Shown here: in pieces, positions 1-64,000 of the stretch | Layout: every line of letters begins with the position of its first letter | How positions within the stretch are numbered: position 1 is the first letter of the stretch | DNA from: Paludibacteraceae bacterium | GTDB lineage: Bacteria; Bacteroidota; Bacteroidia; Bacteroidales; Paludibacteraceae | DNA length: 64,000 nucleotides | Assembly: GCA_024693065.1 (NCBI GenBank) | Contig: JAILLP010000006.1 | Coordinates: forward strand, 124,001 to 188,000 | Direction: 5' to 3' | Made by a program: the position numbers and the translations under genes | Notes under the pieces: model-generated | The model's input: only the letters and a program-made list of their open reading frames with translations | Databases searched by the model: none | What the model was told of the DNA's origin: nothing

Positions 1-376
1 TGGTAGAGGTTCCCTCTCCGTCTACCAGACTCATCACACTTCCGCTTGCAGCGATCTTGCCAGTCATTATAAACTGGGTGAAATCGTAATAATATTCACC
101 GTCTTGTTCAAAGGCAGTGCTGAATCCATCGGGGTTGTTGCCCTTTAGCAATGCCTTGTCTCCGATGTTTTTCAGTTCTACACGCTCTTTCGGATGTAGG
201 ACTATCCACGTTTTTCCATCGTCTAGCGAATACTGCACGTCAGGCTCATTGTCCTCGCTATTGAGAATTCCGAACTTCGACCCTGCCTCTTCGGCGGTGA
301 AAGTCAGATAGTTGGCTGCGAATGCGATACTGATGGCGCATTGCAATAGGATAAGAGTTAGTAATTTTTTAATCAT
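1..376 (-). CDS. BspA-like leucine-rich-repeat surface protein, N-terminal part (truncated by window edge)
   Basis: The reading frame opens with ATG at 376 and stays open to base 1 (125 codons). Residues 1-20 form a clear signal peptide (MIKKLLTLILLQ..AFA). The mature part has the N-terminal pattern of BspA-like proteins of Bacteroidales: a 'YLTFTAEE' strand, a 'VQYSLDDGKTW' segment, 'LLKGNNPDGFS', and then 'FIMTGKIAASGSVMSL'. In that family this cap precedes leucine-rich repeats, which here would lie outside the window. Such proteins are exported to the cell surface and often bind host or glycan ligands. The function of this copy is inferred from the cap alone. A good promoter lies at 448-479. 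Confidence 0.75.
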   Translation of the reverse strand, partial: MIKKLLTLILLQCAISIAFAANYLTFTAEEAGSKFGILNSEDNEPDVQYSLDDGKTWIVLHPKERVELKNIGDKALLKGNNPDGFSTAFEQDGEYYYDFTQFIMTGKIAASGSVMSLVDGEGTST

Positions 377-447
377 AACATAAGATTTATTATTCAATAA
401 ACAACATAATTATATTCCTTAAAGGGTCCATTAGAAATAAACAGGCG

Positions 448-479
448 CAAATTTATTGATTATTTATGTATGTGTAAAA
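448..479 (-). promoter_or_regulatory. Bacteroidota-type promoter for the BspA-like gene
   Basis: On the minus strand TAAATTTG (448-455) matches the -7 box TAnnTTTG exactly. A TTTT at 476-479, 20 bases upstream, matches three of four bases of the -33 TTTG box. The predicted 5' leader is about 65 bases. Nothing else stands out in the 377-630 gap. Confidence 0.55.
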
Positions 480-630
480 AATTTCATCTAAAATTATTTA
501 ACATTATTTGTTTTAATTGATGAATGGTCGTATGGCATATAACTCCTGATGAGCCGACAAATGTGTCTTGATCATCGGATAATTTGGACAGGCATATTTT
601 TATCATTACACATCGATTTCACCGTTGGTC

Positions 631-1476
631 TCACTTCCCCTTCGCACTCGTTTTTTTCTTGTTTTTTGTGCTTTTCGGCTTTGTTGTTTTTGGGGATGAT
701 TCCTTCGTTTTCTCCTTTTTATCGTTTTTTTTCAGCTTTACGGGTCCGATCTGTTTCATCAGGCGGAGGATTTTTTGTTGCCTGCTGCGTATGTATGCGG
801 TGGGGTTGGCTGGGTTGTACCTGCGGGGTGCAGGCAGTGACGCCGCGATGAGGGCGGCTTGCTCTTGGGTTAGCTTGTTGGCGCTTTTTTGGTAGTAGTG
901 CTTGCTGGCTGCCTCGACGCCGTAGATGCCGTTGCCTGTCTCCGCCACGTTCAGGTAGACTTCCATGATGCGCTCCTTGGTCCAGAAGAGTTCGATCAGC
1001 ACGGTGAAGTAGCATTCCAGTCCTTTCCTCACCCATGTGCGGCTGGGCCATAGGAAGACGTTCTTGGCGGTCTGTTGCGAGATGGTGCTCGCTCCGTATA
1101 CCTTCTTCCCTTTCTCGTTCATCTTCTTGGCCTTGGAGATGGCGTCGAAGTCGAAGCCCCAATGGCTCATGAAGAGGTTGTCCTCGGAGGCGACGACCGC
1201 ATTGACCATCTCGGGGGATATCTTCTCGATGGGTACCCATTGCTTCTTGAGTTGGACGACCTTCCCGTCTGTCAGCTGTTCCATGGAGCGTATCAGCATG
1301 AGCGGTGTGATGGGCACGGGCACGAAACGATACAGGAGGGTCATGAAGATGCTGGATGCGAAAAAAATGAGCAATACGCGCTTCAACACATATTTCAGGA
1401 CCCCTTTCCAACCCTTCAAGTCCGGTTTTTGTGTGAATATCTTCAGTATGTTAACATTTTTTTTGATTACACCCAT
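631..1476 (-). CDS. mtgA: Monofunctional biosynthetic peptidoglycan transglycosylase
   Basis: This is a GT51 glycosyltransferase that polymerises lipid II into glycan strands at the outer face of the inner membrane. The ATG at 1476 (281 residues) is preferred over an in-frame TTG eight codons earlier. One membrane anchor covers about residues 31-49. The GT51 motifs follow in order: 'ASEDNLFMSHWG' with catalytic Glu98, 'GASTISQQTAKN', 'RKGLECYFTVLIE', 'KERIMEVYLNV', and 'GVEAASKHYY'. There is no transpeptidase domain, which separates it from class A PBPs. The last 40 residues are a Lys/Ser/Thr-rich tail unlike the compact proteobacterial MtgA, probably disordered and cytoplasmic or nucleic-acid-like in charge. 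The gene stands alone between panB and the BspA-like gene. Confidence 0.93.
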   Translation of the reverse strand: MGVIKKNVNILKIFTQKPDLKGWKGVLKYVLKRVLLIFFASSIFMTLLYRFVPVPITPLMLIRSMEQLTDGKVVQLKKQWVPIEKISPEMVNAVVASEDNLFMSHWGFDFDAISKAKKMNEKGKKVYGASTISQQTAKNVFLWPSRTWVRKGLECYFTVLIELFWTKERIMEVYLNVAETGNGIYGVEAASKHYYQKSANKLTQEQAALIAASLPAPRRYNPANPTAYIRSRQQKILRLMKQIGPVKLKKNDKKEKTKESSPKTTKPKSTKNKKKTSAKGK

Positions 1477-1580
1477 ATTTTTTTCGTTTTGCACTTTCAA
1501 ATATCATAAAAATATGGGAACTTTACAAATGCATAAACATATTATATTTTCTTAGTTATGGTTTAGGTTAAATAAAGTAG

Positions 1581-1610
1581 AAAAGGGGAGTCTGTGAAGA
1601 TTCCCCTTTT
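1581..1610 (-). terminator. Intrinsic terminator after panB
   Basis: AAAAGGGGA at 1581-1589 pairs with TCCCCTTTT at 1602-1610. Four more pairs (one G-T) extend the stem to 13 bp around a GTGA loop. It lies 31 bases after the panB stop and is symmetrical enough to act in both directions. Confidence 0.75.
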
Positions 1611-1640
1611 TTCTGTCGTATGTTTTTATGTGCCTATGAA

Positions 1641-2456
1641 TCAATAGGATTCGTTCTCGTTCGGGAAGTCTCCCGATTTCACATCAGAGATGTAGTGTTG
1701 CAAAGCTTCCGTCATCACGTCGAAGAGGTTGGCGTAGCGGCGGAGGAACTTAGGCGAGAAACCTTTGTTGATGCCCAGCATATCGTGCATGACGAGCACT
1801 TGTCCGTCCACTCCGTTGCCGGCGCCGATACCGATGACTGGTATATGGAGCTGTGAGGCCACCTTCTTGGCGAGCGCCGCAGGTATCTTCTCGAGGACGA
1901 GGGAGCAACATCCCGCTTTCTCGAGCAACAGGGCGTCGTTGATGAGCTTCTGTGCCTCCGCGTCGTCATTGGCGCGCAGGGCGTAGGAGCCGTATTGGTT
2001 GATGGATTGTGGCATGAGGCCAAGGTGTCCCATGACGGGTATGCCTCCTGCTATGATGGCGCGGATGGAATCGATGAGCTCTTCGCCTCCCTCGATCTTC
2101 ACAGCGTCCGCCCCACTCTCTTTCATGATCCTGATCGCTGATTTCACCGCCTCTTCCTTGCCTACTTCCGTGGTGCCGAAAGGCATGTCGACCACCACGA
2201 AGGCTCGTTTCGCGCCTCGTACCACGCACTGCGCATGATAGATGATCTGGTCTAATGTGATGGGCAATGTGGTGGCGTTGCCTGCCATCACGTTGGATGC
2301 GGAGTCGCCGACTAAGATGATGTCCATACCGGCTTGGTCGATGACGCTCGCCATGGAGTAGTCATAGGCGGTCAACATGGAGATTTTCTCGCCACGGGCT
2401 TTCATGTCTGCGAGGACTTTCGTGGTCACTTTCTTGATTTCACTGTGTACTGACAT
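1641..2456 (-). CDS. panB: 3-methyl-2-oxobutanoate hydroxymethyltransferase (ketopantoate hydroxymethyltransferase)
   Basis: PanB adds a hydroxymethyl group from methylene-tetrahydrofolate to 2-oxoisovalerate, the first committed step of pantothenate and CoA synthesis in the cytoplasm. The 271-residue length is standard. Family motifs are present: '[17 protein letters not shown]', the metal-binding '[11 protein letters not shown]', 'VVDMPFG', 'VKIEGG', 'GHLGLMPQS' and '[14 protein letters not shown]'. The ATG at 2456 is preceded by a strong AAGGAGG ribosome site and a promoter at 2495-2502. panC and panD are not adjacent, so this is a single-gene unit with its own terminator at 1581-1610. Confidence 0.97.
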
Positions 2457-2494
2457 TTCAATACCTCCTTTTTATCGGTTTATATTTTGTTCCA

Positions 2495-2502
2495 CAAAGA
2501 TA
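2495..2502 (-). promoter_or_regulatory. -7 promoter element for panB
   Basis: TATCTTTG on the minus strand is an exact TAnnTTTG box about 40 bases before the panB ATG. No good TTTG -33 box lies at the expected distance, so only the -7 element is claimed. Confidence 0.45.
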
Positions 2503-2621
2503 ATATGTTATTTCCTAAAAGGGAACAATTGTGAAGGATTAGTGGTATTTCCGCTATTTTACTTTTTGATTGTAAGAAGTATCCTAAATGGGATGAGTGT
2601 TGATGTGGCATAGGACAATGT

Positions 2622-3074
2622 CTATATCACGCTAAAAAAGATCACTGTGGATATTATTGCAATGGCCAATATTATAAAAAAGAGAGTTAATGATACTTTC
2701 AGAGCCTGCCGATTATTCTCCATTTCATCGTACATTTTTTTATGGTAATATTTTGTGAAGGCCCATACTCCAAAAGGGAACAGAATAATAGGAACCACAA
2801 CCCAGGGTTCTTTATTGTAGTTTGATGAAAGAAAGGCGAATATGGGTACTATAATGCCCCAGACAATCCCTGATATATAGGGATATTTCTTCAGCAGGAA
2901 CAAGAATATGGGTGAGATACAGAACAAGAAGGGAATGTAGAAGAAGCACGGTGGTAAGCAATGTCCGCTACTCTTTTCTGTGGTGATGAGGAAAAGAAGG
3001 GTGCTCGATATGAATAAAATGGTGACATAGGGCAATGCCTTCACTACGTTATACATGATTTCTCGTTGGTTCAT
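2622..3074 (-). CDS. Small multi-pass membrane protein, unknown function
   Basis: I do not recognise the family. The 150-residue product has about five hydrophobic segments, near residues 14-32, 43-61, 66-84, 90-107 and 128-149, with a charged stretch 'KYYHKKMYDEMENN' between the last two. The ATG at 3074 is only three bases after the stop of the upstream glycosidase gene, so the two are very likely cotranscribed. That pairing is the only functional hint. Confidence 0.7.
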   Translation of the reverse strand: MNQREIMYNVVKALPYVTILFISSTLLFLITTEKSSGHCLPPCFFYIPFLFCISPIFLFLLKKYPYISGIVWGIIVPIFAFLSSNYNKEPWVVVPIILFPFGVWAFTKYYHKKMYDEMENNRQALKVSLTLFFIILAIAIISTVIFFSVI

Positions 3075-3077
3075 AGA

Positions 3078-5012
3078 CTATTGTTTTATAAGAATTAACT
3101 TGCTTTGCCCTGTCTGCACGGCGATGTAGAGCATGTTGGGTTGCAGTCTCTCTGTGGCTATTTTATTTCCTTGCAGGTCATAGAACTGTGTATCTTTTAG
3201 GGAGAACCTCTCCGCAAAGGCCAGCACCTCCGTTATTTTAGTTTTTTGGCTTGGTTCGAACTTCAGCCAATCGAGGTTCACGTAGCTTCCCTCGATCTGC
3301 AGTCTCAGGATGTGCTTCCCTTGGGTCAGATGTGCGGTGGAAACGCCTATTTCCTCGTATTGGCTCCAATCGTCGCAGGTCGCTGGAATCGTGTAGGCTT
3401 CGGTGATTCCCTTTCCGTCGACATAAAGATGGAACCCGTCCAGTTCCCATGCGTCGGAGACGCGGGCGGTGATGTCGTAGTCGTCTGTTTCCTCCACTTG
3501 GATGGTATATTCCACCCATTCTCCTTTTTGCGTGTATCCGATGGCGTATCCTTCCCCATCTGCCGTGACGATATCCACGCATTCATCACGGTATTCTCCT
3601 CCGTTGTTCTTGTCGTCGATGTCGTAATATGAGATGGACTGACCTGACTCGTCGAAGTTCTCCGCCTCGATGATGCCTGGCACGGTGGCGATCGTGTTCT
3701 TGTATGGGCTGCGGGGAACATCGATGGCGGTCAGCGTGATGCGGTAGGCGTATAGCTCGCTCTCGACCTTCACGGATTGTGTGAAGGGTTTCCCTGTGAG
3801 GGTGGTCTCATATTCGTCGATCAGGTCGGTGCCGTCCACCGGTATGTCTTTGTCTTCCCACGTGACGCGCTCTATCTTTATCCTCGCCTTGCCCTGCAGC
3901 CATTGTGGCAGTTGCGGGAATACGACGTCCACGTCTCCCACATAGTTGCCTCCCAGCACCACGCTGGCGGTGTGCCAATACTTGTTGACGCAGGCGAAGC
4001 CGTCCAATCCGTCGCTCTTGTCGTTAGGGGGTGTGACCATGGTCATGTCGCCCTCCATCTCTCCGTACCATTTGTAGAGCCACCAGCCTCCGCCCCGTTC
4101 GTTGCTTTCTGTCAGCAGGCTACCCATGCGTCCGGGCAGGTGGGGGAACCACCAGGAGATGGTGGCGCTCTCCACGTTGTTGCGCTCGAACTTGGAGATG
4201 AAGGGGACGCTGTAGCCGGGACATCCCTCGTACTTCCTCATCTCGTAGTCTGAACTGGCGCTGTACTCGTTGATGCAGAGGGGCAGGTCGGGTATCTCCA
4301 GCTCCTTCTCCAGCTTGTGGAGGTCCTCCACGGCCGCGACGAATCCGCCACTGCCCCATTGGTGCCAGCAGATTAGGTCTGGCATGCAATCGTTTTCCTT
4401 GCAGAATGTCAGGAACGGCTCGAAGTACCCTCTGCTGTAGAAGGAGGTGGCGGGCCCCACGATTTTGGTGTTGGGTTGATAGCGGCGTATCAATCGGTAG
4501 GTGGGTTCCCAGAGATCCTTGAGGAAATCTCCGTTGGACTCCTGCCATGTCTCGTTGGATTCGTTCCAGATGACGTAGCTGTCTATGTTCGATGGATTGG
4601 CCTCTTCGTGCCGCTTTAGGACCGCCTCCACCAGCTCCAGCCATTTCTTCTGCCCAGGCCATTGGTAGGGCCAGTTGGGGAGCAGGTCGGCCAGCAGGAA
4701 CTGTACGCTTCCCGTGGTGTTTTTTAACCTTTCGGCCACCACGAATCCGTCGCCGAAGTCATGCTGGTTGCTTGACAACGCCGAGGCGGGTTGGCAGAAC
4801 ACGTTGGGTTTGAGGGGAGCGACCATCTCGTTGATGTCCACCGGAAGAGTCTCCGTCAAACCGTAGAGGGAACCGGAAGCGCAATGGGTTGCGGGGCGGA
4901 TCGTGTGCGTCAGATCCACCGTCAGCGTATCCGCGGCGACCACGTCCGTCAGGGAAACGCCCGCCATCAAAGCGGTTATTGTGATTATTTTAGCGAAACC
5001 ATTCATACTCAT
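3078..5012 (-). CDS. Secreted glycoside hydrolase (clan GH-A, GH39-like) with CBM6-like module and C-terminal sorting-like tail
   Basis: The 644-residue protein begins with a signal peptide (about residues 1-27). Residues 35-430 look like a clan GH-A (beta/alpha)8 glycosidase. 'VIWNESNETW' carries the candidate acid/base Glu151 in the Asn-Glu pair typical of the clan, and 'LCINEYSAS' carries the candidate nucleophile Glu249. Residues 446-587 resemble a CBM6 module ('IEAENFD', 'GEWVEYTIQV', 'LDWLKFEP'). The last 45 residues ('FYDLQGNKIA..LYIAVQTG..LILIKQ') resemble the C-terminal tail seen on many secreted Bacteroidales proteins and related to T9SS tails. The substrate cannot be read from the sequence; xylan- or other beta-glycan side chains are possible. 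No SusC/SusD pair is nearby, so this is not a classical PUL. Confidence 0.75.
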   Translation of the reverse strand: MSMNGFAKIITITALMAGVSLTDVVAADTLTVDLTHTIRPATHCASGSLYGLTETLPVDINEMVAPLKPNVFCQPASALSSNQHDFGDGFVVAERLKNTTGSVQFLLADLLPNWPYQWPGQKKWLELVEAVLKRHEEANPSNIDSYVIWNESNETWQESNGDFLKDLWEPTYRLIRRYQPNTKIVGPATSFYSRGYFEPFLTFCKENDCMPDLICWHQWGSGGFVAAVEDLHKLEKELEIPDLPLCINEYSASSDYEMRKYEGCPGYSVPFISKFERNNVESATISWWFPHLPGRMGSLLTESNERGGGWWLYKWYGEMEGDMTMVTPPNDKSDGLDGFACVNKYWHTASVVLGGNYVGDVDVVFPQLPQWLQGKARIKIERVTWEDKDIPVDGTDLIDEYETTLTGKPFTQSVKVESELYAYRITLTAIDVPRSPYKNTIATVPGIIEAENFDESGQSISYYDIDDKNNGGEYRDECVDIVTADGEGYAIGYTQKGEWVEYTIQVEETDDYDITARVSDAWELDGFHLYVDGKGITEAYTIPATCDDWSQYEEIGVSTAHLTQGKHILRLQIEGSYVNLDWLKFEPSQKTKITEVLAFAERFSLKDTQFYDLQGNKIATERLQPNMLYIAVQTGQSKLILIKQ

Positions 5013-5065
5013 ATCTGCGGGGATGGGGATGAGCCGTTTGCGTCCGACCCGTCATCTCCTATACG

Positions 5066-5096
5066 CAAATATAATTTTTTTTATTGAATCGTGAAA
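5066..5096 (-). promoter_or_regulatory. Promoter for the glycosidase operon
   Basis: TATATTTG (minus strand, 5066-5073) is an exact -7 box. TTTC at 5093-5096, 19 bases upstream, is a three-of-four match to the -33 box and lies inside the 3' end of the neighbouring nitrilase gene. Confidence 0.6.
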
Positions 5097-5845
5097 TGGT
5101 CCGCGTCTTTGTGTACGGGAAATTTCAGGCGCATTTTTTCCAAGCGCTCCTTGGTGAGCTCTTCCGAGATGAGGAGCGTCTCTTCCTTGCCGCAGTTGAG
5201 CAGACTATTGCCCAGCGGATCGAGCAGTACGGACTCGCCTCCCTGTGCGCCGTAGGGGTCCTCGCCTACCCTGTTCACGCCGCAGACGTAGGCCATGTTC
5301 TCGATGGCGCGGGCGGGTAATAGCCGGGACCAAGAGGAGATCCGGGACTCCGCCCAGTTGGCGACGTAGAGGATGAGGTCGTATTCGTTGCCGACGTTGC
5401 GCACGAAGACGGGGAATCGCAGGTCGTAGCATATCTGCAGGCAGATGTTCCACCCCTTGTAGGAGACGATCACCTTCTCTTTTCCAGCGCTGTAGCTTTC
5501 CGCCTCGGTGCCTGGGCTGAAGAGGTGGTGCTTGTCGTAGGTGCGCACGTCGCCGTCGGGGGTGATGAAGAGCCCTCGGTTGTAGTGGCGGTTGTCCTCC
5601 TCGATAATGAGGCTGCCGTATAGGGCAAGGTCGTATCGCTGGGATATCTCCTTCAATTGTTGGATGACAGCGCCTTCCATGGTGGTGGCCAGTTCGGCCG
5701 CATCCATGCAGAAGCCCGTGGTGAACATCTCCGGCAACACCAGGAGGTCCGCCTCATGGGCTTGTTGGGCGAGTTGTTCCACCTTCCGAAGGTTGGCGGC
5801 TTCGTCGCGCCATGCCAGATCCATCTGTGCGATCGCTATTCTCAT
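5081..5845 (-). CDS. Carbon-nitrogen hydrolase (omega-amidase / YafV-like nitrilase family)
   Basis: The 254-residue protein is a nitrilase-superfamily amidase with the full Glu-Lys-Cys triad: Glu39 in 'LVLPEMFTTGF', Lys105 in 'TYDKHHLF' and Cys139 in 'LQICYDLRFPVF'. The 'FTTGF' and 'YDLRFPVF' contexts are those of the omega-amidase/YafV branch, which deaminates alpha-ketoglutaramate and alpha-ketosuccinamate (metabolite repair after transamination of glutamine or asparagine). The family call is firm; the exact substrate is inferred. The start codon lies six bases after the stop of the acyltransferase gene, so the two form an operon. Confidence 0.88.
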   Translation of the reverse strand: MRIAIAQMDLAWRDEAANLRKVEQLAQQAHEADLLVLPEMFTTGFCMDAAELATTMEGAVIQQLKEISQRYDLALYGSLIIEEDNRHYNRGLFITPDGDVRTYDKHHLFSPGTEAESYSAGKEKVIVSYKGWNICLQICYDLRFPVFVRNVGNEYDLILYVANWAESRISSWSRLLPARAIENMAYVCGVNRVGEDPYGAQGGESVLLDPLGNSLLNCGKEETLLISEELTKERLEKMRLKFPVHKDADHFTIQ

Positions 5846-5851
5846 CGTGCG

Positions 5852-6406
5852 TTATATGGCGAATGATTCAGGGTGTTTGCCCTTGAATTGGGTATAATAT
5901 TGCTTGATGTATTGGATATCGGCCGCCTCGTCGTCCGTCGGGATGAAGATCTCGTCGATGCCCGCCACCTTCTTTTCGTAGTCTAGATAGACCAGCAGAA
6001 TAGGCACGTTGGCGCTTTTGGCGATGTGGTAGAAGCCCATCTTCCACTTGGGGTTCGCCTTGCGTGTACCCTCCGGCGTGATGGCCAAGCGCATCTTGTC
6101 GCGCTTCTGGAACTCGTTGACCAGCTGCGTGACGAGCGAGGTGCTGTGTCCGCGGTTCACCGGCACACCGCCCATCGGACCCATGATGTAGTTGAAAGGG
6201 AAATTGAACCACTCTTTCTTGATGAGGAAATTGACCTTTCCATCGCCTTCGAAGGCTTGGTACATGATTTCGCCCATGATGAAGTCCCAGTTGCTCGTGT
6301 GGGGCGCCACGACGAATACACATTTCGGTGGAATCGCCACACTCAACTGCGCCTTCCACCCGATTCGGTCGAATATAAACTTACAAATTTTCTTTAATGC
6401 GCTCAT
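5852..6406 (-). CDS. PlsC-like 1-acyl-glycerol-3-phosphate acyltransferase family protein
   Basis: The 184-residue protein has the acyltransferase blocks of the PlsC/LPLAT superfamily: HX4D as 'HTSNWD' (His36, Asp41), 'GGVPVNRG' near 79-86 and 'PEGTR' at 111-115. It has no long N-terminal membrane anchor and is shorter than PlsC itself (about 240 residues). It therefore belongs to the compact 'glycerol acyltransferase' group common in Bacteroidota and may not be the main PlsC. A role in phospholipid or acylated-lipid synthesis at the inner membrane is inferred. A TATTTTCG element at 6425-6432 (minus strand) may be its -7 box. Confidence 0.8.
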   Translation of the reverse strand: MSALKKICKFIFDRIGWKAQLSVAIPPKCVFVVAPHTSNWDFIMGEIMYQAFEGDGKVNFLIKKEWFNFPFNYIMGPMGGVPVNRGHSTSLVTQLVNEFQKRDKMRLAITPEGTRKANPKWKMGFYHIAKSANVPILLVYLDYEKKVAGIDEIFIPTDDEAADIQYIKQYYTQFKGKHPESFAI

Positions 6407-6440
6407 AGAATCTATTTATAGGCGCGAAAATAGGAAAAAA

Positions 6441-6480
6441 GAATTAAGAATTTAAGAGTTATGTGTTAAGAGTTGAGAGG
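6441..6480. repeat. Copy of an AATTAAGAGTTAAG-type intergenic repeat
   Basis: Degenerate runs of GAATTAAGAA and GTTAAGAGTT lie here, matching in opposite orientation the elements at 7857-7900 and 52503-52527. The 307-base gap 6407-6713 also holds a TATTTTTG (-7-like) element at 6681-6688, upstream of the next gene. I see nothing else in it. Confidence 0.5.
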
Positions 6481-6713
6481 TATGTGTCGTATTTGGGGAA
6501 ATATTTCATGCTTCGATTTGAAAGCGCTTGAAAATGAGGTGTTTGATGGTGTTGTGAGTTGATTCGGCTTATTCTCATAGCTATAGTCCTAATTCATGGA
6601 AAAAATGTGTAAATGCTTTATACTGAGCTCTATATCAATGCTATTTGATTTAGAACCATCAACATGTAAAAAACTTTTTTTATTTTTGTGGCAATACACC
6701 CAAATGGCAAAAG

Positions 6714-7628
6714 ATGTCAGATTTAATTGGCATATTTTTTTTCTATGGCTTTCTCGGTATAGCGATGCTTATTCGTGTGCCAGTGGAATTAGCTATCATT
6801 GTTTATTCGATTCTAGGTGGTATCGTGTTCTATAATGTTTTCCAAAACAAAGCGCCTGCACATACCAAGCGGAATAGGATCATTGCCATTGCCTTTTTCT
6901 TGGCATTATCCTCTATCATTTACTTCCTAGTCAAATTTAGCGGAATGAAGAATAGCAACGTGGTTGCAATGTCTGCTTTTTTAATATCTGCTTTTTTAAT
7001 ATCATATATATTCACTTTTCCGATATTGGGAGCTGAATTGGCTTATGGAATCTCCAAATACAAAGTTTCCGTACATATCATACGTAATTGCATCATCGCT
7101 TTCTTATTTGTCTATAATGCACAGTTTGTATACGCTATAACCCTCGTGAAGATTGATAGTTGGTACGGAATCTCATACGATAGGATTTTACATGATTATA
7201 TCGGCGTCAAAACGCCATATGGAGAATTCGCTGATAGTGATGACGACCTCATGCACATAAAAATATATGACAAGAATGGTGATTATAATAAAATATATAT
7301 CTACGATGTGGCTGAATACGATCAATATATTGTTGTTACAGACAGGGGTGGCTCATACATACGCATTGATAATCAATCAAATGTCACTGTGGCGTCATCG
7401 TTGTCCGAGTTGCCGGAAAAAGTACAACAGAAGGATTTCGTGGCAGCTAAAATATATACAGAAGATTTGTATTGGAAAGTCCACAACGACAACCATCTCT
7501 ACGTAGTCAAAGGCCTCATCTCCATCCTATTGTCTGCGTTGGCTACCGCATTGGAATATTTTCTATTCAGAATAGTGAAGAAGGGGATACGGAGGATTAA
7601 GAGGAACAAATGCGATACAACCGTATAG
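6714..7628 (+). CDS. Multi-pass membrane protein with extracytoplasmic domain, unknown function
   Basis: I do not recognise this 304-residue protein. The N-terminal half contains about five hydrophobic helices (within residues 1-150). A soluble, Asp/Tyr-rich stretch follows at about 150-260 ('DKNGDYNKIYIYDVAEYD', 'VVTDRGGSYIRID'). A final helix near 265-290 ends in a Lys/Arg-rich tail, 'RIVKKGIRRIKRNK'. The region is AT-rich compared with its neighbours, and it is the only plus-strand gene in the first 25 kb, so it may be a recent arrival. A -7-like TATTTTTG at 6681-6688 suggests its own promoter. The gap 7629-7887 holds a weak hairpin (CTATAAA/TTTATAG near 7694-7717) that could end this transcript. 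Confidence 0.65.
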   Translation: MSDLIGIFFFYGFLGIAMLIRVPVELAIIVYSILGGIVFYNVFQNKAPAHTKRNRIIAIAFFLALSSIIYFLVKFSGMKNSNVVAMSAFLISAFLISYIFTFPILGAELAYGISKYKVSVHIIRNCIIAFLFVYNAQFVYAITLVKIDSWYGISYDRILHDYIGVKTPYGEFADSDDDLMHIKIYDKNGDYNKIYIYDVAEYDQYIVVTDRGGSYIRIDNQSNVTVASSLSELPEKVQQKDFVAAKIYTEDLYWKVHNDNHLYVVKGLISILLSALATALEYFLFRIVKKGIRRIKRNKCDTTV

Positions 7629-7856
7629 AGGATTGTATTCGAATCTGTTTTTACTTGTTTAAGAATCTTATTCGGTTTTATTGTCTGTAAAACCTATAAA
7701 TTCTGTATTTTTTATAGAGGGGGCTTTTATGTTTTCGATGCTAATATATTAGAAAACACACGAAATGAGTTGTTTATTCTGTATTCTCCCGCTATCGACA
7801 GATCCTTTGGACACTGGGCCACCTATCGCTTCTAATTGGCTTCGTCAAACTAACGA

Positions 7857-7900
7857 TTCTTAATTCTTAACTCTTAACTCTTAACTCTTAATTTTTAATT
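7857..7900. repeat. Tandem CTTAACT heptamers within an intergenic repeat that supplies a stop codon
   Basis: Three perfect tandem CTTAACT units (about 7867-7887) are flanked by TTAATTCTTAA and TTAATTTTTAATT. The TAA stop (7888-7890) and the last residues 'IKN' of the hexapeptide acetyltransferase lie inside the element. The same arrangement occurs at 52503-52527. Confidence 0.7.
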
Positions 7901-8316
7901 CGTATCACCTTTCCCGGCACTCCCACGACCACCGCGTTCTCCGGCACAGGTTTGTTCACCACGGCGTTCGCTCCGATCTCCGCGTTGTTGCCCACGGTGA
8001 TGCCGCCGAAGACGATGGCACCCTTGTGGATATGGACGTTGTCGCCGATGGTAGGCACGCCCGGGTAATGGCTGTTACCTCCGCCGATGGTCACCTGTTG
8101 TGCGATGGAGACGTTCCTTCCGATTTTTGCGTTCTGGTGGATCACGACGCCGATGCCTCCGTAGCCCAGTTTCGTGCCTGCGCCGATCTCACATTTGTAG
8201 GATACTTTGCTGTTGTATATCAGAAAGATAAACAAAGTGATCAGTTTCGGCAAAAAGGGGATGTGATGGAGATAGAGCCATCTCGATATTCGATAGAAGA
8301 AGATTGCGTTGATCAT
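7888..8316 (-). CDS. Serine-acetyltransferase-like hexapeptide-repeat acyltransferase
   Basis: The 142-residue protein has a hydrophobic N-terminal region (about 1-37) followed by left-handed beta-helix repeats: 'GAGTKLGYGGIGVVIH', 'KIGRNVSIAQQVTIGG' and 'TIGDNVHIHKGAIVFG'. It closes with 'VPENAVVVGVPGKVIR'. It is about half the length of CysE and lacks its N-terminal helical domain. That short form is typical of acetyltransferases in surface-glycan gene clusters rather than of cysteine synthesis. It follows the deacetylase-like gene after 12 bases, in a probable operon with the AAC(3)-like acyltransferase. The acceptor is probably a sugar; it is not visible from the sequence. Confidence 0.8.
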   Translation of the reverse strand: MINAIFFYRISRWLYLHHIPFLPKLITLFIFLIYNSKVSYKCEIGAGTKLGYGGIGVVIHQNAKIGRNVSIAQQVTIGGGNSHYPGVPTIGDNVHIHKGAIVFGGITVGNNAEIGANAVVNKPVPENAVVVGVPGKVIRIKN

Positions 8317-8328
8317 GGATGATTGGTT

Positions 8329-9390
8329 TTATTCTATGTTTGACAATATTTCTTGAATTGTTGTGAAGCGGTATCCGTTGTCGTTCAGCGTTTTCAGCAG
8401 GAACGAGTATCCTTGTTCTCCCATGTAGCTCTTGGGATGTCCCACAAGGGTGAAATATCTCCTGTCGGTCTGTTTCTCCATCTCCGCGAGGAAGAGGTTG
8501 TGCACCGCTTCGGGCAGTAGGCAGTAGTCCCATGTCTGGCACTCCTTCTCGAACAGGAATTTTATCTTGTCGGTTAAGCTTTTCTTTCCTGGTGTCGATA
8601 GGGTCATTTTAGACGCATATAGTTCTTTGGATTGTTGTGTGTTGGAGAGGATGTTTTTCATTCTTTCCCAAGATGCATATTTGCGCCATCTAGTGATTTC
8701 CAGACTGCAGATCGGAAGTTCGTATATGTTTGTTTTCCCTATAGTCGGTTCTTCCAGCCGTTCGTCCACGCTCCAGATGCCTTTCTCTTTTGGCAGGTTA
8801 AGGTAGTTGTAGTCGGCTTTGGATCCTTGAGAGAAACCTCCGGGAAAGAGAGAACTATCTAGTTTCAGTCCTGTCTCGCGCATTGCCTTCACAATTTTCT
8901 CGGATGGGTATGCGTTGTAACTTCCGGCACGTAATGCGGTGCAGTGGTAGTAGGGTTTCACTGGTGTGATGAGTTGTTCCAGCGTCTCTTTGCCCTTGCG
9001 TAGCAGTTCGACCATCGAGTATTCCCCTTCCTTGTTGTAGTGTCCCAACCTATGGGAGGAGTCGTCCACGACCCATCCCTCTTCGGTCCATCGAGCGTCC
9101 ACCCATTGTGGATGAAGGTGTAGCTGCACGTCGTGTCCCTCGCGTACTGCTTCTAGGATTTGTTTCTCCATGGCGGAGATAGGGTTCTGCTCGTAGCCCA
9201 TCTTGTTGCCGCGTTCCCATTCTTCCTTTATTCGCCAGTATTCGACGACTTCAAAAAAAATGGTGAGGTGGGCGTTGTGTTGTTTGGCAATTTTCAATAT
9301 ACGCTTGGTCGGCTCAACGATATGGCGGAATACATCCCCCTTTCCGTTGCCGAATAATTCATAGTCTAATGTCAGAACGATCTCTTTCAT
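8329..9390 (-). CDS. Polysaccharide-deacetylase-like protein (NodB-like fold, family uncertain)
   Basis: Starting at the ATG at 9390 (an in-frame TTG lies three codons upstream), the product has 353 residues. It begins 'EIVLTLDYELFG', where Asp9 would be the metal/catalytic Asp of a NodB-type domain. 'VQLHLHPQWVD' (His91, His93) provides possible metal ligands, and 'LVGHPKS' lies near the C-terminus. This pattern matches the polysaccharide-deacetylase-like proteins found in glycan clusters, though the canonical HxxxH spacing is replaced by HxH. It probably acts on a lipid-linked or surface glycan. The start is five bases after the stop of the AAC(3)-like gene. Confidence 0.65.
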   Translation of the reverse strand: MKEIVLTLDYELFGNGKGDVFRHIVEPTKRILKIAKQHNAHLTIFFEVVEYWRIKEEWERGNKMGYEQNPISAMEKQILEAVREGHDVQLHLHPQWVDARWTEEGWVVDDSSHRLGHYNKEGEYSMVELLRKGKETLEQLITPVKPYYHCTALRAGSYNAYPSEKIVKAMRETGLKLDSSLFPGGFSQGSKADYNYLNLPKEKGIWSVDERLEEPTIGKTNIYELPICSLEITRWRKYASWERMKNILSNTQQSKELYASKMTLSTPGKKSLTDKIKFLFEKECQTWDYCLLPEAVHNLFLAEMEKQTDRRYFTLVGHPKSYMGEQGYSFLLKTLNDNGYRFTTIQEILSNIE

Positions 9391-9395
9391 AATTT

Positions 9396-10259
9396 TCAAT
9401 CTTTTTTCCTTGTATGGCCTAGGGCGAATTCCTTGCGGGCTGCCTCTGCTAGTAATGTATTGTCTATTACGTATAGGTTGTCGTATCCGAAGCGGACGAC
9501 CTTCCTGATTGGTTCCGAAAAACGTTTGGCGAACTCGCCTCCCATCATTGTATGTGCGCTTTTGGCGGGATCATGAACCTTCGTGCGGCAAATAATTTCC
9601 GCTCCATCTTCTTTCCTTAGTGGCACCTCGAAGAGCTCTTCTGCGTAGTAGAGCGTCTCTTGTTGTTGGTACTTGTCCTCGATCGCATGGAACATCGGCA
9701 GATTGACCACGCCAAGCGAAAGTGATTTGGAGGGTTGTGCCGCCAATAGTCTTCCATAGGGTGTTTTGTCGCCGTAGGGGTCTTCTGATTCGTAGTGCAG
9801 ACTGGCGTATTGTTCCGCATCTTTGCCCCACACGCATACTGCTTTGGTGGGGTGTGCACTTTTCACCACGCCTTCCATACGGGAGAATACATTGGTCATG
9901 ACACCCATGCCCGAAATAGTGGTTCCCATGTCGAAGACCGCACCGCTTTTGACCCAATCCATCGAGCTAACGGGTGGGTAATAGGGCATCATGATCACAC
10001 CCTCCTTCCCCACTATCTCCATCAGTGCACGGATAGCATCCTCAGGGGAATATCCATCCGCATTGAGGTTGGCGAAGCTAGAGGTGACGAACACCTTGTC
10101 TCCCGTTTGGAGTCCGAGCTGATCTGTGAGGGCCTTTTTGAAGTCCGACAAGGAGGTCTTTTCCGCACGTTTCAGCATATTCCGCATCCGTCGGATATCT
10201 CGTTTCACCCCGCTGATCAGAGAGGGGGACAATATGGATTTTAGTATGTTTTTAACCAT
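9396..10259 (-). CDS. AAC(3)-family N-acyltransferase, probably glycan-modifying
   Basis: The 287-residue protein matches the aminoglycoside 3-N-acetyltransferase fold family. It has 'LGLQTGDKVFVTSSFANL' near residue 45, 'EGVIMMPYYPP', the signature 'SAHPTKAVCVWGKDAE' with the family His, and 'LGVVNLPMFHAIED'. Established members include antibiotic-resistance enzymes, but many homologues sit in O-antigen or capsule clusters and acylate amino sugars. Here the neighbours are a deacetylase-like protein and a hexapeptide acetyltransferase, so a glycan role is the better inference. Residues 1-40 form a basic N-terminal extension. Confidence 0.78.
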   Translation of the reverse strand: MVKNILKSILSPSLISGVKRDIRRMRNMLKRAEKTSLSDFKKALTDQLGLQTGDKVFVTSSFANLNADGYSPEDAIRALMEIVGKEGVIMMPYYPPVSSMDWVKSGAVFDMGTTISGMGVMTNVFSRMEGVVKSAHPTKAVCVWGKDAEQYASLHYESEDPYGDKTPYGRLLAAQPSKSLSLGVVNLPMFHAIEDKYQQQETLYYAEELFEVPLRKEDGAEIICRTKVHDPAKSAHTMMGGEFAKRFSEPIRKVVRFGYDNLYVIDNTLLAEAARKEFALGHTRKKD

Positions 10260-10325
10260 TATATAAAATATACCTATATCTTCCTTCTGTACGGAAGGAA
10301 AGCGAATGAGTTCCTTTGTCGTACC

Positions 10326-11126
10326 CTATTCGATGATGCGGGTCAGTTCCATTTGGTCCTCATGTCTTAGACCGACGCTGTCGATGCGCAAGGCGCTCCA
10401 GTACATCTTGTCTCCTTCGACGGAGATATCCCAGCACTCTCGTGAGTCTTGGGTGGGTTTCAATGACTGTTTGCGCAATGCGAGCCATGTCCCGTCAACC
10501 ATGTATTGGTTAGTGGTTGTGTGGTTCACCACCCATTCGTCGTTGATTGTGTCACGGTCGAAAGCGAGGAATGTGCCGTCTTCCCGGAATGCCAGTCGAT
10601 GGTCTGTTATTCCTGGGATACCTGGCATAGCCAACTTGCCTTCCCAGAGTCCGACGATATCCTTCGCAAAGTCTTTTTCGATCTTTCTGTATACGATGAA
10701 ATGGGGGTTTTGTTGCGTCGTGTCGGTAGCGGAGTATAAGGTCTTCACGTTGGCGCTCATTTGGGATTCGGTGATTGTCTCGACGTTAGTAGCCACCTTT
10801 AGAAATTCTCCGGAGGTGAGGCTTTCTGTGATGTCGTTGCCGTAGATGGTGCATTTCATCGATTGTCGGTACATCCAACTTGGATTATTTGTGGAATCCG
10901 AAGCGCTCCGATAGGAGGTCCATCCCTCTTGGTAGGTGACAACTTGTTTTTCGTTGGTTAGTACCGGAATGTTGTCCACCGTGGCAATTTCCCATTTGCC
11001 CGCTAGCTTGAACTCCACTTCCTCTTGTATTGGATAGACTTTCTCCACATATTCTGCCTGTTTCTGGCAGGAAAAAAGTGCTGTGGCTGCTATCGCCATC
11101 CATATTGTATGAAACCGTCCGTTCAT
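10326..11126 (-). CDS. Lipocalin-like lipoprotein, unknown function
   Basis: The ATG at 11126 gives 266 residues; an upstream in-frame TTG is less likely. A lipoprotein signal peptide ends in 'TALFSCQK', with the acylated Cys at the lipobox. Two similar beta-rich segments each begin with a lipocalin-like 'GKWEIATVDN' or 'GLWEGKLAMPG' phrase (about residues 42 and 159), suggesting a duplicated domain. It would sit in the outer or inner membrane facing the periplasm. The promoter at 11149-11179 is a full consensus match. The glycan-modification operon starts 66 bases downstream and may be reached by readthrough. Confidence 0.7.
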   Translation of the reverse strand: MNGRFHTIWMAIAATALFSCQKQAEYVEKVYPIQEEVEFKLAGKWEIATVDNIPVLTNEKQVVTYQEGWTSYRSASDSTNNPSWMYRQSMKCTIYGNDITESLTSGEFLKVATNVETITESQMSANVKTLYSATDTTQQNPHFIVYRKIEKDFAKDIVGLWEGKLAMPGIPGITDHRLAFREDGTFLAFDRDTINDEWVVNHTTTNQYMVDGTWLALRKQSLKPTQDSRECWDISVEGDKMYWSALRIDSVGLRHEDQMELTRIIE

Positions 11127-11148
11127 TTTTCGCTTCTTATTTAGCAAA

Positions 11149-11179
11149 CAAAGTTACCGTAAAAAACAATAATCACAAA
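11149..11179 (-). promoter_or_regulatory. Consensus Bacteroidota promoter for the lipocalin-like lipoprotein gene
   Basis: TAACTTTG (minus strand, 11149-11156) and TTTG (11176-11179) are separated by 19 bases, an exact match to TTTG-N19-TAnnTTTG. The leader to the ATG at 11126 is short, roughly 15-20 bases. Confidence 0.75.
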
Positions 11180-11267
11180 AAAAGATTAAAAAAAACCTTA
11201 CGATTTCACTTTTTTGAAGAATATATCATCGCATGAGATGTATTGTATTCTGTATACTTGGACGATA

Positions 11268-11300
11268 AAAAAATCCCCCAGTCCTAAGACCAGGGGATTT
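11268..11300 (-). terminator. Intrinsic terminator of the oad operon
   Basis: AAATCCCC at 11271-11278 pairs with GGGGATTT at 11293-11300. On the minus strand the stem is followed by a run of T (TTTTTATCG). It lies 22 bases after the oadB stop. Confidence 0.8.
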
Positions 11301-11321
11301 TAACTATATGCTAACGAATGA

Positions 11322-12722
11322 TTAGCCCAAGAACGAGATCAGGATACCGGCAGCCACAGCTGAACCGATCACACCTGCCACGTTGGATGACATGCAATAG
11401 TTCAACACATGGTTACGGGAATCGTACTTCAAGGCGATATCGTTAGCTACGCGCGAAGCCATAGGAACAGCGCTCAAGCCTGTCGCACCAATCAACGGAT
11501 TGATCTTCTTCTTGGAGAAGAGGTTCATAATCTTCACCAACATGATACCTCCGAAGATGGAGAAACCGAATGCGCAGAAACCACCGGCAACGATACCGAT
11601 TGTCTTCAGATTCAAGAAGGCGTCAACCGTCATGGTAGCTCCTACGGACAAACCAAGGAAGATGGTAGCCGCATTCATGATACCGTTGGAAGCCGCATTG
11701 AACAAACGAGAAGTATTGTTACCAATCTCCTTGATCAAGTTACCGAACATCAACATACCCACCAACGATACCGCATCAGGGACGATGATCGCCACAATCG
11801 TGGTAACCGTGATTGGGAAGAGGATCTTCAACACACGCATGTTCTTGAACTCCTGTTTGTTAGGATACAACTTGTCTTGCTCCTTCATGTTGATCTTTAA
11901 CTCTTTCTCGGAGCAGGTCAATTTCACTACCAATGGAACGATCACAGGCACCAATGCCATGTATGAATATGCTGCGATAGCGATTGGACCCAACATGGCT
12001 GGAGCCAATTTCAAGGTTGTGAAGATGGCGGTCGGACCATCAGCACCACCGATGATGGCCAAAGATCCTGCCTCCTTCATGTCAAATCCACATTGACTTG
12101 CTACGATCAACACAGCGAAGATACCAAACTGAGCACCTGCGCCGAAGATAGCCAACTTCAGGTTACGCAACATCGGTCCGAAGTCTGTCAACGCACCCAC
12201 ACCCATGAAGATGATCGGAGGCAAAAGACCTGACTTGATCAACGCATAATAGATGTAGTTCATGATACCGAACTCATGTGCGATGTCATGCAAAGGCATT
12301 TTCCAGATATCATACACCTCAATATGGTTCACTAAATTAGCGTCCTGAAGTATCGCATTGCCTTCCAAAGCTGGATCATACCACAGTTTTCCTAGTTGGA
12401 CAAATCCTTCCTTCATCTCTTCAGTACCCTCCACGAAAGAGAGTACTTGGAAACCGCTATCCAATCCATTGTTCAGGAATTCATTCGAGATGCGGAAAAT
12501 CTCACCCACACTATTCACCGCTAGCACACCCATGCCACCTCCAGGGAAGTTGGCGATCAGCACACCGAAAGCGATTGGAACGAGCAACAACGGTTCGTAC
12601 TCCTTCTTGATACCCAAATAGAGCAAGAAGAAGGCCAAAAGAATCATTATGAGGTATGAGGGATTGTCAACAAAGTTGCCAAGCGCCGTCATGCCATATA
12701 TTTTTTCTAATATTTCTCCCAT
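11322..12722 (-). CDS. oadB: Na+-translocating oxaloacetate decarboxylase, beta subunit
   Basis: This integral membrane subunit of the biotin-dependent decarboxylase pump couples decarboxylation of carboxybiotin to Na+ export. The 466-residue protein has many hydrophobic helices and the beta-subunit signatures 'LLLVPIAFGVLIANFPG', 'GVGALTDFGPML', 'GGADGPTAIFTTLKLAP', 'VGMLMFGNLIKE' and 'ATGLSAVPMASRVA'. It is longer than proteobacterial OadB (about 430) because of an insertion near residues 70-130 ('SVGEIFRISNEFLNN'), common in Bacteroidota versions. The gene follows oadA by eight bases in an oadG-oadA-oadB operon and ends in a terminator at 11268-11300. Confidence 0.95.
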   Translation of the reverse strand: MGEILEKIYGMTALGNFVDNPSYLIMILLAFFLLYLGIKKEYEPLLLVPIAFGVLIANFPGGGMGVLAVNSVGEIFRISNEFLNNGLDSGFQVLSFVEGTEEMKEGFVQLGKLWYDPALEGNAILQDANLVNHIEVYDIWKMPLHDIAHEFGIMNYIYYALIKSGLLPPIIFMGVGALTDFGPMLRNLKLAIFGAGAQFGIFAVLIVASQCGFDMKEAGSLAIIGGADGPTAIFTTLKLAPAMLGPIAIAAYSYMALVPVIVPLVVKLTCSEKELKINMKEQDKLYPNKQEFKNMRVLKILFPITVTTIVAIIVPDAVSLVGMLMFGNLIKEIGNNTSRLFNAASNGIMNAATIFLGLSVGATMTVDAFLNLKTIGIVAGGFCAFGFSIFGGIMLVKIMNLFSKKKINPLIGATGLSAVPMASRVANDIALKYDSRNHVLNYCMSSNVAGVIGSAVAAGILISFLG

Positions 12723-12730
12723 GATTCCTG

Positions 12731-14569
12731 TTATTTAATTCTCATCAAAACATCATCTTCTGATACAGAAGAACCACTTGTCAAGCAAATCTGCGTGATG
12801 ACGCCGTCACACTCAGCTGCGATAGCGTTGAACGTCTTCATCGCCTCTACGTAGCAAACCACTTGGCCCTTCTTTACGGTGTCACCCACCTTAACTGGTG
12901 TGTCGCCCGAGTTCTTCACCAAGTAGAACTTACCCTCCAATGGAGAGGTCAATTCAGTTCCTTCGCCAGGAACCGCAGCCACTGCCGCACCCGTCGCTGC
13001 CGCAGGAGCGGCTGAACCATCATTCGCACCGATCGTGACGTTGTACTTAACACCATTCACCTCAACGGTTACGGTTTGAGGCAATTCAACACCGCCCTTG
13101 CAAGCGGCTCTCTTCGCCTTACGCTCCTCAAGGTCAGCCAAGAAGTCAGCCTTAGCCTTACCAGACTTGTATGCCCTGTACTGTTGTGGGTGCATAGCCA
13201 ACTCGAACAACTCCTCGTCGTCCTGACCGAAGTCCCAACCCTCTTTCTTCATCTCCTCGCGGAAGGTGTCCAAAGCGTCAGGATAGTTGCTTTGAGGATC
13301 CTCTGTATGGAACTCGCGGCCTTGCTCCTTCGCCTTAGCCACCAACTCAGGTGACAACGGACCAGGCAAGTTACCGGACTTACCCAACATCATATCCCAA
13401 ATATCGTCGGCGATCATAGACCAACGCTCTTTGCCCTTCTCCATCTGCATAACGTTCATCAACGCCATGTTCTTCACATATTGTGAGAATGGAGTCACCA
13501 AGCAAGGGTAACCCATCATAGGCCATACATATTTCACCTCGTCGAACAACTTGATCAACAGTTCGTCTTGGCTCATCTTAGGCTTGCCGTTCTTCTCCTT
13601 CCACTTGTTAATGGACTCGAGGTTAGTCTCCAAGTCTGTCATCAAGGAACCCATCATACCGCCAGGCAATCCAGGACCGATCAACAAAGAGTTCATCATA
13701 CGGTTACGAGGAGGAATATAGTAGCCCAAGAAATCATCCATCATCTCTTTGATCAAGGTACGAGCCTCCATGTAAGCCTCCATGTTGATCTCCTTTACCT
13801 TGAAGCCGGCGTCTTTCAACATGGCCTGTACCGCGATCACGTCAGCGTGACCAGTACCCCAAGAGAGAGGCTCCATACCAACGTCCACATAGTCGCAACC
13901 AGCCTTGCAGACCTCCAAGATGGATGCCATGTTGAAGCCAGGACCAGCGTGGCTATGGTATTGGATGGTAATATCCTTGATCGCTTTTATGTTTCTGGTC
14001 AACTCGCCCAAGAAAGCAGGACGGCCAATACCAGCCATATCCTTCAAACAGATCTCGTCACATCCGGCATCGATCAACTCCTTGGCCATTTTCGTGTAAT
14101 ACTCCACGGTATGGATTGGAGAATAGGTGATGCAAAGACAACATTGAGAGATCATGCCACCATCGTGTGCATATTTGATGGAAGGGATGATGTTACGGGT
14201 ATCGTTCAAACCACAGAACGTACGGGTGATATCAGTCCCTTGTTTCTTCTTAACCACGTAGAAGAGTTTGCGGACATCTGCAGGAACCGGACTCATGCGA
14301 AGACCATTCAAGGCGCGGTCCAACATGTGGGTTTGAATGCCAGCCTCATGGAAAGGCTTCGTCCACTGACGAACTGCATTGTTCGGATTTTCTCCATAAA
14401 GGAGGTTCACCTGCTCAAATCCACCACCATTTGTTTCTACTCTGTCGAAGCAGCCCATCTTCACGATTACGGGCGCAACTTTCATCAATTGGTCGACGCG
14501 CGGCACATATTTGCCTGCGGCTTGCCACATGTCTCTGAATACGAGACTGAATTTAACTTCTTTAGCCAT
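12731..14569 (-). CDS. oadA: Oxaloacetate decarboxylase alpha subunit / pyruvate carboxylase subunit B-type carboxyltransferase with biotinyl domain
   Basis: The 612-residue cytoplasmic subunit moves the carboxyl group of oxaloacetate to biotin. Residues 1-300 form the HMGL-like carboxyltransferase barrel ('GCFDRVETNGGGFEQV', 'CLKDMAGIGRPA', 'IQYHSHAGPGFNMASI'). The conserved PYC_OADA region follows. An Ala/Pro/Gly-rich linker (about 515-540) leads to a C-terminal biotinyl domain with 'VEAMKTFN', in which Lys578 is the biotin site. The HMGL-type alpha subunit argues for oxaloacetate rather than methylmalonyl-CoA as substrate. A reverse-direction role as pyruvate carboxylase subunit B is less likely next to oadB and oadG. 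ATG at 14569; 21 bases separate it from oadG. Confidence 0.93.
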   Translation of the reverse strand: MAKEVKFSLVFRDMWQAAGKYVPRVDQLMKVAPVIVKMGCFDRVETNGGGFEQVNLLYGENPNNAVRQWTKPFHEAGIQTHMLDRALNGLRMSPVPADVRKLFYVVKKKQGTDITRTFCGLNDTRNIIPSIKYAHDGGMISQCCLCITYSPIHTVEYYTKMAKELIDAGCDEICLKDMAGIGRPAFLGELTRNIKAIKDITIQYHSHAGPGFNMASILEVCKAGCDYVDVGMEPLSWGTGHADVIAVQAMLKDAGFKVKEINMEAYMEARTLIKEMMDDFLGYYIPPRNRMMNSLLIGPGLPGGMMGSLMTDLETNLESINKWKEKNGKPKMSQDELLIKLFDEVKYVWPMMGYPCLVTPFSQYVKNMALMNVMQMEKGKERWSMIADDIWDMMLGKSGNLPGPLSPELVAKAKEQGREFHTEDPQSNYPDALDTFREEMKKEGWDFGQDDEELFELAMHPQQYRAYKSGKAKADFLADLEERKAKRAACKGGVELPQTVTVEVNGVKYNVTIGANDGSAAPAAATGAAVAAVPGEGTELTSPLEGKFYLVKNSGDTPVKVGDTVKKGQVVCYVEAMKTFNAIAAECDGVITQICLTSGSSVSEDDVLMRIK

Positions 14570-14590
14570 TTTTATTAGATTGTTTTTCTC

Positions 14591-14851
14591 TTAAATTCTT
14601 TCGATTTTGTCAGCCTTTGATTTCCCATTCGTGATCTTACTGATCGCCATGCTGATGGCTTGTGCCACATTGGCATCCACTGGATTAGGTGCTGCTGAAA
14701 AAGCATTCGATTTAGGCGCCTCTTCTTCCGGCGCATACTTGTTAATCAACTTGATTAACACGTTCCCTAAGAAAATAATGAGTAATAAAACGGAGAATAC
14801 CGTCGCCAACCCAATGCCCATTAATTGCAGGGCCATGAAAAAATTATCCAT
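14591..14851 (-). CDS. oadG: Oxaloacetate decarboxylase gamma subunit
   Basis: Starting at the ATG at 14851 (an in-frame TTG nine codons earlier is rejected), the product has 86 residues. One N-terminal membrane helix ('ALQLMGIGLATVFSVLLLII', about residues 6-28) is followed by a short soluble tail. This is the usual architecture of OadG, which anchors and stabilises the alpha-beta complex. Sequence conservation in this family is weak, so the call rests on the helix, the size and the position directly before oadA. A TATCTTTG -7 box is at 14890-14897. Confidence 0.85.
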   Translation of the reverse strand: MDNFFMALQLMGIGLATVFSVLLLIIFLGNVLIKLINKYAPEEEAPKSNAFSAAPNPVDANVAQAISMAISKITNGKSKADKIERI

Positions 14852-14889
14852 CGTATCCTTACCATTTAAAATTAGCAATAAATATCCCC

Positions 14890-14897
14890 CAAAGATA
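14890..14897 (-). promoter_or_regulatory. -7 promoter element of the oad operon
   Basis: TATCTTTG on the minus strand is an exact TAnnTTTG box about 40 bases before oadG. No convincing -33 box was found. The rest of the gap up to 15046 shows nothing I can name. Confidence 0.45.
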
Positions 14898-15046
14898 TGT
14901 ATTTTTTTTGAGACCCGTGATATATGGGCGAAAAGTTTAAAAATTTACATGCGTATTGATATTATTTACTGTTTCCGACACATTCCTTACAGTTTGTTAT
15001 TTTTTTCCTGAGACTTATCACACTTCCCTACCCGTCTAATGAAAAA

Positions 15047-15086
15047 GCGTGGCTCAAATCCGTCAAAAGACATCATTGAGCCACGC
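15047..15086 (-). terminator. Intrinsic terminator after the coiled-coil lipoprotein gene
   Basis: GCGTGGCTCAA (15047-15057) and TTGAGCCACGC (15076-15086) form a perfect 11-bp stem with an 18-base loop. On the minus strand it is followed by TTTTTC, so it ends the transcript of the 15147-15791 gene. Confidence 0.85.
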
Positions 15087-15146
15087 CATTAATGTAGAGT
15101 CCCGGTCAATTATCCGTAGCGGATAACCGTTTCGGAGATTTGTTCA

Positions 15147-15791
15147 TCACAATTGTTTGCAGACGAACTTCTTTGGATTATCCACCACACCGTAGATGCG
15201 GTCGGAAGAGAATGGAACAGAGACCAGATACTCGTATAGGTAGTGGTTCTCCGCATTCCAATAGCGGAAAGTCACATTGTCCGTCTCTTCTCCTGTCCCA
15301 ATAACAGACAGAAGGAACTTGCCGTCGATGGCTTTCCCGACGCCTCTGCACTCGTCTCCGACGAAAGCGGCCATGAGGTCATTTGCTGAAGCCTTCGATT
15401 GAAGTTCGGCGGGAAGTTCGAATACCACCGTCATGGTATAAGCGTAGTTACCTGCGGTAGCCACAGACTTCCAACCTGGGTTTTCGAACGTGTTGCCTGT
15501 CGGAACGATTACCGCAGAGGTGTCTTGCACGTCCTCTTCCCCTTCTCCTGACGGATTATCACCTTGGAGTTTCTTTATCAACTCGTCCAGTTTCTTGTTG
15601 GTCTCATCCAATTGCTTGTTCGTATTGTCCAAGCTATTCTTCTCCTCCTCCAACTGCTTGATGAGCGCATCTTTCTGCCTCAACTGCTCCTCAAGCGCCT
15701 CTAAACCGTCATCATCCTTGTCTTTCTTGCAACTTTGAAAAGTTCCAGTCAGGAGGAGGAAGGATAACGCAATATAAAACCAATTCTTCAT
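15147..15791 (-). CDS. Coiled-coil lipoprotein sharing a domain with the adjacent giant secreted protein
   Basis: The ATG at 15791 is chosen because GGGAGAG lies just before it. A second ATG at 15806 is only one base from the end of the giant gene. The signal peptide ends at a lipobox, 'TGTFQSCKK'. Residues about 30-80 are a heptad-rich coiled coil ('LEEQLRQKDALIKQLEEE'). The C-terminal domain includes 'DLMAAFVGDECRGVG' and 'VTFRYWNAENHYLYEY'. It matches the segment of the giant protein containing 'DMLAAFYNGECVGVA' and 'LAYRTWDASKGLMSE'. The tight linkage suggests that the two are expressed together and perhaps interact; the function is unknown. Confidence 0.8.
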   Translation of the reverse strand: MKNWFYIALSFLLLTGTFQSCKKDKDDDGLEALEEQLRQKDALIKQLEEEKNSLDNTNKQLDETNKKLDELIKKLQGDNPSGEGEEDVQDTSAVIVPTGNTFENPGWKSVATAGNYAYTMTVVFELPAELQSKASANDLMAAFVGDECRGVGKAIDGKFLLSVIGTGEETDNVTFRYWNAENHYLYEYLVSVPFSSDRIYGVVDNPKKFVCKQL

Positions 15792-15807
15792 AATATACTC
15801 TCCCATA

Positions 15808-18800
15808 TTACTTCTTTACAACTTTAAATACTTTAGATTCATCGTTTTGGCTAATCTTCAACACATATGAGCTAGGGATCAAGCCGCTCACATTGATGCT
15901 TTCGTCCAAAACATTATTCGATGTGGAAATTTGCTTCTCGAAGATAAGAGCACCTACAACATCGAAGAGTTCGAGCGTCACATCGCCTTCGCCATCCAAT
16001 CTGCCTGCAACGTTCATCTCGTCAACAACAGGATTTGGATATACGGTCAACGTCTCTATTCCACCCACGTTGAAGTTCAACATATAAGGATGGTTAGGTG
16101 AACCATATACTGCGTCACCAGTGAAGGTCAATGTGTTGTCTGCCTCGTAAATGACTCCGTCACGCTCCATCGTGAAACGAACTTTGTCACCTGCGTTAGC
16201 CGAAACATTGATGAATTGAAGCGCAAGGTCATTCGTCAAAGCGACTTCCACAACCTTATTCTCCTCGTTTCCGACAAGTGCATGAAGGACATCACCCTCC
16301 CTCTTTTCAGGGGCAGATGCGATGATACTCATGTTAGACTCGTAAGCGGAAGACTTCACGCTAACAGAGGCACGTAAAGCTGATGATGATGAAGGATACC
16401 TGAACGAGCAAGAATCTCCCGTGTTCTTCAGCATGTAACCGCAGTTAGGTTGCAGGCTCTTGAGAGAACCGATCCACTCATTGCCATAGTACATGGCGAA
16501 TCCTTCGTTCGACTTGATGACATCGCCATCCTTAGCCTGATAATCAGCCAAAGCGGTTTTCAACGTCATGCTACCAGTCGGCAAATAAGCGATGTAGTTC
16601 CATGATTTAGCCTTTACGGAAATCTTCGTCGAATCCAAATTGATATCAGACCCGGAGACAGACAAGGTTTGGTCTATGTCGGAATAAATCTTGAACATGT
16701 TCGTGTTGTTCAATTTTATGCCCGAGGTCATCCATTGGTTGGTCGCTGTAGAATAGTTCGCATATGGCGCACTCAAGGTCTTCACGATGCTGTTTGACCC
16801 CCATTCCCCACTGCTGAGGTAGGAATTGATGTCTGCCATTCCTTTCTTATTCGCCAGATTGAAGGAAACCCAGTTCCATCCCTTGCTCAACGGAATATTC
16901 TGATATCTAGTCTTTCCGTTAGAGAAGACAATCGGTTCGGTTGGTTTTCCGTAAACTGTATCACTGACAAATGAAACATTCTGGGAAGCGACAGCCTCCG
17001 ACATGAGTCCCTTGCTAGCGTCCCAAGTACGATAAGCCAAGTCGTGGGATTTGGAATCCTTGGAATATACCGTCATCATCGCATACCACAAGTCCATGGT
17101 CTTGTCATAGCTCATGTTAGCCACACCGACGCACTCGCCGTTATAGAAGGCGGCAAGCATGTCCTTCTCGTCGTTGGAGAATTGGTTGTCCAACTTGATT
17201 TGAGCGAAGACAGCCATGCTGAACTCAAACTTCGAAGGATCGACGCTCCAATCAGGTGTGTCGCCCTCTACCGTCACATTGAGGGTAAGAGGTTCAGTCA
17301 CGTTATTGGAGTTCGTCAAGTAAACCACCTCGTCGTACGTGCCGACAGCGAGAGAAGGATCAATCTCGAACTCGATGGTCTGCTTCTCCAACGGGTTGAT
17401 GGAGCCGGATTCAGTAGAGGCGCTCAACCATGAAGGCATGTCCTTCAAACTGTAGTTGATGACAGAGCCACCCTTGTTTACAATTGGCATCTCGAACTGA
17501 TATGGCTCGTTTTGCTTCTTGTTGACAGTCACAGCGTCATCCATCCACTTCAGTTGGTTGCGGTCGATGTAAGCGCTCCATGTGATTGGGGAAACGATGT
17601 AGTTTCCGTTCACATCCTGCACCCTGTTGACTGTAAAGTTGACGATGGTCTTCTCTATGCGATAGTCTTGCTCCTGCAAGCTAATGATCAAGGCGTCGTT
17701 ATTCACCACCCAGTCGAATGCCAATGAAGCGACAGCTCCCTTGCCCTTCACCGGAGGTATGTTCGTCACCCCATTCACATTACCAACAGCAGTAGCCGTA
17801 GTATCCATGTTCACCATATTATTCAATGTGAACTGCATCTCATTCGTTCCCTGCCATTTGATATAATGCTCGAACGGATAATAGAGCAACAATCCGCTCT
17901 CGTCACCATTCGATTTCTGGTTGTAGAACGATTCCACTTGAGATTGTTGACGGTACAGGTTCCAAAGACGGATTTCATCCACCTCACCTGTGAAATATTG
18001 GTCTACCGTCTTCTTCACACTCTTTTCTTCGTGCCATACACGAGCACCTGCGTACAATTTGTCGGAAGCGATCATGCCCACCTTGTCCGCAGAGAAATAC
18101 GTGTTCAATGTACCGTCCACATAGATGCGTGCGTTACCTGATGCACGATTCACGGCCAATGTGAAATTATGCCAATTGTTATCGGCGTAGTTCCCTTCGA
18201 TGGTCGTTGCATAACCATTATGGTTGAAGACGAGAGTGCCTTGCTCGTCAAAACCTACGCTGAATAGTTTCGCAGGATCCTCACCTACATTGTCGATACC
18301 ATTTCCGTTGGAAAGAATCGTCTGGCTCTTGGCATTTTCCTTTGCATTGAACCAGAACTCCAAGGTGAAGTCCATATCTGAGGTGATGACAGCTGCAGAA
18401 CTGTTCAATTCCATATAATTGCTACCATCGAACGATGCTGACCGGCCTTCAGGCAATGCCCAAGTACCACCCTTCATGATAAGGTTAGCACCACGAGCCT
18501 TGTCCTCCGTAGCTGTTCCCTTAGCCTCCTCCATCTCATAGTATGCAATCAAGTTCAGGTCATTGCCGGAAAGCTGAGATGTGCTGTTTGCTTGGATAGT
18601 CGCAGAAGAACGAACTGCATTCCAAATACGGAATTGATCCACCTTCCCATAGAAATTGTTGGATTGGGTAGCCACGTCACGTCCTACTTCGACAATACCA
18701 TTGCCATTATAAGCATTTACTTCAACGGCATTAATGACAGCTTTGTAGTTCACATAGGCAGTCACTGTCTTGTCTTCGTTGTCATAAACCAATGCGACAT

Positions 18801-21800
18801 GGTTCCATGAAGATTTCTCCCAAGCTGGGACCTCCTCTGAAACGACAGATTTGTCACCCACCTTTACGACAATCTTACCTTTCTTGTCCATACCCATGGA
18901 AATAGATGCAGATGCATCTCCATGGCTGAAGAAGGTGGACTTCCGCAATGTGTCTATATTCACCCAGCACTCGAAGGTCAGATCCTTGTTAGCAAAGTTG
19001 CGGGTAACCTCGGTCGTGAGGTAATCATTCTTGCCATCCAAAGAGATAGCCACACTATGGTCAGTAACTGCACCATTACGGACACCAGTAATCTCGAAGT
19101 TGTTAACCGTCAACATGCCCTCAGCGATGGTCTCATTAAAGTCGATACGGATATCATCATCAACCGTCAAGATGCCATTGGCTGGCTTAGGTGAGCCGAA
19201 CAAACGAGGGTTGTACATGTCCTTGATACCCGAAATGACTTCAGAAGGATTCTCATACAATTCATTGTTGATGTTGCAGTATGAAACAGCACGCAGATCA
19301 TACTTTTGGTCTGGCATATCATCCATGTAGAAGTTGTAGTAGATATTGCCCGCATCCTCAGAAGAGATCAGGAACGCATTGAATCCGTTAGCTACGGCAT
19401 TCTTCGCCATCGTGCTATCCTTGTAGTAATATCCCAATGTCGTCCAATCTTTATCCGAACCAGAAGCTGACTTATACTGCAACTCGATATGCTCGAAGTC
19501 AGTATAGTTGACATCAAAGCCAGAGATTGTTATCGGCATATAATGCTTAGCTACTCCGTCGATCGTATCAACAGCGCAATTTGTGTTGTACGTCCAATTG
19601 TTGCTTGGTTTAACAATAGCCACATCCGAGCAGGAAGGGATGAAGTGGACGGAGAAGTAAACTGTATCCGAAATCACATCCAAGAAACTTGTCGGGTCTG
19701 CCTGACACTTAGAGCAGAGTGCAATAGCCATGTTGTCATAGTTCAAGACAGAACCTTTGGTGACAGCCAATGTCTTCTCCAACACCTGACCTGCAGGAAC
19801 CAGATACTCAAGAGCAAAACCAGACATGGAATTACCATCGATGCTTGGCACCGCACCATATGGGTTCGTAGCATCCACGAAACGAAGATCGAACCACTGG
19901 TCTTCACCCGTCTCAGAATCATTTTTCAGATAAACGGTCAAATATGCATCCTCACCGGAAGGAACGTTCTCAACAAATTTAGTTGGCATGTCAATCTTAG
20001 GATTCTCCAACTTCATGGTCGCTGCACTGATCAACTCGTTTTCATGACCTTTCCAGTGGGTAGCCTTGTATGCTCCCTCGTAAGGACATCCTGTGGCACC
20101 ACCTTTCGTGCTGAACACGAACGTAGAATATGAGGATTTTTTTATCAAACTGTTTTCATCAACACTACCAGAGTTGACGCCATCTATTTCATATGATTCA
20201 TTCTTATTCTTCTCACGGAACACATCCACACTCAGGTAATCATCATCACCGTCCTCGGCCAAGACGAATCCTTTTGAATGAGATGCTTCCAGCTCGTTCT
20301 CGAATTCTCCACCCTGAGTGGTTGCGACAGACTCCTCAAACTCAAATTTGGTCTTAGTGGCAGCTGTCCCCAAATATGAATCATTAGAAATCTTACCGCC
20401 GATTGTGATAGAGAACGAATGATTTGACGTAACCGTCGTTGAATATTGTTCACTATACTCAACATTGGCACCTGCATGGAATGAATAATTCTGAAGCTTC
20501 AGTTTTTCATTCTTAATCACTGTTGCCTTGATACTATCGTTATTGGAAAGAGCCTTACGCCAATCCTCGATATAGGTGTTCAACGCCTCAATCGTATCTC
20601 TTGTTCCTTCTACCGAATTAGACAAGTAAGCCTTGTAATAGCCTTCCATTCCGAAGTGCTCATCGTCCGCATTGACAAAAGAGTAATAATAGTTGACGGA
20701 ATCCTTATTGGCCTTAGCCTGCAACTTGGATGAATCCGCCTCTTTTGGCAACAACAGCAAGCTGTTCCTTAATTCCTCCAACGTAGGAATCAACACTTGT
20801 TCGATATGAACCTGAGGATATGCGAACAACGTTCCAAAACTCTGTCCGACAGTTATTCCATTCGATTGAACCACAGCTAGGCTGTCAGTTACCAAATATG
20901 TCTTTTCATAGGCGGATTCACCACCCAACGAATCGTATGTGGCACGACTCACGGCAAGTACATTCTGGCTAGTTCCGAAAGTAATGTTAGTAGAGTATCC
21001 GACATACAAGTCTCCATTGGCTCCCACATAAAGAGGATCATCACTGGTTTGGAATCTTGTAGTTGTTGTAACGGTTGTTTTACTTGAGTTATTACCCGTG
21101 TATTCCTCTGAATGGCTCACACCGATAGTCGCACCATTATCAATTTCCGCCAAAGTATTAGCAGTTCCCACTGCTGTTCCCACTCCGACTACAGTGATTT
21201 GTTGCGTGCGAACCTGAACACCCATGGTGAAATCCTCAGAACCCTCGTTGCTGATAGATCCCGAATAGGTTGATTGTTCGCTAAATGTGACACCCTTCTC
21301 CAAATAAGAGTAACTATTTGATCCCGGAGGGTCACGAAGCACACAAAGAAGCTTGTCAGGTCCTGCCGTCACGAAATTAGAACCCGTTTTGTGTGCACCT
21401 AAAACATATGCCATGCCATTATCGTTGCCCAACGGGTTAATCCATGCCACACTCGTCGGATTGTCAGACGACCCATATGTGAATGTGGCGGCAATTGTAC
21501 CAATTGGGGAAGTGATGGATGGTTCACCTGCCTTAAATGTATAGGTGTAATTCTCAACATCTATAGAATCCAGGATGGCCATTTTATTGTTAAACGACAC
21601 ATTCGTTGGTTCCACCTCCACACGATCGGTCTTTGTTGAATCCACCTCCTTTTTAGAGTTGATGTAATAAGGATATTCCTCAAAAACATTATACACGAAG
21701 GTATAGTTGGATCCTGTCGAGAATACAGGATAACCCAATGAATATCCAGTCGATTCAGACCAAAGTTGAACGGACTCCTTCTCATTCATCACATTGGTGG

Positions 21801-24800
21801 ATTCAGCCTTGTCATCTCCGAAATATGGCATCTTTTTACCATTCTCATCCACCTGCACCACTTCCATCTGTGCAGTATAACGTTTGGTAAACACCTGTTT
21901 CTGAGTGTAGAATACGCTATCTACGTATGGTTTCCTTTCATACCCCTTCGTGTCATCAATTCCGTTGGTATAAACAGAATCAACATACTCGTATTTCTCG
22001 AATTGTTCCACCTTGTACGTGGACAAGTTCAGAGAAGAGTTATCTCCGGAAATTTCCTCGTGGCCATATACAGACAACGATATTGTATAATCAATCGGGA
22101 AAACCCAAGCGATAAACTCACCTGTTTCATTATTTACGTGGATAGTAATATCCTCCGTATTATAATCTACGGTCGTTTGCAAAGCTTTTGCCTTCGGGTT
22201 CCTAGCCAACACACCTTTTAGGATAGGGTGAGTCACCTTCTCTTGATGAGCATTTCCCTGTAAAGGCACAGCCTGAGTTGGTTTCAAAACAATCTTCATG
22301 TCTTTCGCCATGTTGTTTTTAGAGAGAGAAAAACCTACAGGATAAGCTTCCTGGACCTCACCACCGCAAATACGTCCGATATATTTCACCTTAGTATTAT
22401 CATAAAGGGTAATTTTGGTCAATATATCTTGATAATTTCGGTCTGACCCGTCAGAATTACAGATACGGCCATCCAACTCAAATGTATGACCATCCTTCAC
22501 TGCTTTCACTTCATGGATGCCGACAGGGACATAAATGCTGAATTCTCCCTTCGCACCTGTCTTAACATATTGTCCCTTGTTGTCAAGGGCGATCACGCCA
22601 TCAATTGTAAAATGAGCTCCTTCCACTGGATATTCACCACCACTATAGTAAATATTTCCAGACACCTTAAACGAACTGTTGTCTGTGAAGTTAACGGTGT
22701 GGTGTTGCGCACCTTCTCCGATAAACCGGATTTCCTGTTTTGGAGAGAATTGGTGGTTGCCTTTGCTTGGTATTATCGTATACGCTGTTCCATTGCCATA
22801 GTAAGGGACTGCGCGGATAGTGTACACACCCGAACTATCTGTAACTGCACAATACGACAGATGGTTTGTGTTCAAAGAGGATGGCTCTTTGCTAACACCC
22901 GATAATGTTCCCGTATTCCCGTGATAATGATCCGTCCCGTCATGGGAAGAATCGAAGAAATATTCACTTGTGATGAAATTAAATGTGTAATAAGCGACCA
23001 AGCCGTCCTCGTTTCCAACCAAATATCGCATATAATCATTAGAGATTTCCGCTTTGTTCAGCGCTCTGCTCCACATGCGGACCTCATCTATCTGACCAAC
23101 AAAATTTTCTCCTATTACGACATTTCCCTTGACATCAATATTTTTCTCAAGATCAGAGACATCTTCTGACGAAGACAAATCACCGTTCAAATAGATTAAG
23201 AGTTTTCTGTTACTTTCGTCATATATAGCAGACACATGCGTATATTCCTTAACCTTCAAGGCTTTGCTGGATTTTATTGTCTTATTACCGAAAGCAAAAC
23301 TTACATATCCGCTGTCCAATGTCAGTCGATATGTGTTATCCTTTTGGATAAGCACGATGCTATCCTTGTCGATCTCTTTTGGCATCACCCAAGCCTGCAA
23401 AGAGAAAGAGCCATTATTAATAATGTCAAGATTTGGGATAGAAGCCTTGCCTGTTCCTGTAAATCCAAGCGCATATGAGGAGATAACCTCATCGGACTCT
23501 AATCTCACCCGAACCGAATCGACAGCTTGCCCGTTTTCAAAAGTCACGTGTCCATAGAAATCTCCCGTAGGTGTGCGGAAACCAATCTCCGACAACGTAT
23601 CAACATAAATATTTGATTCGTCGCATTTCTTCATTCCGTAGATTCGATATTCATAGACAACACCTGGCAAACAAGTAGCGTCATCATACGAATAAATCGA
23701 ACCGGCAGAAGCGTTGACACTTCCTATATACATAAACGGAGCATTCCCATCTTCATACTCTCGACGTTCAATCAATACCGCATCTATTTCCGGCTCAATT
23801 TTCCACGTCAAGTTCACTTTGTCCGAATAGTATCCTTTTGAAGCCTCCAAATCGGAAACACTTCCCACCTCCAACACTTTTATTGTGTCAGACAGCATTG
23901 TATCCAATTTAGAATAACTACCACCAGGTTCCAAACAGATTGAATAGAGATATCTGGTACAAGGTTGAAGCAGACGATCCTTGAATATTTGTGCTTCATA
24001 GCCATCTTTCCCAAATACCCATTCATCTTCCTTCGCTAGGGTTATGTTTGTTCTCTTAATCTTCATTTTGGTACCTTCAGTCCATTTCGAACCACTCTGT
24101 CCCCATGTGATTTCCGCATATGGCCTGTTATTCTCATCCATCTTTAATTCCACCTTGTAATCTTGCGGATAACAATGAGCTGTATTTACTTCTATTGAAT
24201 TCGTTTTTACATATATACCAGCCCAATCCTTCAGTTCGTTCGGCATTTCTCTTTCTACAGAGACGACGTACGTGGAAGTATCTCCATCTTCCAATATCAA
24301 ATCATAGGAATATGATGTCTGGTCTTTAACATAGTTAACCTTGTGGTTTTCTAATACGGCCTCGTACCTTGGAAAATAATAGGTATGAGTCCTTGTTAAA
24401 CCCAATGGTATATTAATCGTGTCATAACCGACAACTCTTTTTATATTCACCAAGAAAGGAGTATTTATATAATCCTCACCCGGTGCCGTCGGAATCTTCC
24501 ACGAAACAACAACCTTTTTCTCATCCATCAAAGGTGTCAAAGAAAGCTCGCTTACCTGGGGGAAGGCTTTAATCACAACCTCGTCACTTTCCTTGATATA
24601 ATGTAAGCTTGAGTTGAGGGTTGGATCATATTGCTGATGCACTTTGAATTTATGCGCCGTTTCCCAAAACTTATCTGTGACATTCACAGAGAAACTACCT
24701 GTGGAAGCAATACATTCTTCTATGTACGTATTCCCATTCCATTGCGTTTTTGAGCCATTCTCATACAAATATAGATTTCCTAATGTGGCACAATTACCAC

Positions 24801-25539
24801 TAGTGGAACGTGACCAATTTATCAACAAATTAGGATATTCATATGTATAAGATGGAGCTTCAAAAGATGTCAACGTCACAGTTAGTGGTATAGAATAACT
24901 TACGTTCACATCCTCATCGGAAGAACCTCCTTCTCTCCACCATACACCAGACATTTGAATAGTAGCTTTTTTATTTAAGTTACTCTCAGAAACTGGCTGA
25001 TCCCAAATTATACGTTTTTCACATTCCCATTTGTATGTTTTACTTGCATCTTCACCATCTTCAGGGTAATCTTTCTGTTTATCATCGTATGTGCTTATGC
25101 CATTATGCATTGACAAATTTCCTTTGGAATCAGAACATGCTATTAGAAATTCTGTATAATCACTTCCTATTGTTTGGCCTATTTTAAATCCACCAGGATT
25201 TTCATCTTGCCCCATACCTTCCCATCCGGAATTACTTGCACCCCATGTTTGAAAGTATCTTACACTATAATGAATGCATCCAGTTTTAGGGTTCCATTCG
25301 TAATAATGACGGTCCTTCATGAATGATCCCATCGCCCCCTGCCATGGCATAATACACATCACACCTAATAGCACCAACCATCGAAATACTGAACTCGGGA
25401 TTTTTCTCCCCGAAGAGGAATTCCACCCCTTCAACTTATTGGCATAACATATCCTGCTTAGCCAACAAAAAAAACTACCAATTTTCATAAACACTTTATT
25501 TAAAAATAATACATCTCTAGCAATCAAGCGAATAAACAT
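15808..25539 (-). CDS. Giant multidomain secreted protein with LamG domains and T9SS type-A sorting tail
   Basis: The open frame codes 3243 residues from the ATG at 25539; an ATG at 25488 is an equally good start. A long N-terminal extension precedes a hydrophobic export segment ('WLVLLGVMCIMPW'). Recognisable modules follow. LamG-like jelly rolls lie at about 690-850, 2160-2330 and 2365-2555. A CarboxypepD_reg/Cna-B-like domain is at about 950-1030, and a Big_5-like Ig domain near 2110 ('GSPKPANGILTVDDDIRIDF'). An Ig/BACON-like segment with 'PSWLSAS' is near 2690-2760. The module shared with the neighbouring lipoprotein is near 2780-2860. The last 80 residues ('LTVYPNPVVDEMNVAG..SYVLKISQN..KVFKVVKK') are a T9SS type-A sorting domain, so the protein should cross the outer membrane and be surface-attached. 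No enzymatic motif was found; an adhesin or matrix role is inferred. Confidence 0.9.
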   Translation of the reverse strand: MFIRLIARDVLFLNKVFMKIGSFFCWLSRICYANKLKGWNSSSGRKIPSSVFRWLVLLGVMCIMPWQGAMGSFMKDRHYYEWNPKTGCIHYSVRYFQTWGASNSGWEGMGQDENPGGFKIGQTIGSDYTEFLIACSDSKGNLSMHNGISTYDDKQKDYPEDGEDASKTYKWECEKRIIWDQPVSESNLNKKATIQMSGVWWREGGSSDEDVNVSYSIPLTVTLTSFEAPSYTYEYPNLLINWSRSTSGNCATLGNLYLYENGSKTQWNGNTYIEECIASTGSFSVNVTDKFWETAHKFKVHQQYDPTLNSSLHYIKESDEVVIKAFPQVSELSLTPLMDEKKVVVSWKIPTAPGEDYINTPFLVNIKRVVGYDTINIPLGLTRTHTYYFPRYEAVLENHKVNYVKDQTSYSYDLILEDGDTSTYVVSVEREMPNELKDWAGIYVKTNSIEVNTAHCYPQDYKVELKMDENNRPYAEITWGQSGSKWTEGTKMKIKRTNITLAKEDEWVFGKDGYEAQIFKDRLLQPCTRYLYSICLEPGGSYSKLDTMLSDTIKVLEVGSVSDLEASKGYYSDKVNLTWKIEPEIDAVLIERREYEDGNAPFMYIGSVNASAGSIYSYDDATCLPGVVYEYRIYGMKKCDESNIYVDTLSEIGFRTPTGDFYGHVTFENGQAVDSVRVRLESDEVISSYALGFTGTGKASIPNLDIINNGSFSLQAWVMPKEIDKDSIVLIQKDNTYRLTLDSGYVSFAFGNKTIKSSKALKVKEYTHVSAIYDESNRKLLIYLNGDLSSSEDVSDLEKNIDVKGNVVIGENFVGQIDEVRMWSRALNKAEISNDYMRYLVGNEDGLVAYYTFNFITSEYFFDSSHDGTDHYHGNTGTLSGVSKEPSSLNTNHLSYCAVTDSSGVYTIRAVPYYGNGTAYTIIPSKGNHQFSPKQEIRFIGEGAQHHTVNFTDNSSFKVSGNIYYSGGEYPVEGAHFTIDGVIALDNKGQYVKTGAKGEFSIYVPVGIHEVKAVKDGHTFELDGRICNSDGSDRNYQDILTKITLYDNTKVKYIGRICGGEVQEAYPVGFSLSKNNMAKDMKIVLKPTQAVPLQGNAHQEKVTHPILKGVLARNPKAKALQTTVDYNTEDITIHVNNETGEFIAWVFPIDYTISLSVYGHEEISGDNSSLNLSTYKVEQFEKYEYVDSVYTNGIDDTKGYERKPYVDSVFYTQKQVFTKRYTAQMEVVQVDENGKKMPYFGDDKAESTNVMNEKESVQLWSESTGYSLGYPVFSTGSNYTFVYNVFEEYPYYINSKKEVDSTKTDRVEVEPTNVSFNNKMAILDSIDVENYTYTFKAGEPSITSPIGTIAATFTYGSSDNPTSVAWINPLGNDNGMAYVLGAHKTGSNFVTAGPDKLLCVLRDPPGSNSYSYLEKGVTFSEQSTYSGSISNEGSEDFTMGVQVRTQQITVVGVGTAVGTANTLAEIDNGATIGVSHSEEYTGNNSSKTTVTTTTRFQTSDDPLYVGANGDLYVGYSTNITFGTSQNVLAVSRATYDSLGGESAYEKTYLVTDSLAVVQSNGITVGQSFGTLFAYPQVHIEQVLIPTLEELRNSLLLLPKEADSSKLQAKANKDSVNYYYSFVNADDEHFGMEGYYKAYLSNSVEGTRDTIEALNTYIEDWRKALSNNDSIKATVIKNEKLKLQNYSFHAGANVEYSEQYSTTVTSNHSFSITIGGKISNDSYLGTAATKTKFEFEESVATTQGGEFENELEASHSKGFVLAEDGDDDYLSVDVFREKNKNESYEIDGVNSGSVDENSLIKKSSYSTFVFSTKGGATGCPYEGAYKATHWKGHENELISAATMKLENPKIDMPTKFVENVPSGEDAYLTVYLKNDSETGEDQWFDLRFVDATNPYGAVPSIDGNSMSGFALEYLVPAGQVLEKTLAVTKGSVLNYDNMAIALCSKCQADPTSFLDVISDTVYFSVHFIPSCSDVAIVKPSNNWTYNTNCAVDTIDGVAKHYMPITISGFDVNYTDFEHIELQYKSASGSDKDWTTLGYYYKDSTMAKNAVANGFNAFLISSEDAGNIYYNFYMDDMPDQKYDLRAVSYCNINNELYENPSEVISGIKDMYNPRLFGSPKPANGILTVDDDIRIDFNETIAEGMLTVNNFEITGVRNGAVTDHSVAISLDGKNDYLTTEVTRNFANKDLTFECWVNIDTLRKSTFFSHGDASASISMGMDKKGKIVVKVGDKSVVSEEVPAWEKSSWNHVALVYDNEDKTVTAYVNYKAVINAVEVNAYNGNGIVEVGRDVATQSNNFYGKVDQFRIWNAVRSSATIQANSTSQLSGNDLNLIAYYEMEEAKGTATEDKARGANLIMKGGTWALPEGRSASFDGSNYMELNSSAAVITSDMDFTLEFWFNAKENAKSQTILSNGNGIDNVGEDPAKLFSVGFDEQGTLVFNHNGYATTIEGNYADNNWHNFTLAVNRASGNARIYVDGTLNTYFSADKVGMIASDKLYAGARVWHEEKSVKKTVDQYFTGEVDEIRLWNLYRQQSQVESFYNQKSNGDESGLLLYYPFEHYIKWQGTNEMQFTLNNMVNMDTTATAVGNVNGVTNIPPVKGKGAVASLAFDWVVNNDALIISLQEQDYRIEKTIVNFTVNRVQDVNGNYIVSPITWSAYIDRNQLKWMDDAVTVNKKQNEPYQFEMPIVNKGGSVINYSLKDMPSWLSASTESGSINPLEKQTIEFEIDPSLAVGTYDEVVYLTNSNNVTEPLTLNVTVEGDTPDWSVDPSKFEFSMAVFAQIKLDNQFSNDEKDMLAAFYNGECVGVANMSYDKTMDLWYAMMTVYSKDSKSHDLAYRTWDASKGLMSEAVASQNVSFVSDTVYGKPTEPIVFSNGKTRYQNIPLSKGWNWVSFNLANKKGMADINSYLSSGEWGSNSIVKTLSAPYANYSTATNQWMTSGIKLNNTNMFKIYSDIDQTLSVSGSDINLDSTKISVKAKSWNYIAYLPTGSMTLKTALADYQAKDGDVIKSNEGFAMYYGNEWIGSLKSLQPNCGYMLKNTGDSCSFRYPSSSSALRASVSVKSSAYESNMSIIASAPEKREGDVLHALVGNEENKVVEVALTNDLALQFINVSANAGDKVRFTMERDGVIYEADNTLTFTGDAVYGSPNHPYMLNFNVGGIETLTVYPNPVVDEMNVAGRLDGEGDVTLELFDVVGALIFEKQISTSNNVLDESINVSGLIPSSYVLKISQNDESKVFKVVKK

Positions 25540-25591
25540 ACCATTAAGTAGATAGGTACCCTTACAAACACAACCGCCATATTTGTTCTTA

Positions 25592-25622
25592 CAAAGTAGT
25601 GGAAAAAAATTTAAAAATCAAA
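25592..25622 (-). promoter_or_regulatory. Probable promoter of the giant secreted protein gene
   Basis: On the minus strand TTTG (25619-25622) lies 20 bases before TACTTTG (25592-25598), a near match to TAnnTTTG that is one base short. The leader would be about 45 bases to the ATG at 25539 or about 95 to the ATG at 25488. Confidence 0.5.
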
Positions 25623-25694
25623 TACCTTTGAGGAAAAAGTAATTAACAACGTGTATTTTTTCCCCGACAAATAGCCTATAGTCAATCATATTGC

Positions 25695-25964
25695 CTAATG
25701 GGAATAATCGTCAATGTCATATGACTTCCCATATTCCCCATAATAGAGTTCTACAACATATTCTAAAAACAAGTTCCCTATTTCCATTTTGACATTATCC
25801 GCTTTTTCGTTAAATTCGCGTGTAATTTCACTCGGTGTGCCCTGAAGCATCCCGCTTAGGCCTAACGGGTGGATCGTGTGTGTGTAAATGGAAGGGGCGT
25901 TCCCTTCGTCCAAACGCATGGTGAATGCCGAAATTTCACCACTATTAAACATAGATTTTTTCAC
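25695..25964 (-). CDS. Small hypothetical protein, divergent from lepA
   Basis: This 89-codon frame begins with GTG at 25964; an ATG lies four codons later at 25952. I do not recognise it. The composition looks coding: mixed, with acidic residues and aromatic clusters such as '[18 protein letters not shown]'. There is no signal peptide and no clear ribosome site. Only 11 bases separate its GTG from the lepA ATG, so the promoters would have to overlap each other's coding sequence. That weakens the case. It could be a remnant of a longer gene. Confidence 0.4.
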
Positions 25965-25975
25965 ATAGAAGAAGA

Positions 25976-27763
25976 ATGAAGAATATCCGTAACTTCTGTA
26001 TCATCGCCCATATCGACCATGGTAAAAGTACTTTGGCCGATCGTCTGCTGGAAATGACCAAGACTGTGACAGGAAAAGATCTCCAGGCACAGGTGCTGGA
26101 TGATATGGATCTGGAACGTGAACGCGGTATCACCATCAAAAGCCACGCCATCCAGATGGACTATATGTACAAGGGTGAGAAATATGTACTGAACCTAATC
26201 GACACCCCGGGACACGTGGACTTCTCCTACGAGGTCTCCCGCTCCATTGCGGCGTGCGAAGGCGCCCTGCTCATCGTGGACGCATCGCAGGGTATACAAG
26301 CGCAGACTATCTCGAACCTTTATATGGCTTTGGAACATGACTTGGAAATCATCCCCGTCATGAACAAGATAGACCTGCCCGGCGCCATGCCGGAGGAAGT
26401 GGAGGACCAAATAGTGGACTTGCTAGGCTGTAAGCGGGAGGAGATCATCCGTGCCAGCGGCAAGACCGGAGAGGGTGTGGATAAGGTCTTGGAGGCGATT
26501 GTGGAGAGGATCAAACCGCCTGTGGGTGACCCTGACGCTCCGCTCCAATGCTTGATCTTCGACTCTGTATTCAACCCGTTCCGTGGCATCATCGCCTACT
26601 TCAAAATCATCAATGGTACGATCAACAGTGGGGACCATGTGAAGTTCGTGGCGACGGAAAAGGAGTATTTGGCCGATGAAATCGGTATTTTACGCTTAGA
26701 CATGGAGCCTAAGCAGAGACTCTCCGCCGGCAACGTGGGCTACATCATCTCGGGTATCAAAACCTCGAAGGAGGTGAAGGTGGGCGATACCATCACCACG
26801 GTGGCCAACCCTTGCGAGAAGGCGATAGAGGGTTTCCAAGAGGTGAAGCCGATGGTCTTCGCCGGTGTCTACCCTATTGTGACGGAGGATTTCGAGAATC
26901 TCCGTTCTTCCATCGAAAAACTACAGTTGAACGACGCTTCCCTGACCTTTCAGGCGGAGTCATCCCTGGCCTTGGGCTTCGGGTTCCGCTGCGGATTCCT
27001 CGGCATGCTGCACATGGAAATCATCCAAGAACGTCTGGAGCGTGAATTCAACATGAACGTCATCACCACCGTGCCTAACGTGGAGTATGATGTCTATACA
27101 AAAAAGGGCGCTAAGATCGAGGTGCACAACCCGTCCGGTCTGCCGGACCTGACGCTCATAGAGCGCATCGAAGAGCCTTATATCCGCGCCTCCATCATCA
27201 CCTCCACCGAATACATCGGTCCGATCATGACCCTTTGCCTAGGCAAGAGGGGTGAGTTGGTACGCCAAGACTATGTGTCAGGAAACCGTGTGGAGCTGAT
27301 CTACGACATGCCTTTGGGTGAGATCGTCTTCGATTTCTACGACAAACTGAAGAGCATCTCGAAGGGATACGCCTCGTTCGACTACCACCCGCACGGTATG
27401 AGGGAGTCCAAGCTGGTGAAGCTAGATGTGCTGTTGAACGGTGAACCGGTCGACGCGCTCTCTACCCTAACCCACTTCGACAACGCCTATCCTCTTGGCA
27501 AACGCATGTGCGAAAAGTTGAAGGAACTGATTCCGCGCCAACAGTTCGAGGTGGCCATCCAAGCCGCCATCGGCACGAAGATCATCGCCCGCGAGACCAT
27601 CAAGGCGGTGCGCAAGGATGTGACGGCCAAGTGTTACGGAGGTGACGTCTCCCGTAAACGTAAATTGCTGGAGAAGCAAAAGGAGGGAAAGAAACGTATG
27701 AAACAGATTGGAACGGTCGAGGTGCCGCAGAAAGCCTTCCTTGAAGTGTTGAAATTGGATTAA
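25976..27763 (+). CDS. lepA: Elongation factor 4 (ribosome back-translocase)
   Basis: LepA is a translational GTPase that acts on stalled or mistranslocated ribosomes. The 595-residue length is typical. G motifs are intact: 'AHIDHGKST' (G1), 'DTPGHVDF' (G3), 'MNKIDLPGA' (G4) and 'SGKTGEG' (G5). The LepA-specific C-terminal part is present ('[17 protein letters not shown]', '[19 protein letters not shown]', '[21 protein letters not shown]'). lepB is not next to it. GC content and codon use are those of the core genes. Confidence 0.98.
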
Positions 27764-27823
27764 TCGTCAATGATGGAATAGTGTAGTGTAACAATATAAA
27801 CGTATTTTTTAAAAGTAAAAATT

Positions 27824-29152
27824 ATGAAAAAAATTTGTGTCGCACTTGGCGTGCTATTTATGGCTATCGCCTCCGCATTTGCGGACGATAATGAGTTGGT
27901 GAAGACGGCTACGTCCATCTCCACAAAGTCTAGTGGCGAAATCTCCACGGATTCCATCTACTGGAAGTTCCCTGGTTCTGTAGGTCTGAACGTCAACCAA
28001 GCCTACTTCAGCGACTACTGTATGGAAGGTACTGGTCTCAGCGTGTCAACAGACGCTTTTCTGAACTTGAATGCCAACTACAAGAAAAACAGGGTGAAAT
28101 GGGACAATAGCTTCTCCGCTAAATACGGAATGATCTTCTCTTCCGAATTCACCAGCGATGAGCCTGTCCGCAAAAACATGGATGAGTTCGGCCTCTATTC
28201 AAAGTTTGGCTACAAAATGGCGAAATATTGGTATGCGTCCGCATTAGCTAGTTTGGAATCTCAATTCACTCCAAGTTACAAATATGAGTTGTCTGATAAA
28301 TTCTCTGCGGAAAAATATCAAAAAGAAAGAGAAGAGGTTGAAAAAATAATGCAGGAACAAGGTTACTATGAGAAGTATTATGATGAATTATTCGAATCAA
28401 AAGACAACTTTGAATCAAAGAAAGATACAATTTCCGCTTTCTTTGCTCCTGGTTCCATGAAAGTTTCTTTGGGTTTCGATTATGTTCCGAATAAAAAGAT
28501 TAGTTTCTTTATGTCTCCGTTGACAGCACGATTTACATTCTGCCGATTGAATGAATTGGCCGCCAATTATGGTATGGAAAAAATTTCAGAGGCGGTAATG
28601 GATACAATTGACGAGAATACCGTGGTTGTTAGGAAAGAGTCTCAATACAAAAAATCAAGAAGTGAGTTGGGTGCATATGCCATCTTGCGTTCCGATTTCG
28701 ACATAACCAAGAACCTTCACTTCTTCAGTTCATTGGAAGGATTCTTCGCATACAACAAAGCCATCTCCGTTTATACGGACGATTATAGGGAATGGTACGG
28801 AAAAAAATATGAGAAAAGAGTATGGGACAGGAACAAAAGTATAGAAAAAAATTTAGAACATGACTATCATGCTAGTCTACCATACGACATTGATAAAGAG
28901 TCAATTTATGTTACTGAGTATGACAGAGATAAACCAGGAAAAGATATTAAGGAATTTGTCCATGGATGGTCCTTCAAGTGGAAATTGGAGTTGATGGCAA
29001 AGCTGACCAAATACATTAACGTATCAGTCAGGACTCAACTCAAATACGACAATGCTGAGATGAAGTCGCTAAAGGATAGGAATTATGGTTTACCATATGC
29101 TAGTATACAGTTCTGGGAGGCTACCTCTATAGGTATAGCTTACCAATTCTGA
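27824..29152 (+). CDS. DUF3078 outer-membrane protein family
   Basis: The 442-residue protein starts with a signal peptide (residues 1-20, '..MAIASAFA'). It then shows the DUF3078 pattern, found almost only in Bacteroidota: 'YWKFPGSVGLNVNQAYFSDY', 'NLNANYKKNRVKWDNSFSAKYGM', and a C-terminal 'ASIQFWEATSIGIAYQF'. Alternating beta-strand character and the terminal Phe suggest an outer-membrane beta-barrel. A central charged insertion (about residues 165-205, 'EKYQKEREEVEKIMQEQG') is helical and longer than in many relatives. The function of the family is unknown. A terminator follows at 29181-29213. Confidence 0.8.
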   Translation: MKKICVALGVLFMAIASAFADDNELVKTATSISTKSSGEISTDSIYWKFPGSVGLNVNQAYFSDYCMEGTGLSVSTDAFLNLNANYKKNRVKWDNSFSAKYGMIFSSEFTSDEPVRKNMDEFGLYSKFGYKMAKYWYASALASLESQFTPSYKYELSDKFSAEKYQKEREEVEKIMQEQGYYEKYYDELFESKDNFESKKDTISAFFAPGSMKVSLGFDYVPNKKISFFMSPLTARFTFCRLNELAANYGMEKISEAVMDTIDENTVVVRKESQYKKSRSELGAYAILRSDFDITKNLHFFSSLEGFFAYNKAISVYTDDYREWYGKKYEKRVWDRNKSIEKNLEHDYHASLPYDIDKESIYVTEYDRDKPGKDIKEFVHGWSFKWKLELMAKLTKYINVSVRTQLKYDNAEMKSLKDRNYGLPYASIQFWEATSIGIAYQF

Positions 29153-29180
29153 TATGAACGAATAAGATAGATAAAACGGA

Positions 29181-29213
29181 ATAGGAGGCGATCCGTAGGG
29201 GTCGCCTCCTTTC
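29181..29213 (+). terminator. Hairpin terminator after the DUF3078 gene
   Basis: AGGAGGCGA (29183-29191) pairs with TCGCCTCCT (29202-29210), with further pairs inside the loop. A short TTTC tract follows on the plus strand. Confidence 0.65.
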
Positions 29214-29227
29214 TAATTGACGATGAA

Positions 29228-29935
29228 ATGGGCAGAAGGCTAGAGGATATAGACTTGAAGGCTTTCCTTTTCGACATGGATGGTGTGCTGTACGACTCCA
29301 TGCCGAACCATGCGAAGGCTTGGGTGCATGCGTTCAAATCGCTTGGACTGGAATTTACGGATTATGACGTATATATGCGGGAGGGCATGACGGGCTCTTC
29401 CACCATCAGCGAGGTGTTCGCCTCCCAGTTGGGAAGAACGGCGACGGAAGAGGAATGCCAGCGCATCTACAAATTCAAGTCGCAATGCTTTGAGAATCTG
29501 CCACAACCGCCTAAGATGAAGGACGTCGAGAAGGTTTTATCGGCCATCCAAGCGGCCCAAAAGGAGATCTTCTTGGTCACTGGTTCGGGACAACTCTCCC
29601 TAATTGACAAACTAAACCACTCTTTTCCTGGCGTGTTCGCCAGAGAGCGTATGGTGACCGCCTACGATGTGAAAAAAGGAAAACCTGACCCTGAGCCGTA
29701 CCTTATCGGACTAAAGAAGGGTGGATTGCGTCCTGATCAGGCTATTGTAGTCGAGAACGCACCTTTGGGCGTACGCTCCGCATCCTCCGCAGGCATCTTC
29801 ACTATTGCGGTGAATACGGGTATTTTACGTGATGAGGAACTCACAAAAAACGGGGCAGACTTGCTTTATCACAGCATGGAGGAACTATACTTGGACTTGC
29901 CCCGCATCCTTGGGGTAACCAAAAACCTCCGTTAA
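29228..29935 (+). CDS. HAD-superfamily phosphatase (beta-phosphoglucomutase-like)
   Basis: The 235-residue protein has the four HAD motifs. They are 'FLFDMDGVLYDSM' with the Asp nucleophile and acid/base, 'FLVTGSGQ' (motif II Thr), 'KKGKPDPEPY' (motif III Lys) and 'VVENAPLGVRSA' (motif IV, here Glu-Asn in place of Glu-Asp). A helical C1-type cap lies at about residues 27-95. It belongs to the PGMB/phosphatase group; the substrate is unknown. Its 3' end overlaps the convergent ABC ATPase gene by 51 bases. Confidence 0.85.
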   Translation: MGRRLEDIDLKAFLFDMDGVLYDSMPNHAKAWVHAFKSLGLEFTDYDVYMREGMTGSSTISEVFASQLGRTATEEECQRIYKFKSQCFENLPQPPKMKDVEKVLSAIQAAQKEIFLVTGSGQLSLIDKLNHSFPGVFARERMVTAYDVKKGKPDPEPYLIGLKKGGLRPDQAIVVENAPLGVRSASSAGIFTIAVNTGILRDEELTKNGADLLYHSMEELYLDLPRILGVTKNLR

Positions 29936-30643
29936 TACGTCGGAGGCTCCTATCGCCTCCGCATCTCCCTGCACGATTCCATCGCTCATCACCCACATCT
30001 GGTCCGCATAACGCAAGGCCAAATCGATTTCATGGGTGGAGATGAGTATACTCTTCCCAGACTGACTCAACTGTTTCAGGATGGCGAAAATCTCTATTCT
30101 GTTCCTATAATCCAAAAAGGATGTGGGCTCGTCCAATAAGATGAGGGGCGTGTCTTGCGCCAACGCTCTCGCGATCCATACCCGCTGTCTCTCCCCGTCC
30201 GACATCTCCGACAACCTTCTATCTGCCAGATGGCTGATTTTCACCATGGATAGGGCATTTTTCACAATTTCCTCGTTCCTCTCATCCAACGTGCCCACCC
30301 AATTGGAATAGGCGTATCTTCCGATGGAAACGACCTCTCTGACCGTCAATCTGCTGGTATCCACATTATTCGTGACGACGATGCTCACATACTCCGCCCT
30401 TTTCTCGATGGATAGGGAAAAAAGATCCGTTCCTGCCAAGGAAACCGTTCCCGCAAGGGGTTTGAGCAAACCACACAATGTCCGAAGCAGGGTGGACTTC
30501 CCCACTCCATTCGGTCCGACAAGGGCGGTGAACGAACCTCGCCTCAACTGTAGGTTCAGGTTCGACTGCAATGTCCGCACTGCGTTTCCATCGACTTTAT
30601 AACCTACAGAAAGGTCGCTGGTCAGAAGAATCGGTTCATTCAT
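29885..30643 (-). CDS. ABC transporter ATP-binding protein (FecE/BtuD type), orphan
   Basis: Starting at the ATG at 30643, eight bases inside the end of the upstream hydrolase gene, the product has 252 residues. Walker A is 'GPNGVGKST' (43-51), the signature is 'LSEMSDGE' (144-151) and Walker B is 'LILLDEPTS' (about 167-175), followed by 'STHEIDLALRYAD'. The D-loop and overall sequence fit ATPases of siderophore, heme or cobalamin importers. No permease or binding protein is encoded nearby, so it must pair with components elsewhere. It converges on and overlaps the HAD gene by 51 bases. Confidence 0.88.
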   Translation of the reverse strand: MNEPILLTSDLSVGYKVDGNAVRTLQSNLNLQLRRGSFTALVGPNGVGKSTLLRTLCGLLKPLAGTVSLAGTDLFSLSIEKRAEYVSIVVTNNVDTSRLTVREVVSIGRYAYSNWVGTLDERNEEIVKNALSMVKISHLADRRLSEMSDGERQRVWIARALAQDTPLILLDEPTSFLDYRNRIEIFAILKQLSQSGKSILISTHEIDLALRYADQMWVMSDGIVQGDAEAIGASDVLTEVFGYPKDAGQVQV

Positions 30644-31277
30644 GGATATATGGATTATTGGCTTTTTCAAACCCGATGGTGGTCTTCGGACCATGTCCGG
30701 GCAAAACGGTCGTATCCACTGGCAAATTCATCAGTTTTTCCTTAATGGAACGGATCAGTTCAGGACCATTGCCCCGCTCCAAATCGGTTCTGCCGATGCT
30801 GCCCATGAAGAGGGAATCTCCGCTGAAAAGGAGCTTTTCCTTCGGCGCATAGAAACATACACCTCCAGGGGAATGTCCCGGCGTATGGATCACATGGAGC
30901 TCCGAATCGCCTAACTTTATGACGTCACCGTCACTCAAATAAGACTTGAGCGGCACGCACTTCAACTCCTCGTCGATGCCGAACTTTCTCCCGTACGTGG
31001 GGAAGATATCCAGGAAAAACTCGTCCGATGCATGCGCCTCGGGCTGGATGCCGAATCCATCGAACAAAACCTGACATCCGAAGATATGGTCCAAGTGCAA
31101 GTGTGTCTGAATGATACGAGTCAATTTCAGCCCATTTGACCGAATATATCCGACCAACCGTTCCTGCTCCTCCTCGAAGAAACAGCCAGGGTCGATGATG
31201 ATGCAATTCTTCTCCTCATCGGTCAACACGTACGTGTTCTCCTGGAACATATTGAATATAAACTGTTTGACCTCCAT
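30636..31277 (-). CDS. Metallo-beta-lactamase-fold hydrolase (glyoxalase II-like)
   Basis: The 213-residue protein has the zinc motif 'THLHLDHIFG' (His59, His61, Asp63, His64), 'IHTPGHSPGGVCFY', 'LFSGDSLFMGSIGRTDL' and 'VLPGHGPKTTIG'. This set matches the YcbL/GloB-like group of thioester hydrolases, shorter than true GloB because the C-terminal substrate domain is missing. A role in hydroxyacyl-thiol hydrolysis is inferred. It sits between pcm and the ABC ATPase in a four-gene minus-strand run that begins with rsmG. Confidence 0.88.
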   Translation of the reverse strand: MEVKQFIFNMFQENTYVLTDEEKNCIIIDPGCFFEEEQERLVGYIRSNGLKLTRIIQTHLHLDHIFGCQVLFDGFGIQPEAHASDEFFLDIFPTYGRKFGIDEELKCVPLKSYLSDGDVIKLGDSELHVIHTPGHSPGGVCFYAPKEKLLFSGDSLFMGSIGRTDLERGNGPELIRSIKEKLMNLPVDTTVLPGHGPKTTIGFEKANNPYIHE

Positions 31278-31289
31278 ATAATCTTTTAC

Positions 31290-31937
31290 TTACATGATTC
31301 CTTTTAGCATGGGGACGAAAGCGCACGTCCCGAAATCCTCCTTGCTGAAGTTCGTTTCAGAGACACGGGCAAGCCGAACCATTCTGAGTCCGCTCTTCTC
31401 TTGCACAGGAATGACGATGGAACCGCCTATTTTACACTGCATCAACAAGTTCTGCGGTATCTCCGACGCACCAGCGGTAACGATGATTTTATCGAATGGA
31501 GCCATCTCCGCCCATCCCTCATAGCCATCCCCATATTTACATTGCACCTTATAATTCAAACTGGCAAGTCTTTTTTGGGCGCTCTCCGACAGCTCCCTTA
31601 TACGTTCCACCGAATAGACGGATGCGCCGCAACAAGCCAAAACAGCGGATTGGTAGCCCGAGCCCGTGCCAATCTCCAAGACCTTCTCCCCCTCTTGCGG
31701 GTTCAACAATTCAGTCTGGTATGCCACTGTCCACGGTTGCGAAATGGTCTGGTCAGCCCCGATCGGATAGGCGTTATCGTTGTAGGCGAACGGTTCCAAC
31801 GTGCTGTTCATGAAAAGATGGCGTGGAACGCTGGCTATCGCATTCAACACCCTAGTGTTCTTTATCCCCTTGGCATATAGCTGTTCCGCCAGACGTCGCC
31901 TCAACGTCGCATGTCTAGGTGTGTCATTCATGATCAT
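31290..31937 (-). CDS. pcm: Protein-L-isoaspartate O-methyltransferase
   Basis: Pcm methylates isoaspartyl residues so that damaged proteins can be repaired. The 215-residue protein has 'VPRHLFM', 'IGADQTISQPWTVA', the SAM-binding 'VLEIGTGSGYQSAVLA', 'DGYEGWAEMAPFDKIIVTAG' and 'LKIGG'-like 'CKIGGSIVIPV', all in family order. Two ATGs (31937 and 31931) are possible; the first lies three bases after the rsmG stop. It is followed by the metallo-beta-lactamase-fold gene. Confidence 0.95.
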   Translation of the reverse strand: MIMNDTPRHATLRRRLAEQLYAKGIKNTRVLNAIASVPRHLFMNSTLEPFAYNDNAYPIGADQTISQPWTVAYQTELLNPQEGEKVLEIGTGSGYQSAVLACCGASVYSVERIRELSESAQKRLASLNYKVQCKYGDGYEGWAEMAPFDKIIVTAGASEIPQNLLMQCKIGGSIVIPVQEKSGLRMVRLARVSETNFSKEDFGTCAFVPMLKGIM

Positions 31938-31940
31938 CTA

Positions 31941-32564
31941 TCACAATGGTAAATAAACCGCCTTTTTCGTTTGGAAAAACTCCTCGGAGAAGAAATCCTT
32001 GATATTAAAGAGCGAAGCCGCATGCCGGAAAGGACTCACCTCATGCTCCAATTCACCGCCTTTCAGGCAGATTAGTCCGTTGGGAAGGGCATTTTTCGGA
32101 TTCTTATGCTCCACATTTTTCCGTGTCAACCGAACGAGGTCGCCCAACGGCATGACCGCGCGACTGACGATGAAATCGAACTTTCCCTTCTCATCCTCCA
32201 CCCTCTCGTGCGCAAAAGTGGTGTTGGTCAAGCCGATAGCGTTGGAGATCTCCGTCGCCACACGGATCTTTTTCCCGATGGAATCGACCAAATGGAACTG
32301 ACAATTAGGATAATAGATTGCCAACGGAATGGCAGGGAACCCGCCACCCGTACCGACGTCCATGACGCTGGTGCCATCCTTGAACGATAGGATCTTAGGG
32401 ATGGCCAAGGAATGCAGGACATGATGCTCGTAAAGATTCTCTATGTCCTTGCGGGATATCACATTGATCTTACTGTTCCAATCGATATACAAATCGTATA
32501 GCGCGGCGAACTGTTCCTTCTGTTTGTCCGATAGATTCGGGAAATATTTAAGGATAATATCCAT
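31941..32564 (-). CDS. rsmG: 16S rRNA (guanine527-N7)-methyltransferase
   Basis: RsmG (GidB) modifies G527 of 16S rRNA; its loss is known to give low-level streptomycin resistance. The ATG at 32564 gives 207 residues, the usual length; a longer frame from a TTG is rejected. Motifs: 'NVISRKDIENLYEHHVLHSL', 'VMDVGTGGGFPAIPLAI' (SAM site), 'DSIGKKIRV' and 'FDFIVSRAV'. It is the first gene of the rsmG-pcm-hydrolase-ABC run. Confidence 0.95.
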   Translation of the reverse strand: MDIILKYFPNLSDKQKEQFAALYDLYIDWNSKINVISRKDIENLYEHHVLHSLAIPKILSFKDGTSVMDVGTGGGFPAIPLAIYYPNCQFHLVDSIGKKIRVATEISNAIGLTNTTFAHERVEDEKGKFDFIVSRAVMPLGDLVRLTRKNVEHKNPKNALPNGLICLKGGELEHEVSPFRHAASLFNIKDFFSEEFFQTKKAVYLPL

Positions 32565-32776
32565 GTCTCGTCTTTTCTTTTTCCGCAAATTTAACGATAG
32601 TTCCTCTAACGGCAAAATCCACAGGAGGGATAATCACGGCAGGTTCTCAGAAGTGGATGGAGGAAAATATTCACTATTTTAGACAATACCAACAGAGATT
32701 TCCCCGTATATTAGTTATATTTGCATAATACGTATTTTTTAAATAGTTCAACAAATCATAGAAAAAACTGATTGTC

Positions 32777-33349
32777 ATGAATATACTTTTTTTGCACGGA
32801 ATGGCTTCGAGCCACGAATCTGCCACAGCTGAGTTTATCCGTAAATACCTGCCGGAAGCGACTGTCTGGGTGCCGGACTTGTCCATCGACCCAGAGAAGG
32901 CTTTCCCTCAAATCGACCGTTTCTTGGCGGAATATCAAGTGGACCTGATCATCGGCCATAGCCTCGGCGGATTCATGGCGCAGAAATATAGGGGAAGGAA
33001 AAAAATCCTGCTGAATCCCAGCCTCGGCATGACCTACATGTACATGTTCCAAGGCGACAACAAATACAAGGAAGGAAGAGCCGACGGCAACCAGATATGG
33101 CACGTGGACAAGCGTATGTGCGACATCTACAAGGATATGGAGCGGAAACAATACGACGACCTGACACCCGAAGAGGACGCACTGACCATCGGCATGTTCG
33201 GACGGAAAGATTTCATGACGCGCATGGCCGCCCATTGGTTCAAGCAGCACTACAGCAACCGAATCTTCATGCCGGGAGGGCACTACCCTCCAGAAGAGTC
33301 CATCCGGGATTATGTGGTACCGCAAATCCGCTCTTTCCTGAACGAATAA
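32777..33349 (+). CDS. YqiA/YcfP-family alpha/beta hydrolase (esterase)
   Basis: The 190-residue protein begins 'MNILFLHGMASS' and has the nucleophile elbow 'IIGHSLGGFMAQ' (Ser62). 'MPGGHYPPEE' (late His) is consistent with the catalytic triad of small YqiA/YcfP esterases. The substrate is unknown. TATATTTG at 32716-32723 is an exact -7 box about 55 bases upstream, without a well-spaced -33 box. DUF2157 follows after 29 bases and may be cotranscribed. Confidence 0.82.
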   Translation: MNILFLHGMASSHESATAEFIRKYLPEATVWVPDLSIDPEKAFPQIDRFLAEYQVDLIIGHSLGGFMAQKYRGRKKILLNPSLGMTYMYMFQGDNKYKEGRADGNQIWHVDKRMCDIYKDMERKQYDDLTPEEDALTIGMFGRKDFMTRMAAHWFKQHYSNRIFMPGGHYPPEESIRDYVVPQIRSFLNE

Positions 33350-33378
33350 CGCACGCAATTCTTTAAAACGCCAGATAC

Positions 33379-34683
33379 ATGAAGATAACCAATATCGACA
33401 CCCAGGAGTTGCTGGACCACCACATCATCGACGAGGAGGTGGCCAACAATATCATCAACTATTACTTGGAGAAAGAGGGGAATAAGAAAAAATTCCTCAC
33501 CAATACGACCTTGCCGCTGTGCATCGTCGCAGCCCTCTTTATCATAACAGGTGTATGTTTTCTCCTTGCGGATAACTGGGAGTCCATCCCCCATGCGCTT
33601 CAAGTCGTCATCGGATTACTACCGATCATCCTAGGCGCAGCCTCCTGCTATTACGTGTACAAGCACCAATACGAGAGTCGGGCATTTAAGGAAACGGCAG
33701 GCATCATATATTGCATAGGTCTGATAACAACCTTATGCTTGATCAACCATATCTTCGGCATGGAGATTGATTTTCCAATCTATGTCTTCACGCTGGCGAT
33801 ATTGGCATACCCCATCGTATTTCTTTTCAGGTCAGTTATCACATCCTCGGTCATCATGACATTTTTATGTATCTCATCAACTTATACGATACTTGACGGA
33901 AGAGATTTATTGAGCGTTGTCTTATATCTCATCATCTTCTTCATTGATTTGCTGTTTCTTTACAGAACTTACCATACGGAGAAGGATACCTTCCTTGTCA
34001 AATTCAGGACGGCGACCCTCCCCTTAGTCCTTTTCTTTGTGATTATGTGGGGACATATAGCATTAAGAGAAGGAAATACTAATGAGGATATATGCCTAAT
34101 GATCTCTTCATTTTTTGCGTCCGCATGCATATCATACTCACTACACACATGGATCAAGCAATCCACACATATCCAAAGCAATGCATCTTTTCTGAAAGCA
34201 ACTACATACCTCGCTAACTTCATAATTCTGGCCATTTTCGCTTTCAGTGTATCCGCAGACCGCAAAGACGAGAATGGACCGACCGAGTTCCCGATAATTG
34301 CCATCATACAAATCCTCCTGTTGGAGCTCTCCTTCTTCATGAAATGGAAAAGAGGATTGAGAGCTGAGTTGGACGAGTGGATCACGCTTCCCCTGATTCC
34401 TCTTGTCTTGGTTATACCTTATGCTTATTTCTCGTACACATTCCAAAGTCTAATCCTCATTTACTTGGCCTACCTCACATTCGTTAGCATACGGACGATG
34501 GATGTGCTGAAACTGAATTTGGCCTTAGTGGGTTGGTACGTTTTCATGTTGTTGACATTGTTCGAATATGATCAATCAATCATCCTAATAGGAACGCTCT
34601 CCATCGTCTGGGGCGTTGTGCTTATCCTAATCAATCTATTCATCTCAAAGAAAAAGAGCCATGGACTTCAACAAAATAACTAA
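33379..34683 (+). CDS. DUF2157 membrane protein
   Basis: The 434-residue protein has a soluble N-terminal helix pair ('QELLDHHIIDEEVANNIINYYLE') followed by about a dozen hydrophobic helices. The DUF2157 features 'GVCFLLADNWESIPHALQVVIGLLPI' are all visible in short form near residues 55-80. The biochemical role of the family is not known. Its last 23 bases overlap the start of the next gene, which points to coupled translation. Confidence 0.8.
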   Translation: MKITNIDTQELLDHHIIDEEVANNIINYYLEKEGNKKKFLTNTTLPLCIVAALFIITGVCFLLADNWESIPHALQVVIGLLPIILGAASCYYVYKHQYESRAFKETAGIIYCIGLITTLCLINHIFGMEIDFPIYVFTLAILAYPIVFLFRSVITSSVIMTFLCISSTYTILDGRDLLSVVLYLIIFFIDLLFLYRTYHTEKDTFLVKFRTATLPLVLFFVIMWGHIALREGNTNEDICLMISSFFASACISYSLHTWIKQSTHIQSNASFLKATTYLANFIILAIFAFSVSADRKDENGPTEFPIIAIIQILLLELSFFMKWKRGLRAELDEWITLPLIPLVLVIPYAYFSYTFQSLILIYLAYLTFVSIRTMDVLKLNLALVGWYVFMLLTLFEYDQSIILIGTLSIVWGVVLILINLFISKKKSHGLQQNN

Positions 34684-35803
34684 AAAGCAACTTCTCCTTG
34701 CGGCGCTCATCGTGCCAATCCTTTTGGCTATCATTTGGACGATTCGATGCCAAATAACATCCAGCAAGGAATACACCATCGAAAGACCTATTGTATCATG
34801 TACTGTGAATTCAGACGAATATGGATATGCGCTTTCCGTGGATTTTGACAATGGAGATTTTTCTGAGGAGGAATATCATCGTCATAGAAAATATCTCACC
34901 TACAAAAAAGACTCCAATGGATATTACTATCCGGACAGGACCCGCATAATACCGCCATTAAACATGCCATTCACTGTAAATAGATATGAAGGGGAGTTCT
35001 TTTATGTCGGGAAAGGGGAAGCCTTATGGGTACAGTATTTCCTTAACAAAGCGATAAAGGATGGTCACACTGTCTGTGGCATCAAGCAACTCAAAAATGG
35101 CAATGATGAATTCCTAAACATTGAAATCGACGGGAAAACCTGTTCGGATGACATTGCCGACTTGGCCTTAAGCGACTATGCGGAAGCGTTGGATAGCGTG
35201 GAAAAGAGCATCGGAAAAGGGGTCTCATCATACTGTAGCAAAGCTATTTGCGACCCAGACAACGATTTAAATTACGTATCTCTGCTAACAGAGAGAATGG
35301 ATGACCACCTCCCATCTAGCATACTATACTTGATATGCAAGAAAAAGGATGATAGCGAGTTCCGAGAAACACTCATCGAGAAAGGAAAGATTTGGTATAA
35401 AAAATATTTGCATGCAGACAAATACGGCAACCTTCAAAACGCCATCCAGCAGCTCACCTCCTCCTATCATTGGGTAAATCAAGAGAACTACAAGGAGCTA
35501 TACAAGATTTATTATGAAGAAGATGACCACCACGGAACAGAAAATAAGGAGGGCGAATCCATCGCAGAAAAGGACAAGGACGATTTAGAAGGAGAAGTAG
35601 AAATAGTAGAAAAAGTCTTATTAGATAGATTAGATAGAATAGGAGAAAAAGCCTTAGATATAGATAAGATAAGCGAGTTTGTTAACTTCCAAGGCACGCC
35701 TGATTCTGTGACCATCTACCTCATCGGCTTCTGGGTCCGAAGGTGGAACGATGGTTCCGCGGAGACAATATACAGTGTTTTGAAGAACTTAAATTTGGAA
35801 TAA
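34661..35803 (+). CDS. Membrane-anchored protein of unknown function, coupled to DUF2157
   Basis: I do not recognise the family. The 380-residue product has one N-terminal membrane helix (about residues 11-28) and a large soluble part, probably periplasmic. In DUF2157 operons this position is often taken by a GDYXXLXY-domain protein, but that motif is absent here. A stretch encoded at about 35585-35670 is strongly purine-rich with TTAGATAGA repeats and codes an acidic/basic helical segment ('VEKVLLDRLDRIGEKALD'). It differs in composition from the rest. The 23-base overlap with the upstream gene supports a two-gene unit. Confidence 0.7.
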   Translation: MDFNKITKKQLLLAALIVPILLAIIWTIRCQITSSKEYTIERPIVSCTVNSDEYGYALSVDFDNGDFSEEEYHRHRKYLTYKKDSNGYYYPDRTRIIPPLNMPFTVNRYEGEFFYVGKGEALWVQYFLNKAIKDGHTVCGIKQLKNGNDEFLNIEIDGKTCSDDIADLALSDYAEALDSVEKSIGKGVSSYCSKAICDPDNDLNYVSLLTERMDDHLPSSILYLICKKKDDSEFRETLIEKGKIWYKKYLHADKYGNLQNAIQQLTSSYHWVNQENYKELYKIYYEEDDHHGTENKEGESIAEKDKDDLEGEVEIVEKVLLDRLDRIGEKALDIDKISEFVNFQGTPDSVTIYLIGFWVRRWNDGSAETIYSVLKNLNLE

Positions 35804-35849
35804 TCCCCCATTTTTCTTATCTTCATAGAAAGATAAAAAGATTTGAGAT

Positions 35850-37136
35850 ATGGAGACCAACGATATTTTGTCATCGGATTTGTTGAAATTTGTCTTAGTC
35901 ACGCTAATGTCATTGGTTATCGGACTATCACAAAGGAAGTTATACCTGAAGGAAGAGGATTCCAAACATGCGTTCGGTGCGGACCGTACCTTCACGCTGA
36001 TCGGTATATTGGGTTACATCCTCTACGTGGCGGGGAGCGGGAGCATCGTGCCTTTCCTCTGCGGAGGCGTTACTCTCACCCTATTGTTCGTCGCCTACTA
36101 CATCCATAAAATCTTCGTGCAGAAGTCCTACGGCATCACCTCCATCGTGATTGCCCTAATCACCTACTGCCTGGCGCCAGTCGTCTGCGAAAAAGACCCG
36201 TGGATGGCCATTCTGGTCGTCGTGGCGGTCCTGATCCTCACCGAGATGAAGGACAAGTTCATACAGTTCACCAAGTCGATGAACGACGAGGAATTCATCA
36301 ACCTCGCCAAGTTCATGATCATTGCCGGAGTGGTATTACCCATGTTGCCGAAGACCGAACTGATAGAAGGCTCAGGGCTCACCCCTTACAGCATTTGGCT
36401 CGCTACCGTGGTCATCTCCGGCATCTCCTACGCCAGCTACCTGGTGAAGAAATACGTGTTCAAGGATGGAGGCGTCATCATCACAGGCATATTGGGAGGC
36501 ATCTACAGCAGTACGGCGACCTGCATCATCCTAGGCAAGAAGGCGAAGGATAAAAACGGAGACCTCTCGGAGTACGTCGCCGCCATCTTCTGCTCCATCG
36601 CCATGATGTACTTCAGGATCCTAATCCTTTTGGGCATCTTCAACTTCGAACTGATGCTGCAATACTGGTACCTGTTCGCCATCATGATCGTCACGTTCGC
36701 CTTGGTAGCCCTCTATTTCTACATGAGGAAGCGCCGCAACCAATCTGTTGTGCAGGAGTCCCAAGCGTTGGAGATCGAAGACGAGAAGAATCCGTTGGAA
36801 TTCAAGGTGGCACTACTTTTCGCCGTGTTGTTCGTCGCCTTCACGATCATCACGCACTATGCGTTGATCTATTTCGGAGACAGCGGATTGCGCGTCCTCT
36901 CCGTGATCGTCGGCGTAACGGACATCAACCCGTTCATCATCAACCTCTTCCAGACGCAACACGCCGTCGCAGGCTCCCTGCTGATTCTCGCCACATTCCA
37001 AGCGATGATCAGCAACAGTTTCGTCAACATGGTCTACGGTGTCGCCTTCTCGGGGAAGAAGTTGTTGAAGGACCTCGCCTTAGGCGCCAGCGTGATTTGT
37101 GCGGTGAATATCCTGATATTGGTAATCTTTTTATAG
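35850..37136 (+). CDS. MgtC/SapB-family and DUF4010 membrane protein
   Basis: The 428-residue protein combines an N-terminal MgtC/SapB-like hydrophobic domain (about residues 10-140, with 'VIGLSQRK' and 'GADRTFTLIGILGYI') and a C-terminal DUF4010 domain (about 170-428, 'GGVIITGILGGIYSSTATCIIL'). Relatives are inner-membrane proteins of uncertain transport function, not the virulence MgtC itself. It lies 46 bases after the previous gene and has no close functional partner. Confidence 0.85.
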   Translation: METNDILSSDLLKFVLVTLMSLVIGLSQRKLYLKEEDSKHAFGADRTFTLIGILGYILYVAGSGSIVPFLCGGVTLTLLFVAYYIHKIFVQKSYGITSIVIALITYCLAPVVCEKDPWMAILVVVAVLILTEMKDKFIQFTKSMNDEEFINLAKFMIIAGVVLPMLPKTELIEGSGLTPYSIWLATVVISGISYASYLVKKYVFKDGGVIITGILGGIYSSTATCIILGKKAKDKNGDLSEYVAAIFCSIAMMYFRILILLGIFNFELMLQYWYLFAIMIVTFALVALYFYMRKRRNQSVVQESQALEIEDEKNPLEFKVALLFAVLFVAFTIITHYALIYFGDSGLRVLSVIVGVTDINPFIINLFQTQHAVAGSLLILATFQAMISNSFVNMVYGVAFSGKKLLKDLALGASVICAVNILILVIFL

Positions 37137-37235
37137 CGGAGTCTAAGAGAACGCTAAAAAACAGCTTATAGACTTTATTTCGGGCATTCAACGAAGTGGA
37201 CCAAACAATTTCGATAGGGTCCTCTCATAAACGAA

Positions 37236-37265
37236 AAAAGCGGATATCGATCTCTCAATATCCGC
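37236..37265 (-). terminator. Intrinsic terminator of the T9SS type-B cargo cluster
   Basis: GCGGATAT (37240-37247) pairs with ATATCCGC (37258-37265), and on the minus strand the stem is followed by TTTTTTCG. It lies 20 bases after the PorP/SprF stop. Confidence 0.85.
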
Positions 37266-37285
37266 CCTTAATATAGAATCCTACC

Positions 37286-38209
37286 CTATTTTTGCTTCCT
37301 CTTCTTGTCAATACCATATGACAAAATGACCTCATGTGTGTTGGAAGGCAACAAATCGTTGGAGCCCAAACCCAGATCATACGAATAACCGAACCTGAAT
37401 TTCTTCCACTCCAAGCCTAAGGTAAAGACCATCATGGAAGGGTTCAACTTGTCATGTAAATCTGGACGCCAAGAGAGACCACCCCAATACATTCTCCTAT
37501 AATAGGCCAAAGAACCGATTTCAAAGACATTGGTCTTGTTGTGGTGGAAAAAGTTGATGACAGGGGCCAAAATCCATTGCTCGTTCAGATGGATGTCACC
37601 GATTCCATACAGGTAAAGATGTCTTCCGCTTCTGAATGTGTTAGACAACTTATTGGTCAGGTGTGTCATGGAGACTCCGACTGTCCACATGGGATTGTTT
37701 AATTCAAAACCGAGATCAAAATCAGGGGAAACACGTACCTCCTTATCATATGGGTAGGTGTCACAACCATACTCATTCGCATCGTCCATTGTGTTAGCGG
37801 TATAGTCGAAACCACCGATATTGATACCGGCGCCCAAGCCCATGGCAAGCACATATTGCTCGCTGAGATCGATTTGGTAGGAATAAACCAATTTCATGTT
37901 AGTGGTATTATGTCCGACACCCATATGGTCGTAGGACATTGTGAAACCGACCCCCGAATGGATCTTATCCAAGTAGTTGGTCACGTTCAGGACAGTGGTC
38001 TTTGGTCCATTATCCACTCCCGCCCATTGGATGCGGCCATGAAGGAAAATATCGATGTCGTTGGTATTACCCGTCGCAGCAGGGTTTTTGTTCACACGGG
38101 AAAAAATCTCCTGCGACAACATCAAGTCCTGTTGGGCATATGAAGAGAGCGCCAACAGCGAGACACAAAGCGTCAATATAAATCTTTTATTTATCATCTT
38201 TTTCATCAT
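37286..38209 (-). CDS. PorP/SprF-family T9SS outer-membrane protein
   Basis: The 307-residue protein has a signal peptide (to about residue 25, 'SLLALSSYA') and the family opening 'QQDLMLSQEIFSRVNKNPAATG'. An outer-membrane beta-barrel pattern follows, ending 'SNTHEVILSYGID'. In Flavobacterium, SprF-like proteins are needed to secrete type-B (CHU_C-tailed) cargo such as SprB. Here the gene lies at the end of a cluster that includes a CHU_C-tailed protein, fitting that role. It overlaps the end of the OmpA gene by 23 bases. Confidence 0.92.
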   Translation of the reverse strand: MMKKMINKRFILTLCVSLLALSSYAQQDLMLSQEIFSRVNKNPAATGNTNDIDIFLHGRIQWAGVDNGPKTTVLNVTNYLDKIHSGVGFTMSYDHMGVGHNTTNMKLVYSYQIDLSEQYVLAMGLGAGINIGGFDYTANTMDDANEYGCDTYPYDKEVRVSPDFDLGFELNNPMWTVGVSMTHLTNKLSNTFRSGRHLYLYGIGDIHLNEQWILAPVINFFHHNKTNVFEIGSLAYYRRMYWGGLSWRPDLHDKLNPSMMVFTLGLEWKKFRFGYSYDLGLGSNDLLPSNTHEVILSYGIDKKRKQK

Positions 38210-39464
38210 TCTCTAGTTTTACAATTTCCACACGGCGGTTCTTTTGATGGTCAGCCTCTGTTTGTGCATTCGGCACAATAGGATTAGCCTTTCCTTCTCC
38301 AGCGAAGCGTAGGCGTTTAGCGTTGACACCCATCTTCACCAATTTGTCGAATACCACGTTGGCACGCTCTTTAGAGAGTGTCAGGTTATAGTCTACCGTA
38401 CCACGCTCATCCGTATATCCGGTTATCTTAACGATAGAAGTTGAGTCCTCGTTAATGAAGTCGTAGATATATTTGAACTCTGCCTCATATGAGTCGATCA
38501 TGGATGTCTTGTCATATTCGAAATAGAAGATGCAAGTACGGAAGTCCTTGCGGACCACCTTCAGTTGTGCAGTAGTGTCGACTGGCGTGGTATCTACTGG
38601 CTCTGGGGCAGGCACGATGTTCGGGCGATAGATATCGTCGCCCCCTGCCCGATTGGAAATCAGGAAGGGAACATTCTCTGCCACAACGAAATTCTTATCG
38701 TTCGCATCACTATTGAATTGGGCCACAACCATTTGCGGAGCATGTGCGTTTTTCCCCTTCATCAGTTTCTTGAAGATATTGCTTCCCTTGAGCGAGTCAG
38801 CTCTATCGGAGGAGAAATAGAACATCGTGTCGCCTACCAACTGCGGGAAATCCTCGTTCCTTTCTGAGTTGACATCAGACATATTCTTGGGAGCGAACCA
38901 GGTCTTATTGTCCGGTTTACGCTCTATGTACCAGATATCAGATCCACCCTTCCCTCCTTCGAGTTGGGAAGAGAAATAGATACGCTTTCCCTTATTGCCG
39001 ACTGCCGGATTGTACATGCCGGCCGCAGGCTTCTTTTTGTACGTCCAACGGCGGGAGATGAAGGTGGTGCCCTCCTCCTGCTCTCGGGTCGACATGAATC
39101 CTTCGATCATCAGTTTCTCCGGGTTCCCCCACACGTTGTTCTTTAGTGTGGCGCAATAAAGGACACCATTCGAAGAGTAGATCAGCTGATTATTGTATTG
39201 GGCGAACTGACCTTCGATGCCGAGGAGCGACAAGTCTGTTTGCTCCTTGAAGCTTTTGATGTCAAGGCTATCGTTAAGGGTAGCCACATAGACCTTTCCT
39301 CCACGGGAAAAAGCCAATTTATTCTTCAACAAAGAGAGGCCCGATTCAGCCTCGTCGGTGTTTATGACGGAGGATTCCACGGTGTATCCCTCTTGGAAAG
39401 TCCTCTCTATCGCATAACCGTTCACTGCCATCAGGCAGCATAGTGTGAACATTATCTTTTTCAT
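38187..39464 (-). CDS. OmpA-family protein with PD40-like beta-propeller (PorE-like)
   Basis: The ATG at 39464 places the signal peptide directly at the N-terminus ('MKKIMFTLCCLMAVNGYA'); starts at 39473 and GTG 39476 are also in frame. Residues about 35-290 contain WD/PD40-like blades ('KGKRIYFSSQLEGG', 'GDTMFYFSSDRADS'). The C-terminal OmpA domain has the peptidoglycan-binding Asp and Arg in 'ITGYTDERGTVDYNL' and 'NRRVEIVKL'. This order matches PorE of the T9SS, which ties the complex to peptidoglycan. However, PorE proper also has TPR and CRD domains, so this is a PorE-like variant specific to the cluster. Confidence 0.88.
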   Translation of the reverse strand: MKKIMFTLCCLMAVNGYAIERTFQEGYTVESSVINTDEAESGLSLLKNKLAFSRGGKVYVATLNDSLDIKSFKEQTDLSLLGIEGQFAQYNNQLIYSSNGVLYCATLKNNVWGNPEKLMIEGFMSTREQEEGTTFISRRWTYKKKPAAGMYNPAVGNKGKRIYFSSQLEGGKGGSDIWYIERKPDNKTWFAPKNMSDVNSERNEDFPQLVGDTMFYFSSDRADSLKGSNIFKKLMKGKNAHAPQMVVAQFNSDANDKNFVVAENVPFLISNRAGGDDIYRPNIVPAPEPVDTTPVDTTAQLKVVRKDFRTCIFYFEYDKTSMIDSYEAEFKYIYDFINEDSTSIVKITGYTDERGTVDYNLTLSKERANVVFDKLVKMGVNAKRLRFAGEGKANPIVPNAQTEADHQKNRRVEIVKLENDEKDDK

Positions 39465-39472
39465 ATTACTCA

Positions 39473-41128
39473 TCACTTAGACTTTACAACTTCGATGGTT
39501 CCCTTTCGCATTTCACCATCCTTCATGACTACCGCATAGACATAGATTCCGGCCGTGGCCACCTCGCCCCGATAGGTACCATCCCATCCATCCTCGGAAT
39601 GACAGACCAGATTGCCGTAGCGGTCATATATATAGACCTCATAGCCTGGCATGAAATGATCGTTCATATCATCCTGGAAGTGAGGAGTAAAGGCGGTAGG
39701 GATTACCCTATCATCCTTGTCTACGTCTATGTCTACATCAATATCAGCGGGCAGTCGGAAACATAGCGTGACAATACTATCACATCCATTTCCCGTGCTC
39801 AATTCAAGACGATAGTTATTACCCGGCTTCATCTCATCTATATTGAATCCATACTGATTAAAACTGCCTGACTTCTCGAAATCCTCCACAACAGTAACTT
39901 GGTAGACGGAGTCGACTTGAAGAGCCAAGGTTAGATAGGATTTGCAACCATCTTCTTTGCTCTTTTCAACAGTATAATATGACAACCCCGTATTTTGGTT
40001 GACGGCTATGTCAAAGTTGGCGTCTTTATAATGTTCATTCTGGCAAATCCTCCTTGTGATTGTATCATATGTGATCGGTTTGACATTCAGATTCAGTATC
40101 ACCATGCTGTCGCATCCCATATGGCTGAGGAACGTCAATGTGTCATGGAACTCACCTTTCACGAATGGCGTCATGGTGAAACCATGCTTGTTGTATACCT
40201 GCCCCAAACAAGCGACATCGTTAAATTCCTGTTTGTACTTTGGTGCGACAGTTAGATGCAGGATAACTTCAGTACTACAATTCCCATTAGAGATTGTTGT
40301 AGAATAATCACCTGATTTGGTCTCGTTAAAACCATACTTCCTATATGTTTCACCTTCGCAGATTGTATCAGAAAACTCTTGTGGTCCATCGTTTGTCACT
40401 ACAACAGTTCGTGAGTCAGTCCCTTTACAGGAACTTTCATTGTTTGTTATCGTCACAGTATATGTGGTAGTTTTCTGGGGAAAATCTATTATGCTTTTGC
40501 TTGTGCTACCCGTGCTCCACACACATGTGTGGTTGCTCTTTTTCTCCTCATCTGTCAAATCTATTCGATAAAGAGGGCGAATAGTATAGGTTACTTCTTT
40601 AGAGATATCATAAGAATAATTATCAGAACCCAAACAACATTGTATCCCAGTATTTGCATACCGTACCAATGTGCAGGTTAGGTATCTATTTGCATTATCT
40701 AATGGATTCCCTCCCATCAGCTCTAATGTTTTAGAAAGAGTGGAATTCATCCTGTTCGCATATCTTAACAACTGAATTTCAGGTGCGGAAGGAATGAACC
40801 ACCCTCTTTCTGTAGGGACATATTTTAATATGGGGAATTCATATTTTCCGGACAGATTCAGTAACTCTTGTGTCCTTTCCTGTCCTTGAAGTCGAAAGTC
40901 ATACATGTCATTAACAGTAAAGACATCTGACTCAAAAGAACTTTCTGTGCAGAATTGAGTGGTAACCGTCGTATCTGCGACCGAGATCAAAAGAACCTTC
41001 TCTTGATCCACATGAAACACTACTCCCATATCTCCCTCTTTCGTCATAATTACATCATACAATTTATATGCAAAGGACGGAAGACATGATATGATCGTAT
41101 ATAAAATTGTTATATATATTTTTTTCAT
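39473..41128 (-). CDS. Secreted protein with CHU_C / T9SS type-B sorting domain
   Basis: The 551-residue protein has a signal peptide (about 1-20) and a middle region of three or more repeats starting 'ICEGETYRKYGFNE' or 'ACLGQVYNKHGF' and ending in 'GCDSMVILNLNV'. The C-terminus is typical of the gliding-motility-associated (CHU_C) domain: 'VIPTAFTPHFQDDMNDHF', 'VYIYDRYGNLV', 'GWDGTYRGEVATAGIYVY'. It should be exported by the T9SS as type-B cargo. Its ATG overlaps the stop of the upstream gene (ATGA), and its TGA overlaps the next gene, so the cluster is translationally coupled. Confidence 0.9.
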   Translation of the reverse strand: MKKIYITILYTIISCLPSFAYKLYDVIMTKEGDMGVVFHVDQEKVLLISVADTTVTTQFCTESSFESDVFTVNDMYDFRLQGQERTQELLNLSGKYEFPILKYVPTERGWFIPSAPEIQLLRYANRMNSTLSKTLELMGGNPLDNANRYLTCTLVRYANTGIQCCLGSDNYSYDISKEVTYTIRPLYRIDLTDEEKKSNHTCVWSTGSTSKSIIDFPQKTTTYTVTITNNESSCKGTDSRTVVVTNDGPQEFSDTICEGETYRKYGFNETKSGDYSTTISNGNCSTEVILHLTVAPKYKQEFNDVACLGQVYNKHGFTMTPFVKGEFHDTLTFLSHMGCDSMVILNLNVKPITYDTITRRICQNEHYKDANFDIAVNQNTGLSYYTVEKSKEDGCKSYLTLALQVDSVYQVTVVEDFEKSGSFNQYGFNIDEMKPGNNYRLELSTGNGCDSIVTLCFRLPADIDVDIDVDKDDRVIPTAFTPHFQDDMNDHFMPGYEVYIYDRYGNLVCHSEDGWDGTYRGEVATAGIYVYAVVMKDGEMRKGTIEVVKSK

Positions 41129-43296
41129 TGTAAACTTAGTATTATTTCGTAATGATATCTGACCTTATTCTTTTCTGTCATAGGTTCAAATGAGTGTCCT
41201 AATCCTTTTATCCTTTTCCAGTTATAGTACACTTTGTTGTATTCATGATTTTCGCCATATACTAAACGATGAGTGTCTTCTTGCCCACTATAATCTTTTA
41301 GTTTTCCCCAATATTTTCCAGACAATAAATCTGCCCCTTCGATTTTCGCCAACATCTCATTCAACAATTGCCATCTAGGGTAAAACAGATAAGGCAGGTA
41401 ATCAGGAAGGTTGTTGCTTGCGTCCATCGTTGATGGATCGTATTCGACAGCATCTCCGTTAAATGCATCTTTTATATCTAATATGCTGCATCTATAGTTT
41501 CCAGCTGTCTCTTCAGGGAACACCTCATAGACAATGCCTTTGGCTACTTTCCCACTTTTCAGGAAATCCTTCAATCGCATAACACTTCCATCTTCACACC
41601 ATACATCTCCAATCGCAATGTACTTATCTCCTTCAGATGAATAGTCGCCAACTGTAAATAGATTAATCTGTCGTCCTTGGCAAGTCACTGAGTCTCCTAT
41701 TATTTTTGCGGATGGTGATTCCGTCACATATAGAACCAAAACATCGGTGCTATTACAAGAGTCTCCCAACTGACGGATATGGGTGGTGTAACCCAATTTG
41801 TTTTGAACACCCAAGTTCCACTCCCCTTTTTTATACTCGGTTCCTTGACAGACGGTGTCTATTTTATAGGTCCTGATTGTTTGTACGGGATGGATAACTT
41901 TGGTGACCGTTTTCGATACGCATCCATTGTCACAGACTACAGATAATGTGGTCTCCTTGTCATTGTTGAACTTAGTCGTGACAAAACTTCTCGTCAAATC
42001 GTTACTATATTCTTGACTCGCATCGCTTGGTATCGTCCACTTACAATTGTATCCTCCAAGTACCTTATATGTTTTTTCGACGCCTGTACATGGTGATTCC
42101 TCTCCATCTATTTGGGGCGAAATCGATTTCGGAACGACATTCAGGTTTAGGACATTCCATCGTTTACATTCATTGTCGGATTTCACCTCAACCGTGTCCT
42201 TAATAACTCCTACTGGCGGATTTATGTATTTAAATCCGTTCTTAATATAGTTATCTCCTTCGCAGATGGTTTCGTTAAATTCGTAATAAGTGGGGATGGT
42301 CGTCAATATTAACATCTTTTCGGAAAGGCTACAGCTATCCTCATTGTATTCTTCTCCGTAGAAGCTACGGGTCCCCTTATATTTCGTGTCTATTTTTATG
42401 CCATTCCAAAAGTAATCTGTCCCCTCACATACATCGTCATACGTGATATCAGGCATGGGAGACGAATTATTAGCGTGGAACATGAATATTCTTGTAATCA
42501 GACCAACGATAGATGTCACATCACACCAAACTGGCTGGTCAAGGTTTCCCTGAAAATCCTTAGATGTGCTACCATCACTCCAAAGGTATGAACTGAAGCC
42601 TTCGATTAATGATAGGATCAGCTCATTATTGCAGAACATGTTCGCATAAACGCGAGGCAAGCAGGAGGCGGTGAAATAAGCATAGGCATAATGTCCATTC
42701 TGCAAACAATCCCTGGTATAGAATGTGATATACACATCCTGCCCAATGTATCTGCTTAAATCAATTATTCCATCGGTCCAATCTTGCCATAGAACCCGGC
42801 TATTTCCTTGGATATATTCCTTGAAATTAGGCAAACTATCCTGCGCATACACTGCATAGGAGAAAGTGTTCGGCAACAAATTGCCGTTCGAATCCGTGGT
42901 AGTTATAGAGAAGTATGGCTGTTCTCTGGTTATATGGTCTGGATTCTCAAATACGACTGCGAATTTCACCATAAACATCGTCGCACCAATTTTAGGCTTC
43001 ACATGATATGTCAAGCTCTCTTTTTGGCTGCCAGCCAACTCATCTCCCAAACGAATCACCTTGTCGACTCCATCAGGGAGCAATCGTAACATGTTTCCCG
43101 TCCTTGGATCAGTCCCTTGTTCCGTGATGACCGTATGGCGGCCATTCACCAACGTCTTACCCTCACCGGACGCATACGGTTCGACATAACTCGCCGTAAG
43201 ATCTGTAAAATCTGGGCATTCTGCATATTCGTTGGATGCGTATAGCCTACCCAATCCCAACAATAGCAAGCCCAATGTTGTAAATATTTTTTTCAT
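41125..43296 (-). CDS. Large secreted protein with ICEG/VCQG repeats, first gene of T9SS type-B cluster
   Basis: The 723-residue protein has a signal peptide (about 1-20, 'LGLLLLGLGRLYA'). Residues about 70-235 form a beta-rich N-terminal domain ending in 'YITFYTRDC' and 'GHYAYAYFTASC'. Repeats of the type also seen in the next gene follow ('DVCEGTDYFWNG', 'TICEGDNYIKNGF', 'TVCQGTEYKKGEW'), each followed by a Cys-rich beta unit. It has no recognisable sorting tail of its own. It may therefore rely on the downstream CHU_C protein or be a partner of it. ATGA overlap with the next gene. No clear promoter was found in 43297-43500. Confidence 0.78.
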   Translation of the reverse strand: MKKIFTTLGLLLLGLGRLYASNEYAECPDFTDLTASYVEPYASGEGKTLVNGRHTVITEQGTDPRTGNMLRLLPDGVDKVIRLGDELAGSQKESLTYHVKPKIGATMFMVKFAVVFENPDHITREQPYFSITTTDSNGNLLPNTFSYAVYAQDSLPNFKEYIQGNSRVLWQDWTDGIIDLSRYIGQDVYITFYTRDCLQNGHYAYAYFTASCLPRVYANMFCNNELILSLIEGFSSYLWSDGSTSKDFQGNLDQPVWCDVTSIVGLITRIFMFHANNSSPMPDITYDDVCEGTDYFWNGIKIDTKYKGTRSFYGEEYNEDSCSLSEKMLILTTIPTYYEFNETICEGDNYIKNGFKYINPPVGVIKDTVEVKSDNECKRWNVLNLNVVPKSISPQIDGEESPCTGVEKTYKVLGGYNCKWTIPSDASQEYSNDLTRSFVTTKFNNDKETTLSVVCDNGCVSKTVTKVIHPVQTIRTYKIDTVCQGTEYKKGEWNLGVQNKLGYTTHIRQLGDSCNSTDVLVLYVTESPSAKIIGDSVTCQGRQINLFTVGDYSSEGDKYIAIGDVWCEDGSVMRLKDFLKSGKVAKGIVYEVFPEETAGNYRCSILDIKDAFNGDAVEYDPSTMDASNNLPDYLPYLFYPRWQLLNEMLAKIEGADLLSGKYWGKLKDYSGQEDTHRLVYGENHEYNKVYYNWKRIKGLGHSFEPMTEKNKVRYHYEIILSLQ

Positions 43297-43503
43297 TTAA
43301 ATAAAGCAATTAGAATATATACATTACATTAATTTTAAGACATACATAATCGTTACACACAACGTTCATGGTTGGTTGTATTGACTACCTTTGAATACCT
43401 CCATAAGATATATCGGGAAAGAGTGCGCAAGTAAATCTTTCCTATCATCGCAACACATATACACAAATGGTTGAAATTTCCAGAATCAGATCTGTTACTA
43501 TGT

Positions 43504-43534
43504 ACAGAGGGGGAACGTTTCCGTCCCCCCCTGT
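43504..43534 (-). terminator. GC-rich hairpin after rho (weak candidate)
   Basis: ACAG-GGGGG and CCCCC-CTGT can pair around AACGTTTCCGT, but no T tract follows on either strand. It might be a transcript-end or stability structure; factor-dependent termination is possible next to rho itself. Confidence 0.35.
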
Positions 43535-43537
43535 CAA

Positions 43538-45388
43538 TCAATCATTCATAGATGCGAGGAACTCCTCATTCGTGGCGGTCTTCTCCAATCTATCCTTGAA
43601 GAACTCCATGGCCTCCACAGGGTTCATATCCGCCAAGTAGCGGCGAAGAATCCACATGCGTTGGATCGTCTCCTTGCTATGGAGCAGATCATCACGACGC
43701 GTACTGGAAGCCATGATGTCGACAGCCGGGTAGATACGCTTGTTGGCCAACTGTCTGGAGAGTTGTAACTCCATGTTACCCGTACCCTTGAACTCCTCGA
43801 AGATCACGTCATCCATCTTCGAACCCGTATCGGTCAAAGCCGTGGCGATGATGGTCAAGCTACCGCCGTTCTCGATGTTACGTGCGGCACCGAAGAAGCG
43901 TTTCGGTTTGTGCAATGCATTCGCGTCCACACCACCCGAAAGGACCTTGCCAGATGCAGGAGAAACCGTATTGTAGGCTCTGGCGAGACGTGTGATGGAA
44001 TCGAGCAGGATGACCACGTCATGACCGCACTCCACCATTCTCTTCGCCTTCTCCAGCACGATGCTGGCGATCTTCACGTGACGCTCAGCCGGCTCGTCGA
44101 ACGTAGAGGAGATAACCTCCGCATTCACGCTACGTGCCATATCCGTAACCTCCTCAGGACGTTCGTCGATCAGGAGGATGATCATATACACCTCAGGGTG
44201 ATTCTCCGCGATGGCGTTGGCGATATCCTTCAGCAAGACAGTCTTACCAGTCTTAGGTTGCGCCACGATCAATCCACGTTGGCCCTTACCGATCGGAGAG
44301 AACAAATCCACCGTACGGACAGAGAGGTTGCATGAATTCTTACCGCCCGTCAAGTTGAACTTCTCGTTCGGGAAGAGAGGCGTCAAGTGGTCGAATGGCA
44401 CGCAATCTCTCACGAACTCAGGAGAGCGCGCATTGATCTTATCGATGCCCATCAGAGGGAAATACTTCTCCCCCTCTCTAGGAGGACGGATCGTTCCCTC
44501 GATAACGTCACCCGTCTTCAGACCATACATCTTGATCTGGGCCTGGGAAACATATATGTCGTCCGGAGAATTCAGATAGTTGTAATCAGAAGAACGGATG
44601 AAGCCGAAACCGTCAGGCATGATCTCCAAAACGCCCTGTCCCTTCACGATATTATCGAAGTCGTAGGAGCGAACCTTCTGCGGAGCAGGTTGTGGCTCCT
44701 CCACTGGCGTCTCATTGAATGGTTGGGCGTTATTGTTATTGGAAGAAGCCTTCGGATTAGGTTGAGACTGTTGTTTCGGACTCTCCTTCTCGTATCGGTT
44801 GGTTTCATTACCCTGCATCTGATTTTGTTGGGATACCGCCTCCGTCGCAGATAACACTTCCTCGATAGGAGGTGTTTTTATGCCTTTTTTCTTGTCCAAG
44901 ATAAGACGTGCGATGGCGGCCGCCTTGTTCCCGGAAGCGATTGCGTCGAATCCTCCACGTGGACGGACATGGACCTGTTTCATGTCTTGTCGTTTCGGAG
45001 ATCCATTGTCTTGATGTTCCTGTTCCTGCTGATCTTGTCTATTTTGTTGTTCCTGTGCTTCCACATTCGCCGAACGATTGCCGTTCCAATCAGAAGAATT
45101 GGCGGAAGAATCCTCCGGGGAAGAGTCATTGTCTCCGAATTCAATCTCCATTTGTTTCTTCCCCTCGTTCTTTTCCGCATTGGAAATCATCTTGTCTAAA
45201 AAATTCTCTAGGTTGGAAGATGAGTTACCATTTTCAGACATCCCTTTGTTGTTCTGTTCCGCCATCACATCGACGATCTTGAACACAAGTTCCTCCTTGC
45301 GGAAAGACTCAACACGTTTAATGCCAAGGCTTTTCGCTATGGTCCTCAATTCCATAAGGTTTTTACCTTTCAACTCTATTACATCCAT
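43538..45388 (-). CDS. rho: Transcription termination factor Rho with long disordered insertion
   Basis: Rho is a hexameric RNA-dependent ATPase that ends transcription. The 616-residue protein is about 200 longer than E. coli Rho. An N-terminal Rho-N helix domain (1-45) is followed by a Gln/Asn/Ser-rich, low-complexity insertion at about 47-235 ('[18 protein letters not shown]'). The primary RNA-binding domain ('[19 protein letters not shown]') and the ATPase with '[11 protein letters not shown]' (Walker A) and '[16 protein letters not shown]' (Walker B) come next. Such insertions are usual in Bacteroidota Rho and have been linked to condensate formation in Bacteroides. Monocistronic. Confidence 0.97.
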
Positions 45389-45607
45389 ATATGAAAAAAA
45401 CTTAATATCTTATTATTGTCACGTGTCATATGCGTGAACGTATTCAAACATCACATCCCTAGACCTAATGTCAAGTAGGAAAATACTAAAAACAAAGATT
45501 GATTATATTATATTTTCTAATTGGCTTTCCCCAGAATCACACATTCTCCGTGAACGTGACACTTAATTAACACAAAACTAAGAGAAACATGATTGCTTCA
45601 ACTTGAG

Positions 45608-45680
45608 AGCGGAAGACGGGATTCGAACCCGCGACCCTCAGCTTGGAAGGCTGATGCTCTACCAACTGAGCTACTTCCGC
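45608..45680 (-). tRNA. tRNA-Gly (TCC)
   Basis: The 73-base gene has a 7-bp acceptor stem (GCGGAAG/CTTCCGC), a D arm with AGCTCAGTTGGTAGAGC, an anticodon loop CTTCCAA giving TCC, and a T arm with GGTTCGAATCC. CCA is not encoded. It lies 16 bases after tRNA-Tyr and shares its promoter. Confidence 0.97.
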
Positions 45681-45696
45681 AAGTGAATTGTTATTG

Positions 45697-45779
45697 TGGG
45701 CGAAGATGGATTCGAACCACCGAAGGCAAGAGCCAGCAGATTTACAGTCTGCCCCATTTGGCCACTCTGGTATTCGCCC
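45697..45779 (-). tRNA. tRNA-Tyr (GTA)
   Basis: This 83-base class II tRNA has acceptor stem GGGCGAA/TTCGCCC with discriminator A. The anticodon stem-loop CAGACTGTAAATCTG contains GTA, and a long variable arm (GCTCTTGCCTTCGGT region) precedes the T arm GGTTCGAATCC. CCA is not encoded. Confidence 0.97.
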
Positions 45780-45795
45780 CTACTGAAATCGAGTG

Positions 45796-45826
45796 CAAAG
45801 GTAGTAAAATTAATTAATCCTCCAAA
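45796..45826 (-). promoter_or_regulatory. Consensus promoter of the tRNA-Tyr/tRNA-Gly unit inside the ribH 3' end
   Basis: TACCTTTG (minus, 45796-45803) and TTTG (45823-45826) are 19 bases apart, an exact consensus match. The -33 box lies within the last codons of ribH, whose stop is at 45814-45816. Transcription would start about 10 bases before tRNA-Tyr. Confidence 0.8.
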
Positions 45827-46305
45827 AGATTTCGCTTGAAATTTACCATCTTTATGGCGGTCACTGCCGCCTCTGTGCCTTTGTTTCCTAAAGAACCTCC
45901 AGAACGATCTTTTGCTTGTTGCATGTCATCGGTCGTCAACAGACCGAAGATGAACGGAACATCATACTCCGCGTTTAACTTTGCTATGCCATAGGTAGTA
46001 CCTTGACATACATAGTCGAAGTGAGGCGTTCCCCCTCTCACCACGCATCCCAAGGCGATCACTGCATCGACGTCTTTCGCATCCGCAAGTTGCTGGGATC
46101 CGAATATGAGTTCGAAGCTGCCCGGCACATGGGCGACGATTATATTCTTTTTCTTCGCGCCATGTTCCAAGAGGGTGTCATAGGCCCCTTTTAATAAATT
46201 AGAAGTGATATCGTGGTTCCAATCGGAAACCACGATACCAAATTTCATATCCGCCGCACTCGGTACGGTGGTAATGTCATAATCGGACAAGTTTTTTGTC
46301 GCCAT
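45814..46305 (-). CDS. ribH: 6,7-dimethyl-8-ribityllumazine synthase
   Basis: RibH joins 5-amino-6-ribitylaminouracil with dihydroxybutanone phosphate, the penultimate step of riboflavin synthesis. The 163-residue protein has '[17 protein letters not shown]', '[18 protein letters not shown]', '[16 protein letters not shown]' with the catalytic His, and '[16 protein letters not shown]'. Other rib genes are not adjacent and no FMN riboswitch is visible upstream. It follows the TPR protein gene by nine bases and is probably cotranscribed with it. Confidence 0.97.
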
Positions 46306-46314
46306 ACGTTTTTA

Positions 46315-46998
46315 TTATTGCTTAGCGAGTTCGAGGAACTTCAACACCTCGTTCATATCCTGGTAGTTAGGATATTGGGTTGTGATCTCCTCCAATAATT
46401 TGATCGCCTCTGATTTCTTATCCATGGAGAGGTATGCCAATGCGGCACGCTTCTTGTAAAGTGGAGATAAGAGATCGTTGTCTGCCATATCGGCTGCCTT
46501 CTTATAGTAATCGATAGCCTTGGAAGCGTTGTCCATATCCCAATAGCAGTCGCCTATGGAACCCATGATAGATGGGGAAACCAATTCGTCTGAACCTGAG
46601 AATTTATTCAGATATTTGATCGCATCCTCAAATTCTCCCAAGTTCTTGAGGCAGATTCCCGCGTATGCGCATGCGACGTTGCCTGTGGATGTGGATCCGT
46701 ATTCATCTATGATGTCAAGGAATCCCATGAACTCATCTTCCTTTCCATCCAATGCCACTTGGAAAGAATCCCTTGCGAACATCTGTTGTGCCTTGAAGAT
46801 CTCATTCTTCGCAGCCTCCTCGCGTGGTCCCCATACATATTGGTTCAACACGAAGAACAACACTATCAAACCGATGATTCCGCCAAAGATTCCTATCAGC
46901 AGATTCTGATGTGTCTCTAAAAATTCAACAACTCCGGATGCCGTCATTGATTGTTCTTTCCCTTCCTTCAATGAAGGCGTTTCATTCTTTCTTTCCAT
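46315..46998 (-). CDS. Membrane-anchored tetratricopeptide-repeat protein (YfgM/TPR_21-like)
   Basis: The ATG at 46998 gives 227 residues. One membrane helix ('LLIGIFGGIIGLIVLFFVL', about 33-51) is followed by helical repeats: 'GNVACAYAGICLKNLGEFEDAI', described here in pieces, with 'GDCYWDMDNASKAIDYYKKA' and 'ALAYLSMDKKSEAIKLLEE' as further TPR units. The layout resembles YfgM, a periplasmic chaperone-linked protein, but the role in Bacteroidota is not known. Promoter at 47038-47068. Confidence 0.82.
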   Translation of the reverse strand: MERKNETPSLKEGKEQSMTASGVVEFLETHQNLLIGIFGGIIGLIVLFFVLNQYVWGPREEAAKNEIFKAQQMFARDSFQVALDGKEDEFMGFLDIIDEYGSTSTGNVACAYAGICLKNLGEFEDAIKYLNKFSGSDELVSPSIMGSIGDCYWDMDNASKAIDYYKKAADMADNDLLSPLYKKRAALAYLSMDKKSEAIKLLEEITTQYPNYQDMNEVLKFLELAKQ

Positions 46999-47037
46999 TT
47001 TTATATTAAATTGTTTATTCCGATAAAATTCCTTCTG

Positions 47038-47068
47038 CAAAAATAGTCTATTTATGGATATGCAGAAA
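47038..47068 (-). promoter_or_regulatory. Promoter of the TPR-ribH operon
   Basis: TATTTTTG (minus, 47038-47045) is an exact -7 box. TTTC at 47065-47068, 19 bases upstream, is a three-of-four match to the -33 box. Confidence 0.6.
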
Positions 47069-47073
47069 GATAA

Positions 47074-47661
47074 TTAATGATTTTTTTTATCAAATTCGTC
47101 TCTTACGCTCGCCCATATGCGTTGCGGGACAAAAAAACGGACATCTTTCCCCTCCTTTATCGACTTTCGCACAAATGTGGAGGAAACTTCTATCCTTGGC
47201 GCATCCGATAGCATTGTGACCCGACTTCGCCACGCTTCGGGGATTTCCGTCGGTCCGTCCAGACGTGGATAGACGAGGATTTCGTAATTTTCCAATATCC
47301 ATTCATACCTCCGCCATCCAGCAAACGAGGCGATATTGTCACCTCCCATCACCAAGACGAACTTGTTTCTGGGTTCCATGGAGGACAAACGTTCTAGGGT
47401 GTCGCTCGTATACGATGGTTTGGGCATGGAGAACTCCACGTCCGACACGGAGAACCGTGGATAGTCGTCTATCGCCTGCTTCACCCACGACAAACGGATT
47501 TCATCGTCCATCAGGGAAAGATTCCTTTTGAACGGGTTTTGCGGAGATACGATGAAACGGACCTCGTCTACCCCACCGAACTCCGCGATATGGTTCGCCA
47601 ATGCGAGATGTCCGATATGGATCGGATTGAACGACCCGAAAAATAATGCGATCTTACTCAT
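47074..47661 (-). CDS. nadD: Nicotinate-nucleotide adenylyltransferase
   Basis: NadD adenylates nicotinate mononucleotide in NAD synthesis. The 195-residue protein starts with the nucleotidyltransferase motif 'FFGSFNPIHIGHLALA' and has 'FIVSPQNPFK', 'VMGGDNIASFAGW' and 'VSSTFVRKSIKEG', the standard order. Its start overlaps the end of gmk by eight bases, giving a yicC-gmk-nadD operon. Confidence 0.95.
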   Translation of the reverse strand: MSKIALFFGSFNPIHIGHLALANHIAEFGGVDEVRFIVSPQNPFKRNLSLMDDEIRLSWVKQAIDDYPRFSVSDVEFSMPKPSYTSDTLERLSSMEPRNKFVLVMGGDNIASFAGWRRYEWILENYEILVYPRLDGPTEIPEAWRSRVTMLSDAPRIEVSSTFVRKSIKEGKDVRFFVPQRIWASVRDEFDKKNH

Positions 47662-48226
47662 TGTCGACGAATTCCCTCACGATTTTCCGTATCAATGCCT
47701 TCGTGCACTCCAAATCATCGTTCACGACGATCCGGTCGAATCGGTTGGAGAAGGTCATCTCGTACGATGCTTTGTTTACGCGGTCTTCTATCACCTCCAT
47801 CGCATCCGTACCTCTCTTCACGAGGCGCTCTTTCAGCGTGGCGACGGAAGGTGGCATGATGAATATGGACAATGCGTTGCTTCCGAACATCTTTTTGATG
47901 TTGCAGCCTCCCGCCACGTCCACGTCGAAGACGACGATGTTGCCTTTCGTGTTGATGCGTTCCACCTCACTCCTTAACGTGCCGTAGTACTTGTTTTCGT
48001 AAACTTCCTCCCATTCCAGGAATGCGTGCTCGGAGATTTTTGCGCGGAATTCCTCCGGAGTCAGGAAATAATACTCAACTCCGTTTTTCTCCTCTCCCCT
48101 AGGGCTTCTGCTCGTGGCTGAGATGGAGAACTCTAGGCAGTCGAATTGTGTCATCAAGTAGTTGATCAGCGTGGACTTGCCAGATCCGGACGGCGCCGAA
48201 AAAATTATTACCTTTCCTTTTTCCAT
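47654..48226 (-). CDS. gmk: Guanylate kinase
   Basis: Gmk phosphorylates GMP to GDP. The 190-residue protein has the P-loop 'FSAPSGSGKSTLINYL', the GMP-binding 'ATSRSPRGEEKNGVEYYF' and 'EWEEVYENKYYGT', and the lid region 'RLVKRGTDAMEVIEDRV'. It lies 15 bases after yicC and overlaps nadD. Confidence 0.97.
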   Translation of the reverse strand: MEKGKVIIFSAPSGSGKSTLINYLMTQFDCLEFSISATSRSPRGEEKNGVEYYFLTPEEFRAKISEHAFLEWEEVYENKYYGTLRSEVERINTKGNIVVFDVDVAGGCNIKKMFGSNALSIFIMPPSVATLKERLVKRGTDAMEVIEDRVNKASYEMTFSNRFDRIVVNDDLECTKALIRKIVREFVDNE

Positions 48227-48241
48227 ATTCTTTCCGTCCTC

Positions 48242-49114
48242 TTAAAGCACATTCAATACTTGTTCCTTTATTTGCTCAAGCTCATCCTTCATCTTCACCA
48301 CGATTTTCTGCATTTCGCTATGGTTGGATTTGGAGCCTAACGTGTTGATCTCTCTTCCGATCTCCTGGGCGATGAATCCTAGCTTCTTGCCGCAGTTCCC
48401 TTCTGCATCCATTGTCTCCTCGAAGTACTTCAGGTGTTGGGCTAGACGGTTCTTTTCCTCGTTCACGTCTAGTTTCTCGATGTAGTAGATGAGTTCCTGC
48501 TCGAAGCGGTTCTTGTCGTAATTCACATCCTGAAGGGAGGTGAGATTGTCCAAGATGCGCTCTTTCACCTTCTCGATGCGTTCCTTCTCGTATGGGTCTA
48601 TTTCCTTTAGCAGACGTTTGATGTTCGCAATCTTCTCCTCGAAGACGCGGCGCAGGGAGGCTCCTTCCTTCGTGCGGAACTCCACCAGGGAGTCCAACGC
48701 GTCCGAAAAGGCATCGTATACCATGTTCCACTCCATCTCGTCTAGTTCTTGCGATTCCGTCTTCATCGCCTCCGGAAGGCGAAGCAGCACGGAAAACCAA
48801 TCCTCTGGAAGTGGAATGTCTAAATCGTGGGATATCTGTTTTATTTGTTTGCTATATGCTTGTATCACAGGCGCATTCAACTGTGAGGAACTCTCTGTCC
48901 CCAAATTCTCTAGAAATATGCCGAACTCCACCTTGCCTCTCTCCAGGCGCTGGCTGACCAGATTTCGTAGTTCCAAATCTTTTTCCCGATAGATGCTTGG
49001 TACACGGGAGGATAAATCTAATTGTTTGCCATTCAGCGATTTAATTTCAATCGTAATTTTCTTGGTTCCAACGGTGCAAGTTGACTTGCCGAACCCTGTC
49101 ATTGATAATACCAT
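48242..49114 (-). CDS. yicC: YicC-family endoribonuclease
   Basis: The 290-residue protein has the YicC_N start 'LSMTGFGKSTC' and 'EIKSLNGKQLDLSSRVP', and the C-terminal DUF1732 block 'KKLGFIAQEIGREINTLGSKSN', here quoted only in part: 'LGFIAQEIGREINTLGSK'. E. coli YicC is an endoribonuclease that promotes sRNA turnover. The linkage yicC-gmk is widely conserved and supports the call. TATATTTG at 49145-49152 is a -7 box without a good -33 partner. Confidence 0.93.
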   Translation of the reverse strand: MVLSMTGFGKSTCTVGTKKITIEIKSLNGKQLDLSSRVPSIYREKDLELRNLVSQRLERGKVEFGIFLENLGTESSSQLNAPVIQAYSKQIKQISHDLDIPLPEDWFSVLLRLPEAMKTESQELDEMEWNMVYDAFSDALDSLVEFRTKEGASLRRVFEEKIANIKRLLKEIDPYEKERIEKVKERILDNLTSLQDVNYDKNRFEQELIYYIEKLDVNEEKNRLAQHLKYFEETMDAEGNCGKKLGFIAQEIGREINTLGSKSNHSEMQKIVVKMKDELEQIKEQVLNVL

Positions 49115-49312
49115 ATTCTACTTTTCTTTTGAAAATTAACAATGCAAATATATTCAAAATTCGTTTAATTCCCCCACATTCTCACCTCTTTTAACGATAT
49201 GGGGAGTTGAGTTTTTGCCCAGCGGAATTTCTCCATCAAAAACTAGGTGTTTTCTCTTCCATGGGAAACATAAAAGGTGTATTTTCGCGTCATATTTCAA
49301 GTTGTATTGTTT

Positions 49313-50011
49313 ATGGCGAATATTATATTGATTGACACTGCGACGGAGATTTGTTCCGTTGCATTATCCATCGACGGGGAGGTGAGATGGAACATGGAGA
49401 GTTCCGAGAAAATGGCGCATTCTGTCCTTTTGGCGCAATATCTTCAAACCTTGGAGGCGTATATGCGGACTGAATCCATCCGGACGGACGCGGTGGCTGT
49501 CAGTTGTGGACCGGGCTCGTACACAGGCCTTCGCATCGGTGTGTCGACCGCAAAGGGGGTCTGTTTTGGGGCCGACGTGCCTCTCCTCGCTGTCAATACG
49601 CTTAAGTTGATGGCCAAGGGCTACATTGCCCGTCATGGGAAACCGGACGACCAATCCTGGCTATGTCCCATGATTGACGCGCGACGGATGGAAGTATACA
49701 CCGCTTTCTATGACGGTGATTTGAACTTGATGAGGAAAATCTCGGCAGATATCATAGACGGAGACGCATATGCGGACATATTATCCTCCCACAGAATCAT
49801 TTGTTTCGGGGATGGCGCCGCCAAATGTAAGGGCACACTCTCCCACCCGAACGTCTCGTTCGTGGATGGCATTACTCCCCTTGCATCCGACATGGCTGCG
49901 TTGGCGGAACAATGTTATGCGGAGAAGGATTTCAAAGATGTGGCCTATTTCGAACCATTTTACCTGAAAGAGTTCGTGGCCACTGTTAGTAAAAATAAAT
50001 TCGGCATTTAG
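49313..50011 (+). CDS. tsaB: tRNA threonylcarbamoyladenosine biosynthesis protein TsaB
   Basis: TsaB is the non-catalytic partner of TsaD in synthesis of t6A37 in tRNA. The ATG at 49313 gives 232 residues and starts exactly at the family motif 'ILIDTATEICSVAL'. 'GPGSYTGLRIGVSTAKG' follows. An earlier in-frame ATG at 49277 would add a non-conserved leader. A TATTTTCG element near 49280 may be its -7 box. It is divergent from yicC, and its 3' end abuts the Rpn-like remnant. Confidence 0.93.
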   Translation: MANIILIDTATEICSVALSIDGEVRWNMESSEKMAHSVLLAQYLQTLEAYMRTESIRTDAVAVSCGPGSYTGLRIGVSTAKGVCFGADVPLLAVNTLKLMAKGYIARHGKPDDQSWLCPMIDARRMEVYTAFYDGDLNLMRKISADIIDGDAYADILSSHRIICFGDGAAKCKGTLSHPNVSFVDGITPLASDMAALAEQCYAEKDFKDVAYFEPFYLKEFVATVSKNKFGI

Positions 50012-50032
50012 TTGGAGTCGATTCGTCGGATC

Positions 50033-50175
50033 AAATCACGACGCGGAACATATGGATTTATTGTATGCAGCAAGGCATCGCCCAAGTCGCCAAAGAGATG
50101 AAACAGAACAAGATGCCAGTGGAGGTCATCATGGAGGTGACACACCTGACGAAGGAGGAGATTGATAATCTGTGA
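50033..50175 (+). pseudogene. Deletion remnant of an Rpn-like PD-(D/E)XK nuclease gene
   Basis: Bases 50035-50062 match the segment at 51018-51046 of the intact gene (ATCACGACGCGGAACAT..GGATTTATT). The match then jumps to the last 36 codons, from 'MQQGIAQVAKEMKQ' to 'TKEEIDNL', ending at TGA 50175. The middle of the C-terminal module is therefore deleted. The remaining 36-codon frame from ATG 50065 differs from the intact tail by one residue (Asn for Ser). The following hairpin is conserved with the one after the tandem copy. Confidence 0.85.
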
Positions 50176-50192
50176 TCATCCGACCTGATATG

Positions 50193-50228
50193 AAAAAAGC
50201 AGCGAATATGATTGTTCGCTGCTTTTTC
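50193..50228 (+). terminator. Intrinsic terminator conserved with 51758-51793
   Basis: GCAGCGAA (50199-50206) pairs with TTCGCTGC (50215-50222), flanked by A6 and T5. The whole block, including the loop TATGATTG, is repeated after the tandem copy at 51758-51793. Confidence 0.85.
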
Positions 50229-50308
50229 GTTTATGTGAGGTCCTATCCAATGTAGGGGTTTTCTATAGCATCCATGCCCCCGATCGCACATCGAGCCAAT
50301 TCTTAATG

Positions 50309-50372
50309 TGTCGTCCCTTCGATTCACAGGGGTTCACACCCCTGCCTGTGCTGTTACGCCCTTTCAGGGCTG
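50309..50372. repeat. 64-base double-hairpin repeat, copy A
   Basis: The element starts TGTCGTCCCTTCGATTCACAGG, given here as TGTCGTCCCTTCGATTCAC plus AGG. It contains a hairpin centred on GGGGTTCACACCCC and ends with the hairpin GCCCTTTCAGGGC. Copy B at 52421-52484 has sequence changes that keep both stems. The remainder of the gap 50176-50516 holds the terminator and the promoter listed separately. Confidence 0.7.
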
Positions 50373-50422
50373 AGAAGTTAATCCACCCTCAATCAAACAT
50401 GTATAATTTACATTTCTTAATG

Positions 50423-50452
50423 CTTGTTTTTTTATTTTTTTTCCTATCTTTG
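50423..50452 (+). promoter_or_regulatory. Promoter of the Rpn-like nuclease gene
   Basis: CTTG (50423-50426), an 18-base AT-rich spacer and TATCTTTG (50445-50452) fit the Bacteroidota promoter pattern. The leader to the ATG at 50517 is about 58 bases. Confidence 0.65.
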
Positions 50453-50516
50453 CACCGAAAGATTCTTCCCTGAAGATGATTTCTACCTAATTTGTTTAAC
50501 TAATAAAAAATTTTGT

Positions 50517-51383
50517 ATGGGTAAGTATATTGATCTGAAGAGCGACTTCGGATTTAAGTTCTGCATGCAGGACGAAACGATTATGAAATCTTTCCTGAAC
50601 GCTATCCTCGACGGCGACTGCGAGAAGATTACGAGTGTGAAATTCGAGAACGTGGAGACACCCCGTTACGCGCACGAGGGGCGTGGTGTGATCTTCGACC
50701 TCCTCTGCACGACGGAGACGGGCGACCATATCCTGATCGAGATGCAGAACAGCACGCAACGGTTCTTCAAGACCCGTTCCAGTTTCTACGTCTACAACCT
50801 GATGCGGCGGAAGTTCAAGAAGGGCTTCCAGTGGTCGGAGATGCGTGAGGACATCTCCCGCATCATGGGGATCTTCATCGTGGGGCGTCCCGGCATGGGC
50901 CTGACCAAGGTGCTGACCCGCACGGCAGAGTGCGACTTGGACACGGGCAAAGAATTTTGGGACAGGATGCGAAAATATTTTGTATCTTTGCCTCATTTCG
51001 AGTTTGATAGGAAAGATATCACGACGCGGAACATTTGGATTTATTTCTTCAAAAACCTAGGCAATATGGAATTTATAGACCCATCTGTATATGAGCGGGC
51101 TGACGAGGGACTTCGGCAGCTCATCAAGCGCGCCGAGGTGGGAGCCCTCAGCGAGAAGGAGTATGACCAGTATGAGGCCAGCATGAAGCTCCTGGCCGAC
51201 GAGATCGACATGGAGAAGCAAGGCTACGAGCGTGGCATGGCGGACGGCATGCAGAAGGGCATTGCCCAAGGTATGCAGCAGGGTATCGCCCAAGTCGCCA
51301 AAGAGATGAAACAGAGCAAGATGCCTGTGGAGGTCATCATGGAGGTGACCCACTTGACGAAGGAGGAGATTGATAATCTGTGA
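50517..51383 (+). CDS. Rpn-family / PDDEXK_2 nuclease-type protein, intact copy
   Basis: The ATG at 50517 gives 288 residues; a longer frame from 50424 starts inside the promoter. The family opening 'DLKSDFGFKFCM' is present. The PD-(D/E)XK core has Asp61 in 'VIFDLLC' and Glu75-Met-Gln77 in 'ILIEMQNS', the D..ExQ form usual in this group. Relatives (annotated as recombination-promoting nuclease or putative transposase) are DNA nucleases; E. coli Rpn proteins act in phage defence. The C-terminal module starts at Met184 ('MEFIDPSVYERADEGL') and ends in GMxxG repeats and 'VTHLTKEEIDNL'. This module is copied three more times nearby. No terminator follows directly. Confidence 0.88.
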   Translation: MGKYIDLKSDFGFKFCMQDETIMKSFLNAILDGDCEKITSVKFENVETPRYAHEGRGVIFDLLCTTETGDHILIEMQNSTQRFFKTRSSFYVYNLMRRKFKKGFQWSEMREDISRIMGIFIVGRPGMGLTKVLTRTAECDLDTGKEFWDRMRKYFVSLPHFEFDRKDITTRNIWIYFFKNLGNMEFIDPSVYERADEGLRQLIKRAEVGALSEKEYDQYEASMKLLADEIDMEKQGYERGMADGMQKGIAQGMQQGIAQVAKEMKQSKMPVEVIMEVTHLTKEEIDNL

Positions 51384-51740
51384 TTAGCCTGATGCAATAT
51401 GGAATTTATAGACCCATCTGTATATGAGCGGGCTGACGAGGGACTTCGGCAGCTCATCAAGCGCGCCGAGGTGGGAGCCCTCAGCGAGAAGGAGTATGAC
51501 CAGTACGAGGCTAGCATGAAGCTCCTGGCCGACGAGATCGACATGGAGAAGCAAGGCTACGAGCGTGGCATGGCAGACGGCATGCAGAAGGGCATTGCCC
51601 AAGGTATGCAACAAGGTATGCAACAAGGTATGCAGCAGGGTATCGCCCAAGTCGCCAAAGAGATGAAACAGAGCAAGATGCCTGTGGAGGTCATCATGGA
51701 GGTGACCCACTTGACGAAGGAGGAGATTGATAATCTGTGA
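51061..51740. repeat. Tandem duplication of the nuclease C-terminal module (period 333 bases)
   Basis: The unit 51061-51383 is repeated at 51394-51740. Both start GCAATATGGAATTTATAG. The second unit has three base substitutions (all silent third-codon changes: TAT/TAC, GCC/GCT, GCG/GCA) and two extra 12-base GGTATGCAACAA units. The near identity indicates a recent event or ongoing conversion. Confidence 0.92.
51399..51740 (+). CDS. Free-standing C-terminal module of the Rpn-like protein (tandem copy)
   Basis: The frame begins with the ATG equivalent to Met184 of the intact protein and runs 113 residues to the same stop. It contains the acidic helical part ('YERADEGLRQLIKRAEV') and an expanded GMQQ repeat: three GMQQ units where the intact gene has one. 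No nuclease residues are present. In E. coli, rpn genes encode internally initiated C-terminal short proteins (RpnS) that inhibit the full-length nuclease. This ORF has the right layout for such a product, but that function is inferred, and it could simply be debris. A strong terminator follows. Confidence 0.6.
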   Translation: MEFIDPSVYERADEGLRQLIKRAEVGALSEKEYDQYEASMKLLADEIDMEKQGYERGMADGMQKGIAQGMQQGMQQGMQQGIAQVAKEMKQSKMPVEVIMEVTHLTKEEIDNL

Positions 51741-51757
51741 CCATCCGATCTGATATG

Positions 51758-51793
51758 AAAAAAGCAGCGAATATGATTGTTCGCTGCTTTTTT
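51758..51793 (+). terminator. Intrinsic terminator after the tandem copy
   Basis: A6-GCAGCGAA (51758-51771) pairs with TTCGCTGC-T6 (51780-51793) around TATGATTG. It is symmetrical and may also end the convergent small-ORF transcript from 52147. Confidence 0.9.
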
Positions 51794-51812
51794 CGTTTTA
51801 GTAAAATGGTCA

Positions 51813-52025
51813 TTACATCCTTTTCAGGCTTTCGTCGTACTGAATACGCTCCTCTTCTGAGAGATTAGAGATTTTAGCCCTTTCAATTAATGCCAGCATG
51901 CCTTCGTCGGCGACATCAAGGATTTCCTGTGGAATCTCGTCCAGATCCTGCAAGTAATTGAACAAAAACAACCAGGCTTCCTGTTTTGTCAGCTTTTTAC
52001 CTTTGATTAAATCTATTGGATTCAT
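51813..52025 (-). CDS. Diverged free-standing Rpn-like C-terminal module, 70 residues
   Basis: The ORF starts at ATG 52025, which overlaps the TGA of the 41-residue ORF (ATGA). After a basic N-terminus ('DLIKGKKLTKQ') it aligns with the module of the nuclease. 'EAWLFLFNYLQDLDEIP' corresponds to 'NIWIYFFKNLGNMEFID', 'ADEGMLALIERAKISNLSEE' to 'ADEGLRQLIKRAEVGALSEK', and 'IQYDESLKRM' to 'DQYEASMKLL'. It ends where the GMxxG repeats would begin. It lacks all nuclease residues and is too diverged to be recent debris. A regulatory or inhibitory partner of the nuclease is a reasonable inference. Confidence 0.65.
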   Translation of the reverse strand: MNPIDLIKGKKLTKQEAWLFLFNYLQDLDEIPQEILDVADEGMLALIERAKISNLSEEERIQYDESLKRM

Positions 52026-52147
52026 AGTCTGACGTTTAGGTTGGATGATGGTTGTTGGGTTGGACCATTGATTTCGAACCGCCGTCCAAGCTGTTCGTTT
52101 TTGTTAAGGACTTGCAGCAGTTTGCTGTTTTTTGATTGTTTGTTCAT
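52022..52147 (-). CDS. 41-residue ORF coupled to the 70-residue module
   Basis: The ATG at 52147 directly follows a copy of the 20-base leader motif (R1). The product begins 'MNKQSKNSKLLQVLNKNEQ', is basic and Asn/Gln-rich, and ends 'NLNVRL'. Its TGA overlaps the ATG of the 70-residue ORF by four bases, which suggests translational coupling. I do not recognise it. It may be a leader peptide whose translation controls the next ORF. Confidence 0.5.
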   Translation of the reverse strand: MNKQSKNSKLLQVLNKNEQLGRRFEINGPTQQPSSNLNVRL

Positions 52148-52167
52148 GCGTATGTATTTTTTGAACA
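52148..52167 (-). repeat. Leader motif R1, directly before the 41-residue ORF
   Basis: The plus strand reads GCGTATGTA then TTTTT then TGAACA. It is the same orientation as R3 (52311-52330) and inverted relative to R2 (52188-52206). In the minus-strand RNA, R2 can pair with R1 (9 bp plus 6 bp around a mismatched centre), which would cover the bases just before the ATG. Confidence 0.7.
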
Positions 52168-52168
52168 T

Positions 52169-52247
52169 AAAAAAGGCACGGAAGTGTTGTTCAAGTTTAC
52201 ATACGCTAAAACTTTGCGGGTGTTTCCACTACCGCACACTTCGTGCC
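52169..52247 (-). ncRNA. Three-way-junction leader structure with terminator tract
   Basis: In the minus-strand RNA, GGCACGAAGTGT (52247-52236) pairs with ACACTTC-C-GTGCC (52187-52175) with one bulge, followed by T6 (52174-52169). Inside are two hairpins: GCGG/GTG with CAC/CCGC around a GAAA loop (52235-52216), and AAGTTT/AAACTT (52214-52093 arm pair at 52209-52214 and 52193-52198). R2 occupies part of the second hairpin, so the junction and R2 pairing with R1 or R3 cannot fully coexist. This looks like an attenuator or regulatory leader. I know of no named family that matches. Confidence 0.6.
52188..52206 (+). repeat. Leader motif R2 (inverted copy)
   Basis: The plus strand reads TGTTCA-AGTT-TACATACGC, the reverse complement of R1 and R3 apart from the centre. 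As RNA it can pair with R3 (about 11 plus 6 bp) or with R1 (9 plus 6 bp), but not with both. Confidence 0.7.
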
Positions 52248-52278
52248 GATATCTCTATCAGTATGTATAAAATGGCAC

Positions 52279-52302
52279 AAAAAAGCCGATCGAAATCGGC
52301 CT
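52279..52302 (-). terminator. First intrinsic terminator of the small-ORF leader
   Basis: On the minus strand GCCGAT (52300-52295) pairs with ATCGGC (52290-52285) around a TTCG loop, followed by T6 (52284-52279). It lies about 30 bases after the predicted start, so most transcripts may stop at about 50 bases unless it is bypassed. Confidence 0.7.
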
Positions 52303-52310
52303 AATGTACC

Positions 52311-52330
52311 GCGTATGTAAATTTTGAACA
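52311..52330 (-). repeat. Leader motif R3, at the predicted transcription start
   Basis: The plus strand reads GCGTATGTA-AATT-TTGAACA, the same orientation as R1. It overlaps the predicted transcription start of the leader (about 52327), so it would be at the extreme 5' end of the RNA. It could also act as a DNA operator. Confidence 0.65.
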
Positions 52331-52333
52331 CTG

Positions 52334-52364
52334 CAAAATTAAAGAAATATTTTAATGCTGCAAA
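52334..52364 (-). promoter_or_regulatory. Consensus promoter of the small-ORF leader
   Basis: TAATTTTG (minus, 52334-52341) and TTTG (52361-52364) are separated by exactly 19 bases, a full TTTG-N19-TAnnTTTG match. Transcription would run through R3, the first terminator, the three-way junction, R1 and the two small ORFs. Confidence 0.8.
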
Positions 52365-52420
52365 ATCTGAAGATGGACAGGTATTAAATCTCCCCTTGTT
52401 CTTTTGAATCGTCGATAATT

Positions 52421-52484
52421 TGTCGTCCCTTCGATTCACAGGAGGTCATACACCTGCCTGGGTTATTACGTCCTTTCAGGGCTG
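52421..52484. repeat. 64-base double-hairpin repeat, copy B
   Basis: It is the same element as 50309-50372. The first hairpin changes to CAGG-AGGT..ACCT-G-CCTG and the second to GTCCT/AGGGC with a G-U pair, so both stems survive. Copies A and B are in the same orientation and lie at the two edges of the nuclease block. Confidence 0.7.
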
Positions 52485-52502
52485 GAATTTAAATTTCCCA
52501 AC

Positions 52503-52527
52503 TAACTCTTAATTCTTAATTTTTAAC
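52503..52527. repeat. AATTAAGAATTAAGAG repeat supplying the stop codon of the GT2 gene
   Basis: AACTCTTAATTCTTAATTTTTAA on the plus strand (23 bases, described by its parts AACTCTTAATTC and TTAATTTTTAA) is nearly the same as 7874-7900. It contains the TAA (52509-52511) and last codons (..IKN) of the GT2 gene, as at 7888. Confidence 0.65.
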
Positions 52528-53294
52528 TTCTTCCCTATCCTAAACTCCTTCAGCTTGTACAGGAACCTGCACGCCGAGGTGAAGTAGTTGGATTTCACCC
52601 CATTGCGTTTGAGGGAGGTGTGGTGTTCCTTGAGCACCTTGAGGTGGCTGCGGAGGCCGGAGGTGGAGACGCCGCCCGTGCGCATGGTGACGAAGTCCAG
52701 GGGCAGGTATTTGGTTTTGATTTTCCCGAGATAGATGAAGCGGAGGAGCAGGTCGAAGTCTGCCGCGATGCGGTAGCGTTTGTCGAAGGTGCCGTAGCGG
52801 TCGTAGACGCTTTTGCGGCAGTAGAAGGAAGGGTGCGCGGGCATGAAGCCGAAGCGCATCAGGGAAGGGCGGAAGACCTTCGAGGAGTAGTATCGGACGC
52901 AGCGTTCGAGGTTTTCGGGCGACACGTAGTGCACGTCGCCATAGACAGCGTCGAGCATAGGGTCGCGCATGTTGTCGGCGACCATTTGGAGGACGTTGTC
53001 CGCGGTGTAGTAGTCGTCTGAGTTGAGGATGCCGATGATGTCGCCCGTCGCGATGGAGAGGCCCGTGTTCATGGCGTCGTAGATGCCCTTGTCGGGTTCG
53101 GAGACGATGGTGAGTCTACCGCCGAAGCGAGGCTCGTACTCCCGGCAGATGGCGATGGTGTCGTCTGTCGAACCTCCATCCTTGACGATCAGCTCGTAGT
53201 CCCGGAAGGTCTGTCTGAGCACGCTCTCCAACGTGTCCCGTATAGTCTCGCCACTGTTATACGACGTGGTGATGATCGATATCTTCTTTGCCAT
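52509..53294 (-). CDS. Family 2 glycosyltransferase (GC-rich)
   Basis: The 261-residue protein has the GT-A signature 'ISIITTSYNSGETIRDTLES', 'LIVKDGGSTDDT', and 'GDIIGILNSDDYYT' with the metal-binding Asp-Asp. It resembles WcaA/colanic-acid type transferases that add sugars to lipid-linked surface glycans at the cytoplasmic face of the inner membrane. The gene is clearly GC-rich, unlike the AT-rich locus upstream. It has its own promoter at 53440-53471, so it may be older core content to which the polysaccharide locus was joined. Confidence 0.9.
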   Translation of the reverse strand: MAKKISIITTSYNSGETIRDTLESVLRQTFRDYELIVKDGGSTDDTIAICREYEPRFGGRLTIVSEPDKGIYDAMNTGLSIATGDIIGILNSDDYYTADNVLQMVADNMRDPMLDAVYGDVHYVSPENLERCVRYYSSKVFRPSLMRFGFMPAHPSFYCRKSVYDRYGTFDKRYRIAADFDLLLRFIYLGKIKTKYLPLDFVTMRTGGVSTSGLRSHLKVLKEHHTSLKRNGVKSNYFTSACRFLYKLKEFRIGKKLKIKN

Positions 53295-53439
53295 ATGAAA
53301 CTTTACACATTAACGGCTTACATACTCAATTCGGTTAATTTTTTGACGTTTTTTATCCATCTGCGCAGATTTCTTCTGCATTTTTATCCTGATTTTACTT
53401 CAATTGATATTTGGGTGATACATTATACACTTTTGGGTG

Positions 53440-53471
53440 CAAACATACGATTTATTTAAATTTCTTACAAT
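53440..53471 (-). promoter_or_regulatory. Promoter upstream of the GC-rich GT2 gene
   Basis: TATGTTTG (minus, 53440-53447) is an exact -7 box; ATTG at 53468-53471, 20 bases upstream, is a near -33 match. The leader would be about 140 bases, and no structure stands out in it. Confidence 0.6.
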
Positions 53472-53506
53472 GGGTTTTTGTGTGTTTTTCAACAAAATGT
53501 TTCGAA

Positions 53507-54061
53507 TCAATCTTCGATTTCCCTTTCCTTTATTTTGACTGCCGGATTTCCTTGGTAGATAGAATATGCTTCACAATCTTTTGTTGCCATTGAGCCTACT
53601 GTAAGTATACTATGTGACTTCATCGTTACGCCTGGACAAACTACGGATTTTGCGCATATCCATGCACCGTCTTCCAGTTTGATTTCTCCAATCATCAGAT
53701 CGAACGTTGTTTTCTTGTAGTTATGGTTGCCGCACAACAACATAGCCCCTTGGCTGATGCATACGTTATCTCCTATCGTCACCTCTGCAAGATTGTCTAT
53801 CCATACATTTTCGCCTATCCAACAGTTGTCGCCAATGGAGAGTCTCCATGGATATTTGATGCTTACGTGAGGTTTGATGACAACCCCCTTTCCTATCTTT
53901 GCTCCAAAAATTCGTAAAATAGACCTTCTGATGCTACTGACGAATAACCATCCGCTATTCATGCATAGTTCATTCACAAAGTACCAAACAAGCATTTTTA
54001 TTTTACTCCCGCCAGTCTGGTACCATGAATTGTCATATGTGTTCAAATCTATTTTCTCCAT
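53507..54061 (-). CDS. WcaF-like hexapeptide acetyltransferase
   Basis: The 184-residue protein has the WcaF-type start 'DLNTYDNSWYQTGGS', an N-terminal hydrophobic region, and hexapeptide repeats 'KIGKGVVIKPHVSIKYPW', 'SIGDNCWIGENVWIDN' and 'TIGDNVCISQGAMLLCGNH'. 'NPAVKIKERE' lies at the end. It should O-acetylate a sugar of the surface polysaccharide made by this locus. Confidence 0.88.
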   Translation of the reverse strand: MEKIDLNTYDNSWYQTGGSKIKMLVWYFVNELCMNSGWLFVSSIRRSILRIFGAKIGKGVVIKPHVSIKYPWRLSIGDNCWIGENVWIDNLAEVTIGDNVCISQGAMLLCGNHNYKKTTFDLMIGEIKLEDGAWICAKSVVCPGVTMKSHSILTVGSMATKDCEAYSIYQGNPAVKIKEREIED

Positions 54062-54107
54062 AACTGTATATACCTTTAATGTTTAGAAACATATCCTTTT
54101 ATTGGCA

Positions 54108-55193
54108 TTATTCAGTGATGAATTTTACTATTTTTTTTTCGAAATTTTTTAAATCGTTTTCCACATCATGTAAAAACCATATACAACCTTGGTTATACAT
54201 GTCATAATCAAATGTTTCCCAATAGTTTATGATTTTATCATATATGTTTTCATTACGACTGACAAGCAATCCTAATTTGTATTTTTTTATAACTAATGAT
54301 TGGTAATCATCATCATAAGTTAAAAGAGGTCTACGAAGACGAGCACCTAAATACAATCGATTACTAAGCAAATATTTGCTCAATATATTTTGCTCCATAC
54401 AAACATTAAGCATATTTGCGTTTAACACATATTTGTCCTCATCCTGTTTTAGATATTTTCCTGTGATAGTTACATTGAATGGTTTGTTTCTCTCAACATG
54501 ATTTTTTATTGTTTGTGAGGCAGGTCCCATACCAACAAAAGATAATTTTACATCTGTTCGATTACCTAATGTTTTTATAATATCTATATTCACTTTTTCA
54601 TCTCTCAATTTACCTATGGTGATTATATTATATGGCTTGTCCTGATTACAATTATTATTGTGAATATTGGCATTCTCAATCTCATTTAATGTGATATTAT
54701 GGGTAATTACATATGATTCTTCTTGTGGTAAAAATTGTTTAAAACCTTCTGAAGATATAACATTAAATGCAGATTTATTTAAAAGATGGTTTAAAGCATA
54801 CCTGAAATAAGGGAACTTAAGGATGGGAGAATAATCCCTTATATCAAACACATATCTATTTTTGTAATGTTTGCTTAAATATTTATAAAAGAAGATAGAA
54901 TCTGCTATTGTATATATAAATATTCCATCATATGATACTTTTTTTAGATGTTTTAGTACAAATCGATAGAATCTATATATATCGTATATTTTTCTTGGCG
55001 CAGAATATTCATCATTGGTTTCCTTTTCATATGCAATATAGTTATCACTATAGTTATGTGCATCCCTATGTCTATTCCAGTATATAACTCTATAGTTTAC
55101 ATTATGTGTATCAAGAATAGACTTATATGTGCTTATGTAAGGTAGATTTTCTTCTTTTGCTGGTAATATGAATAGAAATTTTTTTGACTCCAT
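54108..55193 (-). CDS. Glycosyltransferase, GT-B fold (divergent GT4-like)
   Basis: The 361-residue protein looks like a divergent GT-B transferase. An N-terminal domain contains 'YRVIYWNRHRD' and 'YVFDIRDYSPILKFPYF'. A C-terminal half has 'YNIITIGKLRDEKVN' and 'KLSFVGMGPASQTI', typical of the start of the donor-binding domain. The classical EX7E motif is not clear. The DNA is very AT-rich. Its place in the locus supports a role in repeat-unit assembly. Confidence 0.72.
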   Translation of the reverse strand: MESKKFLFILPAKEENLPYISTYKSILDTHNVNYRVIYWNRHRDAHNYSDNYIAYEKETNDEYSAPRKIYDIYRFYRFVLKHLKKVSYDGIFIYTIADSIFFYKYLSKHYKNRYVFDIRDYSPILKFPYFRYALNHLLNKSAFNVISSEGFKQFLPQEESYVITHNITLNEIENANIHNNNCNQDKPYNIITIGKLRDEKVNIDIIKTLGNRTDVKLSFVGMGPASQTIKNHVERNKPFNVTITGKYLKQDEDKYVLNANMLNVCMEQNILSKYLLSNRLYLGARLRRPLLTYDDDYQSLVIKKYKLGLLVSRNENIYDKIINYWETFDYDMYNQGCIWFLHDVENDLKNFEKKIVKFITE

Positions 55194-55228
55194 TTTATTA
55201 TTGCATGTTTCTTTTTTACATTAATATT

Positions 55229-56287
55229 TTATTTGTCCCATATAAATGTGTATGGCACATATGGGGATGAAGATAATGATTTAGCCATAGGCGTATCCAT
55301 TAAGTATAGATATACAATAAAAAGAGAAATTAACAATAAAGTTAGCACATAAGTTGTATGTATGCCACCAATGTTTCGTGACGAATTATAAAATTCTAAA
55401 ACTAGTATTATTGAGAAGTATGAAACGATTCTAGTGATAACCGATGAAAATCCCAACTTGTATATTATGAATTCGACTCCAAATGCAACTATAATGATTG
55501 TATAAAATAATTTGATTTCTTGAGTGTCAGCGTATTTCCACATATATGAAAAATAAAGGAAGATAAGCATAAGTAAATATGATAATTTGGAGCCGAAAGA
55601 GTCCTTTTGATTTAAATAGATTTCACAGTACTCGCCTAATGCATCTATATTGATATATTCAATTAGTTTTGATAAAGATAACAGAGTAAACGCTGAGAGT
55701 ATTAAAGCAATAACAATGTGTTTGTATTTTATTTCAAATGGAATAAGAAATAAAGGGAATAATATTATTCCAATTATCGATGAAGGATGGATATAAAATG
55801 AAATAACTTGTAATAATATAGCATAAAGAATTTTTTTATTGTATAAGCATGCGAAAATCAATAATATAATTCCTATTGCTAGACTTTGGCGAATTGTACT
55901 AAAACTCGATAAATAAAAGAATGGCCAAAATGCATAAACGACCAAAGCTTCACACATTCTTTCTTTTTTGTCAATGTTTTCTTTGTATATCAAGTGCAGT
56001 GCAATATATACAAAAAAATATGTGAGGATGTTTGGAATAATTATTGCTAAATGAGACCATCCTTTTTCATAGCAGAAAGAAAATAATAGTTTCCATGGAA
56101 CTGAATATGTTTCTGTTGCATATACATAAGAAGTTCTTTCTTTTGTCATCATTTCATAGTTTGCATAATCCCATCCTGTATTATATCGTAATGATGCAAA
56201 AACTATAAGAGTGATCAAAATTCCATATGAATTATTACGATGGAAAAAGAACAATACAAACAATACAAATATTAGATATGGTTCCAT
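55229..56287 (-). CDS. EpsG-family polysaccharide polymerase (Wzy-type)
   Basis: The 352-residue integral membrane protein has about ten hydrophobic helices and the EpsG hallmark 'FASLRYNTGWDYANYEMM' near residues 30-48. It also has 'FSTIRQSLAIGIILLIFA' near 128. In the Wzx/Wzy pathway such a protein links repeat units at the periplasmic side. The flippase gene in the same locus fits. Confidence 0.85.
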   Translation of the reverse strand: MEPYLIFVLFVLFFFHRNNSYGILITLIVFASLRYNTGWDYANYEMMTKERTSYVYATETYSVPWKLLFSFCYEKGWSHLAIIIPNILTYFFVYIALHLIYKENIDKKERMCEALVVYAFWPFFYLSSFSTIRQSLAIGIILLIFACLYNKKILYAILLQVISFYIHPSSIIGIILFPLFLIPFEIKYKHIVIALILSAFTLLSLSKLIEYINIDALGEYCEIYLNQKDSFGSKLSYLLMLIFLYFSYMWKYADTQEIKLFYTIIIVAFGVEFIIYKLGFSSVITRIVSYFSIILVLEFYNSSRNIGGIHTTYVLTLLLISLFIVYLYLMDTPMAKSLSSSPYVPYTFIWDK

Positions 56288-56319
56288 TATGTGTTATTTC
56301 TAATTTATTATAATTTAAA

Positions 56320-57489
56320 TTACTCGTTATTTAAATGATTGTCTATGTCAAGAAACACCTTCTCCCATTTCTCTTTCCAACATTGGATATTTAATCCTTC
56401 CTTAACCGTTTTGTATGCATTATATACGATTCCCGTATACACCTCATTGGATAATGAAATAGCCGTATTTAGTTTTTCATATAGAGCATTCTCTGAAGGA
56501 TATGACAGATAACCGTTATATCCATCTATTATAATATTTGTCATTCCACCAACATGTGTTGCAATGGGGAAACAACCTGCTGCCATTGATTCACATAGAG
56601 ATAAGGATGTTCCTTCTGAAAAAATAGTTGGAATAACAGCAATATCAAATTCTTTATGAAATGTGACACTATCAGTGGATTTAAAGGATGTAAATGAGAC
56701 TTTTTCTTCGTCTTTAAACATAGAATGTAAGTTCATCTCTAAAGGACCATTACCTGCGAATGTTACCTCTATATTCTTTCCTTCATTAAGCATCCTTTTT
56801 ACAACATTTGCAAACAATAATGTCCCTCTATAATCGACAAATCTTCGTGCAAATACAATTTTTTTAGTTGATGCGATGTTTTTTAATTTATTTTTTAATA
56901 CATCTTCCGGAATATAACAACTAGTATAATTAGGAATCACTTCCATTGTCCTTTTAGAATCAATTATACCTAATGTTCTAAACCAATTAAAATAATTATA
57001 GTCTACACATACTGTATTGTATGTGTTGTAAAATCTATTTATATTTTTAATGCATCTTAGTATTTTGTTGATGTGTATAAGGTACTTGTTTTTTCCAAAA
57101 AAACCAGAGATCATTTCTCCGGGTATATCAAACGCTATTCCATGTTGTATTGCAATAACATTTTTTTTATGACATTTAATGTCTAGTTGATCCGTGGCAA
57201 TAATAAAAATAGTGTTATTGTTGTTATGTTTTGAAAATATTAAATCGAATGCTTTTTGATTTGATAGTTTCTTTTGAGAGAGAGATTTCGTTGCATGGAT
57301 TCTAATGTTATTCCATTCTATATGAATTTTTTCTGCGTTGACATCTGTTTGATATACATCTGTATCATAACCAAGATCCATGGCTAAATTACATAAATCT
57401 TTAATATATGTTTCAAGCCCTCCAATTTTTATACATTCATTTTTAAAATCTATAAAACTTGGTGTAATGACTATTAAATGTTTTTTCAT
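56320..57489 (-). CDS. Family 4 glycosyltransferase
   Basis: The 389-residue GT-B protein has 'GGLETYIKDLCNLA' near the N-terminus. The donor-site motif 'EGTSLSLCESMAAGCFPIATHVGG' is given here in part: 'SLCESMAAGCFPIATHVGG', with the Glu residues of the EX7E motif. 'YNGYLSYPSENA' follows. It transfers a sugar from a nucleotide donor during repeat-unit synthesis; donor and acceptor are unknown. Confidence 0.87.
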   Translation of the reverse strand: MKKHLIVITPSFIDFKNECIKIGGLETYIKDLCNLAMDLGYDTDVYQTDVNAEKIHIEWNNIRIHATKSLSQKKLSNQKAFDLIFSKHNNNNTIFIIATDQLDIKCHKKNVIAIQHGIAFDIPGEMISGFFGKNKYLIHINKILRCIKNINRFYNTYNTVCVDYNYFNWFRTLGIIDSKRTMEVIPNYTSCYIPEDVLKNKLKNIASTKKIVFARRFVDYRGTLLFANVVKRMLNEGKNIEVTFAGNGPLEMNLHSMFKDEEKVSFTSFKSTDSVTFHKEFDIAVIPTIFSEGTSLSLCESMAAGCFPIATHVGGMTNIIIDGYNGYLSYPSENALYEKLNTAISLSNEVYTGIVYNAYKTVKEGLNIQCWKEKWEKVFLDIDNHLNNE

Positions 57490-57538
57490 AAAACTACATG
57501 TATATTTAACAATATATATATTGATTGTATGTTTTGTT

Positions 57539-58570
57539 TCATTTGTATAACCTTCTTAGGATTTTGTTATATCTTAAACGGAAAAAAGCAGTAAGGAAAA
57601 AGTCTAAAATAATAATTCTATCATGAATAATCAAAGAACATATGGTTCTGTCTATTAATGATAGTTCCCCCTTTATTTTGTTTAAGACAGATTTGTCTCG
57701 ATTAGAGAAACTGTGAGTTATAATGTATTTTCTTTCTTGTGCATTTTTAGCGTTTTTGCCAGGCCGATATATGGTTTTTACAGCACGCATTGCGAAATGA
57801 GCTAACCCAATTTCCATAGAGGTTAACTCTTTATTTGTCATTGAAAATTTTCTTTTACATTTCTCTAAAACCTCAAAAAATGTCTTGTACCCTGTATATT
57901 CCGATTCAAAGCTATGATAGGATTTAATTAATGATGACGGATTATCATTCATATAATGGTATGCAGTTCCAGAGATAAACTTTATATGTTTGATACATAA
58001 AATATAATCTAAATTGAAGATGAGATCTTCACTGAATTTCACATGTGGGTTAAATCTTATATTGTTATTATTAATTAGCTCTATATTATATAATTTACCA
58101 AATGGATATCCCTCGAAACAAAATTTTCTTTCTTCAAACATTTTATGGAATGATTCTTCTGTATACAGCTCATCTTTGTGTTCATGTTTTGATGGACCAT
58201 TAATGTCTTCTTTGATAAATCCTGTGATAATTAAAGATGGCACATCCTCGATGGCATTTTCAATTAATTGCTGAAGATATAACGAGTCTACCCAATCGTC
58301 AGAGTCGATAAAACAAAGATATTTGCCTGTTGAGTTTTTTATCCCTTCATTCCGTGCAACGGATGGACCTCCATTTCTCTTATGGATAGTTTTAAATCTT
58401 TTGTCTTTTTGTGCATAATCATCACAAATTATGCCACTATTATCAGATGAACCATCATCAATAAGAATACATTCCCAATCAATAAATTTTTGATTCACAA
58501 CGCTATCCAAACATCGGTTAAGATATTTCTCTGCATTGTAGACTGGAATTACTACAGATACTTTTGGCAT
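57539..58570 (-). CDS. Family 2 glycosyltransferase
   Basis: The 343-residue GT-A protein has 'VSVVIPVYNAEKYLNRCLD', 'LIDDGSSDNSG' and 'YLCFIDSDDWVDS', all standard GT2 motifs. The C-terminal third is basic and partly hydrophobic, probably a membrane-association region ('IIHDRIIILDFFLTAFFRLR'). It lies nine bases after the pyruvyl transferase gene. Confidence 0.9.
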   Translation of the reverse strand: MPKVSVVIPVYNAEKYLNRCLDSVVNQKFIDWECILIDDGSSDNSGIICDDYAQKDKRFKTIHKRNGGPSVARNEGIKNSTGKYLCFIDSDDWVDSLYLQQLIENAIEDVPSLIITGFIKEDINGPSKHEHKDELYTEESFHKMFEERKFCFEGYPFGKLYNIELINNNNIRFNPHVKFSEDLIFNLDYILCIKHIKFISGTAYHYMNDNPSSLIKSYHSFESEYTGYKTFFEVLEKCKRKFSMTNKELTSMEIGLAHFAMRAVKTIYRPGKNAKNAQERKYIITHSFSNRDKSVLNKIKGELSLIDRTICSLIIHDRIIILDFFLTAFFRLRYNKILRRLYK

Positions 58571-58579
58571 AACATATTG

Positions 58580-59728
58580 CTATTCTATGTTTTTACAGAG
58601 AAATTGAATGGATTTTTTTTTCTCTCTATCTAATATCTCATTTACAGATTCCCAGTTTATTGGTTTTTCTAATTCCAATATAATTTGATCAATATTCATA
58701 CATAGTCGTGATTCTAGATTAAACAACTTCAGAAGCGAATTAAATCTAGATTGCCCTCTCTGAATATTACCAATTGCAATAAATGGTTTGTTGAAAAGAA
58801 TAGAGAACGCACATCCATGGAAAGAATCTGTCAGGACAAACTTTGCATCTATAAAAGAACGCAACCATGCAGTTACCGCAGGGTATACACAATCAACTTT
58901 GTTCTTATGATAATTTCCCATAGAAAAAATCCGACTTGGCATAGTGGAGAAAGGTGTTAATCCAATTTTGTTAGCTACTGTGGTTATGATGTTGTTTTTT
59001 TCTTCTGTTTTGTCTAGTACATAACAAAAGAGATTACCCAAGTGCGGGGATTCATTTTCTTTTGTAACTAACTCTTCATAGTCATTCTTTTTTAGAAGTA
59101 AGGTGGGGTCTAATACCTGTATTGCATTAACTTCCAAATGTTCTTTGCAGAGTCTGATACCTGAATCCTCTCGGACACTGATTCCATCAAATCTCCGAGC
59201 AAGCTTGGCACATTTTTTTGTGTCAGTAGCGGTAAACTCCCATTGATTGGTTCCAAAGGAGGCCGCATAAGCAATCCTCTTCACCTCTTGATTCTTTGTA
59301 AAATCAAGGAAGAAATTTGTTATTTTAGGTGAATACATTGGTCTCCATACCTGATCAGATCCTACAATATATGCATCAAATTTCTCTGAATTACAATATG
59401 CTTTTAGTTGAGATGGTGAAATAATGAGGTGTGAAATAGGAGTGATGTATTTATCTACAAAGTATTTTGTATTTTGACTGATGTACGATGTTTGTACTTC
59501 GTTTGGCAAGGAGTACCAATGCCTTCCCAATACTACTCTGACACAGTTTTTAAAAAACCTTTTGATACATTGCAGTCTCATTTCGAATGAATGATAATGC
59601 TCCATTCTGCAAAACCGAATCATGGTGGGGTCGTGTCCCATCTGTTTCAGTACATTCTGCAATGCCCAAGCTTGGAGGATACCTCCATAATTATTTATTA
59701 TCGGCTGAGTTAGTATCCCTATTTTCAT
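58580..59728 (-). CDS. Polysaccharide pyruvyl transferase family protein
   Basis: The 382-residue protein begins 'IGILTQPIINNYGGILQAWAL' (partial: 'NNYGGILQAWALQNVL') and contains 'AYIVGSDQVWRP', 'IAYAASFG' and 'LTDSFHGCAFSILFNKPF'. These are hallmark segments of the CsaB/PS_pyruv_trans family, which adds ketal pyruvate from PEP to sugars. It would give the polysaccharide an acidic group. Confidence 0.9.
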   Translation of the reverse strand: MKIGILTQPIINNYGGILQAWALQNVLKQMGHDPTMIRFCRMEHYHSFEMRLQCIKRFFKNCVRVVLGRHWYSLPNEVQTSYISQNTKYFVDKYITPISHLIISPSQLKAYCNSEKFDAYIVGSDQVWRPMYSPKITNFFLDFTKNQEVKRIAYAASFGTNQWEFTATDTKKCAKLARRFDGISVREDSGIRLCKEHLEVNAIQVLDPTLLLKKNDYEELVTKENESPHLGNLFCYVLDKTEEKNNIITTVANKIGLTPFSTMPSRIFSMGNYHKNKVDCVYPAVTAWLRSFIDAKFVLTDSFHGCAFSILFNKPFIAIGNIQRGQSRFNSLLKLFNLESRLCMNIDQIILELEKPINWESVNEILDREKKKSIQFLCKNIE

Positions 59729-59767
59729 GTTATCTGTTTTTATTCTGTAAAGATGTATTTTATAGGA

Positions 59768-61510
59768 TCATTTCCCTGCGATTTTTTTCACAAAGCTAAC
59801 TCCTTTGTCACCCAAAACATCTTTAAATAGATTTTTCGCACTCGAAACAACTGTTTTTTCAATGTTGCACATTAACGAAAGCGCATTATTCTCGTCCTCA
59901 TGATTTGTAAAGATTTCAAACACAATTGGTTTATCTCCGACTTCAGGGCGTGTAAACTCTTCTACCGCTGCAAGATATTCTTCCTTATTTGTCGCCGACA
60001 AATACGTAAATCCTAAATCCTGCACAAAATGTTTCACTAATTCGGGTGATTTATTGCCAAAGTGACCTGCTGCGGCCATATAGTTGTTAGCATCATCTCC
60101 AAATATAAAACAGGGATGAGCACTTAGTTTAAATTCTGCCCCCACACCATTATTCACAAGCAAAATTCTTATATTTTTTCCCACATGGCGATTGCCCAAT
60201 GCATTTAAATCATAGAAAAATGCCAAATCACCAGTAGCAAGATAACACAAACGGTTGGGGTTCACCAAGGAAGAACCTAACAAAGCAGAGTTGCTACCGT
60301 CAATGCCACAACATCCAACATTTGATACCGACTCTACACCCTCAGGTAACAAAAACATATTCCAACAACGTCTTGTGTTTGATGCGCTCAAATGAAACAA
60401 TGATCCTTTCGGAAGTCGTTTTGAAAGAGTCATTGCCGACCATATATTGCTAAACGGAAGTTCGGGAATATGATCGTATATCTCATACAAATCAGAACGA
60501 CACTTATCCACAAAAGCATGACAGTCAGCATCCTTTTTTGCATAATGTTCAAAAAAGCATAACTCTGGCATTTGAAATACATACGAAAGTTTTTTAAATG
60601 GATCTCTGAACTCTCCGTCTTCACTTATGCGCCAGACTGTTTTACACGGAATACCGCCCGAAAAAACAGCTGCAGAAATCTCGCCAACATGAATCATTAA
60701 ATCTAATGGTTCCATTGCAAATGAGGCATTCCATTGCATAAAATTCAACGTAGGCAAAATCTTGTATTTCCCATAATAACCGCTTGTATGGTCACAGATG
60801 ACAATAGCGTCATAAGTGGCACAAAAGCAATCTATGGCTTTTTGTTCACGTTCTGTAAATTTTCTATGAGAGCCAACATAAATACCGATTCTACCTTGGG
60901 GGATTTCAGGAAGAGTGTCCCATGCACTGAATCTTTTGAAAACCCTAACATTAGGCAGTTCTGTCACTGAAAAATCTTTACTATAAGTAGTGAAAAGGTT
61001 GATATGTACAGGACCACCACCATCCCGAGTGAGTTCTGATATGGCTTTATTAGCCTCCATTACAACATAGTTGAAATCACGGTCATCCTTCACCACTGGC
61101 AATTCTGTTTTGAAACGTGCAATATCATCAGGAGACTGCCGACGATCAACATTTTGGAAGATCAACTGTCCAATTCGATCGGTTCCTTGATGGGATGTCA
61201 CTGCCAAAACTGGAAGCTTACGATAGAATGCCTCTGTTAATCCTGGAATGTAATTTCTTGAAGCAGTTGCTCCTGTGCATGTCAAAACCACAGGTTCTCC
61301 GCTCTCCGCAGCTAATCCGCAAGCCATATATGCCGCCGAGCGTTCGTCCACAGAGGAATATATTTCAAAATATGGATCATTTTGAAGGCTTCCTAAAAAA
61401 GCAAGGTTCGTAGTGCCAGGAGAGGCTATAATTTTCTTTATATTGTTTTTCTTTAGTAATGCAACTAAAATTTGAACATTTTTTTCTGAATTGTAATACT
61501 TATTTTCCAT
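59768..61510 (-). CDS. MenD-like thiamine-diphosphate enzyme in the polysaccharide locus
   Basis: The 580-residue protein has the three-domain layout of ThDP decarboxylases. Its N-terminus resembles MenD: 'IIASPGTTNLAFLGSL' and 'YSSVDERSAAYMACGLA' (Glu for cofactor activation), then 'GGGPVHINLFTT'. The C-terminal ThDP/Mg site is 'YLATGDLAFFYDLNALGN' followed by 'ILLVNNGVGAEF' (GDx..NN). No other menaquinone gene is nearby, and the gene overlaps the SDR gene by 11 bases. It more likely acts on a sugar or 2-keto acid for the polysaccharide, perhaps building a branched or acyl side group. The substrate cannot be read from the sequence. Confidence 0.78.
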   Translation of the reverse strand: MENKYYNSEKNVQILVALLKKNNIKKIIASPGTTNLAFLGSLQNDPYFEIYSSVDERSAAYMACGLAAESGEPVVLTCTGATASRNYIPGLTEAFYRKLPVLAVTSHQGTDRIGQLIFQNVDRRQSPDDIARFKTELPVVKDDRDFNYVVMEANKAISELTRDGGGPVHINLFTTYSKDFSVTELPNVRVFKRFSAWDTLPEIPQGRIGIYVGSHRKFTEREQKAIDCFCATYDAIVICDHTSGYYGKYKILPTLNFMQWNASFAMEPLDLMIHVGEISAAVFSGGIPCKTVWRISEDGEFRDPFKKLSYVFQMPELCFFEHYAKKDADCHAFVDKCRSDLYEIYDHIPELPFSNIWSAMTLSKRLPKGSLFHLSASNTRRCWNMFLLPEGVESVSNVGCCGIDGSNSALLGSSLVNPNRLCYLATGDLAFFYDLNALGNRHVGKNIRILLVNNGVGAEFKLSAHPCFIFGDDANNYMAAAGHFGNKSPELVKHFVQDLGFTYLSATNKEEYLAAVEEFTRPEVGDKPIVFEIFTNHEDENNALSLMCNIEKTVVSSAKNLFKDVLGDKGVSFVKKIAGK

Positions 61511-62636
61511 AAATATGTATTTTATGTTTGAATGTTTTGAGCGCCTTTATCATATAGTTCAAAGATAAAATCAAAATTGAGAGATCATATCTATACAAAA
61601 GATAGTATATCTTGTCTTTTAATGAAGGTATCTCGTTCAATGGTGTCCTTTCGTTGACGACTCGGTCGTTGACAGCTTCAATTCTCCAATCGATATAGGA
61701 AAAAGAAGGATTCCACAAAAATGTTGACAGACAATCTGTCAATCCTTTATGGGGATCAGTAAACAATTGGATGTCACAAAACTGATTAATTTTACTATTG
61801 TCATAACTTCGATTGAAATATCTACAATAGATTATTTGGTATATTCTGTCTTTAAATTTAAAATTGGTCGACTTTTCTGTATATTTCACTGGGATTTTCT
61901 TGCCAAAATGTTTCTCTAACACGACAAGGTATATCTCTAAAACATCCCTCCATTTAAGTGGATGATTGCATGTAATATGAAATGCTTGACTTAGGGCTTC
62001 TTTTTGTCCGATAATTGAAGCAATTCCTTTTGCGACATCATCGCCTAGTGTATTTGTCGTAATTTTGTCTGCAATGTCATTCGAAAAGACTATAGTTCGT
62101 CCGTGCAGTGCACGATATAACCAATTTTCTTTTTCTAGAACGCCTAGTTGTAGTCGATAATTGTTGTAGGTGATTGATGGTCTAATGATAGTAAAGTTAT
62201 TTCTCCCTGAATTAAAAAGAAGATTTTCTTGTCGTGCCTTAGCTAATGCATATTCGTTTGTTTTAAGATATTCGTCATCTTTTGATACGTCTAACAATCG
62301 TGGGGTATTTTCTGTTATAGGACTGTCTGATTCGGAATAAACTCTTGCGGAGGAGATAAATACGTATTGCTTTGTGCTGTCAAGTATAAATGGCAAAATA
62401 TGTTCAAACTTCTCTCCATGAACTAGAAAATCCACTATAGCATCCCATTCTTTTAACTTTAATATATCCATCAAAATGTTATCATCGCAAGCATTTCCTT
62501 GAATATATCGAATATTATGCTCTGATATATGTTTCTTCCTTGAAGTAACATATATATTGTTTGTTGCCACTTTCGACAAATCATTAACTAGAGGAACACC
62601 CATGGCACCAGTTCCTCCCAATATTAATATATTCAT
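61500..62636 (-). CDS. NAD-dependent epimerase/dehydratase-family (extended SDR) protein
   Basis: The 378-residue protein has the Rossmann start 'MNILILGGTGAMGVPLVND', 'YIQGNACDD', 'YVFISSARVYSE' and 'TNEYALAKARQENLL' (with the YxxxK-like 'YALAK'). These mark it as an extended SDR acting on a nucleotide sugar. The C-terminal third is longer than usual and unusually basic. Its start overlaps the flippase stop (ATGA), and its end overlaps the MenD-like gene by 11 bases, so the three are translationally coupled. Confidence 0.83.
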   Translation of the reverse strand: MNILILGGTGAMGVPLVNDLSKVATNNIYVTSRKKHISEHNIRYIQGNACDDNILMDILKLKEWDAIVDFLVHGEKFEHILPFILDSTKQYVFISSARVYSESDSPITENTPRLLDVSKDDEYLKTNEYALAKARQENLLFNSGRNNFTIIRPSITYNNYRLQLGVLEKENWLYRALHGRTIVFSNDIADKITTNTLGDDVAKGIASIIGQKEALSQAFHITCNHPLKWRDVLEIYLVVLEKHFGKKIPVKYTEKSTNFKFKDRIYQIIYCRYFNRSYDNSKINQFCDIQLFTDPHKGLTDCLSTFLWNPSFSYIDWRIEAVNDRVVNERTPLNEIPSLKDKIYYLLYRYDLSILILSLNYMIKALKTFKHKIHIYGK

Positions 62637-64000
62637 TCAATTATACTTGTTATACGAGATGAAATATCTTTAACCTTTTTTACCGCTAACATTCTTTCTT
62701 TGAATGTCATCCCTAAGAAAAATGTAATAAGTCCGACAGTTAGCAAACCAACTATGATAGTCAATACTAATCTAAAATAAGATTGTTCAACATAATGACC
62801 AATCATAAATAATGGAATTATAGACAATGCTGTAACTCTGAAAATCGGCAAGAAAACTTCTTTGATATACATTTTCGGTTTTAAACCCGTAAGTTCCTTT
62901 AAAAGGAACATCCTTGCCACCAAAACGCAGCCTTTTACAAGAATATAAACATAATAAGTACTTTCAATTGCAAAACTGCTGAAAAATAAAATCCAAGTAA
63001 GAGGGAATTCAAATGCACCAATAATGCCAATAACTATAGTATATTTTTTCAGATTTCCTGTTGCCATACAGGCCGTATAACCTGAAGAGCCTATGGAATC
63101 CATCATTCCCAAAACCAAAGATAATTGAACAAACAAAACTGCTTTTTCAGGAACATTTTTCAACCATATATTGAGTACTGTATCAGCTTCAAAAATCAAG
63201 GGTAGCGCGAGCATTAACATGAGGAAATATGAATATTTTGCTGCCGTACACACTAACTTGTACATGTTGTCATATTCTCCCGACGCATAACACTTTGTTA
63301 TCTGTGGATTTACTGCCGTTGTAAAACAATTGACGAAAGAGACAACAGCGGTTTCCACCTGAATGGCAACCGCACGTGCCGCATTAAACACAACACCGAA
63401 GAAAATATTAATCAACATATTAACACCTTGATTGTTGAGCATATGGTTTGCACTCGTGATAAAATTCCACCCCGCAAACCCAAACATTTCCTTCATTAAA
63501 TCTTTATCTAAAAGGAATTTATAGGTTGCTTCCTCGAAGTGTCTTTTAGAATAGATTGCATAGATGGAACGATTAATCAGTCCGACAATCATAATTAACA
63601 ATCCATAATAGACAAGTCTGTCAAATGGATTATATGCGATAATTAAGGCGACAATCAGTTTTAGCGTACAATCTACAATGCTGATATAGGCAAACGCCGA
63701 CATCTTTTCATGAGCAACAATCACCGCATTGTAGGGAACACTCAGAAGATTGATTGCAAATGTTATAACAGAGAACTGGAACACCCAATTTGCCGCAGTC
63801 ATTCTTCCTTCTGGAATCACCATCTTGTAGTTGAGAAACCATAGTCCAATGGTCTCCATCAAAACCGTAATGATTGCTATTAGTATAATCTGGATGTTTA
63901 CAGAGGTCGAAAATATACGCTTTAATCGATCAAAATTTCCTTTCCCTAATTCAAAAGTGATAAACCGACTGATTGCAGTCGAAAGAGATCCACTCAGAAT
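62633..64000 (-). CDS. Wzx-type polysaccharide flippase (N-terminus outside the window)
   Basis: The frame is open to base 64000, so the true start is beyond the edge; 455 codons are present. The part visible at the right end reads 'ILSGSLSTAISRFITFELGK'. Many hydrophobic helices follow, with 'NWVFQFSVITFAINLLSVPY', 'FNAARAVAIQVETAV' and 'NCFTTAVNPQITKCYASGE'. These are typical of the MATE-like flippase (PST/Wzx) family that moves lipid-linked repeat units across the inner membrane. ATG 63860-63857 inside is not the real start. Confidence 0.9.
   Translation of the reverse strand: MLSGSLSTAISRFITFELGKGNFDRLKRIFSTSVNIQIILIAIITVLMETIGLWFLNYKMVIPEGRMTAANWVFQFSVITFAINLLSVPYNAVIVAHEKMSAFAYISIVDCTLKLIVALIIAYNPFDRLVYYGLLIMIVGLINRSIYAIYSKRHFEEATYKFLLDKDLMKEMFGFAGWNFITSANHMLNNQGVNMLINIFFGVVFNAARAVAIQVETAVVSFVNCFTTAVNPQITKCYASGEYDNMYKLVCTAAKYSYFLMLMLALPLIFEADTVLNIWLKNVPEKAVLFVQLSLVLGMMDSIGSSGYTACMATGNLKKYTIVIGIIGAFEFPLTWILFFSSFAIESTYYVYILVKGCVLVARMFLLKELTGLKPKMYIKEVFLPIFRVTALSIIPLFMIGHYVEQSYFRLVLTIIVGLLTVGLITFFLGMTFKERMLAVKKVKDISSRITSIIE

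Follow-up and report, generated by a model that had tools for sequence, protein, structure and literature searches.

A chromosomal C4-type antisense RNA predicted to control a small Rpn-related protein in Bacteroidales

Introduction

What does a leader with mutually exclusive pairings do in front of two overlapping small reading frames, and which protein does it serve? The question arises on the minus strand of a 64,000-nucleotide stretch of DNA from a rumen bacterium of the Paludibacteraceae (the window, meaning the whole stretch that was analysed), for which an initial annotation had described an attenuator-like leader with a segment, R2, complementary to both an upstream segment, R3, and a downstream segment, R1. 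We argue that the leader is probably a chromosomal antisense switch of the C4 type (c4-2, of the P1/IsrK kind) that controls translation of an operon made up of a leader ORF and the gene of a 70-aa Rpn-related protein. Computation shows that the RNA belongs to this family, that the complementarity is specific to the locus, that the stem covaries, that a hairpin recurs and that the 70-aa protein is under selection.

Results

The leader contains an RNA of the c4-2 family

The elements of the locus are collected in Table 1. The promoter motif, the place of R3 just after it, the hairpin with its T6 run and the abutment of R1 on the ATG of the 41-residue ORF were all recovered as first described, as was the ATGA overlap between the end of this ORF (52022) and the start of the 70-residue ORF (52025). 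The spacing TTTG-N19-TAnnTTTG agrees with the Bacteroidetes promoter consensus; in 38 of 55 rows (three near-identical copies of the window locus included) an exact TAnnTTTG precedes C4 by at most 170 nt, mostly directly before R3. R1 sits between two in-frame ATGs, 52168 and 52147, and the same ATG-R1-ATG order is present in the related loci L004 and L075.

Table 1. Features of the locus, in window coordinates.
Feature	Position	Strand	Basis
Bacteroidetes-type promoter motif: TTTG (52364-52361), 19 nt, TAATTTTG (52341-52334)	52334-52364	-	read in sequence; promoter use presumed
R3, GTTCAAAATTTACATACGC, upstream target of the antisense arm (P1 a1/b1 position)	52311-52329	-	R2:R3 -22.8 kcal/mol
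GC hairpin then T6, intrinsic-terminator-like, between R3 and C4	52279-52301	-	hairpin -8.8 kcal/mol
C4-type antisense RNA, c4-2 (RF02944), 77 nt	52172-52248	-	Rfam cmscan 47.9 bits, cut-off 41
R2, antisense arm within C4, complement of R1 and R3	52189-52206	-	duplex energies, genome pattern search
T6 run closing the C4 stem; possible C4 3' end	52169-52174	-	sequence
R1, GTTCAAAAAATACATACGC, downstream target at the leader ORF start (P1 a2/b2 position)	52148-52166	-	R2:R1 -22.0 kcal/mol
Leader ORF, 48 aa (ATG 52168) or 41 aa (ATG 52147), at icd/orf45 position	52022-52168	-	ORF list
70-aa protein similar to the helical Rpn (PDDEXK_2) segment that precedes the repeats	51813-52025	-	profile and alignment
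Rpn-family protein, 288 aa, possible partner	50517-51383	+	PF12784 E 8e-36, 124.3 bits, scanned from upstream TTG 50424
Free copy of the last 105 Rpn residues with two extra GMQQ repeats, RpnS-like	51399-51740	+	alignment

The central part of the leader scores above the Rfam cut-off as a c4-2 RNA, a member of the C4 antisense RNA clan CL00128. The RNA belongs to the known C4/c4-2 family and the RNA family itself is not new. The initial annotation had known no riboswitch or T-box family with this layout; a reading that no known family has it is not supported. The c4-2 family reportedly goes back to a 2017 survey. The three-way junction that had been drawn at this place holds as a structured RNA (52248-52172) whose T6 run reaches to 52169; as a drawing it is only approximate for the window copy, because the additional small hairpin of the Rfam consensus is replaced here by a single-stranded arm. 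The window C4 is best drawn as a long stem, a GAAA-loop hairpin and an extended unpaired arm that holds R2. For the 190-nt leader the folding energy is -54 kcal/mol (z = -4.28), and none of 200 shuffles was equally good.

A metabolite-sensing riboswitch or a T-box could likewise show alternative pairings and a terminator-like hairpin within a structured leader. We consider this explanation hardly credible: no riboswitch or T-box model matched at E up to 10 in an Rfam scan of 51700-52500, the C4 match largely refutes it, and what varies in the leader is the antisense arm, in step with its targets. A metabolite sensor was rejected on the scan result, and we saw no sign of a metabolite being sensed. 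The isrK model (RF01394) gave no match at E up to 10 in the same interval.

The antisense arm fits the flanks of its own locus

Pairing of the antisense arm with its flanks was assessed in 40 loci, namely the 42 read minus the window copies L007 and L008, by comparing the duplex energy of each arm with its own and with swapped flanks. In the window, R2:R1 reaches -22.0 kcal/mol, compared with -7.8 ± 2.8 for R2 with the downstream regions of the 39 other loci, and R2:R3 reaches -22.8 kcal/mol, compared with -12.7 ± 3.2 for the upstream regions; the window's own flank ranks first downstream and second upstream. The pattern TTCAAN{3,10}CATACGC has seven matches in the whole genome (two for the reversed control), and only three of the seven contain TACATACGC: R3, R1 and the complement of R2. 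The double complementarity of R2 was thus borne out by energies and by pattern search alike.

The preference is shared across the set. Upstream duplexes average -20.1 with own and -15.3 with swapped flanks, downstream duplexes -15.2 and -10.1; out of 20,000 permutations, not one attained the own mean on either side. Restricting the comparison to the 11 loci of the host family gives the same picture (own versus swapped -25.4 versus -17.2 and -16.9 versus -10.3; again no permutation attains the own mean). The own flank is among the top three at 22/40 loci downstream and 13/40 upstream, ranks that are blurred by the fixed rule used to cut the arm and by the partly shared sequence of the loci of one genus, g42; own-flank preference is a property of the locus set and not of each single locus. 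Poor downstream partners (rank 10 or worse) were found for L011, L013, L015, L018, L020, L037, L039 and L040, and L020, L037 and L039 lie in tandem C4 copies.

The C4 stem covaries as well. Among eight family loci, 16 of the 19 stem pairs are altered on both sides; none of 500 shuffles matched this for four of five measures and one did for the fifth, and the counts were much lower when one strand was slid by 1-3 columns. One stem pair is broken in 6/8 sequences, and L006 is misaligned by one column in this alignment, as judged by eye. Covariation across homologues, the test that the initial annotation had set for itself, was passed at two levels, in the arm-flank fit of the 40 loci and in the stem of the eight.

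A terminator-like hairpin recurs between R3 and C4

Outside g42, 25 loci were compared for the hairpin (L001-L006, L009-L013, L023, L075 and L143-L154, leaving out the copies L007, L008, L141 and L142 of the window locus). A hairpin followed by a U-rich run lies between R3 and C4 in 18 of them and is absent in seven (L002, L005, L010, L149, L152, L153 and L154). The hairpins of L012, L145 and L150 were missed by the automatic scan and added by eye, an automatic match in L005 lay upstream of R3 and was not counted, and the weak hairpins of L023 and L151 (-3.1 and -2.9 kcal/mol) were omitted, which left 16 loci for testing. In the 16, an outer stem encloses the hairpin and U-run (in the window, 52310-52305 pairs with 52279-52274), and own stems beat swapped ones, with 4/20,000 permutations attaining the own mean. 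The start of the terminator arm can also form a helix with the 3' end of R3, and this helix likewise fits its own locus better than swapped partners (129/20,000 permutations).

This last helix is what one would expect if transcription attenuation were the main output, that is, if C4 paired with nascent R3, prevented an antiterminator helix and so closed the terminator; an analogue is the negative feedback by P4 CI RNA on seqA, as described in PMC4825925. Folding with R3 free or blocked also gave a clear switch in five of the 16 loci (L003, L004, L075, L148 and L150), in which the terminator probability rises from 0.01-0.54 when R3 is free to 0.93-1.00 when it is blocked; for each of the five, 10-22 of 300 shuffled leaders were as low in the free value. 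In the window, however, the terminator probability is 0.96 with R3 free or blocked alike and the antiterminator helix is only CGGU/GCCG, blocking R3 lowers the terminator probability in L013, L145 and L146, and the mean over the 16 loci when free (0.69; 0.89 when blocked) differs little from that of shuffled leaders (0.77). We therefore regard attenuation as the main output as unlikely, and a general antiterminator switch was not established, given the five loci that show one and its lack in the window. Taken together, the hairpin and folding results make a short R3 RNA plausible and attenuation by C4 possible in some relatives, and leave it unsupported in the window copy; to this extent the word attenuator, first applied to the window leader, names only a possibility.

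Comparison with P1 C4 and IsrK suggests a translational switch

The layout of the window follows that of the operon c4-icd-ant1 of phage P1 (C4, RF01695 and RF03163). The P1 record lists the promoters P2c4 and P1c4, then a1 at 48255, b1 at 48269, the C4 RNA at 48343-48419 (77 nt), a2 at 48423, b2 at 48452, icd at 48470-48691 and ant1 from 48688, a 4-nt overlap. The order is the same in both, both RNAs have 77 nt and both gene pairs overlap by 4 nt; R3 corresponds to a1/b1, R2 to the antisense arm and R1 to a2/b2. In P1, Rfam finds C4 at 68.8 bits and c4-a1b1 at 51 bits, and isrK below its cut-off (35.1 versus 50) from the a1 side to a U-run. Like the window, the P1 sequence folds into a hairpin, a U-run and an outer stem between b1 and C4, as a single sequence without statistics. 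Unlike P1, the window has no icd or ant homologue, and no repressor operator is known there. A covariance model that we built from eight host-family loci (model R1, distinct from the motif R1) does not find P1 C4. According to the P1 record, PMC12197685 and PMC8198154, C4 of P1 represses icd/ant.

A second precedent is IsrK/orf45/anrP of the Salmonella prophage Gifsy-1. According to PMC4825925, a short terminated IsrK RNA is made there, the read-through mRNA is translationally silent, a 45-residue leader ORF, orf45, is coupled to the antirepressor gene anrP, and the short IsrK RNA activates the read-through mRNA by pairing in trans; a processed downstream RNA, STnc1160, is reported and compared with P4 CI RNA. 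The window resembles this system in a predicted short unit that ends at a terminator, in predicted read-through to a second gene by way of a coupled leader ORF, and in mutually exclusive segments; the terminator-like hairpin with T6 lies between the upstream segment and the read-through part, and termination is predicted. It differs in that the pairing partner of IsrK lies inside orf45 and the cargo is an antirepressor, and in that the window has no isrK model match. As in C4-type systems, a small ORF at the downstream target (here of 41 or 48 aa) overlaps the next gene; the ORFs at the window locus gave no match to a phage antirepressor, the controlled gene of such systems, which is present in L004, L148 and L075. 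Compared by the RNA alone, the window agrees with c4-2 (RF02944) in sequence and structure above the cut-off and in an arm with upstream and downstream targets; its Rpn-related cargo and the terminator-like hairpin between upstream target and C4 may set it apart.

Based on these likenesses, we propose that one promoter would give an RNA with R3 as its 5' end. Part of the transcripts would end at the hairpin and T6 run, yielding a short R3 RNA, and read-through transcripts would carry C4, R1 and both ORFs. C4 would be released from the transcript and its R2 would pair with R1, so that initiation at the leader ORF is blocked by default, and the ATGA overlap would pass this block on to the 70-aa ORF by translational coupling. 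R3 would compete for R2 and thereby free R1, turning the operon on. That mutually exclusive R2-R1 and R2-R3 pairings could mask or free the start region, as first suggested, gains support in this comparison, being like the logic of IsrK/orf45/anrP and of P1 C4. We infer by this analogy that an RNA would act in trans on translation in the window. When the whole leader is folded computationally, R3 pairs with R2 in cis, which would leave the operon ON at rest, contrary to the default-off scheme; this fold does not settle the resting state, because R3 on intact C4 is a pseudoknot, which the program cannot draw.

The putatively controlled protein resembles Rpn

The 48-aa form of the leader ORF has no Pfam match at E up to 10. 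The first 22 residues of the 41-aa form weakly match phrog_4615, a phage family without assigned function (E 0.011). The 70-aa protein matches PF12784 at E 0.0012 and 19 bits, below the gathering cut-off of 27.4, aligns with the neighbouring 288-residue Rpn at about residues 166-224 and has 33-41% identity to Rpn segments of the genus. Its predicted structure is helical (mean pLDDT 85); a Foldseek search with this model gave no meaningful match (best E 4.6), the protein had no match in phage or plasmid records, and its peptide pattern had none in viral contigs.

Full-length matches to the 70-aa protein exist in 4 of 16 genomes of the genus, three identical and one, in genome G155, at 77%; the remaining matches in the genus are partial, many of them inside longer Rpn reading frames. 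Between the window and G155 genes, changes fall 15/9/41 on the three codon positions (dN 0.16, dS not computable), which indicates that the protein is under selection. In the three species with the C4 unit, the leader has 0/218 variable columns, the leader ORF 1/125 and the 70-aa ORF 0/209; the corresponding figures are 35/786 (4.5%) for the glycosyltransferase gene, 3/144 for the stretch from this gene to the promoter and 10/330, plus 24 gap columns, for the free Rpn copy. Constraint or recent recombinational spread would equally produce such invariance of the module. Outside the window, the protein occurs in two near-identical copies of the locus and as one homologue that lacks a C4 unit, so the link to this cargo counts as one independent case.

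At the G155 locus (L046:951-1725, apparently on the same contig as L057), the 70-aa homologue lies beside a divergent phage-type regulator (phrog_8, E 4.3e-6). Pieces of rpn surround it, one with an in-frame stop, and no C4 unit was found at L046. One small protein may here have come under two phage-like control modules, the C4 unit and the G155 regulator.

The C4 unit and small ORFs might instead be functionless left-overs of a decaying prophage immunity region. The closest leaders precede phage antirepressors, and no antirepressor is left at the window locus (its ORFs have no antirepressor match in Pfam or PHROG), as this explanation would have it. Against it stand the invariant leader and 70-aa ORF beside a variable neighbouring gene, a contrast that recent recombinational spread could also explain, the purifying pattern relative to the 77% homologue, the retained complementarity of R1, R2 and R3, and the nine neighbouring proteins, which are housekeeping and polysaccharide genes with no phage structural or integrase gene among them. 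We judge decay quite improbable.

By Pfam, the neighbours include guanylate kinase, YicC, a TsaD-family protein, an acyltransferase-type hexapeptide repeat protein, EpsG and glycosyltransferases; one 361-aa neighbour has no Pfam match. Against PHROGs, the nine gave no structural, lysis or integrase protein, and the Rpn protein matched a phage 'transposase' family. Rpn had no match among PDB sequences, and its AlphaFold model (mean pLDDT 53) was not used. The same Rpn C-terminus recurs a third time, in shorter form, as a 36-aa ORF at 50065-50175 (+). Copies of CCAGCCCTGAAAGGACG flank the islet of rpn and C4 on the minus strand at 52469-52485 and 50357-50373 (0 and 2 mismatches; 0.11 expected by chance) and may mark the borders of a stretch that was duplicated or is mobile.

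In E. coli, RpnS, made within rpn genes or as separate copies, blocks the toxic RpnL, and repeat number sets the specificity between the two, according to a preprint (PMC10327210). The 70-aa protein resembles RpnS as described there in being small and free-standing, related to the Rpn C-terminus and encoded beside a PD-(D/E)XK rpn gene; it differs in that its match lies N-terminal to the four-residue repeats. The better fit to RpnS is the copy at 51399-51740. An RpnS antitoxin was rejected as the identity of the 70-aa ORF, which ends short of these repeats and carries no repeat tail. The free RpnS-like copy might not inhibit the neighbouring Rpn, because a changed repeat number breaks RpnS-RpnL inhibition in PMC10327210. 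We infer that the putatively C4-controlled 70-aa protein may act on the neighbouring Rpn or on the free copy.

Most c4-2 genomes of the phylum sample belong to one genus, where the units mostly precede another small protein

The window genome holds a single c4-2 copy. Within the host family, c4-2 was found in 13 of 300 sampled genomes (10 above the cut-off), and in a sample of the phylum in 11 of 395 (10 above the cut-off), nine of the 11 belonging to g42 with 2-6 copies per genome. Model R1, under strict filters that lose weak matches, matched 12/358 family genomes and 10/393 order genomes; the window scores 75.8 bits with it, a near-identical copy having been among the model members. Near-identical loci occur in Bacteroidales bacterium UBA1181 and Paludibacteraceae bacterium RGIG6625 (sheep rumen), and L007, L008, L141 and L142 are copies of the window locus. 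Three relatives have a phage antirepressor as their next gene: L004 and L148 with Bro-N and KilAC, and L075, in an IMG/VR contig, with AntA. A protein upstream of L004 that looked nuclease-like by eye was dropped, having no Pfam match at E up to 0.01.

The c4-2 units of g42 (L014-L042 except L023) mostly stand ahead of a similar ORF of about 77 aa (MSTNTLSKETE... NELAEILNPYL), which follows 24 of the 29 g42 loci read and has no Pfam match in the one tested. In two g42 genomes, c4-2 units form tandem pairs about 120-180 bases apart (L020/L037 and L021/L039). The flanking genes of seven g42 loci are ordinary chromosomal ones, as judged by eye. These cassettes may amount to a set of small proteins, dispersed over the genome and each locked by an RNA.

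Small ORFs under an antisense RNA, recurring with such regularity ahead of the ~77-aa ORF and in such ordinary surroundings, bring to mind a toxin-antitoxin-like cassette in which the ORFs would be a toxic peptide, C4 its RNA antitoxin and the rpn neighbours incidental. The resemblance of the 70-aa protein to Rpn and to no known toxin argues against this, as does the G155 homologue, which has a divergent regulator and no C4 unit next to it, and we hold such a cassette to be rather improbable at the window locus.

Possible meaning of a C4 unit beside rpn

Rpn is a nuclease family linked to phage defence in E. coli. Should the Rpn link hold, this would be a phage immunity RNA recruited for the control of a defence locus. 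One could imagine that the chromosome took over a phage immunity switch to trigger a nuclease-based defence locus: C4 would silence the Rpn-related modulator, a shift between C4 and R3 RNA, for instance when a phage with a matching C4 unit infects or is induced, would free it and Rpn activity would be altered, and the g42 cassettes would be the wider form with antisense codes of their own. We regard this scenario as speculative and decidedly unlikely as it stands; the viral searches count against it, with no IMG/VR contig carrying the exact R3-plus-R1 pattern and no convincing C4 among the 64 IMG/VR stretches with the R2 pattern. Model R1 gave one weak match in these stretches (15.5 bits, E 0.63), and the window leader had no match in phage records. 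A pattern of GTTCAAAA, a gap and TATGTTCAAAA occurs in 83 viral stretches (L058-L140); Rfam found nothing in 17 of these, and model R1, applied to 80 (without L138-L140), found one match, L075.

The C4 and IsrK literature cited here, PMC12197685, PMC8198154 and PMC4825925 included, concerns phages of enteric bacteria. The same layout of target, terminator-like hairpin, antisense RNA, second target and coupled ORFs recurs in Bacteroidota. Within full-text literature RF02944 was named only in the Rfam 15 paper, no paper was found on c4-2 RNA in Bacteroid- taxa, and a small look through titles (C4 RNA, icd, antirepressor; PMC2864571) gave none on C4-type control beside rpn. As far as we have seen, the Rpn-related cargo, its setting kept in three species, the recurring hairpin and outer stem in Bacteroidales and the dispersed g42 cassettes appear to be new. 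The many R1/R2/R3 codes offer material for testing how antisense specificity tracks its targets.

In a further locus, L010, the c4-2 unit is followed by a 74-aa ORF with a weak match to the restriction endonuclease R.HinP1I (PF11463, E 0.0025, below the cut-off), possibly another nuclease-derived cargo.
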